Assembly: GCA_014654455.1 (NCBI GenBank)
Contig: JACWCY010000002.1
Coordinates: 62,001 to 126,000, forward strand
From: Pelagibacterales bacterium SAG-MED01
GTDB taxonomy: Bacteria > Pseudomonadota > Alphaproteobacteria > Pelagibacterales > Pelagibacteraceae
Length of the DNA stretch: 64,000 nt
Direction of reading: 5' to 3'
The notes under the pieces are model-generated. The model was not told the DNA's origin. It worked only from the letters and a program-made list of their open reading frames with translations, and searched no databases. Numbering within the stretch: the first letter of the stretch is position 1; each line of letters starts with the position of its first letter. Of this stretch, positions 1 to 64,000 are shown piece after piece. The position numbers and the translations under genes were made by a program.

Positions 1-563
1 TTTAAAAGTTTATTTGCTTGATCTAATTTACCTTTTTGTAAATAGTTTCTAATCAATGACGAAGAAACTATTTTTTTTTTTATCAATAGTGGTTTAGGCT
101 TAATTATTTTATAATTACAACTATTTTCATATTCAATTAATTGATTTACATCACCTTCTCTTTTATTACCAAACCTAAAATTATTGCTAACAAATATAAA
201 TTTTGATTTTAATTTTTTTTTTAAAATATTCTTAATAAAAATAGTTGATTTCATTTTAGAAAACTCTTTATTAAATTTTTTTGTGATAACAAAATCAACT
301 TTTAATTTATTCAAAAGATTAATTTTTTGTTTACTATTAGATATTCTAAAATTTTTTATGTTATTATTAAAGTACATTTTTGGCATTGGTTCGAACGTCA
401 AAACTCCAATTTTTAAAGAATATTTTTTTTTATATTTTTGAGCCAATTTAAATAATTTTTGATGACCAGAATGAAGTCCATCAAAATTTCCAATTAAAAT
501 TATTGAGCCTTTATGATAACTTTTAATATTAAAATTATTATATAAATTAAGTGATTTTACCAT
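1..563 (-). CDS. ribF: Bifunctional riboflavin kinase/FAD synthetase (N-terminal part; runs off the window)
   Basis: The minus strand reads from an ATG at 563 without a stop to base 1, so only the N-terminal ~187 residues are present. The protein begins MVKSLNLYNN and soon shows IGNFDGLHSGHQKL, the nucleotidyltransferase motif of the FAD synthetase domain, which adenylylates FMN to FAD. The C-terminal flavokinase domain would lie beyond the window edge. Its start overlaps the last seven bases of the upstream HAD gene, so the two are probably co-translated. The G-N-F-D-G-x-H-x-G-H motif makes the family assignment firm; the full length cannot be judged here. Confidence 0.88.
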   Translation of the reverse strand, partial: MVKSLNLYNNFNIKSYHKGSIILIGNFDGLHSGHQKLFKLAQKYKKKYSLKIGVLTFEPMPKMYFNNNIKNFRISNSKQKINLLNKLKVDFVITKKFNKEFSKMKSTIFIKNILKKKLKSKFIFVSNNFRFGNKREGDVNQLIEYENSCNYKIIKPKPLLIKKKIVSSSLIRNYLQKGKLDQANKLL

Positions 564-1375
564 TTTAATTCTGATTGAATATAATTGCAAATTGCTTCAT
601 AAGATTTTGATGTTTTTTCAATTCCCTTTTCTTTTATTTCATTTTTATGAACACCATTAGATATTATTAAAGAGTCGAAATTTAAAAGGTTTGCTCCTTT
701 TATATCAGTATTTAGATTATCACCAATCGATAGTATCTTTTTATTCTTATTATCAATTGACTGATTATAAACTTCAGGGTATGGCTTTCCAAAATAAACA
801 ACTTCACCTCCCATTTTTTCAAAAACCATTGCAACCGATCCTGCGCATAGCTCCCTTTTATCTCCTCTATCAACAATTAAATCAGGGTTAGTACAAATCA
901 TCTTTTTTTCTAAACAGTTTTCAAATAGATCTTTATAATATTTCAAATCTTTGTCATGATTGTCAAATAACCCCGTGCATAATATATAATCACACTTATC
1001 TATATTTTCTGATTTCATTTTTTTAAAATCTATAAATAAGTCAAAATCTCTTGGGGGGCCAACATGGAAGAAAGTTTTTCCTAATAAATTTTCTTTCAAA
1101 TAATTTAATGCTGCTTCACCCGAAGTAAAAACGTGATCTCTAATTTCTTTTTGCATTCCTAATTTTTCTAAAAAAGATTTTACAGCATGATTGGGTCTTG
1201 GTGCATTAGTGAGTAGAATATAATCTTTATTTTTTTTTGTCAGTTCATTTAATGCCTTAATAGCTTCTTGATGAAGAAAAATTCCATTATGGACCACCCC
1301 CCATAAATCGACATAAAATAACTGATAATTATCAACTATGGAGCTAAGGCCGTCTTTGTCTAAATTTTTAGTCAT
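557..1375 (-). CDS. HAD superfamily class IIA phosphatase (TIGR01459-like)
   Basis: This 272-residue protein has HAD motif I near its N-terminus (VDLWGVVHNG, nucleophile Asp in D-x-W-G), a motif II-like LLTNAPRP, and the late Lys and Asp motifs (FGKPYPEVY; SIGDNLNTDIKGA). That is the layout of class IIA HAD hydrolases such as NagD. Members next to ribF in alphaproteobacteria are usually annotated only as TIGR01459 phosphatases; the substrate is unknown. I chose the ATG at 1375 over a TTG at 1378 directly before it. The end overlaps the ribF start by seven bases. The C-terminus is typical in length for the family. A flavin-related substrate is only a guess from the neighbour. Confidence 0.85.
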   Translation of the reverse strand: MTKNLDKDGLSSIVDNYQLFYVDLWGVVHNGIFLHQEAIKALNELTKKNKDYILLTNAPRPNHAVKSFLEKLGMQKEIRDHVFTSGEAALNYLKENLLGKTFFHVGPPRDFDLFIDFKKMKSENIDKCDYILCTGLFDNHDKDLKYYKDLFENCLEKKMICTNPDLIVDRGDKRELCAGSVAMVFEKMGGEVVYFGKPYPEVYNQSIDNKNKKILSIGDNLNTDIKGANLLNFDSLIISNGVHKNEIKEKGIEKTSKSYEAICNYIQSELKW

Positions 1376-1444
1376 CAAAATAATCTATAACCCATAAAAT
1401 CCCCAAATTCCTATATTTTTTAACCAACTTATTTTGAACTATAT

Positions 1445-1472
1445 CTTGAAATAGTAAGGCCAATCTCTATAT
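1445..1472 (+). promoter_or_regulatory. Sigma-32 (RpoH)-type heat-shock promoter of groES-groEL
   Basis: CTTGAAA starts at 1445. The -10-like TCTATAT lies at 1466-1472, 17 bases after CTTG. This fits the alphaproteobacterial RpoH pattern CTTG-N17-CYTATNT apart from its first C. It ends 27 bases before the groES ATG, leaving a short leader with a strong AAGGAG ribosome site. No CIRCE inverted repeat is visible, so control by HrcA is not supported. Confidence 0.6.
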
Positions 1473-1498
1473 GAAGTCCATATTATAAAGGAGAATTT

Positions 1499-1789
1499 AT
1501 GAAATTTAGACCGTTACATGATCGAGTTTTAATTGAAGTTTTAGACAGCAGTGAAAAGACTGCTGGTGGAATAATTATACCTGACACAGCTCAGGAAAAA
1601 CCTCAAGAGGGCAAAGTAGTTGCTATTGGAGGTGGTGCAAAAACTGAAGATGGAAAAACAATCCCAATGGATGTTAAAGTTGGTGACAAAGTTTTATTTG
1701 GCAAATGGTCAGGAACTGAAGTCAAAATTGATGGCAAGGAATACAGCATAATGAAAGAGTCAGACATTATGGGTATTTCAAGTAAATAA
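1499..1789 (+). CDS. groS: Co-chaperonin GroES (Hsp10)
   Basis: This 96-residue protein has the normal GroES length. It opens with [12 protein letters not shown], has the mobile loop (about residues 19-37, with GGIIIPDTA) that docks on GroEL, and the conserved [16 protein letters not shown] strand near the C-terminus. GroES forms the heptameric lid of the cytoplasmic GroEL folding chamber. The ATG at 1499 follows an AAAGGAG ribosome site, one of the strongest in the window. groEL follows after 23 bases, so the pair is an operon driven by the sigma-32-like promoter at 1445. Nothing unusual is seen. Confidence 0.98.
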
Positions 1790-1794
1790 GTTAA

Positions 1795-3474
<1,680 letters not shown>

Positions 3475-3500
3475 TCCCAAAGTTACTCAAACAAAAATTC

Positions 3501-3532
3501 AAAAAGGGCAGTTTTTACTGCCCTTTTTTTTT
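3501..3532 (+). terminator. Rho-independent terminator of groES-groEL
   Basis: GGGCAGT (3506-3512) and ACTGCCC (3517-3523) form a perfect stem around a TTTT loop. The stem is extended by five A-T pairs and followed by a run of nine T. It starts 27 bases after the groEL stop and is one of only three obvious hairpin terminators in the window. Confidence 0.92.
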
Positions 3533-3552
3533 GAATCTAGTAAAATACAAGA

Positions 3553-3669
3553 ATGTCAAAAAGATATAGTGGTAAATCCTTTAAAGACTCAAGTGTAAAT
3601 AAAAAACCAAAATTAAGTTTGAAAGAAAAAAGAAAACTTAAGAGAGAAAAAATAAAAAAAATAAATTAA
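3553..3669 (+). CDS. Tiny strongly basic hypothetical protein (38 aa)
   Basis: A 38-codon frame begins ATG at 3553, 20 bases after the groEL terminator, and ends TAA at 3667-3669. The product begins MSKRYSGKSFKDSS and ends in a Lys/Arg-rich helix-like tail (KEKRKLKREKIKKIN), so about 40% of residues are basic. No Shine-Dalgarno is visible. I do not recognise the family. The start fits a nucleic-acid- or ribosome-binding small protein, but this is inference from composition only. It lies between groEL and typA, both linked to stress and ribosome function. It could be chance coding in AT-rich DNA; conservation between SAR11 genomes would settle it. Confidence 0.5.
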   Translation: MSKRYSGKSFKDSSVNKKPKLSLKEKRKLKREKIKKIN

Positions 3670-3755
3670 AATCACATTTTTCAACAAATTTTTAATATTT
3701 ATAGGCTTTTTTAAAGTTTTCAAAAAAAAAATTTAATGTATAAGAACCACAAATT

Positions 3756-5582
3756 ATGAGTAACGATATTAGAAACATCACCATTATTGCACACGTCGAT
3801 CACGGAAAAACGACTTTAATTGATAATCTAATGAAACAAAGTGGATCATTTAGAGAAAATGAAGTCGTAGATGAAAGATTAATGGACTCAGGAGAGCTTG
3901 AAAAAGAAAGGGGAATTACCATTCTAGCAAAGCCTGCGTCTATAAATTGGAAAAATTCTAGAATAAATATTATTGATACTCCGGGTCACAGAGATTTTGC
4001 TGCAGAAGTTGAAAGAGTTTTAAGTATGGCTGATGGTGCATTATTATTAATTGATTCCGCAGAAGGTGTGATGCCACAAACAAAATTTGTACTATCTAAA
4101 GCTTTAAAACAAGGTTTAAAACCAATTGTTGTAATTAACAAACTTGATAAAGCAGATCAAAGAGCTAATGAAGTATTAGATGAAACATTTGATTTATTTG
4201 TAAGTTTAGATGCTAATGAAGAGCAATTAGATTTCCCAGTTTTATACGCTAGTGGAAGATCTGGATGGGCTGATATAGAAGTAGATGGTCCAAGAGAAAA
4301 TTTAGATCCTTTATTAGATCAAATCATAAAGCATGTAAAACCTGAAAATCTTGATAAATCAAAACCTTTTGCAATGTTATCGACGTTACTTTATGCAGAC
4401 AGTTTTTTAGGTAGAAGTTTGGTAGGAAGGATTACTCAAGGAACTGCTAAAGCTAATCAGGCAATTAAAGCAATCAACTTAAAAGGAGAAAAAGTTGATG
4501 AGGGCAGACTTACGAAAATTTTTAGATACGAGGGAACAAAAAAAGTTCCTATAGAAGTTGGTGAAGCAGGTGATATCGTTGTAGTTGCGGGATTAGAAAA
4601 AGCAAACGTTGCGGACACAATATGTGATTTAGAAGTCAATAACCCAATTGCAGCTACTCCAATCGATCCTCCAACTATGTCGATTACAATAACAGTCAAC
4701 ACTTCCCCTTTAGCAGGTACAGAGGGAAAAAAACTCACAAGTACACAAATCAGAGATAGACTAATTCTAGAGGCACAAAATAACGTTGGTATTTCATTTT
4801 CAGAAAATGATGGGAATGACTCTTTTGTAGTAAGTGGCAGAGGTGAATTAATGTTAGAAATTTTGCTCACTCAGATGAGAAGAGAGGGTTTTGAAATGAC
4901 TGTTAGCCCACCAAAAGTTTTATTTAGAAAAGATGAGAGTGGAAATAAGCTTGAACCAATTGAAGAAATTACTATGGACCTCGATGAAGAGCACTCGTCA
5001 AAAATAATTGACTCCATGAATAGAAGAAAAGGAAAATTGATAGAGTTAAAAGATACAGGTAAAGATAAAAAAAGATTGATCTTTCATGCACCAACAAGAG
5101 GATTGATGGGTTATACAAGTCGATTTCTTACTCTTACAAAAGGGAATGGTGTTATTAATAGGATCTTTCACGATTATGGTAAATTTGAAGGTGAAATGGA
5201 AGGAAGAAGAAATGGTGCTTTAATTTCGATGGAACAGGGTAAAGCTGTTGCTTTTGCAATATTTAATTTACAGGCAAGAGGTGAAATGTTTGTAACTCAT
5301 AACGACCCTGTTTACCCTGGTATGATTGTTGGATTAGCTCCAAAGCCAGGCGACATGATAATTAATGTTATGAAGGGTAAAAAACTAACTAACATGAGAA
5401 CTCAAGGTACTGATGAAAATGTTGTTCTTACTCCTGTAAGAAAAATGTCAATAGCTGAACAATTAAGTATGTTAAATACTGATGAAGCTTTAGAAATTAC
5501 TCCAGAGTCGTGTAGATTAAGAAAAGCTATTCTTGACCCACATGAAAGAAAAAAAAGTGAAAAATCTGGCTCTGCAGCCTAA
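3756..5582 (+). CDS. typA: Ribosome-associated translational GTPase TypA/BipA
   Basis: This 608-residue protein has the normal TypA length. G1 is AHVDHGKTTL (about residue 12), G3 DTPGHRDF (about 74) and G4 NKLDKAD. They are followed by domain II, an EF-G-like domain III/V and the TypA-specific C-terminus (GRLMGYTS-type segment, here TRGLMGYTSRF). TypA binds the 70S ribosome and helps 50S assembly and stress growth, including cold. A TATAAG box at 3739-3744 would put transcription only a few bases before the ATG; no good -35 is seen. It converges with the next gene, sharing the CTAA at 5579-5582 as stop codons. Confidence 0.98.
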   Translation: MSNDIRNITIIAHVDHGKTTLIDNLMKQSGSFRENEVVDERLMDSGELEKERGITILAKPASINWKNSRINIIDTPGHRDFAAEVERVLSMADGALLLIDSAEGVMPQTKFVLSKALKQGLKPIVVINKLDKADQRANEVLDETFDLFVSLDANEEQLDFPVLYASGRSGWADIEVDGPRENLDPLLDQIIKHVKPENLDKSKPFAMLSTLLYADSFLGRSLVGRITQGTAKANQAIKAINLKGEKVDEGRLTKIFRYEGTKKVPIEVGEAGDIVVVAGLEKANVADTICDLEVNNPIAATPIDPPTMSITITVNTSPLAGTEGKKLTSTQIRDRLILEAQNNVGISFSENDGNDSFVVSGRGELMLEILLTQMRREGFEMTVSPPKVLFRKDESGNKLEPIEEITMDLDEEHSSKIIDSMNRRKGKLIELKDTGKDKKRLIFHAPTRGLMGYTSRFLTLTKGNGVINRIFHDYGKFEGEMEGRRNGALISMEQGKAVAFAIFNLQARGEMFVTHNDPVYPGMIVGLAPKPGDMIINVMKGKKLTNMRTQGTDENVVLTPVRKMSIAEQLSMLNTDEALEITPESCRLRKAILDPHERKKSEKSGSAA

Positions 5583-6226
5583 TTGAATATTTTATTTACT
5601 AAATAAAGTCCAAGTGCAACACATGGACCAATTCCGAAAGCAAATAGTAAGGTTCCAATTCCAACTGTACCACCTAAGTACCAACCAACACCAACAACTG
5701 TAATTTCAAGCGTTGCTCTAACCAAAGCTATAGGTAAATTTGTTTTTTTTTGTAAACCTATCATTAAACCGTCTCTCGGGCCCGCTCCTAAATTAGCAAC
5801 CAAATAGATACCACCCCCTATTCCAACTGTTATTACAGAAACAATTGCTAAAATTAATTGATTATAATAATTAGAGGGTGTTGAAACATATTTTATACAA
5901 AGATCAATCACTAGAGCAATTATTAAAGCATTTAAAATAGTCGCCATACCTGGCTTTTGATTAAGTGGTATCCATAAAATTAAAACAAAGACACTTATTA
6001 AAAATGTAGCCATTCCTACACTTAGGTTTGTATTCAGAGAAATACCTTGAGCTAAAACACTGTAAGGAGAAGCTCCTGTAAAAGAAACAATTAATAATCC
6101 TTCACCTAAACCAAACAACATTAAACCAAAACAGCAAAAGAATAATGTCGAAAATTTTGGTTTAAAATTATATATTTCTTTAGAACTCCAGTTTACTTTT
6201 GGTATTTTCTTTATTTTTAAAAACAT
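5579..6226 (-). CDS. YczE/YitT-like integral membrane protein
   Basis: This 215-residue protein has about five or six hydrophobic segments. It has the conserved YczE-family features GxGxGLLIVSFTGASPYSVLAQGIS and a second half with GGIYLVANLGAGPRDGLMIGLQ, which resemble each other as an internal repeat. COG2364 members are inner-membrane proteins of unknown transport or sensory role. The gene stands alone, convergent with typA (4-nt overlap) and divergent from the frameshifted gene at 6279. The family is clear, the function is not. Confidence 0.8.
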   Translation of the reverse strand: MFLKIKKIPKVNWSSKEIYNFKPKFSTLFFCCFGLMLFGLGEGLLIVSFTGASPYSVLAQGISLNTNLSVGMATFLISVFVLILWIPLNQKPGMATILNALIIALVIDLCIKYVSTPSNYYNQLILAIVSVITVGIGGGIYLVANLGAGPRDGLMIGLQKKTNLPIALVRATLEITVVGVGWYLGGTVGIGTLLFAFGIGPCVALGLYLVNKIFN

Positions 6227-6278
6227 TTTTTAATAAACTACTTCTATTATAATAAAAGTCTATTAATGTAATCATTAA

Positions 6279-6957
6279 ATGAAAAAAATTTTAATCTTAA
6301 TTTTTGTATTATTATCTTCAAATGTTCTTGCTCACATGGATCATTACAAAAAGTACAATAAAATTGAGATGGATATTTTTAGAAATGGAGAATTAATAGG
6401 ATACAATTATTATTTTTTTTACAAGAAAAGGAGATGAAACACTAATTACAAATCAAATAAAGTTTTCTGTAAAACTTTTAGGAGCTACAATTTTTCAAGT
6501 AGAGGGATATGGTGAGGAAAAATATATAAAAGATCAGTTAATTTCTTATGATTCTAAAACTTTACAAAATGATAAAGAAAAATTTGTTAATTTAGTTTTT
6601 AATAAAAATAAGAATAAATTTGATATAAAAGGTTCTTCTTATTCAGGAGAAGCATCTATTAATAATATTGTTGGAAATTGGTGGAGCCATAAAATTTTAC
6701 AGACTGATAGTCAAGTAAGTCCAATTTCAGGAAGTGTAAAAGAACAAGTTGTTACTTTTGTAGGCAAAGAAAAAATTGAACAATATGGAAAAGCTTATGA
6801 AGTAGATCATTTTAAATTAAACTCAAAAGACATGTCATTGCCAAAAGATAAACGTCTAGATTTTGATATTTGGTTTGACAAAAAAAGTTCTATGATTATT
6901 AAGGTTTCTTATTCTAGAATGGGAAACTGGGAATATCGTTTAAAAAATTTTGAATAA
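6279..6957 (+). pseudogene. Secreted DUF6134-like protein, interrupted by a one-base frameshift in a T8 run
   Basis: From ATG 6279 the frame encodes a signal peptide (MKKILILIFVLLSSNVLA) and a mature start HMDHYKKYNKIEMDIFRNGE, then stops at TGA 6435-6437 after 52 codons. If one T of the eight at 6413-6420 is removed, reading continues without a stop to TAA 6955-6957, giving a 225-residue protein. It has IGYNYYFFTRKGDE across the join and NNIVGNWWSHKIL, FDIWFDKKSSMIIK and SRMGNWEYRL later, typical of DUF6134 periplasmic proteins. The intact codon pattern on both sides suggests a recent mutation, a sequencing error or slippage on the T run, not old decay. Function unknown. It converges with pmbA, six bases apart. 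Confidence 0.75.
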
Positions 6958-6963
6958 TTAATA

Positions 6964-8280
6964 TTATTTACCTGCAACTACCATGCCTTCGATCATCATT
7001 GTTGGAGAATTGGTTGCATATTTAAATTCTAGATCATCAGCTAGAATAATGTTTTGAAACATGTCCTTAAAATTTCCTGCAATTGTTATTTCATTAATTG
7101 GATATTTAAAGTCTCCATTTTCGACTAGAAAACCAGTGGCACCAACAGAATAATCACCTGTAACTATATTACTTCCATGACCTATGGTTTCAGTTATATA
7201 AAGACATTTTGGTCTAAAATTTAAAAGATCTTTGTATGAAATATTTCCATTATCAAAATAAAGATTGCTTGCTCCTCCACATCTCCCGTTTGATTTTTGA
7301 TTTAATTTCTTTCCATTATACGTATCTATCAAATAATGTTTAAGTACACCCTGCTCCACAAGCTTTAAAGTATTAGTTTTTACCCCCTCTGAGTCAAAGC
7401 TTCTAGAGCCAAGACCTTTTAGAATATCTGGTTTATCAAAAATATTTATTTCATCAGAAAATATTTTTTGATTTATTTTATCTTTTAAAAAAGAGGTGCC
7501 TCTCGAAATAGCAGATGAAGATATAGCACCAGCAAAAGCACTTAAAATCCCTTTTGCGATTCTTTTATCAAATATTAAAGAAATTTTTTCACTTCCTATT
7601 TTTTTGGGGCTAAGTTTTCTAATGGTATGTTCAGTAGCTAATTTTCCTAACTCTTCAGCATCCTTAATATCTTTAAGATGACATTTACTTGTATATTCAT
7701 AATCACGCTCCATACTTTTATCATCTTTGGCAACAGTTACACATGATGCTGTAAATGATGAACTTTTATAACCTTTAGAAAAACCATCACTATTAGCTAA
7801 GATAAAATTTGATTTATCTTGGGTAAAACTTGACTCTGTATTTACTATTTTTTTTTCGTTTGAAGCAGAGGCTTCTAGTCTTGTTAAATACTCAATTTTA
7901 TTTTCATTTTTTACATGATTATCATCGTATAAATCTAAATCCTTAACTTCCTTAGCAAGTAAATTTTTATCTGGAAGTGAGTTAAATTCATCCTCAGGGG
8001 TATTTTTTGTAGTTTCAATACATTTTTCAATAAGAGTATCTAAATTTTCTTTTAGTAAATTTGAGGATGATATTGATGATTTTTTTTTACCAATATAAGT
8101 TGTTAAATTTATAGCAAGATTATCTGATCTATTAGATTCATCTAATTTTTGATTCCTAAAATTTACTGTTTCAGAAATTGAATTACCTACGACAATGCTT
8201 GAGTCTGTTGCTCCTAATTTTTTTGCTAAATCTAAACAATAAGATGCTTTTTTAGATAAATATTCTTTATCTTTAATCAT
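6964..8280 (-). CDS. pmbA: TldE/PmbA subunit of the TldD/TldE metallopeptidase
   Basis: This 438-residue protein matches PmbA/TldE: an N-terminal domain with LGATDSSIVVGNS, a central SFTASCVTVAKD region, and the C-terminal ATGFLVENGDFKYPINEITIAGNFKDMF signature block. TldE lacks the zinc motif and forms a heterodimer with TldD, the catalytic partner encoded directly upstream; the two genes share one base. In E. coli the complex matures microcin B17 and degrades the CcdA antitoxin; here the target is unknown, with no RiPP or toxin gene nearby. The start ATG at 8280 is set by the tldD stop. Confidence 0.95.
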   Translation of the reverse strand: MIKDKEYLSKKASYCLDLAKKLGATDSSIVVGNSISETVNFRNQKLDESNRSDNLAINLTTYIGKKKSSISSSNLLKENLDTLIEKCIETTKNTPEDEFNSLPDKNLLAKEVKDLDLYDDNHVKNENKIEYLTRLEASASNEKKIVNTESSFTQDKSNFILANSDGFSKGYKSSSFTASCVTVAKDDKSMERDYEYTSKCHLKDIKDAEELGKLATEHTIRKLSPKKIGSEKISLIFDKRIAKGILSAFAGAISSSAISRGTSFLKDKINQKIFSDEINIFDKPDILKGLGSRSFDSEGVKTNTLKLVEQGVLKHYLIDTYNGKKLNQKSNGRCGGASNLYFDNGNISYKDLLNFRPKCLYITETIGHGSNIVTGDYSVGATGFLVENGDFKYPINEITIAGNFKDMFQNIILADDLEFKYATNSPTMMIEGMVVAGK

Positions 8281-9692
8281 TAAAGTTTTGTCCCACCAAC
8301 TGTCATTTTGTTAATTAGTATAGAAGGTTGGGCAACTCCAACGGGAACACCTTGGCCGGCTTTACCACAAGTTCCAATACCTGGATCTAACATCATATCA
8401 TTTCCAACCATTGAAACTTCTTTTAATATAGATGGACCATCACCTATAAGTGTTGCACCTTTAATAGGTGATCCAATTTTACCATTAATAATTTCGTATG
8501 CCTCTGTACAATTAAATACAAATTTGCCTGAAGTAATATCAACTTGTCCTCCACCAAAACTGACCGCAAAAATACCTTTTTCAACTGACTTAATCATTTC
8601 CTCTTGAGTATTATTTCCGTTTAACATCATAGTATTTCTCATTCTTGGAAGAACTATATGTCTATAATTTTCTCTTCTACCACTACCAGTAGATCTAGTT
8701 TTCATTAATCTAGCATTAAGTCTATCTTGCATGAAATTTTTTAATATCCCATTTTCTATTAACACTGTTTTTTCAGTTGGAGTTCCTTCATCATCTATAG
8801 TTAAACTTCCTCTTCTGTTATCGATAGTTCCATCATCAATAATTGTAACACCCTCACTTGCAACTTTTTGACCCATTAGATTATGAAATGCAGAAGTTTT
8901 TTTTCTGTTAAAGTCTCCCTCTAAACCATGTCCTACTGCTTCATGAATTAAGATAGCAGGCCAACCTGGACCTAACACAACTTTCATTTCTCCTGCTGGA
9001 GCTGGTTTACTTTCTAAATTTACTGAAGCTATTCTTAAAGCTTCATCACAAACATTTTTCCAATTGTCTTGTCTTAAATATGAATCATATGACTCTCGTC
9101 CTCCAATACCATATACCCCCGTTTCTTTTCTTCCATTTTTTTCAAGCATGACTGTTACATTAAATCTAACTAAGGGACGAATATCAGTTAATGTTTCACC
9201 GCCAGATCTGATTATTTCTATAGACTTTTGTTCTCCAAGGAAATTTGCTGTTACTTGCTTAACATTACTATCTTTTGTGCGAAGGTAACTATTTACCTTA
9301 TTTAAAATTTTTATTTTTTCATTAAGTGTTTTTTGTTCAATTGGATTTATATTTTCGTAATATCTTTTATTAGATTTAGGTATTTCGTGGTTGTAAATAC
9401 CTTTAGCAGATTTTAATGTTGATTTTAAATTTTCAGAAGATTGATTGAGTGAATTTTTTGATATCTCATTGGAATGAGAATAAGCAACAATCTCATCCGA
9501 TACTGCTCTAAATCCAAAACCTAAGTCTGAACTATAGCTAGAATTTTTTATTTTATTATCATCTAATAAAATTGATTCTGATTTAGAATTTTCAAGATAT
9601 AATTCACCATCATCACACTTTTTTAATGTGTCGGAAATTATACTTTCTGCATCATTTCTAGATAAATCAGATTTTTCAAAGAAATTACTCAT
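8280..9692 (-). CDS. tldD: TldD catalytic subunit of the TldD/TldE metallopeptidase
   Basis: The protein contains the TldD zinc motif HEAVGHGLEGD (His250, Glu251, His255 in the 470-residue form) and the late GGGQVDITSGKFVFNCTEAY and GPGIGTCGKAGQGVPVG segments. It unfolds or digests small peptides with TldE, whose gene follows immediately. I chose ATG 9692 (MSNFFEKSD). A TTG at 9728 would add 12 residues but is a weaker start, and neither has a clear Shine-Dalgarno. Length agrees with family members. The pair is transcribed away from the DCC-family gene at 9785. Confidence 0.95.
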   Translation of the reverse strand: MSNFFEKSDLSRNDAESIISDTLKKCDDGELYLENSKSESILLDDNKIKNSSYSSDLGFGFRAVSDEIVAYSHSNEISKNSLNQSSENLKSTLKSAKGIYNHEIPKSNKRYYENINPIEQKTLNEKIKILNKVNSYLRTKDSNVKQVTANFLGEQKSIEIIRSGGETLTDIRPLVRFNVTVMLEKNGRKETGVYGIGGRESYDSYLRQDNWKNVCDEALRIASVNLESKPAPAGEMKVVLGPGWPAILIHEAVGHGLEGDFNRKKTSAFHNLMGQKVASEGVTIIDDGTIDNRRGSLTIDDEGTPTEKTVLIENGILKNFMQDRLNARLMKTRSTGSGRRENYRHIVLPRMRNTMMLNGNNTQEEMIKSVEKGIFAVSFGGGQVDITSGKFVFNCTEAYEIINGKIGSPIKGATLIGDGPSILKEVSMVGNDMMLDPGIGTCGKAGQGVPVGVAQPSILINKMTVGGTKL

Positions 9693-9784
9693 AATTAGAT
9701 TACATAGGTTGTTTGAAATATTTTTCAACTAGAGTATTTTACGCATGTACATAACTCAACTAAGTTAGTAATTAATTGAATATT

Positions 9785-10132
9785 ATGAAAGTTTATTTCA
9801 ATAATTCATGTAAAATCTGTAAGGCAGAAATCGACTTATATAAAAAAGAAAAAATTCAAGAGATTGATTGGGTAGATATAACAAATAATGATTTAGCTGA
9901 AAAAGAAACTTTTAGAAATAGTAAAGAACTACTGCGACGACTTCATGTAAAAGAAGGTGAAAAAATTATTCAAGGGGCTGAAGCGTTTCTTATATTATGG
10001 AAAAAAATGCCGAGGTACAGATTTCTATATAACTTTTTTAAATTGCCAATCATTTTTAATTTATTTTCTTTTGGATATGAAATAGTTGCCTTTTTCCTAT
10101 ATTTAAAAAATAAGAAACAGTTAAAAAGTTAA
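9785..10132 (+). CDS. DCC-family (DUF393) thiol-disulfide oxidoreductase-like protein
   Basis: This 115-residue protein starts MKVYFNNSCKICKAEIDLYKK. The C-x-x-C (residues 9 and 12) replaces the usual D-C-C-x-x-C opening of the DCC family, so the first Cys is Ser here. The later GAEAFLILWKKMPRYRFLY block is typical of the family. A thioredoxin-like redox role is predicted for these proteins, but substrates are unknown. ATG 9785 is preferred to a TTG at 9776. The C-terminus is a hydrophobic stretch ending in Lys, possibly membrane-associated. It converges with the next gene through a shared TTAA. Confidence 0.8.
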   Translation: MKVYFNNSCKICKAEIDLYKKEKIQEIDWVDITNNDLAEKETFRNSKELLRRLHVKEGEKIIQGAEAFLILWKKMPRYRFLYNFFKLPIIFNLFSFGYEIVAFFLYLKNKKQLKS

Positions 10133-10422
10133 TCAAAAAAAAACAGCAAAAATTTACTTAATAATGACATTGACGATATAAACATAATAAGAACTATAGA
10201 ATACATAAATAGAATAATCTTATTTTTTTTTCTTCTAAGTCTTACAAAATCTTTATCATCTAAATCAGAAATATCTCTTTCACCTAATACTGGATAATCG
10301 TAAGTAAATCTCCAAGTACTGTCTCCCAATCTAGAATCTAAATTATTATAATATGTTATCCAAGCAAGTACGTATCTCAAAATTAAATAAAGAATAATAA
10401 AAAATACTGTACCTAAAATCAT
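10129..10422 (-). CDS. Small two-helix membrane protein, unknown
   Basis: This 97-residue protein has an N-terminal hydrophobic segment (about residues 2-22), a polar middle with YDYPVLGERDISDLDDKDFVRLRRKK, and a second hydrophobic segment (about 70-95). I do not recognise the family. It lies 29 bases downstream of the Lys-rich coiled-coil gene on the same strand, so the two are probably co-transcribed and may act together. It overlaps the DCC-family gene by 4 nt at the shared stop. The acidic middle could contact the very basic partner, which is speculation. Confidence 0.6.
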   Translation of the reverse strand: MILGTVFFIILYLILRYVLAWITYYNNLDSRLGDSTWRFTYDYPVLGERDISDLDDKDFVRLRRKKNKIILFMYSIVLIMFISSMSLLSKFLLFFFD

Positions 10423-10451
10423 CTCTAATAATACATAATATCAACTAATAT

Positions 10452-11648
10452 TTAATTATTATTTTTAGCTCTTTTTCTAGCAATAAGTTGGGTTAAAGAA
10501 TCTACCATTGTGTCAGAAGCTTTAAAAATATCGATGCTTCTAAATTCATGTGAAATATTTTTTTCTGGATTTGTTTTGTCCTCAATAACTATACCTTCAT
10601 CTGGTAAATTATTCTTAATATATATTAACAGTAGCCACTCTTCATCTTCAGACTCATCCCATTTAATGAAGATTTCACCTGTCTCAAATCTTCGATCGAT
10701 GCATCTGAAAATAGACATATTTCTTGTAACGTGTCTTTTATTAAGTTGAAACACCAAACTACTTGCACTTCTATAAAAACTTTCTAATGCAAACTCTATT
10801 TTTTGTCTTGCTAAAGTATATTCTTTTTCTTTTGATAGTAATGTTTCTCTATCCTCATCACCTTGAAGTTTTACCCCTAAAGCTTCTACTCTTTCTTTTA
10901 TTTTTTGATCTCTAATTATTCGATATTTTTCTTTAAGCTTATCAATTCTTTCTTGAAGCCCTGCATAGTCTTCTCTTTTTTCTCTTAAAGAAATTTTTTC
11001 AAGTCTTTCTAGTTCTTTAACCTCTCTAATTCTAAATTTCTCAATTTGTTTATCTAATCTTAATTGTTTTAAAAATTGTTTTTGTTTTTCAGCTTGTTCT
11101 ATTCTTAAAAGCGCCTGCTCTTTTCTCAAAAATAATTTTATGTCTTTTGTTCTTTGTTTTTCTAATCTAGCCTCTTCTTTTAAAGCTTGTTCTTTTAATT
11201 TTAATCTTAAGATTTCTTCATCTTTTTTTTGTTTTTCTATGGCAATTTTTGTTTTTCTTTCATTTTCTATTTTTTCTACTTTTAATCTTATTTTTTCATC
11301 GTGTTTTAAAATTTTATAATCTGAGATTGTTTCAGAAATTTTATCAAAAAAACGTTGAAAATATTTCTCTAAGTTGAAATAAATTTTAAAATTAAATTGT
11401 GGTTTTAAAGATAGCTGTAATTTAACTAGTTTTAGGACTAAGCTATCATTTTGAACTTTTTTAACTTTGAAATGTAAAAATTTTTTTTTTTTAATATTTG
11501 ATAATTTTTTTTTTATTCTTTTAGATTTTTTTTTTATAACTTTTCTACTTTTTTTTGAATTTTTTTTAATTTGTTTTGAAATTTTTAATTTTGTTATTTT
11601 TTTCTTAAATTTTTTATTTTTTTTAAATTTTTTTTGTTTTTTTTTCAT
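10452..11648 (-). CDS. Lysine-rich coiled-coil protein, unknown
   Basis: This 398-residue protein has three parts. Residues 1-65 are almost half Lys with Phe, Ile and Ser (a histone-H1-like basic tail). Residues ~105-290 form a long charged heptad-rich coiled coil (many E-K-Q-L-R repeats). Residues ~290-398 look globular, with NMSIFRCIDRRFETGEIFIKWDES and EEWLLLIYIKNNLPDEGIVIEDK. No signal peptide or enzymatic motif is seen. The DNA of the tail is a near-continuous T-rich run on the plus strand (about 11460-11650). I do not recognise the family; DNA, RNA or anionic-surface binding is inferred from charge only. The small membrane protein gene follows. Confidence 0.7.
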   Translation of the reverse strand: MKKKQKKFKKNKKFKKKITKLKISKQIKKNSKKSRKVIKKKSKRIKKKLSNIKKKKFLHFKVKKVQNDSLVLKLVKLQLSLKPQFNFKIYFNLEKYFQRFFDKISETISDYKILKHDEKIRLKVEKIENERKTKIAIEKQKKDEEILRLKLKEQALKEEARLEKQRTKDIKLFLRKEQALLRIEQAEKQKQFLKQLRLDKQIEKFRIREVKELERLEKISLREKREDYAGLQERIDKLKEKYRIIRDQKIKERVEALGVKLQGDEDRETLLSKEKEYTLARQKIEFALESFYRSASSLVFQLNKRHVTRNMSIFRCIDRRFETGEIFIKWDESEDEEWLLLIYIKNNLPDEGIVIEDKTNPEKNISHEFRSIDIFKASDTMVDSLTQLIARKRAKNNN

Positions 11649-11677
11649 TTTTAAAGATTAAGAATTCTATCAATAAT

Positions 11678-12865
11678 TTATTGATAAATATAGTCTCTAG
11701 TCACAGGTGTTGATGTATAGTTTTTTGTAAGTTGAAATTGATATACAACTTGATCGCCCCACTTAAATGCCATTTCACATCCAGTGAGATAAAATTCCCA
11801 CATTCTAAAAAATTTTTCATCAAACATTTCAATAATTTTTTGTTTGTTTTGAATACAATTTTCTTTCCAATGTCTAAGTGTATGTGAATAATGAAGTCTT
11901 AAAACCTCGATATCAGTGACAATTAAGCCAGCTTTTTCAATAGGAGTTGTTACTTCACTTAAACTTGGCGTATAACCACCTGGAAATATATATTTTGTTA
12001 TCCATGGATGTGGATCTCTTGGTGGCTCAACCGATCCTATGGTATGTATCAAAGAAATACCATCATCTTTTAACAAATTTTCAATTTGTTTAAAAAATTT
12101 TTTATAAAATTTTCTTCCAACGTGTTCAAACATACCAACACTTACAATTCTATCAAATTTTTCATTGAGTTCTCTATAATCTATTAATTTAAATTTTACT
12201 TGATTTTCCAAATTCATTTTTTTTACTTTATCTTTACAATAATTAAATTGGTTTTCTGATAATGTTATTCCTGTAACTTCACAACTTGTACTTTTAGCTA
12301 TATCGATTGCTAATGAACCCCAACCACAACCTATATCTAAGACCTTTTGATTTGGTTGAATATTCAGTTTTTTGATAATGTGTTGAATTTTGTTATTTTG
12401 TGCAGTTTCTAAACTATCATTTTTATTCTTAAAGTAAGCACAGGAATACTGTTTTTTAGGATCTAAAAATAAATCATATAGATCATCTGAGAGATCATAA
12501 TGATGGGATACATTCATTTTAGATTTTTTTATAAAATTAAAATTTGTTAAATATCTATAAGATCCTCGAAGTCTATTAATCAAATAACTAAAAAAATTTA
12601 AATTACCTCTTCCAAAATTCTTTAATGCTAAATCTAAAAAATCTGTGAGAGTTCCGTTCTCTATTATTATTTCTCCATTTGTGTAAGCTTCACCAAAATA
12701 TAAATCAGGATGGAATAATAATTTGTAATGAAGATTTTTATTTAAAATTTTTAATTTTAAAGGGTTATTGCCTGGATTACCAATGATGTAATCTTTTGAG
12801 TTTGCATCTGTTAGGATAAAACCATCTTTTTTAAAAACTTTATTTAAAAAACTTGCAAGTTGCAT
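11678..12865 (-). CDS. cfa: Cyclopropane-fatty-acyl-phospholipid synthase family methyltransferase
   Basis: This 395-residue protein matches CFA synthase. It has an N-terminal lipid-binding domain, then SHHYDLSDDLYDLFLD, the YSCAYF active-site strand, the SAM motif VLDIGCGWGSLAIDIA, VGMFEHVGRKFY (catalytic Glu position), LIHTIG (His position) and HYSHTLRHW. It transfers a methylene from SAM to the double bond of membrane phospholipid acyl chains. The upstream DapA-like gene ends one base before it, so they share a transcript. Related enzymes methylate other lipids, so the exact product is not certain. Confidence 0.92.
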   Translation of the reverse strand: MQLASFLNKVFKKDGFILTDANSKDYIIGNPGNNPLKLKILNKNLHYKLLFHPDLYFGEAYTNGEIIIENGTLTDFLDLALKNFGRGNLNFFSYLINRLRGSYRYLTNFNFIKKSKMNVSHHYDLSDDLYDLFLDPKKQYSCAYFKNKNDSLETAQNNKIQHIIKKLNIQPNQKVLDIGCGWGSLAIDIAKSTSCEVTGITLSENQFNYCKDKVKKMNLENQVKFKLIDYRELNEKFDRIVSVGMFEHVGRKFYKKFFKQIENLLKDDGISLIHTIGSVEPPRDPHPWITKYIFPGGYTPSLSEVTTPIEKAGLIVTDIEVLRLHYSHTLRHWKENCIQNKQKIIEMFDEKFFRMWEFYLTGCEMAFKWGDQVVYQFQLTKNYTSTPVTRDYIYQ

Positions 12866-12866
12866 A

Positions 12867-13751
12867 TTAAGCTGCCAAAGATGGTTTGTTTGTAAAATTT
12901 AAATCTTTTAAATCGTTAATCAAACTTTTTTCGTCAGTCTTATTCAAAAGACTTAAAGGTGGTAAAATATTTTTATAAATTTTGTTTTCCTGGGAACAAT
13001 AACTATGAAGTCCAGAAATTAAATTATATCTATCAAAAATTTCTCTCACATTACATAATTTTTGATTTGCAGATTGTTTTTTTCCTAAATTAAAATCATC
13101 ATAAACTTTTCTAGATAATTCGGCTGTTACATTGCATGTAGCAGTAATTATTCCTGAACAGCCTAATTCTAAACCTTTTAAAAGTTTAAGCTCTGAGCCT
13201 GGAAAAATTGAAAAATTTTTCAATTTTAATTTTTCAAATAGATTATATGAACTATCTTTTACACCTACAATTTGATTGGGGAATTTTTTTACAAGTTCAC
13301 TAACACACTCTATACTAAATTTATATCCACAAAGTTTTTCAAAATTGTAAAGAATTATTTTACATTCAGGAATAGACTCTATTATTTTTGTATAAAATTT
13401 TATTACTTCTTGGTCACCATATTTATAATAAGCTGGTGGCATGATTAAAAATTTTTTAAAATTTAGTGAAGTTGCTATTTTCATGAAATTAATAGTCTCA
13501 CCTAAAGAATTTAGACCTGTACCAATTAAGTGTTTATCCTTAAACTTAGTTTTTGAAAGTTTATTCAATAAATCAATTTTTTCAGAAATAGATATTAATT
13601 GAGATTGACCAGTGCTCCCAAAAATTGCTGTTCCATGACAGCCTTGATCTATTAGCTTTTCAGCATGATCTATTGTTTTATCCACATTTAGGCTCAAATC
13701 AGTATTAAGAACTGACATTGAAGCTGCAAAAATTCCACTTATTTTTGTCAT
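12867..13751 (-). CDS. DapA/NanA-superfamily class I aldolase, substrate unknown
   Basis: This 294-residue TIM-barrel protein has the family's Schiff-base lysine (VGVKDSSYN, about residue 165) and the assisting Tyr in ILYNFEKLCGY. The GTTGE loop of true dihydrodipicolinate synthase reads GSTGQS, and the Arg of the usual YNVPGRTG segment is missing (YNFEKLCGYKF). So it is probably not the lysine-pathway DapA but another pyruvate-dependent aldolase or lyase. It lies one base upstream of cfa, an odd pairing that may reflect compaction only. Its start ATG faces a GT9 gene 49 bases away. Confidence 0.85.
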   Translation of the reverse strand: MTKISGIFAASMSVLNTDLSLNVDKTIDHAEKLIDQGCHGTAIFGSTGQSQLISISEKIDLLNKLSKTKFKDKHLIGTGLNSLGETINFMKIATSLNFKKFLIMPPAYYKYGDQEVIKFYTKIIESIPECKIILYNFEKLCGYKFSIECVSELVKKFPNQIVGVKDSSYNLFEKLKLKNFSIFPGSELKLLKGLELGCSGIITATCNVTAELSRKVYDDFNLGKKQSANQKLCNVREIFDRYNLISGLHSYCSQENKIYKNILPPLSLLNKTDEKSLINDLKDLNFTNKPSLAA

Positions 13752-13800
13752 AATAAAAATTTATATAAAAAATATACTTAGTAAAGTTTATAAATACCAT

Positions 13801-14751
13801 ATGAAAATATTAGCTGTTCAAAATAGAATGGGTATAGGAGATACTGTAATTTTTTTGCCCTTTATAAAGGCTGTGTCTGAAAAATTTAATACACCTATAA
13901 GTTTACTTGTTAAAGAAAGTTCGAAAGCAGATCAATTTCTAAATCAAACTAATTATATCGACAAAATTCTTCTTTTAGAAAAAAATAACAAATATGGTAG
14001 TTTATTACAAAATTTCAATTTAATTAAAAATATTAAAAAACATAATTTTGATAAAATCATAATTTTTAACTCATCATTAAGATTCAATTTAATTGCAAGA
14101 TTTTCTGGAATACCTAATGTTTATCAATATTCATTATTTCGAAAAAATAAACAACATATCACTGATACTCCAAGAGAATTTTTAAAAAATAAATTTGATA
14201 TAAAAGTCAAAGATGATCCTGAAGTTCAAATTGGAGACAAGTTGATTTCCCAATCAATAAAAAAATTTGAAATTAATAAAAACGAAATTAACATACTTTT
14301 GGGTATAGGAGGATCAGGTCCTACCAAAAGAATACCAGCCAATACATTTTTGAGTGTAATTGAAAAACTTTTAAAAGTTAAAAAATGTAGATTTTTTCTT
14401 GCAACTGGTAAAGATCATGAAGAACAAATAATATTAAATGAAATACTACAATCAAAATTTAAAAATGTTTGCACACCTTTGGATGGTTTATCTATAAGTG
14501 AGTTTTTACCAATTATAAAAAATTGTAATATTTCTATTTGTAATGACTCTAGTTTCAGTCATTTATCTGCAGCTTTAGGTATTAAAACTATAACTCTAAT
14601 GGCAGACACTCCTTTAGTTTATGGAAACTATAGTTCTAAAATGTTTCCAATTATTCCTGACGGCGTAGAAACTGTTACTCACAACACTTTAGGGAAGGAA
14701 AAAATTAATCCCCAAAAGATTTTTGATAAAGTTTTTGAAATTATTAATTAA
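13801..14751 (+). CDS. Glycosyltransferase family 9 (heptosyltransferase-like)
   Basis: This 316-residue protein begins MKILAVQNRMGIGDTVIFLPFIKAV, the GT9 N-terminal Rossmann pattern with G-I-G-D. It has LLGIGGSGPTKRIPANTF in the middle, and ICNDSSFSHLSAALGIKTITLMADTP, the nucleotide-sugar binding block of ADP-heptose:LPS heptosyltransferases. It probably adds a sugar to the LPS core or another surface glycan at the cytoplasmic face. The exact donor is unknown. It stands alone on the plus strand and shares its stop codon region (TTAA at 14748) with the convergent J-domain gene. Confidence 0.88.
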   Translation: MKILAVQNRMGIGDTVIFLPFIKAVSEKFNTPISLLVKESSKADQFLNQTNYIDKILLLEKNNKYGSLLQNFNLIKNIKKHNFDKIIIFNSSLRFNLIARFSGIPNVYQYSLFRKNKQHITDTPREFLKNKFDIKVKDDPEVQIGDKLISQSIKKFEINKNEINILLGIGGSGPTKRIPANTFLSVIEKLLKVKKCRFFLATGKDHEEQIILNEILQSKFKNVCTPLDGLSISEFLPIIKNCNISICNDSSFSHLSAALGIKTITLMADTPLVYGNYSSKMFPIIPDGVETVTHNTLGKEKINPQKIFDKVFEIIN

Positions 14752-15251
14752 GTAATGTCATTTAAAACTATATCTTTAGCTTCATTAACTATAGATGATA
14801 GTCGGGAAGTTTCTGGGGAAACATCAGGGTGAATTTTTTTTTGGATTTTTATATAAGCTTTATTTACATCATTTTTAGTAATTTTTTTATTAATATCCAA
14901 ATTTAAAATCTTATAAGCTTCAGAAACAGATATAGATGATAAATTATTTGAATTTGATTGATTAAATGAAAATCTTCCTGATCTTCTTAATGTTTGAAGT
15001 AATCTAAAAAGAGATATTAATTGAAAGATAGACAAACCTTTTAACTTCAATAAAGCAAGACTAGCTAACGTAAGAGGTAAAGTTAATAAAAATCTACCTC
15101 CTATAGCAAATAAAATTGCTAAAATGATTAATCCAATAATAATTAAAACTCTAAGACTTTTTGATATCTTTTTAGATGAAATATTACTAATAAATCTCAA
15201 TAGAAAATAAAAAATAGTCAATATAACTACTGTATAAATTATTATATTCAT
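14748..15251 (-). CDS. Membrane-anchored J-domain co-chaperone
   Basis: This 167-residue protein has two hydrophobic regions (residues ~1-20 and ~35-68), then a C-terminal J domain (SVSEAYKILNL... to ...SIVNEAKDIVL) with the essential HPD at residues 141-143. The arrangement resembles TIM14/DjlC-like J proteins that recruit DnaK at the inner membrane. No Gly/Phe or zinc-finger region is present, so it is not DnaJ itself. It is divergent from oligopeptidase B with only 16 bases between the start codons. Client unknown. Confidence 0.88.
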   Translation of the reverse strand: MNIIIYTVVILTIFYFLLRFISNISSKKISKSLRVLIIIGLIILAILFAIGGRFLLTLPLTLASLALLKLKGLSIFQLISLFRLLQTLRRSGRFSFNQSNSNNLSSISVSEAYKILNLDINKKITKNDVNKAYIKIQKKIHPDVSPETSRLSSIVNEAKDIVLNDIT

Positions 15252-15267
15252 ATATTTCTTTCCTTTA

Positions 15268-17343
15268 ATGAAAGTACCACAACTTAGAAAAAAACCAGAA
15301 ACAAAATCTTGTCACAACATCAGTTGGGAAGACAATTATAGCTGGATACACCAAAAAAATATATTGGAAGTTCTCAGAGATAAAACAAAATTAGATCCTG
15401 AGGTTAAAAAATATTTAGAGGATGAAAATAGTTATGCCGAACATCATTTAAAAGATACAAAAGATACTCAAAAAAAACTGTTCAATGAAATTAAAGGTAG
15501 AATAAAATTAGATGATGAGTCCTTACCATATAAGGATCATACATACGAATACTGGACAAAAACTACGACAAGAGGAAATTACTCCATAAAGCTTAGAAAA
15601 AAAATTGGCTCAAAAAATATAGAGGAAATTTGGAATGGTGATAAAGAGAAAGAAAAGATTAAGACAGAGTATTTTGGAGTTGGAGATTTAGAAATAAGTA
15701 ATAATGACAAATATCTAGGATATTCATTAGATGTTAAAGGTTCTGAATATTATACAATTTATATAAGAGATATAAAAACTAACAAAATCGTTTCAAAAGA
15801 AATTCCAGAAACATCTGGAGGAATTACATTTAGTTTAGATGATAAATATATCTTTTACTCAAAACTTGATGAAAATCATAGAGCAAGAAAGATATATAGA
15901 CATAAAATTGGAAATTTTAATGAAAAGGATGAATTGATCTTCGAAGAAAAAAGTGAAGCTTTTACCGTTAGTATTGGAATAAGCTCAGATGAAAAATATT
16001 ATTTAATAAATACTTCTGATCATAATACATCAGAACAATATTATTTTAGTTCAGGTGAAAAAAAACCAACACCTAAAAAAATAATTACAAGAGAAAGGGG
16101 AGTTTTATATTCCATAAATTCATGGAATGGAAAATTTTATAATCATACAAATAAAAATGCTGAAGATTTTAAAGTTGATATTTGTGATAGTTTAGAAAAA
16201 CAAGATTGGAAAACATTTATACCACCTAAAGATGAGGTTTTAATTGGTGGGCTGACATTCCTTAAAAATTGGATTATTCGTGGTGAAACCTCTAATGCAT
16301 TAGATAAATTATTCGTTAAAAATATTTCAACCAATATAGAAGAAGAGTTAATTTTCTCTGATGAAAATGTGTATGTTCCAGGTGTAACATTAACTCAAAA
16401 AAATAGAAATACTGATGAAATCTATTTAGGATACTCATCGCCAAAAACACCTTCGAGAGTTTATAGATATAATCTTTTGAATAAATCTAAAGAACTTGTT
16501 AAAGAGCAGGAGATTCCATCTGGTCATGACAAAGATGATTACATTGTCGAACGATTTGAATTTAAATCTCATGATGGAAGACTTGTACCTTTGACAATTA
16601 CAAGACATAAAAAAACTAAAATAGATAGTTCTGCAAATCTATTATTATATGGATATGGATCTTATGGAAACTCAATGTCTCCTAGTTTTTCATCCACAAA
16701 ATTAAGTTTAATTGATAGAGATATAATTTGGGCTACTGCTCACATCAGAGGTGGCATGGAAAAAGGTATGAAATGGTGGAAAGAGGGCAAGTTGACTAAT
16801 AAAAAAAATACATTTGAAGACTACATTTGTGCAGCAAAGTATCTAATTGAAAAAAAATATACTTCAGAAGGAAAAATAATCGGTATGGGGGGATCTGCGG
16901 GTGGATTATTAATGGGGGCAGTGGTTAATCAATCTCCTAGACTATTTTTAGGAATAATAATGGCTGTACCTTTTGTAGACTCACTAACAACAAATTTAGA
17001 TCATTCTCTACCATTAACTGTTGGAGAATTTGATGAATTTGGAAACGCAAAAGATAATAAAGAACATTTCAATTATATTTTTTCTTATGCACCTTATAAT
17101 AATATTAAAAAAATGGATTATCCTAATATGTTAATCACGACTAGTTTGAGTGATAACAGGGTATTATTTGATGAACCTGCAAAATTTACAGCCAAACTTA
17201 GAGATTTTAAAACAGATAATAATTTACTTCTCCTAAAAACAGAAATGAATGCAGGTCATGGAGGAAAATCTGGTAGAGATGGAGCTATAGAAGAGATTGC
17301 GATAGATTATGCATTTGCATTAAAAATATCTGAAAAAATTTAG
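15268..17343 (+). CDS. ptrB: Oligopeptidase B (protease II), family S9A
   Basis: This 691-residue protein has an N-terminal beta-propeller (about residues 70-400, with YSLDVKGSEYYTIYIRDI) and a C-terminal alpha/beta-hydrolase domain. The nucleophile Ser lies in GMGGSAGGLLMGAV. The charge-relay Asp is in TTSLSDNRVLFDEPAKF and the His in NAGHGGKSGRDG. It cleaves peptides after Arg/Lys and usually acts in the cytoplasm; no signal peptide is seen. Length agrees with the family. The 16-base gap to the divergent J-domain gene means its promoter must lie within that gene. Confidence 0.95.
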   Translation: MKVPQLRKKPETKSCHNISWEDNYSWIHQKNILEVLRDKTKLDPEVKKYLEDENSYAEHHLKDTKDTQKKLFNEIKGRIKLDDESLPYKDHTYEYWTKTTTRGNYSIKLRKKIGSKNIEEIWNGDKEKEKIKTEYFGVGDLEISNNDKYLGYSLDVKGSEYYTIYIRDIKTNKIVSKEIPETSGGITFSLDDKYIFYSKLDENHRARKIYRHKIGNFNEKDELIFEEKSEAFTVSIGISSDEKYYLINTSDHNTSEQYYFSSGEKKPTPKKIITRERGVLYSINSWNGKFYNHTNKNAEDFKVDICDSLEKQDWKTFIPPKDEVLIGGLTFLKNWIIRGETSNALDKLFVKNISTNIEEELIFSDENVYVPGVTLTQKNRNTDEIYLGYSSPKTPSRVYRYNLLNKSKELVKEQEIPSGHDKDDYIVERFEFKSHDGRLVPLTITRHKKTKIDSSANLLLYGYGSYGNSMSPSFSSTKLSLIDRDIIWATAHIRGGMEKGMKWWKEGKLTNKKNTFEDYICAAKYLIEKKYTSEGKIIGMGGSAGGLLMGAVVNQSPRLFLGIIMAVPFVDSLTTNLDHSLPLTVGEFDEFGNAKDNKEHFNYIFSYAPYNNIKKMDYPNMLITTSLSDNRVLFDEPAKFTAKLRDFKTDNNLLLLKTEMNAGHGGKSGRDGAIEEIAIDYAFALKISEKI

Positions 17344-17354
17344 GATTTTTTAAT

Positions 17355-17382
17355 CTTGAAATTTTTTAATTAATCCCCAAAT
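17355..17382 (+). promoter_or_regulatory. Sigma-32-type promoter of the Hsp20 gene
   Basis: CTTGAAA at 17355-17361 and CCCCAAAT at 17375-17382 are separated by 13 bases, a close match to the classic CTTGAAA-N11..16-CCCCATNT heat-shock consensus. It lies 67 bases before the ATG, leaving a leader that contains the hairpin at 17393. Confidence 0.75.
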
Positions 17383-17392
17383 AAGCATTGTA

Positions 17393-17409
17393 AGTCGCCT
17401 AATGGGGCT
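17393..17409 (+). promoter_or_regulatory. Hairpin in the Hsp20 leader (possible thermosensor element)
   Basis: AGTC-G-CC pairs with GGGGCT around a TAAT loop, with G17397 bulged. A TTGCT motif follows at about 17423 and an AAGGAG ribosome site further on. ROSE-type RNA thermometers of small heat-shock genes use a bulged G and UYGCU near the SD, so this is suggestive; I cannot fold it to prove pairing with the SD. Confidence 0.3.
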
Positions 17410-17448
17410 CACAAAAAATAAACTTGCTTAAAAAAAAAGGAGAATATT

Positions 17449-17895
17449 ATGACAAGTAAGGATCTATCTATATTTAACTCACTTAGACCCTTTTCAATTG
17501 GTTTTGATGATATGTTTGATCAATTTGAAAATATGCTAGGAAATGGAAATTTGACAATGCAATCAAATTATCCGCCTTACAACATTCGAAAAACTGGTAA
17601 GGATAACTATGCTATTGAAGTAGCCTTAGCTGGTTTTAATAAAAAAGATGTTGAAGTCGAGTTTGAGGATAACTTATTAACTGTCCGAACTAAACAGATT
17701 AATAAGTCTGAAGATGGTGATATGAATGGAGAAATTATTCATAAAGGCATTTCTCAAAGACAATTTGCTAGATCATTCACTATTGCAGACGATGTAAAAG
17801 TTAATGATGCTGAGCTTAAGGATGGTCTTTTAACAATATCTTGTGAAAGAATCGTACCAGAGCATAAAAAGAAAAAACTTATAGAAATAAAATAA
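17449..17895 (+). CDS. Small heat-shock protein, Hsp20/alpha-crystallin family
   Basis: This 148-residue protein has an N-terminal FNSLRPFSIGFDDMFDQFE, the alpha-crystallin domain (about residues 38-135, with YAIEVALAGFNKKDVEVEFEDN and RSFTIADDVKVNDAELKDGLLTI) and a KKKLIEIK C-terminus carrying the I-x-I tail motif for oligomerisation. It holds unfolding proteins for refolding by DnaK. Regulation fits heat shock: a near-consensus sigma-32 promoter, a leader hairpin and a strong AAAGGAG. A long inverted repeat follows as terminator. It resembles IbpA-type proteins. Confidence 0.96.
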   Translation: MTSKDLSIFNSLRPFSIGFDDMFDQFENMLGNGNLTMQSNYPPYNIRKTGKDNYAIEVALAGFNKKDVEVEFEDNLLTVRTKQINKSEDGDMNGEIIHKGISQRQFARSFTIADDVKVNDAELKDGLLTISCERIVPEHKKKKLIEIK

Positions 17896-17903
17896 AACAA
17901 GCC

Positions 17904-17934
17904 TTACTTGCGGAGATTTACTCTCCGCAGGTAA
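17904..17934. terminator. Bidirectional terminator hairpin between hsp20 and the lipoprotein gene
   Basis: TTACTTGCGGAGA (17904-17916) pairs with TCTCCGCAGGTAA (17922-17934) with one G-T pair and a TTTAC loop, a 13-bp stem. There is no T tract on the plus side. On the minus side T-rich bases follow after a few residues, so it may serve both convergent genes. Confidence 0.75.
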
Positions 17935-17936
17935 AT

Positions 17937-18242
17937 CTAAAAACATCCATTTGATACAAATCCAATTACTATTAGATTGGAATTTATCTCAAACCTTCTC
18001 TCACATGGGATCCCATATTTTTTTGTATTATAAACCAATATTAAATTTCCTTTTTCATTTTTAAAATCTTCATCTGGATTTCCTAAATCAATTTTAAGTT
18101 TATTTGATGATTGACCAATATATTTATTTAATTTTTTATTTTCTTTTTCTACAATTGCATCTGTTTTTTCTTTAATTGTCTTACATCCGGAAATCATAAA
18201 AGCTAAACAAATGGTTAATATAATTATTTTTAGATTTTTCAC
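17937..18242 (-). CDS. Small outer-membrane-type lipoprotein, unknown
   Basis: This 101-residue protein starts at a GTG (18242). It has a classical lipoprotein signal ending FMISGC with lipidated Cys20, then a Lys/Glu-rich stretch and a domain with YIGQSSNKLKIDLGNPDEDF, which recalls the SmpA/BamE-like helix-strand pattern (a weak resemblance). Two Cys near the end (IPCERRF, SNGCF) could form a disulfide. There is no ATG in frame upstream of the signal peptide, so GTG is the only sensible start. It is convergent with hsp20. Confidence 0.75.
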   Translation of the reverse strand: MKNLKIIILTICLAFMISGCKTIKEKTDAIVEKENKKLNKYIGQSSNKLKIDLGNPDEDFKNEKGNLILVYNTKKYGIPCERRFEINSNLIVIGFVSNGCF

Positions 18243-18322
18243 ATTTTTATATTAACAACTAAATTATTGCATAAATATAAACTTCTAAGTTGTATTTTGT
18301 GAATAAAATTAGATTTTACAGA

Positions 18323-18355
18323 GTATTTGGAAAAAGAATCAAATACCTAAGTATT
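18323..18355 (+). promoter_or_regulatory. Two overlapping alternative hairpins in the purine-permease leader
   Basis: GTATTTG (18323-18329) can pair with CAAATAC (18340-18346). The same AATAC (18342-18346) can instead pair with GTATT (18351-18355) across a CTAA loop, which runs right up to the AAGGAGG ribosome site at 18356. The two pairings exclude each other. It does not match the known purine riboswitch core. Confidence 0.35.
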
Positions 18356-18366
18356 AAGGAGGAAAA

Positions 18367-19677
18367 ATGTTAGAAAAATATTTTGAATATAAAAAACATA
18401 AAACAAATTTCAAAACAGAGGTAATTGCTGGAGTTACAACTTTTTTAACAATGGCTTACATAATGTTTTTAAATCCGTTTATACTTTCAGGAGAGTTTGC
18501 AGGGCCCGAAAAGGGTTTCTTTGATTTTGGTGCAGTATATACAGCAACAATTTTAGCAACTGCATTAGCATGTTTCATAATGGCTTTTTACGGAAAAACT
18601 TGGCCAATTGGACTTGCGCCTGGAATGGGTATTAACGCATTTGTTGCTTTTGGAGTTTGTGCTGGTATGGGATATACGCCTCAAGAAGCATTGGGAGCTG
18701 TATTAGTTGCAGGAGTTTTGTTTTTAATTATATCTCTTACACCCATAAGAGCTTGGTTAATAAACTCGATTCCTAGAAGTCTTAAGTTAGGAATTGGCGC
18801 TGGTATAGGATTATTTTTAGCAATTATTGGATTACAGATAATGGAAGTTGTAGTTGATAATCCTGTAACATTAGTACAGCTTGGTAATTTAGGTGATCCT
18901 TTAGTTTTATTAGGATGTGCAACATTCATAGCAATAATAATATTAGAAAAAATGAATATTAAAGGAAACATTATTATAGGTATTTTAGTATTTAGTATTA
19001 TTGCATGGGCTACAGGACTAGCAAAATTTAATGGTATTGCAAGTTCACCACCACCAATGACATATCTGTTTGAATTTGATCTGTCTGCCGCAATGACTGC
19101 TGGAATGTCTACAGTGATATTTACTTTATTATTTATCGACTTCTTTGATACTGCAGGAACTTTAACATCAGTTGCTAACGTGGCTGGCAAAGTAGATAAA
19201 AAAGGAAAAGTTCAAGATATCAATAAAGCTATGTTATCTGATAGTGTAGGAACAGTTGCTGGTGCCATGATGGGAACTACTACCGTTACAAGTTACGTTG
19301 AATCTGGAGCTGGTGTTAAAGCTGGTGGAAAAACTGGAATGACATCTCTTGTAATAGGTTTGTTGTTCTTAGCATGTATATTTTTTGCTCCTTTAGCGAC
19401 TAGTTTGCCTAAACAGATTGATGGTGCAGCTTTGCTTTTTGTATCTGTTCTTTTTATTAGGAATATTACAGATATAGAATGGGATGATATTGGAGAATCT
19501 GCTCCTGCTATTCTTGCGATGATTGCAATGCCTTTAACATATAGTATTAGTAATGGTATTGCCTTGGCATTTGTATCCTACGCTTTAATTAAACTATTTA
19601 CTGGAAAGTTTTCAACGACTTCTCCTGCAATATGGGTTATTGCGATACTAAGTGTTATTAGTTTTGTAGTTGCTTAA
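18367..19677 (+). CDS. NCS2/AzgA-family purine (adenine/guanine/hypoxanthine) permease
   Basis: This 436-residue protein has about 12-14 membrane segments and AzgA/PbuG landmarks: EVIAGVTTFLTMAYIMFLNP near the N-terminus, WPIGLAPGMGINAFVAFGVC, FDTAGTLTSVANVAG and TTTVTSYVESGAGVKAGGKTGMTSL. It imports purine bases by proton symport. AAGGAGG directly precedes the start, one of the strongest ribosome sites here. The leader carries two exclusive hairpins. The convergent phosphoribosyltransferase could trap imported bases as nucleotides. The exact base transported cannot be told. Confidence 0.93.
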   Translation: MLEKYFEYKKHKTNFKTEVIAGVTTFLTMAYIMFLNPFILSGEFAGPEKGFFDFGAVYTATILATALACFIMAFYGKTWPIGLAPGMGINAFVAFGVCAGMGYTPQEALGAVLVAGVLFLIISLTPIRAWLINSIPRSLKLGIGAGIGLFLAIIGLQIMEVVVDNPVTLVQLGNLGDPLVLLGCATFIAIIILEKMNIKGNIIIGILVFSIIAWATGLAKFNGIASSPPPMTYLFEFDLSAAMTAGMSTVIFTLLFIDFFDTAGTLTSVANVAGKVDKKGKVQDINKAMLSDSVGTVAGAMMGTTTVTSYVESGAGVKAGGKTGMTSLVIGLLFLACIFFAPLATSLPKQIDGAALLFVSVLFIRNITDIEWDDIGESAPAILAMIAMPLTYSISNGIALAFVSYALIKLFTGKFSTTSPAIWVIAILSVISFVVA

Positions 19678-19688
19678 GTATAAATTTG

Positions 19689-19725
19689 ACAGGGCTGGTA
19701 TTAACTAGCCCTGTTTATTTTTTTT
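19689..19725. terminator. Bidirectional hairpin terminator between permease and phosphoribosyltransferase
   Basis: ACAGGGCTGGT (19689-19699) pairs with ACTAGCCCTGT (19704-19714) around ATTA, 11 pairs with one wobble, followed by a T-rich run. The right arm overlaps the stop codon (19705-19707) of the minus-strand gene. Confidence 0.88.
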
Positions 19726-20247
19726 AATAATTTCCTGTATAGATAATTCTTCATAATGTTCTGTTGGTTGAACAATCCAAGGATCTGAATCTAATCTTAC
19801 TGGACAGAAATCAGGTTCAAAAGATGAAGATTTTTTTTTCCATAGACATGCAGTTTTGACCTCTTTAATGTAATGTTTTGTTGGTCCATAATTTTTTAAC
19901 CACTCTATGCTTTTATTAAGTGTTAAACCTGTGTCAGATAAATCATCAATTAAAAGAACTTTATTAAAATCTTTATCATTTGCAAGCGAACTTATTTCTC
20001 TTGCAAACATAAGCTGACCTTGTTTATCTTCCATCCCTTTTCCCGTATAACTTTGAATAACAATGTAGGCTATTGGAAGTTTTAATATTCTTGAAAGAAT
20101 GTCAATTATTGGTGCTGCCCCCCTCATAATACCCACTAGAACAGTTGGTTCATAATTATTATGAATTTGGATAGCTAATTTTTCAACAATTTTAGTATAT
20201 TCTTCAAAGTTTATTATTAATTTATCTGCCATGGAATTTTTTATCAT
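19705..20247 (-). CDS. Purine-type phosphoribosyltransferase (COG2236-like)
   Basis: This 180-residue protein has the PRTase fold. Its PRPP-binding motif is VLLIDDLSDTGLTL (residues ~100-113) with GIMRGAAPIIDILSR as the PP loop. Family members make XMP, GMP or IMP from free bases and PRPP. ATG 20247 (MIKNS) is used; a second ATG at 20232 (MADKLIINFE) is possible. It faces the purine permease across a shared terminator, suggesting purine-base salvage. Base specificity is unknown. Confidence 0.85.
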   Translation of the reverse strand: MIKNSMADKLIINFEEYTKIVEKLAIQIHNNYEPTVLVGIMRGAAPIIDILSRILKLPIAYIVIQSYTGKGMEDKQGQLMFAREISSLANDKDFNKVLLIDDLSDTGLTLNKSIEWLKNYGPTKHYIKEVKTACLWKKKSSSFEPDFCPVRLDSDPWIVQPTEHYEELSIQEIIKKNKQG

Positions 20248-20280
20248 ATAAAAAAAATTAAAAAAGATTAAAAAGTAGTT

Positions 20281-21171
20281 ATGAAAATTTTTGATTGTTT
20301 CATGTATTTCGATGAAGAAGTTGTTTTAGACTTAAGGCTTAATACACTTGATAAATATGTGGACTATTTTGTGATAGTTGAAAGTATATTTACTCACCGA
20401 GGAGATAAAAGAAAACTTCATTTTAACCATAAGAAATTCGAAAAATTTAATGATAAAATTATTTATCTTGTTTATGATCAAGAACCTAAGAATATTGAAA
20501 AAGTATCAAGTACTGACAATGAAGGTGAAAAGTCAAGAAAGTATATATTTAATGCAAGCTTTAGAGAAAATGGCCAAAGAAACTTTATTTTTAACGGATT
20601 AAATAAAGCTGATGATGAAGATTTGATTTTAATTTCAGACGTAGATGAAATTCCTAATTTAGAAAATTTAAATATAAATAAAATAAATGAAAAAATCCTA
20701 TTGTTTAGGCAAGACATGTTTTATTATAAGTTTAATCTTAAATTACCAAATTTAATTTGGACTGGAACAAAAGCATGCAAAAAAAAATACCTAGAAACAC
20801 CTCAATGGTTAAGAAATATTAAAGATAAAAAATTTTCTTTTTATAGATTGGATACAATTTTTTCTAAAACTAAATATATTAATGTCAGATTCATAGATAA
20901 TGGAGGTTGGCATTTTACAAATATTAAAACCTCATCACAAATTGAATATAAATTAAAATCTTATCTTCATCATAGGGAATTTGATTTAAATCCATTATCA
21001 AAAAATCAGATAAACGAAATTATAAAAAATAAAGAGGCAATATATGATTTAAAAGTCGACAAAAAACTAAATAAAATTGGTCACGGAAGTAAACTTGAAA
21101 ACTACCCATTCATAAAATTACCAAAATATTTACAAGATAATATTAATAATTATAAAGATTGGATTGATTAA
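20281..21171 (+). CDS. Glycosyltransferase family 17
   Basis: This 296-residue protein begins MKIFDCFMYFDEEVVLDLRL and has YFVIVESIFTHRGDKRKLHF, LILISDVDEIPN (a metal-binding D-x-D-type motif) and DNGGWHFTNI, all hallmarks of GT17 N-acetylglucosaminyltransferase-like enzymes. It probably modifies a surface glycan or LPS. No signal peptide is seen, so it acts in the cytoplasm. The gene is divergent from the phosphoribosyltransferase and followed three bases later by the DUF1330 gene. Confidence 0.88.
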   Translation: MKIFDCFMYFDEEVVLDLRLNTLDKYVDYFVIVESIFTHRGDKRKLHFNHKKFEKFNDKIIYLVYDQEPKNIEKVSSTDNEGEKSRKYIFNASFRENGQRNFIFNGLNKADDEDLILISDVDEIPNLENLNINKINEKILLFRQDMFYYKFNLKLPNLIWTGTKACKKKYLETPQWLRNIKDKKFSFYRLDTIFSKTKYINVRFIDNGGWHFTNIKTSSQIEYKLKSYLHHREFDLNPLSKNQINEIIKNKEAIYDLKVDKKLNKIGHGSKLENYPFIKLPKYLQDNINNYKDWID

Positions 21172-21174
21172 AAT

Positions 21175-21462
21175 ATGAAAGCATTTTGGATTGCAATTTA
21201 TAAAGATATAAAAAATCCTGAAAATATTAAAAAGTATGGTGAGAAAGCAACACCAGCCATAAAAAAATATAATGGAACTATTCTTGCAAGAGGTGGCAAA
21301 GTTGAGACTATTGAAGGGCAACCTTCACCTAGAACTGTTCTAATAGAATTTCCTACTATGGAAGATGCTATAAAATGTTATAATTCTGCTGAATATCAAG
21401 AAGCTATGAAAATTGGAAAAGGAGAATTTAATAGACATATACAAATTGTTGAAGGTGTCTAA
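21175..21462 (+). CDS. DUF1330 protein
   Basis: This 95-residue protein shows the DUF1330 pattern: MKAFWIAIYKDIKNPENIKKY, then ILARGGKVETIEGQPSPRTVLIEFPTMEDAIKCYNSAEYQEA, forming a dimeric alpha/beta ferredoxin-like barrel in solved members. No enzyme activity is established. It lies three bases after the GT17 stop and shares its stop with the convergent glycosylase gene (CTAA at 21459). Association with GT17 is likely only transcriptional. Confidence 0.9.
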   Translation: MKAFWIAIYKDIKNPENIKKYGEKATPAIKKYNGTILARGGKVETIEGQPSPRTVLIEFPTMEDAIKCYNSAEYQEAMKIGKGEFNRHIQIVEGV

Positions 21463-22094
21463 TACTGAATTGGTTCAGGATCTATACTTCTCCACAAATA
21501 CCATGTTGCCACTGAACAATAAGGAGAAAATCTTTTCTTGAGAATATTAACAAATTTTTCTGGTGGTAAATATTTTTTTTTATAATTTTTAGAAATTGCT
21601 CTTAATAGACCAATGTCCTGAATTGGCCAAATATTTGATCTATTATAAGTAAAAAGTAAAATCATCTCTGCTGACCATCTACCTATTTGTCTTAAATTTG
21701 AAAGATACAATATGGCCTCCTCATCGTCTAATTTGGGAATTAAATTAGGATTAAAAGATTTATTTTTTATTTGTTTTGTTAAATTTTTTATTCCTAAAAC
21801 TTTCTGACGACTTAAACCACAACTTTTAAGTTGAGAGAAGGTTAATTTTGAAACTATTTTAGCGTTTATCCTATTTTTACATTTTTTTTTAAATTTTAAA
21901 AAAACAGAATTTGCTGCAGCAACACTTATTTGTTGACCTATGATACTTTTACATAATGAAAAAAAAATATCTTTTCTAGTAGAGAGAATTGTTTCTGACG
22001 GACTTTCGTAATTTTTTATAAGTTTAGAAATAACTTTATCTTTTTTAGATAGATATCTTTTTGCACTATTCCAGTATTTTGGAACTTTAGTCAT
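21459..22094 (-). CDS. alkA: DNA-3-methyladenine glycosylase II (AlkA-like, HhH-GPD)
   Basis: This 211-residue protein has the HhH-GPD repair fold: IIGQQISVAAANSVF, the helix-hairpin-helix LRQIGRWSAEMILLF, and the catalytic Asp in WPIQDIGLLRAI. It excises alkylated bases from DNA in the base-excision pathway. It lacks the N-terminal TBP-like domain of E. coli AlkA, as in short bacterial Mag enzymes. Its stop overlaps DUF1330; the DMT transporter gene lies upstream and overlaps it by eight bases, so co-transcription is likely though functions differ. Confidence 0.9.
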   Translation of the reverse strand: MTKVPKYWNSAKRYLSKKDKVISKLIKNYESPSETILSTRKDIFFSLCKSIIGQQISVAAANSVFLKFKKKCKNRINAKIVSKLTFSQLKSCGLSRQKVLGIKNLTKQIKNKSFNPNLIPKLDDEEAILYLSNLRQIGRWSAEMILLFTYNRSNIWPIQDIGLLRAISKNYKKKYLPPEKFVNILKKRFSPYCSVATWYLWRSIDPEPIQY

Positions 22095-22971
22095 TGACAG
22101 CTTTAGAGGTTATAATTTTTTTTCTATAAATTTCTCTTCTAAAAATTATTAAAGTTGATATTATTACTAAAATAGCACCTGCCAATGTTTTAACTGTCGG
22201 AATTTCATCCCATATAAAATAGCCAAATATTATAGCAAAAACCAAGGCTAAATATTTTAATGGAGTTACAAGAGAAACTTCAGAAAATTTATAAGACTGA
22301 CTTAACCATAAATTTGCTACTCCACCAAAAATACCAATTAAAGATAATAGACATAAATCATTATAGGTAGGCATCACCCAACCTTGTGGGATTGTTAAGA
22401 AACTTAATAATGTTATAGATAATGAAAAATAAAAAGAAATTAACCATACCGGTTCGGTTGTAGATAACTGCCTTATTGTTATAGCAACATAAGAAAGTCC
22501 TAAACAAAATATAATTGGGAAAATATAATAAATATTTAAATCACTAATTCCTGGTTGAGTAATAACTAGAATACCAACGAAACCAATAAAAACAGCTAAC
22601 CATCTAAAAATACCAACCTTTTCACTCAGTAAAAAAATTGAAAAAATAGTTGTAAATATTGGTGCTGCAAAAGATATACTTACAACTGTTGCTAAGGGCA
22701 ATTCTCTTAAAGCTATAAATATTGCAACTAATGCAATCAAGCCAGATACACATCTGAGTAAATGTAGACCAGGTCTTTTTGTTATATAAAAATTATGCAA
22801 TCTTTCTCTTGGTATTACAAAAAAATAAAAAACTATTCCAAAAAAACCTCTAAAAAACAAGACTTGTCCGATTGGATAATTAACAGACCACTTTACAAGA
22901 ACATCCATTAAGGAAAATGCACAAATAGACATAAACATGTACAAAAAACCCAATTGATTTTTACTAAGCAT
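22087..22971 (-). CDS. DMT (EamA) family transporter
   Basis: This 294-residue protein has ten predicted helices in two EamA halves (MFMSICAFSLMDVLVKW; later GVANLWLSQSYKFSEVSLVTPLKYLALVFAIIFGYFIWDE). Such transporters export or import small metabolites and amino acids; the substrate cannot be inferred. A nearly identical topology is widespread in SAR11. The start ATG faces msrA 35 bases away. Confidence 0.88.
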   Translation of the reverse strand: MLSKNQLGFLYMFMSICAFSLMDVLVKWSVNYPIGQVLFFRGFFGIVFYFFVIPRERLHNFYITKRPGLHLLRCVSGLIALVAIFIALRELPLATVVSISFAAPIFTTIFSIFLLSEKVGIFRWLAVFIGFVGILVITQPGISDLNIYYIFPIIFCLGLSYVAITIRQLSTTEPVWLISFYFSLSITLLSFLTIPQGWVMPTYNDLCLLSLIGIFGGVANLWLSQSYKFSEVSLVTPLKYLALVFAIIFGYFIWDEIPTVKTLAGAILVIISTLIIFRREIYRKKIITSKAVND

Positions 22972-23006
22972 ATGAATAATTTGTAAATTAATTTAAGTTA
23001 TAATCA

Positions 23007-23450
23007 ATGGAAATAGCAGTTTTAGCGCTTGGATGTTTTTGGGGACCTGAAATTAAATTTAGTAAAATTGAGGGTGTAATCAAAACTGAAGTTGGTTATT
23101 GTGGAGGCAATAGCCCTACCACAACTTATAAAGAAGTGTGCACGGGTGATACAAATCATGCTGAAGTTGTGAAACTTGATTTTGATGAAAAAATCATAAC
23201 ATATGAAAAGATCTTAAAAACATTCTTTCAAATTCATGATCCAACTACCTTAAATTCCCAGGGACCAGACTTTGGAACTCAATATAGAAGTGAAATATTT
23301 TATCTTAATGATAAGCAGAAAAAAATTGCTGAGAAAATTTTGAGTGATACTAATGAAAGATTATCAGGCAAGGTTGTTACTAAAATTTCATTGTTGAAAA
23401 ATTATTGTCCTGCTGAAGAATATCATCAAAAATATTTAGAAAAAAAATAA
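23007..23450 (+). CDS. msrA: Peptide methionine-S-sulfoxide reductase MsrA
   Basis: This 147-residue protein has the active-site GCFWG with Cys10, the VGYCGGNSPTTTYKEVC segment, and the EYHQKYL end. It reduces methionine-S-sulfoxide in proteins, with thioredoxin as reductant, and protects against oxidation. It is short, as in single-domain bacterial MsrA; no MsrB is fused. The sulfurtransferase gene follows after one base, so the two are co-transcribed, linking two sulfur-chemistry enzymes. Confidence 0.96.
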   Translation: MEIAVLALGCFWGPEIKFSKIEGVIKTEVGYCGGNSPTTTYKEVCTGDTNHAEVVKLDFDEKIITYEKILKTFFQIHDPTTLNSQGPDFGTQYRSEIFYLNDKQKKIAEKILSDTNERLSGKVVTKISLLKNYCPAEEYHQKYLEKK

Positions 23451-23451
23451 A

Positions 23452-24267
23452 ATGTCATTAGTAGAAACTGATTGGTTAGAAAAAAATATTAATTCTGTAA
23501 AAATTATAGATTGTTCGTGGCATATGCCACAAACTAAAAGAGATGGATTAGAAGAATATAAAAATCAACATATATCAAATTCTATTTTTTTTGACTTAGA
23601 TGCTAATTCCAAAAAAGAAATTAATTTACCGCACATGTTGGTTGAGGAAGGTGACTGGGGGGTAATTGTATCAAAAATGGGAATAAAGAATGAAGATGAA
23701 ATAGTCATCTATGATAATTCAGATGTGATTAGTTCATGTAGATGTTGGTTTAATTTTATTTATTTTGGTCATAATCCTAAGTTAGTTCACGTTTTAAATG
23801 GGGGACTTAAAAAATGGATAAATGAAAATAAAGAAGTTACAAATGATGTTACAACTATCAAAAAATCTAACTATAAAAGTTTTGAAAAAAAAGAGCTTGT
23901 TAAAAATAAAGAGTTAATTGACCAGAATATTAATGAAAAAAATTTCAAGGTAATTGATGCAAGAAGCAATGAAAGATTTGAAGGTAAGGTTCCAGAACCC
24001 AGAAAAGGTTTAAGAAGCGGCAGTATAAAAAATTCTTTTTGTATACCTTTTAATCTATGTTTGAAGGAAGACAAAACCTTTAAAAACAAAAAAGAACTTG
24101 AGCTTATTTTTGAAACTTGTTTAAAAAATGTAAATGAAAAAAATATAGTTTTTTCATGTGGTTCTGGAGTAACTGCGTGCGTTTTGGCACTAGCTTATTC
24201 TTTAATTAATGATAAATATCATCCTTGTATTTATGATGGCTCTTGGGCCGAATACGGCTTAGTTTAA
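23452..24267 (+). CDS. sseA: Sulfurtransferase, 3-mercaptopyruvate/thiosulfate type (double rhodanese)
   Basis: This 271-residue protein has two rhodanese domains. The first has VETDWLEKN and DCSWHMPQTKRDGLEEY; the second holds the active-site loop CGSGVT (Cys236), the 3-mercaptopyruvate-sulfurtransferase form, with RSGSIKNSFCIPFN. It moves a sulfane sulfur from 3-mercaptopyruvate (or thiosulfate) to an acceptor. It directly follows msrA. The next gene begins seven bases downstream, but shows no functional link. Confidence 0.92.
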   Translation: MSLVETDWLEKNINSVKIIDCSWHMPQTKRDGLEEYKNQHISNSIFFDLDANSKKEINLPHMLVEEGDWGVIVSKMGIKNEDEIVIYDNSDVISSCRCWFNFIYFGHNPKLVHVLNGGLKKWINENKEVTNDVTTIKKSNYKSFEKKELVKNKELIDQNINEKNFKVIDARSNERFEGKVPEPRKGLRSGSIKNSFCIPFNLCLKEDKTFKNKKELELIFETCLKNVNEKNIVFSCGSGVTACVLALAYSLINDKYHPCIYDGSWAEYGLV

Positions 24268-24274
24268 ATAAAAT

Positions 24275-25144
24275 ATGAAAAGATCTACAAAAACTATTTC
24301 TATAATATTAGTGTTTTTTCTAATCATAGCAATTGTGATTATTGGAAGAACAGTAATTGGAAATCATTTTAAAAAAAAATTCAGTAAAAGGCCACCCCCA
24401 GGGATAATAGTAACTGAAGTAGTTAAAAAAGAATTTTCAGAAAAGATAGAAACCTTTGGAACAGCAATCTCAAAAAAATCAAAAACTTTTAAAATAAAAA
24501 AAGATGATCTCTTTGAGGACTTAAAATTAAAAAATTTTGTTAAAAAAGGAGAAATTTTAGTAAAATTAAAAAGTGGAAATATAATAGCTCCATTCAACGG
24601 AGTATTAGGTTATACAGGCCTTACAGAAGATATACTCGTATCAAATAATATAGTCATTATAACACTAGATGATAATTCAACAATATATTCTGACATCAAA
24701 ATTCCTGAAAATTATTCTGCGTTTATTAAAAAAGGACTGCCAGTGGAAATTAAGATAGCCAGCTATAAAGATAAAATATTTGATGGTGAAGTGGACTTTG
24801 TTTCAAGCCGAATTAATGCTGATACAAGAAGTTTATTATCCAGAATTAAAATAGATAATAAAAACTTAGAATTAATTTCTGGATCATTGTTAGAAGTTGG
24901 AGTCAAATTTGATTTGAGAAACTCTTTAAGCGTTCCTGATACGAGCGTAATGGTTGAGGGAGATAAGTCTTATGTTTATAAAATAGATAATGAAAATATT
25001 GCAAATAAAACTGAAGTAAAAACAGGTCTAAGAAGTGATAAAAATATAGAAATAACCTTTGGTTTAACTGAAGGAGATATTATTGTGGCCGAGGGATTGA
25101 AAAAAGTTAGACCTCGTGGAAAAATAAAACCTATCAATCAATAA
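24275..25144 (+). CDS. RND efflux periplasmic adaptor (membrane fusion protein)
   Basis: This 289-residue protein has an N-terminal membrane anchor (about residues 7-28), a beta-barrel/lipoyl domain (NIIAPFNGVLGYTG, typical of HlyD-like hinge segments), and LRNSLSVPDTSVMVEGDKSYVYKID near the end. The coiled-coil hairpin between the lipoyl halves appears very short or absent, unlike AcrA. It joins an RND pump to an outer-membrane channel. The pump gene starts on the base after its stop. No TolC-like gene is in the window. Confidence 0.88.
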   Translation: MKRSTKTISIILVFFLIIAIVIIGRTVIGNHFKKKFSKRPPPGIIVTEVVKKEFSEKIETFGTAISKKSKTFKIKKDDLFEDLKLKNFVKKGEILVKLKSGNIIAPFNGVLGYTGLTEDILVSNNIVIITLDDNSTIYSDIKIPENYSAFIKKGLPVEIKIASYKDKIFDGEVDFVSSRINADTRSLLSRIKIDNKNLELISGSLLEVGVKFDLRNSLSVPDTSVMVEGDKSYVYKIDNENIANKTEVKTGLRSDKNIEITFGLTEGDIIVAEGLKKVRPRGKIKPINQ

Positions 25145-28100
25145 ATGTTTATTACTGAACTAAGCATAAAAAGACCGACAGTATCCTGGGTCATGTCTCT
25201 TATTTTGATTGTTTTTGGTTTATTTGTTTTTTGGAATTTGCCAGTAAGAGAATTACCAAATGGTATACAGCCACCTGTTGTGCAAATTCAAGTAGATTAT
25301 AAATCTGCTGCAGCTTCAATAATAGATCAAGAAGTGACCCAAGTTGTTGAAGATGTTATTGGAGGAGCTGAGGGAATAAAAAATATTGACTCTAAATCTG
25401 AAAATGGAAGAAGTACAATCAATGTAGAATTTGATACAAGTATAGACTTAGATAATGCTGCAAATGATATAAGAGAAAGAGTTGCTAGAGTTGTTGATAA
25501 TTTACCATTAGAGTCTGATCCTCCACAAATACTTAAGAGGGCAGCTGGTTTTACTACAACTATGTGGTTATCTCTATCATCATCGACGTGGAGTGATCTT
25601 GAGTTGGGAGACTATGCTGAAAGATATTTAGTTGATCAATTCTCAAGTGTAAAAAATGTTGGAAGAATAAGAGTTGGTGGAATAAGGGAGTTGAGTATCA
25701 GGGTTTGGATAGATCCTATTAGATTGGCAGCTAATGATTTAACAATTAAAGAAGTTGAAACTGCTATGCGTGGAGAAAATATAAGTCTTCCAGCTGGTAC
25801 ACTTGAGGCAGACAATATTGATTTAACACTGAATTTAGATAAATCATATAATGATATTAATTCAATCAAACAACTACCAATTAAAAAAAATGGTAATAAA
25901 GTTATTTTATTATCTGATGTTGCTAACATAGAATTTGGCCCTGTTTCAGAAAAGACTCTTTTTAAAGCTCAAACTAAAGATCAAATTAATTTAAAAACTG
26001 TTGGGATTGGTATTTATGCTAGAAGTGGCGCCTCAACAGTTGAACTTTCGAATGATATTAAGAAAAAAATTATTCAAGTTAAAAAATCTTTACCAGAAGA
26101 GTTAGATTTAAGAGTTTCTTTCAACAGAGCAAACTATGTAGAGGCTGCTATTGAAGAGGTTTATAAAACTTTGTTAATAGCTTTTGTTTTAGTCGTTTTA
26201 ATAATTTATCTATTTCTGGGTAATTTAAAGGCTGTAATAGTGCCTGCTATAGCCCTCCCTGTGAGCCTTATAGCCTCTTTTTTAGGTTTATATATATTTG
26301 GATTATCAATAAATATTTTTGTTCTTTTAAGTTTTATTTTAGCTATAGGAATAATAACAGATGACTCTGTTATAATGACAGATGCAATATATAGAAGAAT
26401 AGAAAATGGTGAAACTCCATTGGTTGCTGCTTACAAAGGCTCTAAACAAATTTCTTTTGCAATTGTAGCTACCACATTAATTCTGGTTGCAGTTTTTTTA
26501 CCATTAATTTTTATCGAAGGAATTTCTGGAACTTTATTTAAAGAAACAGCGATTGCTTTGTCTTTTTCAATAGTTGTATCTTCTTTTGTAGCTTTAACAT
26601 TGTCTCCAATGCTTGCTAGTAAATTTTTATATAAAAAAACGTCAAAAAAACTTTTTATTCAAAAGTTTGAAAAGTTTTTCTTAGGCTTTTCAAGCTTTTA
26701 CAAAGAGACTTTAGATATAATTGTAAATAAGACAAAAGCTGTAAGTTTTTTTATAATCTTTATAGTTATCGCATCTGTATTATTATTTAACTTTTCAAAA
26801 AAAGAATTATTGCCCATGGAAGATCGTGGGGCCTACTTAATTATTGGATTCACAGATGAAGGAACTTCTTTCGAATATACCCAAGAACAAGCTCAGAAAG
26901 TAGAAGCAAGACTTCTTCCCCTTCTTCAAGCTAAGGATAGTCCATATTCAAGATTTATAATGAGGGTTCCCGGGTTTGGAAATTCAGCTAATTCATATAA
27001 TAGTTTTATAATAATTGCTTTATTAGATGACTGGAAAAATCGAAAAAAGGGACAAGAAGTTGTTTTGAGAGAAGCAATTGGAAAAATAGTAACTTTACCT
27101 CAAGCAGTGGCCTTCCCTATTTCTCCGCAATCAATAAGAGTATCTAATTACAATAAACCTGTACAAATGGTTATTTATGGAAGTACTTATGAAGAACTTG
27201 AAGAAATACAAAAAAAAATAATTAGAGAAATAAGATCAAATAAAAACCTTTCAAGAATAGAGTCTGATTATAATCGAAATAAACCAGAGGTAAGATTAAT
27301 AATTAATAAAAATAAAGCTAAGGATTTAGGTGTTTCTACAAAATCAATTGGTGAAACACTTGAAACTCTTTATGGAGGAAAAAAAATTACAACTTTTAAC
27401 AAATTAGGTAAAGAGTATCCTATAATTGTTCAACAATATTTATCTGATAGAAGAAACAAAGAAGGTGTTTCAAAAATATTTGTTCGTTCAGAAACGAATG
27501 GAAATTTAATTTCTTTAGCAAATCTAGTTAGTTTTGAAGAAGAAGGTTCAGCAAAAGAACTTGCAAGGTATAACAGACAACCAGCAGTAACAATATCTGC
27601 AAATATTAATGAGGGATATACACTGACTGAAGCTATAAAATATTTTGAAGAAGTAATGGCTAATTTAGCCCCAGAAAATCAAATTACTTGGAAAGGAAAG
27701 TCTGAAGAGATCAAAGAAACAAGTAATGAATTATTTATAATTTTTGCCTTAGCTTTGTTAACTGCATATTTGGTAATGGCTGCAACGTTTAATTCTTTTA
27801 TTCACCCATTTATTATTATTTTAACAGTTCCATTAGCAATTTTTGGAGGATTAGTATTTATTTTATTTCTTAATAGCTCAGTAAATATTTTTTCTCAAAT
27901 CGCACTGATTATACTTATAGGTATTTCAACAAAAAATAGTATTTTGATTGTAGATTATGCAAATCAAATTAGAACTACTGGGAAGACTATAGAAGCCGCT
28001 GTTAAAGAAGCCTGTGCTGTAAGATTTAGACCTATTATAATGACATCACTCAGCACAATGATAGCTATGATGCCTCTAGTAATAGGAAATATAGGTCCTG

Positions 28101-28273
28101 GTGCTGGAGAAGGTTCTAGATTAGCTGTAGGCTCAACTATTTTAGGAGGAATGATAATTTCAACTTTCTTTACATTGTATGTTACTCCATCAATGTATTT
28201 AGCTTTAGCCAAAAATACTAAAAGAATAGATATTGTAGATTTGGAATTAAAAAAAGAACTTACTAAAAAATAA
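25145..28273 (+). CDS. RND (AcrB-like, HAE1) efflux permease
   Basis: This 1042-residue protein is full length for AcrB-type pumps with 12 helices. TM1 starts after SIKRPTVSWVMSL. The TM4 proton-relay Asp pair lies in GIITDDSVIMTDAIY and the matching Lys in GISTKNSILIVDYANQ. It probably exports drugs, bile-like amphiphiles or metabolites by proton antiport. The adaptor gene is immediately upstream. A substrate cannot be predicted. The 3' end overlaps the minus-strand transglycosylase gene by 11 bases. Confidence 0.95.
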   Translation: MFITELSIKRPTVSWVMSLILIVFGLFVFWNLPVRELPNGIQPPVVQIQVDYKSAAASIIDQEVTQVVEDVIGGAEGIKNIDSKSENGRSTINVEFDTSIDLDNAANDIRERVARVVDNLPLESDPPQILKRAAGFTTTMWLSLSSSTWSDLELGDYAERYLVDQFSSVKNVGRIRVGGIRELSIRVWIDPIRLAANDLTIKEVETAMRGENISLPAGTLEADNIDLTLNLDKSYNDINSIKQLPIKKNGNKVILLSDVANIEFGPVSEKTLFKAQTKDQINLKTVGIGIYARSGASTVELSNDIKKKIIQVKKSLPEELDLRVSFNRANYVEAAIEEVYKTLLIAFVLVVLIIYLFLGNLKAVIVPAIALPVSLIASFLGLYIFGLSINIFVLLSFILAIGIITDDSVIMTDAIYRRIENGETPLVAAYKGSKQISFAIVATTLILVAVFLPLIFIEGISGTLFKETAIALSFSIVVSSFVALTLSPMLASKFLYKKTSKKLFIQKFEKFFLGFSSFYKETLDIIVNKTKAVSFFIIFIVIASVLLFNFSKKELLPMEDRGAYLIIGFTDEGTSFEYTQEQAQKVEARLLPLLQAKDSPYSRFIMRVPGFGNSANSYNSFIIIALLDDWKNRKKGQEVVLREAIGKIVTLPQAVAFPISPQSIRVSNYNKPVQMVIYGSTYEELEEIQKKIIREIRSNKNLSRIESDYNRNKPEVRLIINKNKAKDLGVSTKSIGETLETLYGGKKITTFNKLGKEYPIIVQQYLSDRRNKEGVSKIFVRSETNGNLISLANLVSFEEEGSAKELARYNRQPAVTISANINEGYTLTEAIKYFEEVMANLAPENQITWKGKSEEIKETSNELFIIFALALLTAYLVMAATFNSFIHPFIIILTVPLAIFGGLVFILFLNSSVNIFSQIALIILIGISTKNSILIVDYANQIRTTGKTIEAAVKEACAVRFRPIIMTSLSTMIAMMPLVIGNIGPGAGEGSRLAVGSTILGGMIISTFFTLYVTPSMYLALAKNTKRIDIVDLELKKELTKK

Positions 28274-28862
28274 TATATTTATTTTTATTAAGTGAATTTT
28301 TACACTCTGATAACTGTTTTTTATAAATTTTAGATTGTCTTTCAACTTTTTTTGCTAAATTAATTACTTTTTTATTTTTTTTATAATATTTATAATTTCC
28401 CCATCCTTCGTGATAAGCAAGATATTGTTTAAAGGCATTTTCCTTAGAAATTTTTAAAATAGTTTCTGTTTTATTTGTATACCAACCTATAAAGTCAACG
28501 CTATCTTTAAATCTTGCTCTTGTGGCAAGTTTGTTTCCAGTTTCTTTTTTGTATTGTTCCCAGGTGCCTTTAACTGCTTGTGAATACCCAAATGAACTTG
28601 ATGGTCTTTTAAAAGGAATTACCTTAAAAATTTTTTGTCTTGCTGGTTTAGCCAACCAATCAAAATCAGACTCCATTTTTATTATTGCTAATTGAATATA
28701 AATAGGAGTACCCCATTTTTGTTCAACTTTTTTCGTATGTTTATACCAGAGATATCTCTCGTCAAAAATTGAACAACTATTACTAGTATTAGATGGAATT
28801 GAAGAACATCCAGTTGATAAAAAAAAAAATAAGATAATTAATTTATTTTTTAAAAACTCCAT
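28263..28862 (-). CDS. Lytic transglycosylase-like (SLT) lipoprotein
   Basis: This 199-residue protein has a lipoprotein signal ending LFFFLSTGC (Cys19), then an SLT-like domain: QLAIIKMESDFDW with the likely catalytic Glu64, SFGYSQAVKGTWEQYKKETG and a conserved AYHEGWGNY. It would cleave peptidoglycan at the periplasmic face with an outer-membrane anchor. Similar short proteins are common in SAR11. It overlaps the VanZ-like gene by 20 bases and the RND gene by 11. Confidence 0.85.
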   Translation of the reverse strand: MEFLKNKLIILFFFLSTGCSSIPSNTSNSCSIFDERYLWYKHTKKVEQKWGTPIYIQLAIIKMESDFDWLAKPARQKIFKVIPFKRPSSSFGYSQAVKGTWEQYKKETGNKLATRARFKDSVDFIGWYTNKTETILKISKENAFKQYLAYHEGWGNYKYYKKNKKVINLAKKVERQSKIYKKQLSECKNSLNKNKYIIF

Positions 28863-29235
28863 ATTTATTTATAAGATTCCTAATTAAAATTACAACTATC
28901 ACTCCTATTAAATTTCCAAATATATCTGACCACTGAAAAGATCTCTCAGGTATTATCAAATGAAAAAGCTCAAGTACTATCGATAGTAAAATTAGATATA
29001 TTATAAGGATTTTCATTTGATTTAATTTAGTAAAAGTCAAAAAACCAACTATAGAAACTAAAACAAATACATAAAAATGATTCGATGATATTATAAAATC
29101 AGGTGTTATTTGGGGTTGTATTTTTTTACTACCATAAAGAAGTTGTCCTATTAAACTACCTGGAAATAGATATAAAAAGATTAAAGCAAAGTTTATAGAG
29201 TAAAAAAGTATTTTATAATTGTAAAAAAGTTTCAT
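28843..29235 (-). CDS. VanZ-like membrane protein
   Basis: This 130-residue protein has four hydrophobic segments and a VanZ-like core (YLILLSIVLELFHLIIPERSFQWSDIFGNLIGVIVVILI, with the S-D-x-x-x-N-x-x-G pattern). The family's role is unclear; vanZ itself confers teicoplanin resistance by an unknown mechanism. It is upstream of the SLT lipoprotein and overlaps it by 20 bases, suggesting co-translation and a shared cell-envelope role. Confidence 0.8.
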   Translation of the reverse strand: MKLFYNYKILFYSINFALIFLYLFPGSLIGQLLYGSKKIQPQITPDFIISSNHFYVFVLVSIVGFLTFTKLNQMKILIIYLILLSIVLELFHLIIPERSFQWSDIFGNLIGVIVVILIRNLINKYGVFKK

Positions 29236-29283
29236 TATTTAATTATATAGTTTTATTTATAAATATATTTTAAAAATAACAAT

Positions 29284-29997
29284 ATGAGTTTTTTAATACT
29301 AGTAAGGCATGGCCAAAGTACTTGGAATTTAGAAAATAGATTTACTGGATGGTTTGATGTTGATCTCACAAAAAAAGGGGAATCTGAAGCTGAAAAAGCT
29401 GGTTTATTGATAAAAAAAAAAAATATTGAAATTAATTTTTATTATTCTTCTTTTCAATTACGGGCAAATAATACTCTTAAAATTATAAAAAAAGTTTTAA
29501 ATGATAAAAAAACATTCTCTAGAGCTTGGCAATTAAATGAAAGACACTATGGGGCTCTTACAGGTTTAAATAAGCTTGAAATGGGTAAAAAAATTGGAAA
29601 AAATAAAGTACACGAATTTCGCAGATCTTGGGATGTCAAACCAGAGGCACTCAACAAAGAAAGCCCATACCATCCAATAAATATTGAAACATACAAAAGT
29701 TTACCAAAAGAGTTTATCCCAGATACTGAGTCTCTAAAAGACACCTACGAGAGAGTGACAAAATATTTTGAGGAAGAAATAGAAAAAAAATTAGAAGATA
29801 AGAACATTCTGGTATCAGCTCATGGAAATTCTATAAGGGCATTATGTAAAAAATTATTTAATCTTGATAATAATCAAATATCCAGTCTAGAAATACCTAC
29901 AGGAAATCCATTGGTAATTGAATTGAGCAATAGATTAAAAATAATTAAATGTGAATATCTTGATAAAGAAAGAGCTAAAGATCTTTTAGTTTTTTAA
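29284..29997 (+). CDS. gpmA: 2,3-bisphosphoglycerate-dependent phosphoglycerate mutase
   Basis: This 237-residue protein opens LVRHGQSTWN with the phosphorylated His9. It has NLENRFTGWFDVDL, NERHYGALTGLNK and VSAHGNSIRALCK with the second His, the dPGM fold. It interconverts 3- and 2-phosphoglycerate in glycolysis/gluconeogenesis. Length is normal. Its end overlaps the convergent murU gene by 23 bases, one of the longest convergent overlaps here. Confidence 0.96.
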   Translation: MSFLILVRHGQSTWNLENRFTGWFDVDLTKKGESEAEKAGLLIKKKNIEINFYYSSFQLRANNTLKIIKKVLNDKKTFSRAWQLNERHYGALTGLNKLEMGKKIGKNKVHEFRRSWDVKPEALNKESPYHPINIETYKSLPKEFIPDTESLKDTYERVTKYFEEEIEKKLEDKNILVSAHGNSIRALCKKLFNLDNNQISSLEIPTGNPLVIELSNRLKIIKCEYLDKERAKDLLVF

Positions 29998-30664
29998 ATG
30001 TCTCTAAATTTGTTAAATGATAAAATTTATTTAAACTTTCAAAACCATTTAATTTATCCTTTTTTAATAATTCATTCCAAACTTCTGAAATGGAAAAATT
30101 ATAGATTTTATGTTTTTCAAACAAACCTCTACTTAAAATTTGGCAACCAATGTAAATAAAATCATTATTATCATTTTTTTTTAATGAGTTGTTTTTTAAA
30201 TTAAAATCACCCTTAAGATTTTTATCAAAGCTTAATTCTTTGTTTGCTAATAAGAGAATATTATTTAACTTTTTTGAAAAATAAAAATCCTGCATCTTAC
30301 TAATTTCATCAATATAGTGTTTATGCCATAGTGTATCTGGATTGAAGATTATAAAATCATTATCTTTCGAATTCTCAATCATATTTAAAATTCCACCTCC
30401 AGTATCCAAAATTTCTTTTCCATCTTCTATTACTTTAATATCAATTGGAAATTTTTTATTTTCAATAAATTCGAAAATTTGATTACTGAGATGAAATGTG
30501 TTGAGAAAAATTTTTTTAGCTCCAGATTTTATGATTAAATTAATACATCTTTCCAATATCGTTATATTATCTATATCAAGAAGTGGCTTGGGTTTTGTCA
30601 AAGTTAAAGGATTTAATCTCTTTCCTAACCCTGCACATAATATTAATGCTGTATTAATTTTCAT
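29975..30664 (-). CDS. murU: MurU-like nucleotidyltransferase (MurNAc-1-phosphate uridylyltransferase)
   Basis: This 229-residue protein has the nucleotidyltransferase opening LILCAGLGKRLNPLTLTKPKPLLD (sugar-nucleotide pyrophosphorylase signature), DTGGGILNM and FIIFNPDTLW. In Pseudomonas MurU makes UDP-MurNAc from UTP and MurNAc-1-phosphate, bypassing fosfomycin-sensitive de novo synthesis. The preceding phosphotransferase gene overlaps it by 11 bases and has the AmgK form, which supports the recycling role. Uridylyl donor specificity is not proven by sequence. Confidence 0.82.
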   Translation of the reverse strand: MKINTALILCAGLGKRLNPLTLTKPKPLLDIDNITILERCINLIIKSGAKKIFLNTFHLSNQIFEFIENKKFPIDIKVIEDGKEILDTGGGILNMIENSKDNDFIIFNPDTLWHKHYIDEISKMQDFYFSKKLNNILLLANKELSFDKNLKGDFNLKNNSLKKNDNNDFIYIGCQILSRGLFEKHKIYNFSISEVWNELLKKDKLNGFESLNKFYHLTNLETFKKLKDL

Positions 30665-31601
30665 TCAGTTTTCGTTTAAAATTTTGATTTAACAATTTTT
30701 TTAAATCGTGAAATACTTCATTTTCATTGATACGCATTCTAATCAATTTCCATGTATATGGGATCATTTTTAAATAATTATTTTTTCCATCTCTTATTGC
30801 AAGTCGTGTAAATATTCCAATAATTTTAAGATTTCTAAGAATTGATAATATTTCAAAATCATTTTTAAATTTTTCTATATCTAATTTTTTCTGTTTTTTT
30901 ATGTAAAAGTTGAATACTTTTTTTTTAAATGATTTTGAGGTTCTCAATCTCACATCATCTATTAATGAAGCTAAATCATATGCTCTGTTTCCAATTAAAG
31001 CATCTTGACTATCTATTAATCCTATTCGATTATTTACCACCATTAAATTGGAAACATGAAAATCTCTATGCACAAAAAAATTATTTTTTAATTTTAAATT
31101 AGAGGTTAATTGTTTTGTTATTTTTTTAAATTTTTTTGAAAATTTTGCTTTAGTTATTTTTGGAGGGTTTTTTTTTAAGTACCAATCACAAAACAAATTT
31201 GCTTCTTGAGTGAGTATTTTTTTTTCATATTTAGGAATTATATAATCTTTATTTTTGAAATTTTTTATTTTTTTATTTTTAATTGATTGAATTTTATTTA
31301 ATAAGCTTATTATTTTTTTGAAATAACTAAGTTTGCTAATTTTTTTTTTATTTAATTTACTAAAAATAGTTTCATTTCCAAAATCTTGAATCTCAATATA
31401 ATCTTTACTATAGTTTTCATTATATAATTTTGGTGCTAAAATTTTATTTTTATTCAAAATTTTATTGATTGCATCATACACAAGCAAATTTTGAAATTTG
31501 TCTTTTTTTGCAAACACTATAACTGATGTGTTGTGATTATTTTTCTTTCTATAAAACTTTCTAATAGAGGCGTCACCTTTTATTTTTATCAATTTATTCA
31601 T
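30654..31601 (-). CDS. amgK: AmgK-like sugar kinase (aminoglycoside phosphotransferase fold)
   Basis: This 315-residue protein has the APH kinase core: FFVHRDFHVSNLMVV (HRDxxxxN catalytic loop) and IGLIDSQDALIGNRAYDLASLID (metal-binding D). It fits AmgK, which phosphorylates MurNAc or GlcNAc at the anomeric position for cell-wall recycling. The ATG at 31601 is preferred; a TTG precedes it. It sits between tsaE and murU, the usual order in proteobacteria. Confidence 0.82.
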   Translation of the reverse strand: MNKLIKIKGDASIRKFYRKKNNHNTSVIVFAKKDKFQNLLVYDAINKILNKNKILAPKLYNENYSKDYIEIQDFGNETIFSKLNKKKISKLSYFKKIISLLNKIQSIKNKKIKNFKNKDYIIPKYEKKILTQEANLFCDWYLKKNPPKITKAKFSKKFKKITKQLTSNLKLKNNFFVHRDFHVSNLMVVNNRIGLIDSQDALIGNRAYDLASLIDDVRLRTSKSFKKKVFNFYIKKQKKLDIEKFKNDFEILSILRNLKIIGIFTRLAIRDGKNNYLKMIPYTWKLIRMRINENEVFHDLKKLLNQNFKRKLNEN

Positions 31602-31609
31602 CAAAAAAA

Positions 31610-32065
31610 TTACAAATTTAAACCATTGATTTGTACAGATCTAGTTTCATGATCTTTTTCATATTTGAAAGTCAATTCTATCAAATTCTTAGGTTTTTCC
31701 TTAATTATTTGTGGCCACTCTATTAGTGTAATTGTGTTCATATTATCTTCAAATATGTCTAGATTTTTTATTTCCTCAACTGATTTTAATCTAAATAAAT
31801 CATAATGATTTATTTTAATTTGATTAATTTGATATTCATTAAGTAAATTAAATGTTGGACTGGTAATCTCAGTTATTTCAGATTTATTATCCTTTTGAAA
31901 TTGATTAATCAAATATCTTATAAAAGTTGTTTTGCCAATTCCCATTTCTCCATAAAAAAAAACTATGTTTCCCAGTTTAAGTTTTTTTGAAAATTTACAA
32001 GCTAGTTCTTCTGTTTTTTTTTCTGAAGATAAATCTATCTTATCACTGCTAGTAGCGATAGGCAT
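31610..32065 (-). CDS. tsaE: tRNA threonylcarbamoyladenosine biosynthesis ATPase TsaE
   Basis: This 151-residue protein has the P-loop [16 protein letters not shown], the [10 protein letters not shown] segment and [13 protein letters not shown], as in TsaE. It works with TsaB/TsaD to attach threonylcarbamoyl to A37 of ANN-decoding tRNAs. Length is normal. The start overlaps the end of ahcY by 17 bases. TsaB and TsaD are not in this window. Confidence 0.94.
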
Positions 32066-33335
32066 CAGGTTTATACGGACCCTCTACTCCAACACTTATA
32101 TAGTCCGCTTGTTCTTTTGAAAGTTTTGTTAGTTTTGCACCTACTTTTTTTAGATGGAGAGTTGCAACTTTTTCGTCTAAATGCTTTGGCAATACATATA
32201 CTTTATTTTCATAATTTTTATGATTATTCCAAAGCTCAATTTGAGCAATTACTTGATTTGTAAATGAAGCACTCATTACAAAGCTAGGATGTCCTGTAGC
32301 ACAACCTAGATTTACCAATCTTCCTTCAGCTAAAAGAATTATTCTTTTTTTGCTTGGAAGCTCTATTTCATGAACTTGAGGTTTTACCTCAGTCCATTTA
32401 TAATTTTTTAATGCTTCAACTTGAATTTCATTATCAAAATGACCAATATTACAAAGAATAGCTCTATCTTTCATGTCTCTCATGTGATCTGCTGTAACGA
32501 TATCTTTATTACCAGTAGCAGTTACTACAATATCCGCTTTACCTATAGCTTCTTCCATCAAAACTACTTCATAACCTTCCATTGCAGCTTGCAGAGCACA
32601 AATTGGGTCTGCCTCAGTAACCAAAACTCTTGCTCCACTTTGTCTTAAAGATGCTGCACTTCCTTTTCCTACATCACCAAATCCTGCAACAATTGCTATT
32701 TTTCCTGACATCATAACATCAGTAGCTCTTCTTATTCCATCAACCAAACTTTCTCTGCATCCATACAAGTTATCAAATTTAGATTTTGTTACTGAGTCAT
32801 TTACATTAATTGCTGGAAGTAAAAGTGTTTTATCTTTTTCCATTTTATTAAGAGCTTTAATTCCTGTTGTTGTTTCTTCTGAAACACCCCTTATATCTTT
32901 TAATAAATCTTTATATTCATTATGCATTATTGCTGTCAAATCACCCCCATCATCTAATAACATGTTTGGCTTCCAATCTTTTTTACCAACGATAGTTTGC
33001 TTAATACACCAAAGATATTCTTCCTCAGTTTCACCTTTCCATGCATACACAGGTATACCTGCTTTTGCTATTGCTGCAGCTGCATGATCTTGAGTTGAAA
33101 AAATATTACATGAGGACCATCTAACTTCAGCACCCAAGTTTACTAGTGTTTCAATTAGTACAGCTGTTTGGATTGTCATATGTAGACAGCCAATAATTTT
33201 TGCTCCTTTAAGAGGTGATTTACCAGAATATTCATCTCTCAACGCCATTAATCCAGGCATTTCACTTTCAGCTATTGAAATTTCTTTACGTCCAAATTCT
33301 GCTTGAGATATATCTTTGACTTTGAAATCTTCCAT
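32049..33335 (-). CDS. ahcY: S-adenosyl-L-homocysteine hydrolase
   Basis: This 428-residue protein has SAHH landmarks: the N-terminal [16 protein letters not shown], the NAD-binding [30 protein letters not shown], and the YRY C-terminus with the conserved KPDAYRY. It hydrolyses SAH to homocysteine and adenosine and feeds the methionine cycle. A CTCC stretch lies right before the ATG rather than a Shine-Dalgarno. The chvG gene lies 44 bases upstream, so an own promoter may exist. Confidence 0.98.
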
Positions 33336-33379
33336 GGAGGGTCTTCTAACATAAAAAGTTAATTAATCAATAGATCTAT

Positions 33380-34921
33380 TTATACTTTAGGAAACATAAT
33401 TTCCATGTTTGCCCCTCTTTGATCTGTTCTGTTTGATGCTTTGATTGTAGCATTATGCAAATCAACTAAATTTTTCACAATATTTAGACCAAGTCCTGAA
33501 TGTTGCCCAAATCTATCGGGTCTATTGCTATAAAACCTCTTGAATATTTTATTTGTATCTTTTTCTTTAAACCCTTGACCTTCATCTAATATATTAACTA
33601 TTACTTTATTGTCATTAAATTTTGAAACTTTTACCGTTACATTTTTATTATCATCACTAAAAGAAATTGCGTTTTCTAAAAGATTAGCAATTATTTGTTC
33701 AACTCTATTTTCAATGCCATTTATATGATATTTATTTTTTCCATCATTTTCATACGAAATTTTGATACCTCTTTTTAATTTATAAATATTGTTAAAATCA
33801 TCCACTACAGATTTGATAATTGGCTCAACATCTATTTTTTTTATCTTTTCTTTACTTAAAGCAACTTCGTCTTTCAACATTTGCGAATAATCTGTAATTA
33901 ATCTCTCAATTCTTTGTACGTCATGACTCAATATATTTATTAACTTTATCCTTTGATTAATGTCATTTGTGTCATGTAAAATTTCAGAGGCACTTTTAAG
34001 AGAAGCAAGAGGATTTCTTATTTCATGAACAAGATCAGTTGAAAAATTTTCCGCATGTGAAATTCTTTTTTGAAGCTCTAAAGTCATATCATCTAAAGAG
34101 TTTGAAAGTAGTCCTAATTCATCATTTCTTAGTTTAAGTGACTCAATATTAGTTGTTTTTAAACTTTTATTTTTAATTGTTTTTGTGTAACTCACCAAAT
34201 TTTTTATTGGCTTAAGAAAATACCTATTCAAAACAAATGAAAAAATTAATATTACTATTCCAACTGCAATAGCTGTTCTAATTATAAAGCTTTTTCTTTC
34301 TTCAATTGCAGTTTTGATATCATTTGCATTTTCAGTAATTGCCAAATAGCCAATATTTTGACCATTTTGCATAACGTTTTTAATTGTTGTTAGTTCAAAT
34401 TTATTGAATTCTTCTTGAGTGAATGTAAATGGTATCCCAAAATTTGTAGACCCAACATAATTAAACAATATATCTTTTAACGAAACATCATAATCTTTTC
34501 CAATATCGATATTTTTTTCTTCGGTAATTTCTTTTGTTTTTTTTTCATTTAATATTTCTAATTCTACAGTATCTAATCTTGTTGAAAAAGATCTCGGATC
34601 AAGATCTAAGGTATCAGTATCACCAACTAAATTTAATTCATTGTCAAAAAATATTACTCTATCGAGGTTTTGAAAAAGAAACCTGGTTGAAAATAAAAAT
34701 CTTCTAATATCTTCTTCAACAAATTTTACATCTAACCTTATTAAATTATCAATTGTATTATTAATTACACCTATATGATTTGCAGATTTTTTTTTAATTA
34801 AATTTGGTTGTACATTTTTTAAATATATAAATGTAAACAATCCAATAATTGTAAAAAATATAAAATTTATAAATAAGAATTTTTTTAAAATAGATAAATT
34901 TTTAAGAAGATTGCTTAACAT
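33380..34921 (-). CDS. chvG: Sensor histidine kinase, ChvG/ExoS-like
   Basis: This 513-residue protein has an N-terminal membrane helix (about residues 14-34), a large periplasmic sensor region, a second helix (about 214-232), a HAMP domain, the H box DLVHEIRNPLASLKSA, an N box (NLLENAISFSDD) and a G box (GQHSGLGLNIV). It autophosphorylates and passes phosphate to the ChvI-like regulator encoded directly upstream (1-base overlap). In rhizobia ChvG senses acid or envelope stress. The signal here is unknown. Confidence 0.9.
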   Translation of the reverse strand: MLSNLLKNLSILKKFLFINFIFFTIIGLFTFIYLKNVQPNLIKKKSANHIGVINNTIDNLIRLDVKFVEEDIRRFLFSTRFLFQNLDRVIFFDNELNLVGDTDTLDLDPRSFSTRLDTVELEILNEKKTKEITEEKNIDIGKDYDVSLKDILFNYVGSTNFGIPFTFTQEEFNKFELTTIKNVMQNGQNIGYLAITENANDIKTAIEERKSFIIRTAIAVGIVILIFSFVLNRYFLKPIKNLVSYTKTIKNKSLKTTNIESLKLRNDELGLLSNSLDDMTLELQKRISHAENFSTDLVHEIRNPLASLKSASEILHDTNDINQRIKLINILSHDVQRIERLITDYSQMLKDEVALSKEKIKKIDVEPIIKSVVDDFNNIYKLKRGIKISYENDGKNKYHINGIENRVEQIIANLLENAISFSDDNKNVTVKVSKFNDNKVIVNILDEGQGFKEKDTNKIFKRFYSNRPDRFGQHSGLGLNIVKNLVDLHNATIKASNRTDQRGANMEIMFPKV

Positions 34922-35628
34922 TAACTAACATTCCACCTATATCCACTTCCATATCTAGTTTCTATAGCTGAAAATTCAGGATCAACTTTTTTAAATTTTT
35001 TTCTGATTCTTTTAACATGACTATCAATGGTTCTATCTTCTATATCGGTATCCTCTCTGTATGCAATATCCATCAATTGAGCTCTCTCTTTAATAATTCC
35101 TGGTCTTTTTGCTAATTCTTTAACTAATAGAAATTCTGTTGTAGTTAGTTTGTCTGGTAGTTGTTTGCCATTCCATTCACATTCTAACTGAGAGGGATCT
35201 AATTTTAATTTTCCATGGGAAATTATACTTTTGTTTTCTTCAAGTATATCTTTTGATTCATTTTTTCTTAGTTGAACTCTGATTCTTTCAATTAATACTT
35301 TTATTGAAAATCCTCCAGATTTTTTAACGAAATCATCTGCGCCCAATTTTAGACCAAGCAATTCATCTATTTCGTCGTCTTTTGATGTTAAAAATATAAC
35401 TGGCAATGAAGTTTTTTTTCTTAATTTTTTAAGTAATTCTTCTCCATCCATTTTTGGCATCTTAATATCGATTATTGCTAAATCAGGTGGTGTCCTTGTT
35501 AAACCAATTAATGCACTTTCCCCATCAATATAAGTTTGAACCTTAAATCCTTCTTTTTCGAGAGCTATACTAAGACTAGTTAGAATGTTTCTATCATCGT
35601 CTACAAGAGCAATTGTTTGTTTGTGCAT
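34921..35628 (-). CDS. chvI: Response regulator, ChvI-like (OmpR family)
   Basis: This 235-residue protein has a receiver domain (phospho-Asp in [15 protein letters not shown], about residue 53, with [12 protein letters not shown]), then a winged-helix DNA-binding domain ending [30 protein letters not shown]. It is the cognate regulator of the downstream kinase. The gene order chvI-chvG-ahcY matches the ancestral alphaproteobacterial block. Confidence 0.93.
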
Positions 35629-35680
35629 ACTTATAATATAAAAATACTAAATTGTTCTAATTTGGGCAATCAAATTAAAA

Positions 35681-38455
35681 TTAATGAAGTGTGCCCCAGT
35701 TATCTCCACTATTTAGATCTACAGTTAAAGGTATAGAAAAAGAATGTTGATCACTATTGGCTACACTTGTCATTTCTTCAATTATCATTTTACTGACTCT
35801 TTTTGCCTCTTCTTTTGGGGTTTCAAAAATTAACTCATCATGAATTTGGAGTAACATCTTCGTGCTTTCATTTTTTTTCCCATTTAACTTTTTATCCAAT
35901 CTAATCATTGCCAATCTCATAATCTCTGATGCTGATCCTTGGATTGGTGCATTGATTGCTGCACGTTCTTGAAAATTTCTCACATTATAATTTTTGTCAT
36001 TAATGCTCATAAAATGTGATCTTCTGCCGAAAATATTATTAACAAATCCACTTTTTCTACAAAACTTAATGGTTTGATCCATATAAATCTTAATTTCTGG
36101 AAATTTAGCAAAATATGAATTTAAAAATTCTTCAGCTTCATAATTAGATACATTTATTTGTTTAGCTAACCCATATTGAGAAATACCATAAATAATTCCA
36201 AAATTTATTGCTTTTGCTTTTCTTCTTTGATCTTGATTTACTTTTTTAATATCAATATTAAATATTTGGCTTGCTGTAAGAGAGTGAATGTCTTCATTAT
36301 TTTGAAAAGCCTTTTTTAATCCTTTAACATCAGCGAGGTCTGCTAGAATTCTCATTTCAATCTGATTATAGTCTGCGGAAATTAAAACATGATCTTTTTT
36401 TGCTATAAAGGCTTTTCTAATATCCTTTCCATCCTCAGATTTAATTGGAATATTTTGTAAATTAGGATCACTAGAAGCTAATCTTCCAGTGGTAGTGGCA
36501 GCTAGTAAAAACGATGTATGAACTCTTTTTGTTTGTTGATTAATGTGTTCTGGTAAAGAGTCAGAGTAAGTATTTTTTAATTTAGAAACTTGCCTCCAGT
36601 CTAAAACAAGCTGTGGAAATTTGTGTCCTTTAAAAGCAAGATCTTCTAAAACTGATGCACTTGTAGCAAAGCTTCCTTTTTTAGTCTTTTTAAGATCTGC
36701 TATTTTAAGATCATTATATAAAATTTCTCCCAATTGCTTTGGAGAAGCAATATTAAATTCCTTTTTGGAAATTTTAAAAACTTCTTTTTGAATTTTTTCT
36801 ATTTTTTTTTCAAATTTTGATGACAAGGTCTCTAGAAATTTATTATCAATTTTAATACCTTCAATTTCCATAAAAGCTAAAATTTTTATCATTGGCTTTT
36901 CAAAAACTTCATAAATATTAACCATCTTTTCATCTTTCAAGTTTTTATTGAACTTTTTATATAATCTAAAAGTTATGTCTGCATCCTCAGCGGCATAATC
37001 TTTTGCTTTTTCAATATCAACTTCGCTAAAATTTATTTCTTTTTTTCCTGATCCTACAATGTCTTTAAAAGTGATAGTTTTATGATTTAAGTGAATTTCA
37101 GATAATACATCCATATTATGTCTATTCTTTCCAGCATCTAATACATATGACATCAGCATCGTATCTTCCATCGAAGAAATATTAATGCCATGTTTATACA
37201 GCACGATAAAATCAAATTTAATATTTTGTCCTATTTTTTTAATACTTGGATCTTCTAACAACGGTTTTAATTTTTTTAAGACTATATCTTTTTTAATACA
37301 TTTTTTTGATTTATGACCGATGGGAATATAGCAAGCTTTACCAATTTTAGAACTCAAAGAAACACCAATCAGATCAGCTTGGTGGGGATCTAAGGAACTA
37401 GTTTCTGTATCTACTGCTACCTCTCCTACTTCTTCAGCTTCTTTTATCCAATTATCAATTTCTTTGGGTTCTGTAATTAAATGATATTCTTTTTTACCAA
37501 TAGACTTTTGATTTTCTTTAGGTTTGAAATTAATTGTGTTTGCATCTAAGCTTGGCTCACCATAGGTCGATATTGCTGAGCTTAATAGTCTGTTAAACTC
37601 CATTTCTCTCAAAAATTTATAAAGTTTGTCTTTATCAATTTCTTTTAATTTAAATTCAGTTAAATCTCTATCTACCGGAGCATCATCTTTTAAAGTGACT
37701 AACTTCTTGCTAATTAACGCTTTATCTTTATTTTCAATAAGTGTTTCTCTTCTTTTATTCTGTTTAATTTCTTGTGCAGACTTTAATAACGACTCTAAAT
37801 TTCCATATTTATTAATTAATTCTGCTGCTGTTTTTACCCCTATTCCTGGTACACCAGGAACATTATCACTACTATCGCCTGCTAAAGCTTGCACATCAAT
37901 TACCTTTTTTGGATCAACTCCAAATTTATTATAAACATCTTCTTCAGAAATAAATTTATTTTTCATTGGATCAAATATTCGAACATCTTTCTTAAATAAT
38001 TGCATTAAATCTTTGTCTGAAGATACAATTGTAACTTTTGCACCTTTTTTTAAAATTTGATTTACATAAGTTGCAATCAAATCATCAGCTTCATAATTAA
38101 CAAGATCAACTGAGGGTAAATTAAATGCTAAAACAGACTTTCTTATATATTCAAATTGTGGTGCTAAATCATCTGGAGCTTCGGAACGGTTAGCTTTATA
38201 ATCACTATAAATTTCATTTCTAAAAGTTTTTCTAGCTGAGTCAAAAATGACTGCAAAATGAGAGGGCTTTTGTTTATTTTCATTAGATTTAGAATCCTCA
38301 AGCAGTTTAAACAACATGCTGCAAAATCCACTAACAGCACCGGTTGGAAGTCCATCACTTTTTCGAGTTAAAGGTGGTAAAGCATAATAAGCCCTAAAGA
38401 TATATCCGGATCCATCGATTAGATAAAAATGATCTGTTTTTTGAATTTTACTCAT
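35681..38455 (-). CDS. polA: DNA polymerase I
   Basis: This 924-residue protein has all three Pol I parts: the 5' nuclease (residues ~1-300, with YLIDGSGYIFRAYYALP), the 3'-5' exonuclease (about 325-510; VAVDTETSSLDP keeps the metal-binding Asp/Glu), and the polymerase (about 530-924; SADYNQIEMRILA, DQRRKAKAINFGIIYG, QIHDELIFE). It removes RNA primers and fills gaps. Length is standard, and no domain is lost. Confidence 0.98.
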   Translation of the reverse strand: MSKIQKTDHFYLIDGSGYIFRAYYALPPLTRKSDGLPTGAVSGFCSMLFKLLEDSKSNENKQKPSHFAVIFDSARKTFRNEIYSDYKANRSEAPDDLAPQFEYIRKSVLAFNLPSVDLVNYEADDLIATYVNQILKKGAKVTIVSSDKDLMQLFKKDVRIFDPMKNKFISEEDVYNKFGVDPKKVIDVQALAGDSSDNVPGVPGIGVKTAAELINKYGNLESLLKSAQEIKQNKRRETLIENKDKALISKKLVTLKDDAPVDRDLTEFKLKEIDKDKLYKFLREMEFNRLLSSAISTYGEPSLDANTINFKPKENQKSIGKKEYHLITEPKEIDNWIKEAEEVGEVAVDTETSSLDPHQADLIGVSLSSKIGKACYIPIGHKSKKCIKKDIVLKKLKPLLEDPSIKKIGQNIKFDFIVLYKHGINISSMEDTMLMSYVLDAGKNRHNMDVLSEIHLNHKTITFKDIVGSGKKEINFSEVDIEKAKDYAAEDADITFRLYKKFNKNLKDEKMVNIYEVFEKPMIKILAFMEIEGIKIDNKFLETLSSKFEKKIEKIQKEVFKISKKEFNIASPKQLGEILYNDLKIADLKKTKKGSFATSASVLEDLAFKGHKFPQLVLDWRQVSKLKNTYSDSLPEHINQQTKRVHTSFLLAATTTGRLASSDPNLQNIPIKSEDGKDIRKAFIAKKDHVLISADYNQIEMRILADLADVKGLKKAFQNNEDIHSLTASQIFNIDIKKVNQDQRRKAKAINFGIIYGISQYGLAKQINVSNYEAEEFLNSYFAKFPEIKIYMDQTIKFCRKSGFVNNIFGRRSHFMSINDKNYNVRNFQERAAINAPIQGSASEIMRLAMIRLDKKLNGKKNESTKMLLQIHDELIFETPKEEAKRVSKMIIEEMTSVANSDQHSFSIPLTVDLNSGDNWGTLH

Positions 38456-38500
38456 TTAAATAAATATAGATTATCAATTAAAATAAGAGTATTATTTTTT

Positions 38501-39052
38501 ATGGAACTTATAAAGCAAAATACTCAATCACAAATAATAAAATCTTTACTTATTATCTTTTTTGGTTCATTAGCTTTAGCTGTTTCTGCAAAAATTAAAA
38601 TCCCCTTTTATCCAATACCAATGACAATGCAAACATTTGTAGTATTGTTTATTGGAATTAGCATGGGATATAAAATTGCTCTTACAACAATTGGTTTATA
38701 TTTGTTAGAAGGAATCATAGGGTTACCTGTTTTCTCCAATTCTCCAGAACGAGGTGTCGGATTAGTTTATTTTACTGGCCCAACTATGGGTTATCTTATC
38801 GGTTTTTTATCAGCATGTTTTTTAGCTTCTTTTGTTAAATTAGATGATAATTATTTTATAATTTTTTCAAAATTGGCATTGTCAGTTTCTACTATTTATA
38901 TTCTAGGTGTTTTATGGTTAGGAACTCTAATAGGCTGGGATAAGCCAATTTTTGAATTAGGTGTTATGCCTTTTTTATTAGCTGAAATTTTTAAAATAAT
39001 TTTACTAACAATATTAACCAAGAAAATTTTAAAATTTAGAAAATTTATTTAG
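38501..39052 (+). CDS. bioY: BioY biotin transporter
   Basis: This 183-residue protein has six helices, with the BioY signature IPFYPIPMTMQTFVVLFIG and LYLLEGIIGLPVFSN, then GPTMGYLIGF. It binds and imports biotin, alone or with ECF energising subunits, none of which are nearby. ATG 38501 (MELIKQNT) starts at the conserved region; an upstream frame from 38429 overlapping polA is disregarded. It converges with regA, overlapping by eight bases. Confidence 0.94.
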   Translation: MELIKQNTQSQIIKSLLIIFFGSLALAVSAKIKIPFYPIPMTMQTFVVLFIGISMGYKIALTTIGLYLLEGIIGLPVFSNSPERGVGLVYFTGPTMGYLIGFLSACFLASFVKLDDNYFIIFSKLALSVSTIYILGVLWLGTLIGWDKPIFELGVMPFLLAEIFKIILLTILTKKILKFRKFI

Positions 39053-39608
39053 GTGATCTTTTAGAAAGAATTCTTTGTAGAGTTCTTCTGTGCATCTTTA
39101 GTCTTCTTGCAGTTTCTGAAACGTTTCTATTGCATAATTCGAATACTCTATGAATATGTTCCCATTTGACTCTATCTGCAGACATGGGATTTTCTGGAGG
39201 TGCTGCTTTTTTTAAGGGATCAGCTAAAAGAGCTTTTTCAACATCGTCAGCATCTGCTGGTTTAGCAAGGTAGTCTATTGCACCTTCTTTAATAGCTGCA
39301 ACTGTAGTCGGAATATTTCCATACCCAGTAAGCATTATTATTCTACTTTCTGAATTAGACGATTGTATTTGTTTAACAACCTCTAAACCATTTCCATCAG
39401 TTAATCTTAAATCAACAACGGCAAATCCAGGTTTTTTTGCCTTAACTGAATCTATGCCTTTTTGTACACCTTCAGCTTGAAAAACCTCGAATCCTTTCTT
39501 TTCCATGGCTCTTGCCAATCTTTCTCTAAAAGGGTTGTCATCATCGACTATCAACAAGGATTTGTTCTCAAAATCACTTATATTTTGTAATGTTGGCTCA
39601 TTTTTCAT
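39045..39608 (-). CDS. regA: Response regulator RegA/ActR/PrrA-like with Fis-type HTH
   Basis: This 187-residue protein has a receiver with phospho-Asp in FAVVDLRLTDGNGLEV, then a Fis-like helix-turn-helix ending RVFELCNRNVSETARRLKMHRRTLQRILSKRSPK, the RegA/ActR signature. RegA proteins control redox-dependent operons with the RegB kinase, which is not in the window. ATG 39608 (MKNEPTLQN) is preferred; a GTG 27 bases upstream (39635) is possible. Confidence 0.92.
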   Translation of the reverse strand: MKNEPTLQNISDFENKSLLIVDDDNPFRERLARAMEKKGFEVFQAEGVQKGIDSVKAKKPGFAVVDLRLTDGNGLEVVKQIQSSNSESRIIMLTGYGNIPTTVAAIKEGAIDYLAKPADADDVEKALLADPLKKAAPPENPMSADRVKWEHIHRVFELCNRNVSETARRLKMHRRTLQRILSKRSPK

Positions 39609-39755
39609 TATTTTAATATGGTTATTTTTTTCCACAATTCAATACATTATTATTTACTTTACATTGAATAACTATTGAATTAATTGCTCCATTATCTAAA
39701 GTTTTTTTAATTAAAAAGACTTTTTTTTGTTAAATTTTTTTAGGGGGCATTTTAA

Positions 39756-40940
39756 ATGCAAAAATTTAAGTCAGTTGAAGAATTGGTAAATCAACTGAGA
39801 CCAGATAGACCAGTTTATTGTATCAGAAAGAACTCAATTCTTTCTGCATCGAAGTTATTTCAAAAAAAATTCCCAGGTAAAATTCTATTTGCAGTCAAAA
39901 CAAATCCACATCCAGAAGTTATTAAAACTTTAATAAAAAGTGGAATTGATCAGTTTGATGTTGCATCTATTGAAGAAATTAAAGCTGTAAGAAAATTTAG
40001 TCAGACGGCCAAATGTTCCTTCATGCACACCGTAAAAAGTCGAGAAAGTATCAGTGAAGCTTATTTTAAATATGGAATTAAAACATTTGCACTAGACACA
40101 AAAGATGAGTTAATTAAAATTATTGAAAGCACAAGTAATGCTAAAGACCTTGAATTATTTGTAAGAGTATCTGTATCAAATGAACACGCGGAAATTGATT
40201 TGTCAAAAAAATTTGGTGCTTTAAATTCTGAGGCTGCAGGACTTTTAAGATTAGCTAAACAACATTCAAATAAAATTGGTTTAAGTTTTCATGTAGGATC
40301 TCAATGTATGCACCCAATTTCATATGCCAAAGGAATTACTGAAATAGGAAACATAATTAAAAAAACAAAAATTATTCCAAATTATATTAATGTTGGTGGT
40401 GGATTTCCAACTATATATCCTGATCTAATTCCACAATCCTTAGATAATTATTTTAATGAAATCAAAAAAAGTTTAGAAAATTTAAAGATTAGTAATTTAC
40501 CTGAGATTATTTGTGAACCTGGACGAGCTCTAGTAGCTGAGAGTGGCTCAACAATTGTAAGGGTTAATTTAAGAAAAAAACAAAAACTTTACATTAATGA
40601 TGGTACCTATGGGACACTTTTTGACGCTGGTACCCCAAATATAGTTTTTCCATCAAAAATGATTAAAGATAGCTCTAATAAGATTATTTCTAAGAAGTTA
40701 ACTGCTTTTGATTTTTATGGTCCAACTTGTGATAGTATGGATTATATGAAAGGCCCTTTTCTTCTTCCAAATAATATTAAAGAAAATGATTATATTGAAC
40801 TTGGTCAATTAGGGTCTTATGGCTTAACATTTAGAACTCAATTCAATGGTTTTTATTCAGATGAAATTTATGAAGTTGAAGATGGCCCAATAATAAGTCT
40901 TTACAGCAAAGATGCTAATAAAGCTACTTTGGTGGCTTAA
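39756..40940 (+). CDS. Ornithine/lysine decarboxylase (alanine-racemase-fold, PLP)
   Basis: This 394-residue protein has the PLP-binding Lys in FAVKTNPHPEVI (about residue 49), GGGFPTIYPD, EPGRALVAESG, and the catalytic Cys in FYGPTCDSMDYM of group IV decarboxylases. It makes putrescine and/or cadaverine. A strong AGGGGG lies before the start. The next gene begins at its last base, and the ureohydrolase follows, forming a polyamine cluster. Ornithine versus lysine preference is not clear from motifs alone. Confidence 0.9.
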   Translation: MQKFKSVEELVNQLRPDRPVYCIRKNSILSASKLFQKKFPGKILFAVKTNPHPEVIKTLIKSGIDQFDVASIEEIKAVRKFSQTAKCSFMHTVKSRESISEAYFKYGIKTFALDTKDELIKIIESTSNAKDLELFVRVSVSNEHAEIDLSKKFGALNSEAAGLLRLAKQHSNKIGLSFHVGSQCMHPISYAKGITEIGNIIKKTKIIPNYINVGGGFPTIYPDLIPQSLDNYFNEIKKSLENLKISNLPEIICEPGRALVAESGSTIVRVNLRKKQKLYINDGTYGTLFDAGTPNIVFPSKMIKDSSNKIISKKLTAFDFYGPTCDSMDYMKGPFLLPNNIKENDYIELGQLGSYGLTFRTQFNGFYSDEIYEVEDGPIISLYSKDANKATLVA

Positions 40941-41983
40941 TGTCAAAAAATAAAAATTTAGGTCATAATAGTAAAAAAGATTTTTTAAAAAAACCTGTTG
41001 AGCACATTGACATTACTTCAATTGACTCGAGAAAAATCATTTCATCAATGGAAAAGATGTCTTTTGTTTCAAGAGAAACTGCCAATGCAGCAAATATTTA
41101 TAATCAGATGTTAAAAGATAAAGAATGTACAATTTTTTTAACTTTAGCTGGATCTACATCTGCAGCTGGCTGTATGAATATTTATAAAGATCTTGTAAAA
41201 TATAATATGGTAGATGCAATTGTTGCTACTGGTGCATCGATCATAGACATGGATTTTTTTGAAGCTTTAGGCTTTAAGCATTATCAAGGATCACAATTTC
41301 AAGATGATACTGAATTAAGAAAAAATTATATAGATAGAATTTATGATACTTATATTGATGAAGATGAATTGCAGGTTTGTGACAAAAAAATTTGTGAAAT
41401 AGCTGATAGTTTGGAGCCAAGAAGCTATACTTCTAGAGAATTTATTCATGAAATGGGAAAATATTTAAAAAAAAATTCTGTAAAAAAAGACTCATTAATT
41501 GAAACTGCATATGACAATAATGTTCCAATATTTTGTCCTGCATTTACAGACTCAAGTGCTGGTTTTGGATTAGTAATTCATCAAGAAAAAAACCCAAAAA
41601 AACACTTAACCATAGACTCAATTAGAGAATTTAGAGAATTGACTGAAATCAAAATTCAATCCAAGGACTCAGGATTATTTATGGTTGGTGGTGGTGTACC
41701 AAAAAATTTTATACAAGATACAGTAATATGTGCTGAACTTTTAGGTAAAGAGGTAGATATGCATAAATACGCTATACAAATCACAGTAGCAGACTCTAGA
41801 GATGGCGCTTGTAGTAGCTCAACTTTGAAAGAAGCAAGTTCTTGGGGTAAGGTCGATGTTACAAAAGAACAAATGGTATTTGCAGAAGCAACAAGTGTTC
41901 TACCTTTAATTGCGAGTGATGCTTATCATAAAGCTGAATGGAAAAATAGAGATAGAAAAAACTTTTCAAAAATTTTTGGATAA
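40940..41983 (+). CDS. Deoxyhypusine-synthase-family enzyme, probably homospermidine-synthase-like
   Basis: This 347-residue protein matches the DHS fold: FLTLAGSTSAAGCMNIY, DAIVATGASIIDMDFFEA, VPIFCPAFTDSSAGFG, ADSRDGACSSSTLKEASSWGKVD with the catalytic Lys equivalent to human Lys329. eIF5A is absent from bacteria, so the substrate is probably another polyamine; bacterial relatives are reported as homospermidine synthases. Its ATG overlaps the decarboxylase stop and the ureohydrolase starts four bases after its stop. NAD is the expected cofactor. Confidence 0.85.
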   Translation: MSKNKNLGHNSKKDFLKKPVEHIDITSIDSRKIISSMEKMSFVSRETANAANIYNQMLKDKECTIFLTLAGSTSAAGCMNIYKDLVKYNMVDAIVATGASIIDMDFFEALGFKHYQGSQFQDDTELRKNYIDRIYDTYIDEDELQVCDKKICEIADSLEPRSYTSREFIHEMGKYLKKNSVKKDSLIETAYDNNVPIFCPAFTDSSAGFGLVIHQEKNPKKHLTIDSIREFRELTEIKIQSKDSGLFMVGGGVPKNFIQDTVICAELLGKEVDMHKYAIQITVADSRDGACSSSTLKEASSWGKVDVTKEQMVFAEATSVLPLIASDAYHKAEWKNRDRKNFSKIFG

Positions 41984-41987
41984 AAAA

Positions 41988-42869
41988 TTGAAGTATTTGT
42001 CAAATAAAAATGGTTTTTTGGGAATTGATAATAAATTTAATTTTAAAGAAAAAGTTGTAATAGTTCCTTTTGGTTTAGAAAAAACTGTTAGTTATGGTGG
42101 GGGCACTAAATATGGCCCTAAAGAAATAATAAAAGCCTCACATCAAGTTGAATTATACGATGAAGAGCTCAATTGTGAGCCTTATAAAAAAATAGGTATA
42201 AAAACATTAAAACCATTTAAGATAGATAAGAATATAAACAAAGCTCTTAAAAAAATGTCTAAAATTAATAAAGAAATTTTAAATAAAAAACTTTTTCCTA
42301 TGACATTCGGAGGAGAACACTCCATAACACCGGGATGCATTGAGCCTTTTGTAAAAAGACATAAAAATATTTGTCTTCTACATTTTGATGCTCATGCAGA
42401 TTTGAGAGATAGTTATAATGGAGAGAAATTCTCTCATGCTTCAGCTATAAGAAGATGTTTAGACTACAAAAATGTATCAATAATTTCATTTGGAATAAGA
42501 AATATCTCTAAAAATGAAATACCTTTTTTAAAAAAAAATAAATCTAGAATTAATGTTTTTTGGGCAAAAGATAAGGCAAAATGGGACCTACAAAAATTTA
42601 AAAAACTTATAAAAAATAAGACTGTGTACCTTACATTTGATGTTGATGGATTAGACTCAAGTATAATGCCAGCAACAGGAACACCTGAGCCAGGTGGATT
42701 ATTGTGGGATGAAACTTTAAATATCATTAAGATTGCAGCAAAAAATTCCAACATTGTTGGAGCGGATATAAATGAACTTGCTCCAATAAAAGGATTTAAT
42801 TCTTACAATTTTCTAGTTGCAAAATTAGCGTACAAAATTCTATCCTATAAATACTTATATAAAATTTAA
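41988..42869 (+). CDS. speB: Agmatinase-like ureohydrolase (arginase family)
   Basis: This 293-residue protein has the Mn-binding motifs LHFDAHADLRD, GEKFSHASAIRRC and FDVDGLDSSIMPATGTPEPGG. It hydrolyses agmatine (or a relative) to putrescine and urea. No ATG fits: the frame begins at a TTG (41988), four bases after the preceding stop with GGA before it. The upstream frame is open in the neighbour's coding region. Neighbours (decarboxylase, DHS-like) support a polyamine role; guanidinobutyrase or arginase remain possible. Confidence 0.85.
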   Translation: MKYLSNKNGFLGIDNKFNFKEKVVIVPFGLEKTVSYGGGTKYGPKEIIKASHQVELYDEELNCEPYKKIGIKTLKPFKIDKNINKALKKMSKINKEILNKKLFPMTFGGEHSITPGCIEPFVKRHKNICLLHFDAHADLRDSYNGEKFSHASAIRRCLDYKNVSIISFGIRNISKNEIPFLKKNKSRINVFWAKDKAKWDLQKFKKLIKNKTVYLTFDVDGLDSSIMPATGTPEPGGLLWDETLNIIKIAAKNSNIVGADINELAPIKGFNSYNFLVAKLAYKILSYKYLYKI

Positions 42870-43414
42870 ACTGGTTTAAATGTTTTAAGAAGCAGTCTAA
42901 AAGGAATTAACATTATTAGGGCAACTAAAATTTTTACTGATAAATCTCCTAAAGAAAGTGTAATCCAAGGTACTTCTGTTGCATAAAAAGATATTGAAAA
43001 AAATAAAAATGTGTCAACTGTTGAACCAATAATTGAAGAAGCAAGTGGTGCGATAAACCATTTTTTTTTTCTAAGATTATCAAAGATTTGTACATCTAAT
43101 AATTGGGCTACTAAAAATGCAACACCTGAACCAATTGCAATTCTCAAAGATATTAAATCCGCAAAATTTGTTGAAAATAAAAGTGTAAAACTAACCCCTA
43201 TTGCAAAGCCAATATAAACAATTCTTCTTGCAACTACTTTTCCATAAGACCTATTAGCGAGATCAGTAATCAAAAAAGCTATCGGGTAACTAAATGCTCC
43301 ATAAGTTAGTATTTCCTCTAAACCATAGTAGTTAATGGGAAATTGAACTAAATAATTAGAACATAAAACGACAACTCCCATTATGAATGAGAGTAATAAA
43401 AATAATTTATTCAT
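42866..43414 (-). CDS. Queuosine precursor transporter (YhhQ/VUT family)
   Basis: This 182-residue protein has six helices and the VUT/YhhQ pattern (FLITDLANRSYGKVVARRIVYIG, VAFLVAQLLDVQIFDNLR). YhhQ imports 7-cyano-7-deazaguanine or related precursors for tRNA queuosine. No queuosine biosynthesis genes are near, fitting salvage from outside. It shares the TTAA stop with the ureohydrolase gene and abuts the rpmB stop at its own start. Confidence 0.88.
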   Translation of the reverse strand: MNKLFLLLSFIMGVVVLCSNYLVQFPINYYGLEEILTYGAFSYPIAFLITDLANRSYGKVVARRIVYIGFAIGVSFTLLFSTNFADLISLRIAIGSGVAFLVAQLLDVQIFDNLRKKKWFIAPLASSIIGSTVDTFLFFSISFYATEVPWITLSLGDLSVKILVALIMLIPFRLLLKTFKPV

Positions 43415-43728
43415 TAAGCAGTTTTAGATTGAACTGTTTTTTTTTGAAATGGAGATTTTATTAGCAAGCTCTTTTTAAGCTTTTTTAATCTTGGTGATAA
43501 ATTTTTGTTTTTTACGGTCTTTAAAAATTCATCAAAACTACCTTTTTTATCGACTGATCTTACACCTGCATTGCTAACTGTTAACTTTAAACTTCTCTTT
43601 AAAAGTTCGCTTGTAAATTTTACCTTTTTTAAATTAGGTAGAAATCTTCTTTTAGTCTTATTGTTAGCGTGACTAACGTTATGCCCTTTCATGGGATTTT
43701 TTCCAGTAAGTTCACATTTTTTTGACAT
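43414..43728 (-). CDS. rpmB: 50S ribosomal protein L28
   Basis: This 104-residue protein opens [33 protein letters not shown], the L28 pattern, and ends with a basic extension about 25 residues longer than E. coli L28, as common in alphaproteobacteria. It binds 23S rRNA near the E site. Its promoter is excellent (TTGACG-N17-TATATA on the minus strand) and sits so close that the predicted leader is only about five bases. Confidence 0.97.
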
Positions 43729-43739
43729 AATATTCCGAC

Positions 43740-43768
43740 TATATAAAGTGAGATTATGATTGCGTCAA
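43740..43768 (-). promoter_or_regulatory. Sigma-70-type promoter of rpmB
   Basis: Read on the minus strand: TTGACG (43768-43763), 17 bases, TATATA (43745-43740). Transcription should start near 43733, about five bases before the ATG at 43728, so the mRNA is nearly leaderless. Confidence 0.72.
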
Positions 43769-43784
43769 GTTTATAAGATTTAAG

Positions 43785-44831
43785 TTAACCTTTTTTTCCT
43801 ATTATTTCAGTGTAATTCTTGACGCCATCTTTTAATAATAATTCTTTAAGCTCTTTTTTAATCATGTTAACTATATTTGGTCCTCTGAAAACCATTCCCG
43901 TATAGAGTTGAACATAATCTGCCCCTGCTAAAAATTTTTCATAGGCACTTTCTCCTGAATCTACTCCACCGACTCCAATTATTTTAATTCTACCATTCAG
44001 ATTCTTATAAAATTTATTAATTAATTTTGTAGATTTTTCCTCAATAGGTTTACCTGACAAACCGCCTTTTTGATGTCTTTGAATATTGCTTAAATTTTCT
44101 CTTGTCGAGTCTGATGTATTTCCTACAATAATTACTTCTATATTATTATCTAAAAGAACTTCACTAATCTTGTTTATTTGTTGATCATTAATATCTGGAG
44201 ATACTTTAACAGCTATTGGAATTTTGGAACTTAGAATTTTTTTTTGTTTATCAATTGACTCTAATAATTCATTTAATTTTGTTTGTTCGTGGAAACTTCT
44301 TAAATCTTCAGTATTTGGAGATGAAATATTTATAGTAATATAATCTGCGACTTGATGAAAAGTTTTCAAGCATTCAACGTAATCATTAAGTCTATTTTTT
44401 GTATCTTTATTTGGTCCTACATTAATTCCTAGTAAGCCTATTTGACTGTTTGATTTAATTCTATCAACAACATTTTTAGCTCCAAGGTTATTGAAACCTA
44501 GTCTGTTTATTAAGGCTTTATCTTCAACCAGTCTAAAAACTCTAGGCTTTGGGTTCCCATATTGTTTTAGAGGTGTAATCGTTCCAACCTCTACAAAACC
44601 AAAACCAAGTTTAAATAATGGATTATATACTTCTGCATTTTTATCAAATCCTGCTGCCATCCCAATTGGATTTTCTAAATTTCTATTAAATAATTTATTT
44701 TTGAATAAAGGATTATTTTTATCTCCATCTAAAATATTTGGTACAAAATTAAATTTTAATGATTTAATCGCTAAATTATGTGCTGTTTCAGGATCAAATT
44801 TGAAAATTAAAGATCTTAAGTTTGAAAACAT
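43785..44831 (-). CDS. pyrD: Dihydroorotate dehydrogenase (quinone), class 2
   Basis: This 348-residue protein has AAGFDKNAEVYNPLFKLGFGFVEVGT, the catalytic Ser in NISSPNTEDLR, AVKVSPDIND, and an N-terminal membrane-associating helix typical of class 2. It oxidises dihydroorotate to orotate and reduces ubiquinone in the membrane. Its ATG is one base inside the lysS stop codon, so the two are co-translated. Confidence 0.96.
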   Translation of the reverse strand: MFSNLRSLIFKFDPETAHNLAIKSLKFNFVPNILDGDKNNPLFKNKLFNRNLENPIGMAAGFDKNAEVYNPLFKLGFGFVEVGTITPLKQYGNPKPRVFRLVEDKALINRLGFNNLGAKNVVDRIKSNSQIGLLGINVGPNKDTKNRLNDYVECLKTFHQVADYITINISSPNTEDLRSFHEQTKLNELLESIDKQKKILSSKIPIAVKVSPDINDQQINKISEVLLDNNIEVIIVGNTSDSTRENLSNIQRHQKGGLSGKPIEEKSTKLINKFYKNLNGRIKIIGVGGVDSGESAYEKFLAGADYVQLYTGMVFRGPNIVNMIKKELKELLLKDGVKNYTEIIGKKG

Positions 44832-46393
44832 TATTTAATTTTATTTATTATAAGATCTTTTGTTTCTTTAACACCAAAAAAACTTATAAAAAAACCCATC
44901 CGAGGACCATTTTCATCCCCAAATACAACTTCATAGATTAATTTAAACCAATCTCTAAGATTGTCAGAATAACCATTTTCTTTTCCTGTAGAATAAATTA
45001 ATGTTTGAATATCTTCCGGGGTCATTTTATCATCACATTTATTCAAAGTTTCTATCAAAGCTTCTAAAGCCAATTTTTCATTTTTATTAGGTTTTTTATA
45101 TTTTTTTTGTATTTTAATAACATCATTAAAATACTTAATTGCATACCCAACTAATTTATTAAAAACAGGGTGGTCTTTTTCAATTATATCTTTTTTATAT
45201 TTTTTTATAAATTTCCACAATAGTTCTTTATTATCTGCATTGCTTGTTTCAACAAGATTGAGCAACATAGAAAAAGACATAATCATATTTTCTTTTGGTG
45301 CTTCACTATTATGAACATGCCAAACAGGATTCATTAATAGTTGTAATTCATTTTGATTTTTTGCTTTCTCAATACAATCCAAATATTCATCAACAGCTTT
45401 TGGAACTATTTCTTTATAAAGTTTTTTAGCTCTTTTTGGATTTTGATACATATATAATGAAAGACTTTCTGGTGAAGCATATTGAAGCCATTGATCTATT
45501 GTAATTCCATTACCCTTTGATTTTGAAATTTTTTCTCCTTTTTCATCTAAAAATAATTCATATGCAAATCCAGAAGGGTTTGTTTTTCCTAATAATTTAA
45601 TTATTTTTGTTGATAAAATTGCACTTTCAATAAGATCTTTTCCATACATTTCAAAGTCAACATCTAGAGCATACCATCTCATTGCCCAATCTACTTTCCA
45701 TTGCAATTTACAGTTTCCATCTAAAATACTTATCTCTAAATCTTTTCCATTGTTATCAAAGATAATTTTTGAGTCTTTTGTATTAATATTTTTTACAGGA
45801 ATTTCCAAAACTTGTCCTGTATCGGGGCATACTGGTAAAAATGGACTATATGTTTTTTGACGTTCTTTTCCTAAAGTTGGTAAAATAATATTCATTATTC
45901 CATCATAATTTTTTAAAATAGTTTGTAGTGAGGAATTAAAAAAACCTGACTTATAGAGAAATGTCGAACTTTTAAAATTATATTTAAAATTAAAATTATC
46001 TAAAAAGTTTTTTAACATCTCATTATTATGTTCACCAAAACTTTTAAATTTTTCAAAAGGGTCTGGAACTTGGGTAAGTGGTTTATGTAAATTTTTTTTT
46101 AATAACTCTTTTTGAGGCACATTATCTGGAACTTTTCTAAGACCATCCATATCATCTGAAAAAGTAACAATTTCCGTTGGGAGATCTGTTAAATGATTAA
46201 GAGCATTGACCATCATTGATGTCCTTGCAACTTCACCAAATGTACCTATATGAGGAAGTCCACTAGGACCATATCCAGTTTGGAGTGTTATTTTTCCTTT
46301 TTTTTCAATAAATGATTTTCTTTCTCGAAGCATTTTTTTTGCTTCAACGATGGGCCATGCATTTGTTTTGTCTAAATTTTCTTTTTTAACCAT
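44831..46393 (-). CDS. lysS: Lysyl-tRNA synthetase, class I
   Basis: This 520-residue protein is the archaeal/alphaproteobacterial class I enzyme, not the class II form of E. coli. HIGH appears as GPSGLPHIGTFGE and KMSKS as EKISKSKGNG. The C-terminal helical domain includes DDKMTPEDIQTLIYSTGKEN. It charges tRNA-Lys, important in this Lys-rich proteome. pyrD follows and overlaps. Confidence 0.97.
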   Translation of the reverse strand: MVKKENLDKTNAWPIVEAKKMLRERKSFIEKKGKITLQTGYGPSGLPHIGTFGEVARTSMMVNALNHLTDLPTEIVTFSDDMDGLRKVPDNVPQKELLKKNLHKPLTQVPDPFEKFKSFGEHNNEMLKNFLDNFNFKYNFKSSTFLYKSGFFNSSLQTILKNYDGIMNIILPTLGKERQKTYSPFLPVCPDTGQVLEIPVKNINTKDSKIIFDNNGKDLEISILDGNCKLQWKVDWAMRWYALDVDFEMYGKDLIESAILSTKIIKLLGKTNPSGFAYELFLDEKGEKISKSKGNGITIDQWLQYASPESLSLYMYQNPKRAKKLYKEIVPKAVDEYLDCIEKAKNQNELQLLMNPVWHVHNSEAPKENMIMSFSMLLNLVETSNADNKELLWKFIKKYKKDIIEKDHPVFNKLVGYAIKYFNDVIKIQKKYKKPNKNEKLALEALIETLNKCDDKMTPEDIQTLIYSTGKENGYSDNLRDWFKLIYEVVFGDENGPRMGFFISFFGVKETKDLIINKIK

Positions 46394-46481
46394 AAATAGT
46401 TCAAATAATATCTTAAATTAACGATTTAGCTAATTCTTATAGAGTTGAAATTTATTTACCATAAAATAATGTTCTTTCAAA

Positions 46482-47921
46482 ATGTCTAATTATAAAACTG
46501 TTTTTTTTACTCTTGGGATTCTACAAATAATTCTTGGAATTTTTATGTTGATACCATTAATTGTACAATTTTTTTACAATGAAATTGACTCCTCTTTTTT
46601 TGGCGCTTCAATTGTTACTATTATTTTTGGAATATTATTTTTTTTATCAAATCTTGACCACAACAAAAAATTAAATTTACAACAAGCTTTTTTATTAACT
46701 GCATTATCATGGTTAAGTGTGGCAATTTTTGGTTCACTTCCATTTGTTTTTTCTAGTGTTGAGTTTTCTTTTACAAACGCATTTTTTGAAAGTATGTCTG
46801 GAATTACAACTACTGGTTCTACAATTATTTCAAACTTAGAAGTTATGCCAAAAGGTATCCTGCTATGGAGAGCTATACTTCAGTGGTTAGGAGGAATTGG
46901 TATCATTGTTATGGCAATTACTTTAATGCCAATAATGAATGTGGGGGGTATGCAATTATTTAAAATTTCAAATACTGATTCATCTGAAAAAATTCTTCCT
47001 AAATCTAAGGAAATCGCTCTTAGATTAATATATATTTATTCTTGCCTAACTCTACTTTGTGCGTTTTCTTATAATATTCTAGGAATGAGTGTTTTTGATA
47101 GCTTAACACATTCAATGACAACAATTGCTACAGGCGGGTTTTCTAATTATAATGAGTCCATAGGATTTTTTAATAGTTTTTCTATAGAAGTTTCCGCGAT
47201 GATTTTTATAATTTTAGGAAGCTTGCCTTTTATAGCTTATATAAAGTTTTTGAATGGAAATAAAAAAATTTTTTTTTCAGATATTCAAATTAAAACTTTT
47301 TTAAAAATTATATTATTCAGTATTGCAATCCTTTCAATTTATTTATCAATAAATAGTTCAACTGAACTACATTTAAGTTCAGTTTTTTTTAATGTTATTT
47401 CTATATTGACAGGAACTGGATATGTTAATGCTCAATTTGATAATTGGGGAGGTTTTCCTTTAGTTTTATTTTTATGTCTAATGTTTATAGGTGGGTGTGC
47501 TGGTTCAACAACATGCGGAATAAAGATATTTAGAATACAAATTCTATATTCATTTATTTCCAATCAACTTAAAAAGATTATCTATCCAAAAGGCGTTTTT
47601 GTTTTAAAGTATGATCAGAGCCCAGTTGATAACAAATTTACTGCTTCTATAATTTCATTTATTTATATGTATTTAGTAATCTTTTTTTTTATTACTACAT
47701 TATTATCATTAACTGGTTTAGATTTTGTAACTGCAATTTCTGGGGCAGCAACTTCAATTTCTAATGTAGGCCCAGGATTAGGATCTATTATTGGACCTAA
47801 TGGAAATTTTTCATCCTTACCTGATGTTTCAAAATGGATACTAACTTTAGGTATGATTTTAGGTAGACTTGAATTATTTGCTATATTAGTGTTGTTTCTA
47901 CCTTCTTTTTGGAGAAACTAA
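46482..47921 (+). CDS. trkH: Trk-type potassium uptake protein TrkH
   Basis: This 479-residue protein has 10-12 helices with four selectivity-filter-like P loops (SMSGITTTGSTII, TIATGGFSNYN, SILTGTGYVNAQF, ATSISNVGPGLG), each with a key Gly. It imports K+ and needs a TrkA regulator, which is not here. Downstream is the AmpG-like permease, whose ATG lies two bases after its stop. Confidence 0.93.
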   Translation: MSNYKTVFFTLGILQIILGIFMLIPLIVQFFYNEIDSSFFGASIVTIIFGILFFLSNLDHNKKLNLQQAFLLTALSWLSVAIFGSLPFVFSSVEFSFTNAFFESMSGITTTGSTIISNLEVMPKGILLWRAILQWLGGIGIIVMAITLMPIMNVGGMQLFKISNTDSSEKILPKSKEIALRLIYIYSCLTLLCAFSYNILGMSVFDSLTHSMTTIATGGFSNYNESIGFFNSFSIEVSAMIFIILGSLPFIAYIKFLNGNKKIFFSDIQIKTFLKIILFSIAILSIYLSINSSTELHLSSVFFNVISILTGTGYVNAQFDNWGGFPLVLFLCLMFIGGCAGSTTCGIKIFRIQILYSFISNQLKKIIYPKGVFVLKYDQSPVDNKFTASIISFIYMYLVIFFFITTLLSLTGLDFVTAISGAATSISNVGPGLGSIIGPNGNFSSLPDVSKWILTLGMILGRLELFAILVLFLPSFWRN

Positions 47922-47923
47922 AA

Positions 47924-49300
47924 ATGATTGAAGTAAAAAAACAATCTCTTTCAGAAATGTTTTCAATTTATTTTGACAAAAGAATGTTAAAAATTTTACT
48001 ACTGGGGGCTATTTCTGGTTTTCCTTGGGTATTAATTGGAAGTAGTTTAAGTCTATGGTTAAAGGAAGATGGCCTAAGTAGGTCGACTATTGGATGGGCT
48101 GGATTAATTTTTGGTGTTTATGCATTTAATTATTTGTGGGCACCTTTGGTTGACAGAATACAAATTCCTTTTTTAACAAAAAAAATTGGACATAGAAGAG
48201 GCTGGATTGTTTTAATGCAAATTATAATTTTGTTGTCTCTAGTTATATGGAGTATTGTTAATCCAACTGAAAATTTAGCTTTAGTAATTACCGTAGGTCT
48301 AATAATTGCAATTGCATCGGCCACTCAAGATATAACAGTTGATGCTTTAAGAATTGAACAGATTGGAGAAAATGAGGGAAAATCAATGGCAGCAGGGGCA
48401 GCGATGGCTGTGGTTGGTTGGTGGACAGGATATAAATTAGGTGGTGTATTATCTCTATTTTCTGCTGAACTTTTGCAAAATAAAGGTTTAGATAACTACT
48501 GGCAATTAACATTTTTAATTTTAAGTATTTTGGTAATTTTAATGAATGTTGGTCTAATGTTTATAAAAGAGTCAGATAATCCCCAAAGATACAAAAAACA
48601 AAAAGAAAATGATAAATTAATCTCAAATAAATTTAAAAATGAAAATTTATTTACCCAATTTTTAACATGGATTGGTGGAACTATAAGTGGTCCAATAACT
48701 AGTTTTTTTAAAAAAAATGGTTTTTCGATAGCTTTGGGTATTTTAGGGTTTGTTTTTTTATTTAAAGTTGGTGAAGCCTTTTTGGGTAGAATGTCCATCA
48801 TTTTTTATAAAGAAATAGGCTTTAGTAAATCAGATATTGCAATTTATTCAAAAACGTTAGGCTGGATAACAACAGTAATTTTTACACTCTTAGGTGGATT
48901 GTTTGTAATAAGATCAGGAGTTTTAAAAGCTATGTTTTTAGCAGGCATTATTATGGCAAGTACTAATCTTTTGTTTAGTGTTCTGGCTTGGAGTGATAAA
49001 TCAGAAATATTATTTGCAATAGCGGTTATATTTGATGACATTGCTGCTGCATTTGCAACAGTAGCATTTGTAGCCTTTATCTCATTATTAGTAGATAGAT
49101 CTTATACTGCAACACAATATGCTCTTCTTGCATCAATTGGCACAGCTGGAAGAACTACTTTAGCCTCCTCCTCTGGGGCTCTTGTGGATTGGCTAAATGG
49201 TGATTGGGGAATATTTTTTATCTTAACTGCAATAATGGTTATTCCATCTCTTATTATTTTATGGATAATGAGAAACAAACTAAAATTAAGTGAAAAATAA
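47924..49300 (+). CDS. ampG: AmpG-like MFS permease
   Basis: This 458-residue protein has 12 helices. Its start SGFPWVLIGSSLSLWLKEDGL and NYLWAPLVDRIQIPFLTKKIGHRRGW resemble E. coli AmpG, which imports anhydro-muropeptides for recycling. ATG 47924 (MIEVKKQSL) is used; a TTG at 47909 lies inside trkH. The NlpC/P60 gene follows by overlap, and amgK/murU are elsewhere in the window, which supports a recycling role. SLC33-like acetyl-CoA carriers look similar, so this is not certain. Confidence 0.8.
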   Translation: MIEVKKQSLSEMFSIYFDKRMLKILLLGAISGFPWVLIGSSLSLWLKEDGLSRSTIGWAGLIFGVYAFNYLWAPLVDRIQIPFLTKKIGHRRGWIVLMQIIILLSLVIWSIVNPTENLALVITVGLIIAIASATQDITVDALRIEQIGENEGKSMAAGAAMAVVGWWTGYKLGGVLSLFSAELLQNKGLDNYWQLTFLILSILVILMNVGLMFIKESDNPQRYKKQKENDKLISNKFKNENLFTQFLTWIGGTISGPITSFFKKNGFSIALGILGFVFLFKVGEAFLGRMSIIFYKEIGFSKSDIAIYSKTLGWITTVIFTLLGGLFVIRSGVLKAMFLAGIIMASTNLLFSVLAWSDKSEILFAIAVIFDDIAAAFATVAFVAFISLLVDRSYTATQYALLASIGTAGRTTLASSSGALVDWLNGDWGIFFILTAIMVIPSLIILWIMRNKLKLSEK

Positions 49301-50042
49301 TTTCTTTAATTATTCTGTATCAAATATTTATTCAAAACCTTCATCAAATTCAGAGGTTGTCTCTCAAATATTGTATGGAGAAAAATTCCAAATTTTATCT
49401 AAAAAAAAACTTTGGGTTAAAATAAAAACCAATTATGATAATTATATTGGTTATATAAAAAAAAATAAATTTTATAAAAATTTTAAACCAACAAATAAAA
49501 TTTATAAATTAAGATCAAAAATTTTTAAGAAAGTAAATAACAAATTTTTACCCACGAATAATTTCCTTTATTTTGGTTCAGGGATTTCAATAAAAACAAA
49601 AAATAAGAACTATATTGAATTTAAAAAAAATAAGTGGATTAAAATGAATGATACAAAAAAAATTAATCATCACGAAACTAATTTTATAAAAATTCTAAAA
49701 CTATTTTTGGGGTGTAAGTATGTATGGGGAGGAAAAACTTCAAAAGGTATCGATTGTTCAGCTTTAATACAAATTTATTTTTATTATAATAGAAATTTTT
49801 TTCCAAGAGACACTAAAGACCAAGTAAAATTTTGTAAGAAAAAACTAAATAAAAAATTATCAAAAGGTGATATAATTTTTTGGAAAGGTCATGTGGGAAT
49901 GTGCTTAAATCAATCAAAATTTATCCATGCCTATGGTCCTAGAAAAAAAGTATTAATTATGCCAATTAATTTTACAATTAAAGTAATTCAAAAAACTGCA
50001 AAATTAATGGTAAAAAAAATAAGTAATATTGAAAATTATTAA
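49290..50042 (+). CDS. NlpC/P60 cysteine peptidase with SH3-like domains
   Basis: This 250-residue protein has two SH3-like domains (about 6-64 and 65-118) and then an NlpC/P60 domain with catalytic Cys156 (GKTSKGIDCSALIQ), His201 (WKGHVGMC) and His213. It resembles dipeptidyl-peptidase VI enzymes that cut gamma-D-Glu-diaminopimelate bonds in peptide stems. There is no signal peptide, so it may be a cytosolic recycling enzyme working behind the AmpG-like permease whose stop it overlaps. It starts at GTG 49290. Confidence 0.88.
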   Translation: MKNNFFNYSVSNIYSKPSSNSEVVSQILYGEKFQILSKKKLWVKIKTNYDNYIGYIKKNKFYKNFKPTNKIYKLRSKIFKKVNNKFLPTNNFLYFGSGISIKTKNKNYIEFKKNKWIKMNDTKKINHHETNFIKILKLFLGCKYVWGGKTSKGIDCSALIQIYFYYNRNFFPRDTKDQVKFCKKKLNKKLSKGDIIFWKGHVGMCLNQSKFIHAYGPRKKVLIMPINFTIKVIQKTAKLMVKKISNIENY

Positions 50043-50935
50043 TCCCTACCAAAATCTGGCTTATCAATATCCTGTTTGAGCTTAATAATTTTAGTTCTAA
50101 CTTTTTTTGTTTGTGATAATTTTTTTAAAATTGATTTATTATTTTTTTTACTGATATCTTTTTTAAAAGACTTTAAGTTTTTAATAAATAGATCTATAGC
50201 TTTAATAATATTAACTTTATTATCAAAAAAAATATCTCTCCACATTATTTCATTCGAGGCTGCTATTCTTGAAAAATCTCTCAACCCTCCTGCACTATAT
50301 TTGATAAGATTAAATTTTAGTATTTTTTCAAAATCTTGTGCTGATTTAACTAAATTATAAGCAATCAAATGTGGTAAATGACTTGTAATTGAAAAAATTT
50401 TATCATGTTTTTCAGAATTCATAATTACTGTTTTGGATCCTACTTTTTTCCAAAAAGAGTTGAGAAATTTTAGATGATTTAATTTAGTTTTTTTATCTTT
50501 AATTAAAACACACCACTTATCTTCAAACATGTTGGCCTTCCCATGCTCTGGTCCTGTTACTTCTGATCCTGTGATAGGATGACTTCGAGTCCAATGAATG
50601 CCTTTCTTTAAAAATTTTTTAATTATTTTAGAAGACTCAATTTTTGAGGAACCAATATCAGTAATTAATGTCTTTGGCGAAATGAAACTATTAATTTTTA
50701 AAATAAGTTTTTTATATTCACTCATTGGTGTACAAAAAATAATTAGATCTGAATTAACCACACCATCTTTTAATGATTTTATAATTGTTCCAGGTAATCT
50801 TAATTTCTTCATTTTAGTAATATTTGATTTTGATTTTTCATAAATAAATATTTTTTTTGCTATTTTTTTTTTTGAAATTCTTCTTACTAAAGAAGAGCCT
50901 AATAACCCACAGCCTATAATTAATACATTTTTCAT
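50039..50935 (-). CDS. tyrA: Prephenate/cyclohexadienyl dehydrogenase TyrA
   Basis: This 298-residue protein has the NAD(P)-binding VLIIGCGLLGSSLVRRISK at the start, SHPITGSEVTGPEHG with the active-site His region, and SITSHLPHLIAYNLV in the helical domain. It makes 4-hydroxyphenylpyruvate for tyrosine synthesis. No chorismate mutase domain is fused. hisC ends four bases inside its start. Its end shares TTAA with the NlpC/P60 stop. Confidence 0.94.
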   Translation of the reverse strand: MKNVLIIGCGLLGSSLVRRISKKKIAKKIFIYEKSKSNITKMKKLRLPGTIIKSLKDGVVNSDLIIFCTPMSEYKKLILKINSFISPKTLITDIGSSKIESSKIIKKFLKKGIHWTRSHPITGSEVTGPEHGKANMFEDKWCVLIKDKKTKLNHLKFLNSFWKKVGSKTVIMNSEKHDKIFSITSHLPHLIAYNLVKSAQDFEKILKFNLIKYSAGGLRDFSRIAASNEIMWRDIFFDNKVNIIKAIDLFIKNLKSFKKDISKKNNKSILKKLSQTKKVRTKIIKLKQDIDKPDFGRD

Positions 50936-52017
50936 TTTCTAAATATACTTTCTGTTACCTTCATAAATTTCAAATTTTCTTTTTTGGATCCAATAGTTAA
51001 TCGCAACATATTTTTAATTTTATAACCATCTTCTGTAGATCTTAATATAATTCCTTTCATTTTTAACTTTTTATAAAAATATTTAGCCTTAAATTTACAT
51101 TTCGCAAAATCTAATAGTAAAAAATTAGCGGAAACATTGTTTGAACTAATATTATAATTATTTAGGAAATCTTTCAATTTTGTTGCATAAAAAATATTGT
51201 GTTTAATTGAACGAGATACAAATTTATTATCTTTAAGAGACTCCACAGCTGCTTTTTGTGCAACCTCATTAACGTTAAATGGAGGTTTGATAATATTGAG
51301 TGCATCAATAATTCTTCTTGATCCATATCCCCATCCAATTCTTAAGGATGATAAACCATAGATTTTTGAAAATGTTCTTAATATAAAAATATTTTCTTTG
51401 TTTTTAAATAAATCTAAACCAGATTTATAATCTCTATTCTTCATATATTCTGCGTACGCATCATCTACTACTAGTAAAATATTTTCTCTTAATTTTTTTC
51501 TTAACTCAATTAATTCAAGTTTAGTTAAATAAGTTCCAGTTGGATTATTTGGATTAGCTAAAAAAACAATTTTAGTTTTTTTTGAAACCTTTTTTATAAT
51601 TTCTGAAACAGATACTTTGAATTTTTTTTCTTTAGCAAAAATAACATTTGCACCAACTATTTTTGCATATATTCTGTACATCAAAAAACTAAATTGTGGA
51701 ACAATTGCTTCATCTTGAGGTTTCAAAAATAATTGACATAACATCTGGATAATTTCATCAGATCCAGCTCCACAAATTATTTTATTTTTATCACAATTAA
51801 ATTTTTTAGAAATTTGATTTCTTAACTCAGTTGACTTTCCATCTGGATATTTAAAAAATTTAATACTTTTGTTAGATACAATTTTTTTTACTCTCGAACT
51901 CACTCCTAATGCAGATTCATTAGCTGATAATTTTACAATCTGCTTAATTTTTTTAATACTAGATTTGCCCGGCTTGTAGGCTTCTATATTGAATTTTTTA
52001 AATCTTATAGTTGTCAT
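50932..52017 (-). CDS. hisC: Histidinol-phosphate aminotransferase family enzyme
   Basis: This 361-residue protein has the PLP Lys in RTFSKIYGLSSLRIGWG (about residue 219), the KLSANESALG N-terminus and ANPNNPTGTYL. Next to tyrA, this type often transaminates the aromatic keto acids as well as histidinol phosphate (HisC2-like). The likely promoter (TTGTCA-N18-TAAAAT) ends eight bases before the ATG, so the mRNA may be leaderless. Confidence 0.9.
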   Translation of the reverse strand: MTTIRFKKFNIEAYKPGKSSIKKIKQIVKLSANESALGVSSRVKKIVSNKSIKFFKYPDGKSTELRNQISKKFNCDKNKIICGAGSDEIIQMLCQLFLKPQDEAIVPQFSFLMYRIYAKIVGANVIFAKEKKFKVSVSEIIKKVSKKTKIVFLANPNNPTGTYLTKLELIELRKKLRENILLVVDDAYAEYMKNRDYKSGLDLFKNKENIFILRTFSKIYGLSSLRIGWGYGSRRIIDALNIIKPPFNVNEVAQKAAVESLKDNKFVSRSIKHNIFYATKLKDFLNNYNISSNNVSANFLLLDFAKCKFKAKYFYKKLKMKGIILRSTEDGYKIKNMLRLTIGSKKENLKFMKVTESIFRK

Positions 52018-52024
52018 GTTTTAA

Positions 52025-52054
52025 ATTTTAAGCCCTTTATAAATAAAATGACAA
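52025..52054 (-). promoter_or_regulatory. Sigma-70-type promoter of hisC-tyrA
   Basis: Minus strand: TTGTCA (52054-52049), 18 bases, TAAAAT (52030-52025). The ATG is at 52017, so initiation would fall at or next to the start codon. Confidence 0.5.
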
Positions 52055-52090
52055 TTTTTTATATAGTATTAGTGATAATATTTTATAAAA

Positions 52091-52119
52091 TTGACATACT
52101 AAATAACTTCTTGTACAAA
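52091..52119 (+). promoter_or_regulatory. Sigma-70-type promoter of the metX riboswitch transcript
   Basis: TTGACA at 52091-52096, 17 bases, then TACAAA at 52114-52119. Initiation would be at about 52126, exactly where the SAM-II aptamer begins, which supports both calls. Confidence 0.65.
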
Positions 52120-52125
52120 ATTTAT

Positions 52126-52176
52126 GCGCTGATTTAACTGAATTGCGAGCGCTTTAAAAAAAAACAGCTAAAAAAG
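52126..52176 (+). promoter_or_regulatory. SAM-II riboswitch upstream of metX
   Basis: P1 is GCGCT (52126-52130) paired with AGCGC (52148-52152). The loop carries GATTTAACT and TTGCG, and the 3' strand has AGCTAAAA (52166-52173). These are the conserved SAM-II elements (GCUGAUUUAAC, UUGC, AGC, GCUAAA), and SAM-II aptamers commonly precede metX in marine alphaproteobacteria. It would repress metX when SAM is abundant. The usual AGG of the 3' strand is AAG here. Confidence 0.9.
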
Positions 52177-52210
52177 TTTTTTTCTCTCAATTCAAACTTC
52201 AGCTTTTACT

Positions 52211-53326
52211 ATGAATATTAAAGAAAACATTAAAACATTAATTATAAAAAAACCATTAAAGTTGGATTGTGGTCAAATTATAAAAAATTTTCCTTTAGCT
52301 TATGAGACTTATGGTTCACTTAATAAAAATAAAGATAATGCGATTTTAGTATTTCACGCTTTAACTGGTGATCAATTTGTAACTGGTATTAATCCTATAA
52401 CTAACAAAGATGGTTGGTGGACCTACGCGGTAGGTCCAAACAAATCAATAGATACAAATAAATATTTTGTAATTTGTGCAAATGTGATTGGTGGATGTAT
52501 GGGGTCTTTTGGTCCAAACCATGAAAATCCTAAAACAAAGAAAATTTATGGAACAGATTTTCCAGTAATTACTATAAATGATATGGTCAATGCACAAGTA
52601 AATTTACTTGATCATTTTGGTATTGAAAAACTTTTTTCTATCGTTGGTGGTTCAATGGGTGGTATGCAGGTTTTGCAATTTGTAAGTAACTACCCTGATA
52701 AAACAAAAACTGTTGTGCCTATAGCCTGTACTTCTAGTCATTCAGCGCAAAATATTGCATTTAATGAACTTGGAAGACAAGCAATTACAGCAGACCAAAA
52801 TTGGTCAGATGGAAAGTATACTTCTCAAAACATTGTTCCTGACAAAGGATTAGCTGTAGCCAGAATGGCTGCGCATATTACTTATTTGTCTAAAAAGGGT
52901 CTTCAAGAAAAATTTGGAAGAAAACTACAAGAAAGAGATGATCTTAAATTTGGTTTTGACGCTGACTTTCAAATAGAAAGTTATTTAAGATATCAAGGTT
53001 CAGTCTTTGTAGATCGATTTGATGCTAACAGTTATCTTTATATTACTCGTGCAATGGATTATTTTGATTTAGTGAAACAATTTAATGGTAATTTATCTAA
53101 TGCTTTCAAAAATACAAAAGCTAAATTTTTTGTTATATCTTTTACCTCAGATTGGCTTTATCCAACTCAAGAAAATAAGGATATAGTAATTGCTTTAAAC
53201 GCTATAGGTGCAGATGTTGGTTTTGTGGAAATAAAGTCTGATAAAGGGCACGACTCTTTTTTATTAGATGTTCCAGATTTTTTGAAAGCTCTTAAAAATT
53301 TTTTAGATAAATCTTATTCAGAATAA
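52211..53326 (+). CDS. metX: Homoserine O-acetyltransferase MetX
   Basis: This 371-residue alpha/beta-hydrolase has the catalytic Ser in VGGSMGGMQVLQF (about residue 149), Asp in FTSDWLYPT and His in DKGHDSFLLD. HALTGDQF and GPNHENPKT are MetX hallmarks. It activates homoserine for methionine synthesis. It is controlled by the SAM-II riboswitch upstream and followed five bases later by metW, the usual partner. No strong Shine-Dalgarno precedes the ATG. Confidence 0.97.
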   Translation: MNIKENIKTLIIKKPLKLDCGQIIKNFPLAYETYGSLNKNKDNAILVFHALTGDQFVTGINPITNKDGWWTYAVGPNKSIDTNKYFVICANVIGGCMGSFGPNHENPKTKKIYGTDFPVITINDMVNAQVNLLDHFGIEKLFSIVGGSMGGMQVLQFVSNYPDKTKTVVPIACTSSHSAQNIAFNELGRQAITADQNWSDGKYTSQNIVPDKGLAVARMAAHITYLSKKGLQEKFGRKLQERDDLKFGFDADFQIESYLRYQGSVFVDRFDANSYLYITRAMDYFDLVKQFNGNLSNAFKNTKAKFFVISFTSDWLYPTQENKDIVIALNAIGADVGFVEIKSDKGHDSFLLDVPDFLKALKNFLDKSYSE

Positions 53327-53331
53327 TAATT

Positions 53332-53928
53332 ATGAAATCAGAATATAAAATTATCAAAGACATAATTAAAGAAAACACTAGAGTATTAGATGTTGGATGT
53401 GATGATGGAACTTTAATGGAGCTTTTAAAAAAAAATAAAAATGTTGATATTAGAGGTATCGAGATTTCAAAAGAAAAAGTTCAAATTTGTATAGCTAAAG
53501 GATTAACTGTTTTAGAGGGTAATGCAGAATTAGATTTAAAACAATTTCCAAATCACTCTTTTGATTATGTTGTTCTTGGTCAAACTTTGCAAGCTTTTAT
53601 AAACCCTGAAATAGTTATAAAAGAACTTTTAAGAGTTGGAAAAAAGGCAGTTATTACTATACCAAACTTTGGTCATTGGAAAGTAAGATTGAACTTATTG
53701 ACTAAAGGAACTATGCCTGTTACAAAAAATTTGCCTAATAATTGGTACAACACTCCAAACATACATATGTGTACAATCAAAGATTTTGTGAAATTTTCTG
53801 AAATAATGGATTTTAAAATTTATAAATCTTTAGCTCTTATGAATAAAAATGTAACAAATATAAATAATCATAATCTATTTTTTAAAAATCTATTCGCAGA
53901 ATTAGGTATTTTTTTAATTGAAAGATAA
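53332..53928 (+). CDS. metW: Methionine biosynthesis protein MetW
   Basis: This 198-residue protein has a SAM-methyltransferase-like core: RVLDVGCDDGTLMELLK, GIEISKEKVQICIAKG, FDYVVLGQTLQAFINPEIV and VITIPNFGHWKVR. MetW aids MetX in many proteobacteria, and the two genes are almost always adjacent, as here. Enzyme activity of its own is not established. gloB follows with a two-base gap. Confidence 0.95.
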   Translation: MKSEYKIIKDIIKENTRVLDVGCDDGTLMELLKKNKNVDIRGIEISKEKVQICIAKGLTVLEGNAELDLKQFPNHSFDYVVLGQTLQAFINPEIVIKELLRVGKKAVITIPNFGHWKVRLNLLTKGTMPVTKNLPNNWYNTPNIHMCTIKDFVKFSEIMDFKIYKSLALMNKNVTNINNHNLFFKNLFAELGIFLIER

Positions 53929-53929
53929 A

Positions 53930-54649
53930 ATGAAAATTGAAATAATTAAATGCTTACAAGACAATTATAGTTATCTTATTATTGATAAAAAAAGCCAAGA
54001 TGCTTGCGTGGTTGATCCCAGTGAGGCTAAACCTATAATTAATTTTGTTGAGAATAACAGAATAAACTTAAAATATATTCTTAACACTCATCATCATTAT
54101 GATCATGTTGGAGGAAATCTTGAGTTAAAAAAGAAATATAACATTGATGTAGTTGGATTTATAGGAGATAAAGACCGAATCCCTGAAATTGACATCCTTG
54201 TTCAAGACAATCAAATTTGGAAAAGCGATATCTTTGAGGCAAAAATTTATCACATTCCAGGTCATACCACAGGACATATAGCTTTTCATTTTTTTAAAGA
54301 AAAAAAAATTTTTACTGGCGACACTTTATTTTCACTAGGATGTGGAAGAATTTTTGAAGGAACTTATAAACAAATGTTTGACTCTTTAAACAAAATTAAA
54401 AAACTTCCAACTGATACAAAAATTTATTGTGGTCATGAATATACTTTACAAAATTCCAATTTTTGTATTGCCAATGACCCAAAAAATTTAAAACTCAAAG
54501 ATAAAATTATAGAAATTAGAGAAAAGCTAAAGAATAATTTACCCACAGTTCCAAGCATTTTAAACGATGAAATAGAGTGCAATATATTTCTCAAAGCTAA
54601 AGATGTCGAAAGCTTTTCAAAATTAAGAGATTTAAAGGATAATTTTTAA
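53930..54649 (+). CDS. gloB: Hydroxyacylglutathione hydrolase (glyoxalase II)
   Basis: This 239-residue metallo-beta-lactamase-fold protein has the THHHYDHVGG metal motif and IPGHTTGHIAFH, GDTLFSLGCGR and YCGHEYTLQN, the full GloB set. It hydrolyses S-lactoylglutathione, detoxifying methylglyoxal. ATG 53930 begins the family's usual MKIEIIKCLQDNY; a TTG at 53918 inside metW is dismissed. Confidence 0.94.
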   Translation: MKIEIIKCLQDNYSYLIIDKKSQDACVVDPSEAKPIINFVENNRINLKYILNTHHHYDHVGGNLELKKKYNIDVVGFIGDKDRIPEIDILVQDNQIWKSDIFEAKIYHIPGHTTGHIAFHFFKEKKIFTGDTLFSLGCGRIFEGTYKQMFDSLNKIKKLPTDTKIYCGHEYTLQNSNFCIANDPKNLKLKDKIIEIREKLKNNLPTVPSILNDEIECNIFLKAKDVESFSKLRDLKDNF

Positions 54650-54659
54650 CTTATTGAGC

Positions 54660-54687
54660 TTGACTAAGGAATTGCTCAGACTATATT
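54660..54687 (+). promoter_or_regulatory. Sigma-70-type promoter of the rplU operon
   Basis: TTGACT at 54660-54665, 16 bases, TATATT at 54682-54687; predicted start near 54694, 22 bases before the rplU ATG. It likely drives the nine-gene run to rppH. Confidence 0.68.
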
Positions 54688-54715
54688 GCGATAACAAAAA
54701 AATTGCACTAACATT

Positions 54716-55114
54716 ATGTCATACGCAGTAATACAAACAGGTGGAAAACAGTACAAGGTTAAGTCTGGTGAAATCTTGAAAATAGAAAAATTACCAGATT
54801 CAAAACCTGATAGTAAAATAGAATTTAAAGAAATCTTAGCGTATGGTGATAAAAAAATAATTGAAATAGGAACACCAATTGTTCAAGGTGCAAAAGTAGA
54901 GGCTATTTTAATAAAAAATAGTAAAAATAGAACTGTTTTAATTTTTAAAAAAAGAAGAAGACAAAACTCAAGAAGAAAAAATGGACACAGACAAGAATAT
55001 TCAATGATAAGAATTAATAAAATTTTTTCAAAAGATGGTAAAATTTTATCTGAAGTTGAAAAGATTTCTAAGCCTCCAAAAAAAGAAGTGGCTAAGAAAG
55101 AAGCAAGTAAATAA
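54716..55114 (+). CDS. rplU: 50S ribosomal protein L21
   Basis: This 132-residue protein has MSYAVIQTGGKQYKV, the L21 opening, and FKKRRRQNSRRKNGHRQEY. A Lys-rich tail of ~25 residues extends it beyond E. coli L21 (103 residues). It binds 23S rRNA near L20. It is first in the operon. Confidence 0.98.
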   Translation: MSYAVIQTGGKQYKVKSGEILKIEKLPDSKPDSKIEFKEILAYGDKKIIEIGTPIVQGAKVEAILIKNSKNRTVLIFKKRRRQNSRRKNGHRQEYSMIRINKIFSKDGKILSEVEKISKPPKKEVAKKEASK

Positions 55115-55127
55115 TTAGGAAAAAATT

Positions 55128-55382
55128 ATGGCAACAAAAAAAGCAGGTGGATCTTCTAGAAACGGACGAGATAGTGCTGGCCGAAGACTTGGTGTTAAAA
55201 AATATGGTGGAGAAACTGTAATTCCTGGAAACATAATCGTTAGACAAAGGGGTACAAAGATATTTCCTGGTGAAAATGTTGGGATGGGGAAAGATCACTC
55301 AATTTTTTCAGTAGTTAAAGGCAAAGTTGTTTTTAAAAAAACTAAATCAGATAGAACTTTTGTTTCAGTAAAACCCAATTAA
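55128..55382 (+). CDS. rpmA: 50S ribosomal protein L27
   Basis: This 84-residue protein opens [20 protein letters not shown], the L27 N-terminus that reaches the peptidyl-transferase centre, with no cleavable extension. [21 protein letters not shown] follows. It sits between rplU and obgE, the conserved order. Confidence 0.98.
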
Positions 55383-55383
55383 T

Positions 55384-57489
<2,106 letters not shown>

Positions 57490-57490
<1 letters not shown>

Positions 57491-58740
57491 TGAAAAGTTT
57501 TTTGATTAATATTGGAAGAAAATCAAGGAAAGCGTTGACTTTTCCTTTAACTACTAAAAAGAAAGATAAAGTTTTAAAAGACTATATTCAGTTAATTAAA
57601 AAAAATAAGGAGTTAATTTTAAAAGAAAATACCAAAGATATCAAAAATGCTTATAAAAAAAAGTTAAAAGATAACTTAATCAAAAGACTTTTTTTAGATG
57701 AAAAAAAAATTTTAGATATTCTTAGCTCAATCAAAAAAATTATAAAATTGAGGGATCCAATAAATATTGTGCTAGAAAAATGGAAAAGACCCAATGGTTT
57801 AAATATTTCAAAAATATCAATACCAATAGGGGTTATGTGTGTAATTTATGAAAGTAGACCTAATGTTACATCTGATGTTGCTTCATTATGTTTTAAATCA
57901 GGAAATCCGGTGATTCTAAAAGGTGGTTCAGAAGCATTTTATTCAAATTTAATACTTTCAAAATTATTTAGAAAGTCTCTTAAAAAAAATAAAATAGATG
58001 AAAATTTTATTCAATTTATTGATATTAAAAAAAGAAATGTAGTTGATTTTGTTTTGGCTAAAATGAGTAAATTCATTGATGTAATAATCCCTAGGGGGGG
58101 TAAAGGTTTGGTTAAAAAAGTTCTAAATTTATCTTCAGTCCCAATAATTGGTCATCTTGAAGGAGTTTGTCATACTTTTGTGGATAAAGACGCAAACTCT
58201 AAAATTGCAAAAAATGTTGTTTACAATGCCAAATTAAGAAATACTGCCATCTGTGGAGCAACAGAAACCATTTTATTACACGAAAAAATAATTAAAAAAT
58301 TTGGTATTTCTATTTTAAAAAAACTAGAGGAAAATGGATGTAAAATTATTGGAGATAATAAAATAAGAAAATTGTACAATAAGAAAATACAAAAAGCTTC
58401 AATTAAAGATTGGTCAACAGAATACTTGTCATCAATTGTTTCAGTAAAATCTGTTAAAAATTTAGATGAAGCAATTAACCACATAAACAAATATGGAACA
58501 ATGCATACTGACTGTATTATTACACAAAATAAAAAATCAGCGGAAAAATTTTTAAAATCTGTGAAAAGTTCTATCGCAATGCACAATACATCAACACAAT
58601 TTGCAGATGGTGGAGAATTTGGTTTTGGAGGTGAGGTAGGAATTTCAACTAATACCTTACCTCCTAGAGGCCCAGTTGGTTTAAATCAATTAATTTCTTA
58701 TAAATATCAAATATCAAGTAATGGAAAAATAAGGAAATAA
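57490..58740 (+). CDS. proA: Glutamate-5-semialdehyde dehydrogenase
   Basis: This 416-residue protein has the catalytic Cys in LRNTAICGATETIL (about residue 254), PIGVMCVIYESRPNVTSD and the GEFGFGGEVGISTNTLPPRGPVG ending of ProA. It reduces glutamyl-5-phosphate to the semialdehyde. Its ATG overlaps the proB stop, giving tight coupling of the two unstable steps. Confidence 0.97.
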
Positions 58741-58741
58741 C

Positions 58742-59263
58742 TTGATTTTAAAAAAAAATAAAATTGGAATACTTGGTGGTTCTTTTGATCCTGCTCACAA
58801 AGGTCATTTGGCAATATCTAAGGAAGCAGCTAAAAGATTTAAACTTAAAGAAATAATATGGGCTATTACTAAAAAAAATCCTTTTAAAAAACAAAGCAGC
58901 ATAAGTCTTTCCAAAAGAATTAAATATTGCAAAAAAATTATAAAAAAAACAAACTTAATTAAAGTAAAATTTTATGAAGATAAAATTAAATCAAATAAAA
59001 CTATTAATCTTATTAATCATGTAACCAAAAATGGCAAAAGTGAAATTTATTTCTTGATGGGAGCTGATAACCTAATTAATTTTCATAAGTGGCATAAATG
59101 GAAAACAATTTCACAAAAATGCAATATTATTGTTTTTGATAGATACGGATATAAAAAAAAATCTTTAAATTCAACGACATTTAAAAGATTAAGCACTAAA
59201 AATCTCAAATTTATAGAGTTTAATAAGGTCAATATTTCTTCTTCTCAATTGAGAAAAATTTGA
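58742..59263 (+). CDS. nadD: Nicotinate-nucleotide adenylyltransferase, short C-terminus
   Basis: This 173-residue protein has GILGGSFDPAHKGHLAI (HxGH adenylyltransferase site) and FLMGADNLINFHKWHKW. The ISSSQLRKI motif, which usually lies ~20-30 residues before the end, is followed directly by the stop, so the last helix is absent. The start is TTG, one base after the proA stop. It makes NaAD in NAD synthesis. Confidence 0.9.
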   Translation: MILKKNKIGILGGSFDPAHKGHLAISKEAAKRFKLKEIIWAITKKNPFKKQSSISLSKRIKYCKKIIKKTNLIKVKFYEDKIKSNKTINLINHVTKNGKSEIYFLMGADNLINFHKWHKWKTISQKCNIIVFDRYGYKKKSLNSTTFKRLSTKNLKFIEFNKVNISSSQLRKI

Positions 59264-59280
59264 TAATCTTTAAACGATTA

Positions 59281-59631
59281 ATGGATAAAATTTCTGATTT
59301 AAAACAAATCATCATTCAAACCTTAAATAATAATAAAGCTAGAGATATCATTAGTATTGATCTTAAAGATAAGAGTTCTATGGCAGATTACATGATAATT
59401 GCAAGCGGTACATCTTCAAGACATATACAATCTTTATCTGAGCAAGTTTTATATAAATTAAAAGATAATGGTATTATTGATTCCAAAATAGAAGGTAAAG
59501 ATAGTAATGAATGGAAATTAGTAGATGGTATAGATTTAATTGTACATATATTTCATCCAGAAAAAAGAAAGTTTTACGAACTTGAAAAAATGTGGTCGGA
59601 ATTAATTCCAAAAGAAAAATTAATTATATGA
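59281..59631 (+). CDS. rsfS: Ribosome silencing factor RsfS
   Basis: This 116-residue protein has the RsfS/Iojap core: SSMADYMIIASGTSSRHIQSLSEQV and WKLVDGIDLIVHIFHPEKRKFYELEKMW. It binds L14 and blocks subunit joining when nutrients run low. ATG 59281 (MDKISDLK) is used. RlmH, its common neighbour, is not here. Confidence 0.95.
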   Translation: MDKISDLKQIIIQTLNNNKARDIISIDLKDKSSMADYMIIASGTSSRHIQSLSEQVLYKLKDNGIIDSKIEGKDSNEWKLVDGIDLIVHIFHPEKRKFYELEKMWSELIPKEKLII

Positions 59632-60764
59632 TTAAAAAAAAATTACTATTATTTTTTATATTTTCCTTTATTTTAACTAATATTGTTAATTCTGCTGAAA
59701 ATGATGTTTATAAAAAAATAGATTTATTTGGTGAAGTCCTCGAAAAAATAAACAAAGAATATGTTGATGAGATTAATCAATCTAAAAGCATGGATTCTGC
59801 AATTAATGGTCTTCTTCAATCATTAGATCCTTATTCTGCCTATATGTCACCAGAAATTTTTAATGAAATGCAAACAGAAACAAGTGGTGAATTTGGGGGC
59901 CTAGGTATTGAAGTGAGTATGGAGTCTGGAGTTGTGAAAGTTATATCTCCTATAGATGATACTCCAGCATCTAAAGCTGGAATTAAAGCGGGAGATTATA
60001 TTGTAAAAATAGATGACATCCAAGTTCAAGGTAAATCTTTAAGTGAGGCTGTAGATTTGATGAGGGGCCCTGTTGGTTCTGGAATTGATTTAACTGTTAG
60101 AAGAAGAGGTGAAAAAAAAGCAATTACATTTAATATTGTAAGAGAAATTATTCAAATTAAATCTGTAAAAACTGATCTATTAGAAAAAAATATTGGGTAT
60201 ATAAGACTAACTTCTTTTAATGAAAATAGTGGAAAACAAATACAAAAAGAAATAGAAAAATTTGAAAAAGATAAAAAAGTAAAATCATATATTTTAGACT
60301 TAAGAAATAATCCAGGTGGATTACTTTCCCAAGCAATAAGAATTTCAGATTTTTTTTTAGATAATGGTGAGATCGTGTCTACAAAAAGCAGAAAGGCTTC
60401 TGAAAATAGAAAATGGTTTGCTAAAAAAGGAGATATAACAAATGGTAAGACCTTGCTTGTTTTGATTAATTATGGCTCAGCCTCAGCATCAGAGATTGTT
60501 GCAGGAGCTTTAAAAGATCACAAAAGGGCAATTTTAATAGGTGAAAATAGTTACGGAAAGGGTTCTGTACAATCAATAATACCCTTAAATAATGATGGGG
60601 CAATTAGATTAACAGTAGCTAAATATTATCTTCCATCTGGAAAGTCTATCTCTGAGGTTGGTGTATCACCAGACATTGAAATAGGAGAGGAGTCAGATGA
60701 TTTTAGAATTAAGACTAAAACAGATAATCAACTCAATTATGCTATTAAATTACTTAACGGTTAA
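59628..60764 (+). CDS. ctpA: Carboxy-terminal processing peptidase CtpA (S41)
   Basis: This 378-residue protein has a signal peptide (MIKKKLLLFFIFSFILTNIVNS), a PDZ domain (about 80-170) and the S41 catalytic Ser in YGSASASEIVAG with Lys in SYGKGSVQS. It trims proteins in the periplasm. ATG 59628 overlaps the rsfS stop (ATGA). A longer frame from 59592 lies inside rsfS. Confidence 0.95.
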   Translation: MIKKKLLLFFIFSFILTNIVNSAENDVYKKIDLFGEVLEKINKEYVDEINQSKSMDSAINGLLQSLDPYSAYMSPEIFNEMQTETSGEFGGLGIEVSMESGVVKVISPIDDTPASKAGIKAGDYIVKIDDIQVQGKSLSEAVDLMRGPVGSGIDLTVRRRGEKKAITFNIVREIIQIKSVKTDLLEKNIGYIRLTSFNENSGKQIQKEIEKFEKDKKVKSYILDLRNNPGGLLSQAIRISDFFLDNGEIVSTKSRKASENRKWFAKKGDITNGKTLLVLINYGSASASEIVAGALKDHKRAILIGENSYGKGSVQSIIPLNNDGAIRLTVAKYYLPSGKSISEVGVSPDIEIGEESDDFRIKTKTDNQLNYAIKLLNG

Positions 60765-60765
60765 A

Positions 60766-61242
60766 ATGAAAGAAAAATTTAAAAATCTACCCCTTAGAAA
60801 TGGTGTGGGTATTGTCGTTTTAAACAAAAAAAATAAAGTTTTTGTTGCCAAAAGAATTGATAATCCTAAAAATTTTTGGCAAATGCCTCAGGGTGGTGTT
60901 GATGAGGGTGAAGATTTTCTTAAGGCTGCTTATAGAGAACTAGAAGAAGAAACTAGTATTAAAAATGTAGAATTGATTAAAGAATTAGATAACACAATAA
61001 CTTATGAACTCCCTGAACATCTATTAGGAATTATTTGGAAAGGTAAATATCGAGGTCAAAAACAAAAATGGTTTCTGATGAGATTTACTGGTGATGAAAA
61101 AGAAATTAATATTAAAACTAAAAACCCAGAATTTTTGGACTGGAAATGGATTGAGATCAATCAAATAACAGATGCAGTTGTTGACTTTAAATTTCATGTT
61201 TATAAAGAACTTAAAGAAAAAGTTAATAAAATTATTAATTAA
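60766..61242 (+). CDS. rppH: RNA pyrophosphohydrolase RppH (Nudix)
   Basis: This 158-residue protein has the Nudix box GGVDEGEDFLKAAYRELEEETSI and RNGVGIVVLNKKNKVFVAKRI and WQMPQGG, as in RppH/IalA. It removes pyrophosphate from mRNA 5' ends and starts decay. ATG 60766 is used. It ends the operon and overlaps the convergent atpC stop by eight bases. Confidence 0.94.
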   Translation: MKEKFKNLPLRNGVGIVVLNKKNKVFVAKRIDNPKNFWQMPQGGVDEGEDFLKAAYRELEEETSIKNVELIKELDNTITYELPEHLLGIIWKGKYRGQKQKWFLMRFTGDEKEINIKTKNPEFLDWKWIEINQITDAVVDFKFHVYKELKEKVNKIIN

Positions 61243-61626
61243 TAGATTTTAATACTTCAATCTTTTGATCAACAAGATATTTAGTTTGATCATTAATTTC
61301 TGACTTACTCGCTTCTTCTTCTGCTTGTTTAAGTAAATCTAGTTGTTTAGATTTATCTAAATCAGAAAGGTTATAAATTGAGCTTGTTAAAATTGATAAA
61401 TTATTATTTTTAAATTCTACAATTCCATCTTCAACATAAAAATTTTCTTCACCAGACTTTGATAAAATTTTAATAATACCTGGTTTTAAAAAAGAAATTA
61501 TTGAAATATGATCCTTTAAAATTCCCATTTCACCTTCAAAAGCTGGGACAATAACTTCAGATACATCATCTTTGGCTAAGAAAGATTTTTCGGGATTTAC
61601 TATTTCAACCTTAAACTCCTCACTCA

Positions 61627-61627
<1 letters not shown>
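61235..61627 (-). CDS. atpC: ATP synthase epsilon subunit
   Basis: This 130-residue protein has KVEIVNPEKSFLAKDDVSEVIVPAFEGEMGILKDHISI, the epsilon beta-sandwich, and a C-terminal helical pair. It couples the rotor and inhibits ATPase. Its start sits on the last base of atpD. Confidence 0.96.
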
Positions 61628-63923
<2,296 letters not shown>

Positions 63924-63929
63924 AATAAA

Positions 63930-64000
63930 TTAAGATTTAAAGTTTTCCTTTAACAAAGTAATTACTTCAATTAGTAATTTTTCTTTATCATCTTCAAGTT
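63930..64000 (-). CDS. atpA: ATP synthase alpha subunit (C-terminal 22 residues; runs off the window)
   Basis: The minus strand has an open frame from the window edge to TAA at 63930-63932, ending KEKLLIEVITLLKENFKS. Its place directly before atpG fits AtpA; the fragment is too short for motif evidence. Confidence 0.72.
   Translation of the reverse strand, partial: LEDDKEKLLIEVITLLKENFKS

Follow-up and report, generated by a model that had tools for sequence, protein, structure and literature searches.

The window that we analysed, a 64,000-nucleotide stretch of Pelagibacterales bacterium SAG-MED01, carries at positions 10452 to 11648 on the minus strand, stop codon included, an open reading frame for a protein of 398 residues, for which we found homologues and signs of purifying selection. 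The host assembly is 1.17 Mb in size and 95% complete. Downstream of this gene, on the same strand and separated from it by 29 nucleotides, lies an open reading frame for a 97-residue membrane protein (10129 to 10422) with two hydrophobic stretches and a loop between them. A sequence-only reading of this DNA had described both frames, and both are real and lie on the minus strand at the coordinates that it gave. Upstream, again at a distance of 29 nucleotides, is a gene for a cfa-like methyltransferase (PF02353; 11678 to 12865), beyond which are genes for a DapA-like aldolase (PF00701; 12867 to 13751) and for a small membrane protein with a DnaJ-like end (14748 to 15251; 27 bits against a cut-off of 27.8). 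All three are on the minus strand, and the latter two belong to a block that recurs among the relatives. Promoter-like sites did not stand out (29 against 27.2 expected), and terminator-like sites numbered 2 against 0.7 expected, both of them inside the DapA-like gene. The window also contains two adjacent PmbA/TldD-family metallopeptidase genes (PF19289; 6964 to 9728, minus strand), adjoined by a gene for a DCC1-like thiol-disulfide oxidoreductase (9776 to 10132, plus strand).

Searches of Pfam, NCBIfam, PHROGs and PDB sequences with the 398-residue protein returned nothing above chance, in agreement with the sequence-only reading, which recognised no motif in its globular end, and we found no paper about it in the open-access literature. 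A genus-level profile (A1) matched in 223 of the 297 genomes of the order, and a broadened profile (A3) matched in 114 of the 118 family genomes sampled, among them that of the window, and in all 8 genera. Among the genomes that A3 missed, one (G131) has the C-terminal domain. In a second (G091), the fetched stretch is shorter than the usual flank and ends with cfa, where the 398-residue gene would be expected; in a third (G292) the contig ends 162 bases beyond the aldolase gene, likewise where the gene would be expected. In the fourth (G101) the block is absent, the sole match being to a distant paralogue of the aldolase. Matches in three outlying genera (g5, g6 and g7) are weaker, with E values of 1e-26 to 3e-37. 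Because they share the C-terminal domain, and because the profiles align with an hhalign probability of 99.8% (E 1e-30 over 229 columns), these are, judged by sequence, true relatives.

Named relatives that carry the protein, among the best 80 of 562, are labelled Pelagibacteraceae, Pelagibacterales or Candidatus Pelagibacter, all of them names within SAR11. None of 11 sister-family genomes matches at E values up to 5, and the A1 profile, run against 385 genomes across the class, matches in 3, namely the window's own and two congeners. A profile of the C-terminal domain (A6) matches in 12 of 337 genomes at E values up to 0.1 per genome. Four of these are in the window's family, and the other 8 matches are weak (E 0.005 to 0.09, with 4 of the 8 crossing stop codons) and no more numerous than chance allows at that cut-off, so that the protein was not found above chance in approximately 330 other alphaproteobacteria. 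Prolyl oligopeptidase, a recurrent neighbour in the family, is present in 2 of 5 sister-family genomes, and the two sister-family loci around it hold neither the 398-residue gene nor the block. Four further viral scans revealed no relative of the protein. The sole "viral" relative is at L215:4611-5342, an IMG/VR contig end where a phage-like open reading frame switches in frame to sequence resembling the form of the gene found in genus g8, and this is probably a chimeric contig. By these comparisons, the 398-residue protein is a member of an undescribed family that is restricted to the SAR11 family Pelagibacteraceae.

The first 85 residues of the protein (11394 to 11648, minus strand) form a polycationic tail in which lysine and arginine account for 46% of residues (lysine for 44%) and aspartate and glutamate for 1%, giving a net charge of +38. 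The most basic 70-residue stretch of the tail, at +35, ranks first among the 63 open reading frames of at least 100 residues in the window, the runner-up reaching +19. The view that such a tail is functionless low-complexity drift of an AT-rich genome draws on the composition of its DNA, which is 63% A and uses AAA for 36 of 37 lysine codons; indeed, random codons drawn at this A-rich composition give a net charge of 20 ± 4 with a maximum of 35. At the window's strand-symmetric composition, however, random codons give 4.5 ± 3.5 with a maximum of 14, and acidic residues are nearly absent from the tail in 21 of 21 diverse members representing 8 genera, which makes drift highly improbable as an explanation. 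Across these 21 members the tail carries a net charge of +27 to +44 with at most 5% acidic residues. It is approximately 55 to 130 residues long, with lengths that are lower bounds because several of the 21 rows are profile-match ranges rather than whole open reading frames, and consists of 45 to 63% lysine and arginine. Its identity to the window protein averages only 31%, indicating that the charge is maintained while the sequence drifts. These observations confirm the histone-like basic N-terminal tail of the sequence-only reading, with a charge in the window protein that is far above chance. Lysine-rich, nearly acid-free tails are known from histone H1-like and other nucleoid-associated bacterial proteins (HC1, AlgP and HupB tails), and a long tail of this type is present in 21 of 21 members. 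The 398-residue protein differs from those proteins in that its tail is followed by a long predicted helix and then by a conserved alpha/beta head. No sequence relation was detected; the only hits were to histone H2B tails, obtained with the profile of the outlying genera at E 0.33 and 0.56.

A model of the full-length protein (mean pLDDT 70, pTM 0.35) places one continuous helix at residues 93-256, followed by a helix at 267-302, five strands and a helix at 371-395; it and the other structure models were built from alignments of close relatives only and are of moderate confidence. The predicted rod (10881 to 11372, minus strand; block-mean pLDDT 62 to 93) spans approximately 164 residues, or approximately 25 nm at 1.5 Å per residue. 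AlphaFold is prone to drawing charged sequences as long helices. A charged coiled coil of approximately 185 residues had been proposed for this region. In the genus profile, hydrophobic power at a period of 3.5 never exceeds 3.2 in 13 stretches of 28 residues, and the best period within the range of 2.2 to 6 falls at 3.4 to 3.6 in only 2 of the 13. Exceptions occur at residues 221-248 of the window protein, where one stretch looks heptad-like, and in the outlying-genera profile, where two overlapping stretches (207-248) show 3.5-residue periodicity (power 4.1 and 4.4). Since heptads are not sustained in the middle outside residues 207-248 or so, a coiled coil is not established and we rejected the canonical form of it, retaining from the proposal a long charged helical middle that is kept across the family. 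The label of a single alpha-helix (SAH) domain, which calls for one long uninterrupted helix such as that predicted at 93-256, did not survive a sequence test either: the SAH-type excess of i/i+3 and i/i+4 ion pairs between glutamate and lysine or arginine is absent, with z of 0.4 in the window protein and -1.3 to 2.2 in 7 members. The length of the rod differs between genera, the first acidic stretch lying 223 to 340 residues before the C-terminus, and the rod therefore is no fixed ruler. Since it also has invariant residues (E217 and R234), it may itself bind something. A long predicted helix with conserved residues and a heptad-like stretch would suit a self-assembling, cytoskeleton-like structural protein whose rods pack laterally, but the net positive charge of the rod and its lack, outside that stretch, of sustained coiled-coil periodicity make this quite improbable.

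The rod leads into a conserved C-terminal domain (residues 267-398; 10455 to 10850, minus strand) for which an order of alpha helix, five strands and alpha helix is predicted. The last 185 residues, modelled on their own (mean pLDDT 64, pTM 0.43), take a form that agrees in outline with the full-length model. Conservation is concentrated here: 28 of the 38 columns after residue 100 that are conserved in at least 18 of 21 members fall in the last 140 residues, and thirteen polar residues of this head (R293, S297, Q301, N303, K304, R305, D318, E322, E325, E356, K358, D379 and D383) are each found in at least 19 of the 21. The globular end without a recognised motif that had been noted earlier is thus a conserved domain kept across the family, and it matches nothing in Pfam (11 members searched) or in PDB sequences. 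Median dN/dS values, calculated for the best 80 of 562 relatives' loci, are 0.043 for residues 151-250 (80 of 80 pairs usable), 0.014 for residues 251-271 (69 of 80) and 0.026 for residues 272-395 (74 of 80), ratios that should be taken as rough, the synonymous sites being close to saturated (median pS 0.54 to 0.69). These values indicate that residues 151-395, comprising part of the rod and the head, are under strong purifying selection.

Fold comparisons gave a best E value of 0.08 against the PDB using Foldseek. Against viral models, Foldseek found none at E 0.001, the best values being 0.017 and 0.034 for two unnamed proteins (probability 0.96 and 0.99, TM-scores 0.31 to 0.52). With VIA, Mediator subunits scored best (Z 7.2), and actin-capping protein and frataxins reached 5 to 7, all below the level that the tool calls informative; by its own note, a Z below 8 may reflect a common arrangement. 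Frataxin/CyaY has the same order of secondary structure as that predicted for the head (Z 5.5 to 6.4, 96 to 106 residues aligned, rmsd 3.7 to 5.0 Å, on a model of mean pLDDT 64), but a profile comparison with 9 alphaproteobacterial CyaY sequences yielded an hhalign probability of 0.5% (E 0.13 over 13 columns), which is no match at the level of sequence. A search for frataxin itself (PF01491) gave no match in the window's genome and none in 43 of a further 57. We also considered a PD-(D/E)xK nuclease because E356-x-K358 is conserved, and dropped it because five consecutive strands with no helix between them do not suit the core of that fold. As the head holds many invariant polar residues, it may itself be a working site. 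A stronger form of this idea takes the head to be an enzyme or a regulator of translation or RNA that the tail and rod serve only to place on ribosomes. The thirteen conserved polar residues agree with such a role, but the identified neighbours include no ribosomal or RNA gene and the protein has no relation in Pfam, NCBIfam or PDB sequences, and we consider it unlikely.

The sequence-only reading had proposed that the 398-residue protein and its 97-residue neighbour form a pair linking the nucleoid, ribosomes or envelope to the membrane, with an acidic middle in the smaller protein. An acidic patch is indeed present locally (residues 42-58, 7 acidic and 2 basic), but the loop as a whole (residues 23-68) is balanced, with 9 acidic and 10 basic residues. 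Invariant positions among 25 aligned members of the 97-residue family include Y24, N26, D29, R31, W37, D42, Y43, G47, D50, D56, F59, R63 and R64. The family has no Pfam match above cut-off. There is a weak match to DUF485 (PF04341) that extends into the second hydrophobic segment, seen in 17 of the 25 members at E values up to 1 (best 0.0019), but the window protein scores 12.7 bits over 29 residues against a cut-off of 28, and we did not accept membership. A profile of the family matches in 2 of 10 genera, while the 398-residue profile matches in 8 of 8. The matching genomes number 81, of which 71 are of the window's genus and 10 of g8. Within the window's genus both genes are common and mostly no more than 6 kb apart: the 97-residue gene is adjacent in 39 of the 71 genomes (with a broken frame in one of these, G130), at 2 to 6 kb in 22, at more than 100 kb in 3 and on a different contig in 7. 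In g8 all 10 genomes carry it on a different contig, and a BLAST comparison with the window's open reading frames found it in none of 14 fetched loci of other genera. Its other neighbours include genes for malic enzyme/phosphotransacetylase (phosphate acetyltransferase), enoyl-ACP reductase and isocitrate lyase, and TerB/DnaJ genes. Since the gene varies in place within the genus and lies apart in g8, the arrangement is a frequent local order within one genus and not a unit kept across the family. The two are neighbours and probably not fixed partners. A functional pair, for which the 29-nucleotide spacing in the window and the adjacency in congeners would speak, is very doubtful given that the genes are apart in 10 of 71 congeners and in all g8 genomes and that the smaller one keeps varied company.

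Other genes are steadier neighbours of the 398-residue gene than the 97-residue gene is, namely cfa, the aldolase, the DnaJ-like protein and prolyl oligopeptidase. As in the window, cfa is immediately upstream with the DapA-like gene before it in 6 of 6 fetched loci of g8, g9, g10 and g286. In g6 the DapA-like gene is directly upstream of the 398-residue gene (2 of 2 loci). In g5 and g7 the upstream gene is DsbA-like in all 4 loci that extend to that side, an identity that was tested with Pfam in one locus and extended to the others by their similar sequence starts; two more g7 loci end there. Glycosyltransferase 9 also recurs nearby in the fetched loci, along with the DnaJ-like membrane protein and prolyl oligopeptidase, which tend to occur side by side. 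SAR11_1144, a cyclopropane-fatty-acyl-phospholipid synthase that might correspond to the window's cfa, appears as rarely syntenic in a published study (PMC2217521).

The order of tail, rod and head suggests that the protein is a cytoplasmic tether or spacer of Pelagibacteraceae with a nucleic-acid-binding tail, a helical spacer and a docking head, a reading that we favour tentatively and with less than even confidence. It rests on the measured charge and conservation of the tail, on a predicted shape and on binding partners that we infer. The tail would bind nucleic acid, in the nucleoid or on ribosomes, electrostatically; the helix would hold tail and head at a distance; and the head, which has many of the invariant or nearly invariant polar residues, would dock on a specific partner, a role for which the 97-residue membrane protein would not be required. 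Consistent with this are a tail charge that is extreme within the window, near-universal occurrence in the family, purifying selection on rod and head, and the single-helix model. Against it is the fact that the A-rich DNA of the tail would by itself yield a basic peptide, with a random mean of +20.

The target of the tail is nearly undecided between nucleic acid and a membrane surface. We place nucleic acid first because the tail is long, nearly purely positive in charge and kept where cfa is not a neighbour. The membrane is a close second because of a strongly amphipathic stretch at the tail-rod junction, in the first turns of the helix (residues 93-110), which fits a membrane surface or a protein contact equally well and thus raises the membrane reading and lowers the nucleic-acid one. 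As a membrane-surface tether, the protein would lie with tail and amphipathic stretch on the anionic inner leaflet while the rod holds the head in the cytoplasm, with cfa as a lipid-related neighbour. This is possible though doubtful. Of the 381 windows along the window protein, none exceeds the junction stretch in hydrophobic moment, and in 13 of 21 members the best window at the junction is among the top 10, although choosing the best of approximately 55 windows per member favours high ranks; the position of cfa in the window and in the six loci described above points the same way. Against it, the best junction window ranks only 70 and 75 in the two g6 members, g5, g6 and g7 keep the tail though cfa is not their neighbour, and a segment so charged would fit nucleic acid too.

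Whichever surface the tail prefers, the architecture is of a known kind, in an undescribed family. TolA/TonB-like spacers consist of an anchor, a long charged helix and a small alpha/beta end domain, and the predicted shape of the 398-residue protein follows the same order, differing in that a polycationic tail takes the place of the transmembrane anchor and in having no Pfam match. More speculatively, and at rather long odds, the protein might be a SAR11-specific spacer in which the tail and the helix of approximately 25 nm link the nucleoid, ribosomes or membrane surface to a fixed site via a new alpha/beta docking domain, perhaps replacing an organiser lost in streamlined cells. SAR11 bacteria, whose genomes are small and streamlined, rank among the most abundant cells on Earth. 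Because it is nearly universal among the family's sampled genomes, under strong purifying selection and unmatched in Pfam, NCBIfam and PHROGs, the 398-residue protein makes a good candidate for a core component specific to this lineage, and if the tether reading is true, it would provide a handle on how these tiny cells organise their nucleoid, ribosomes or envelope.
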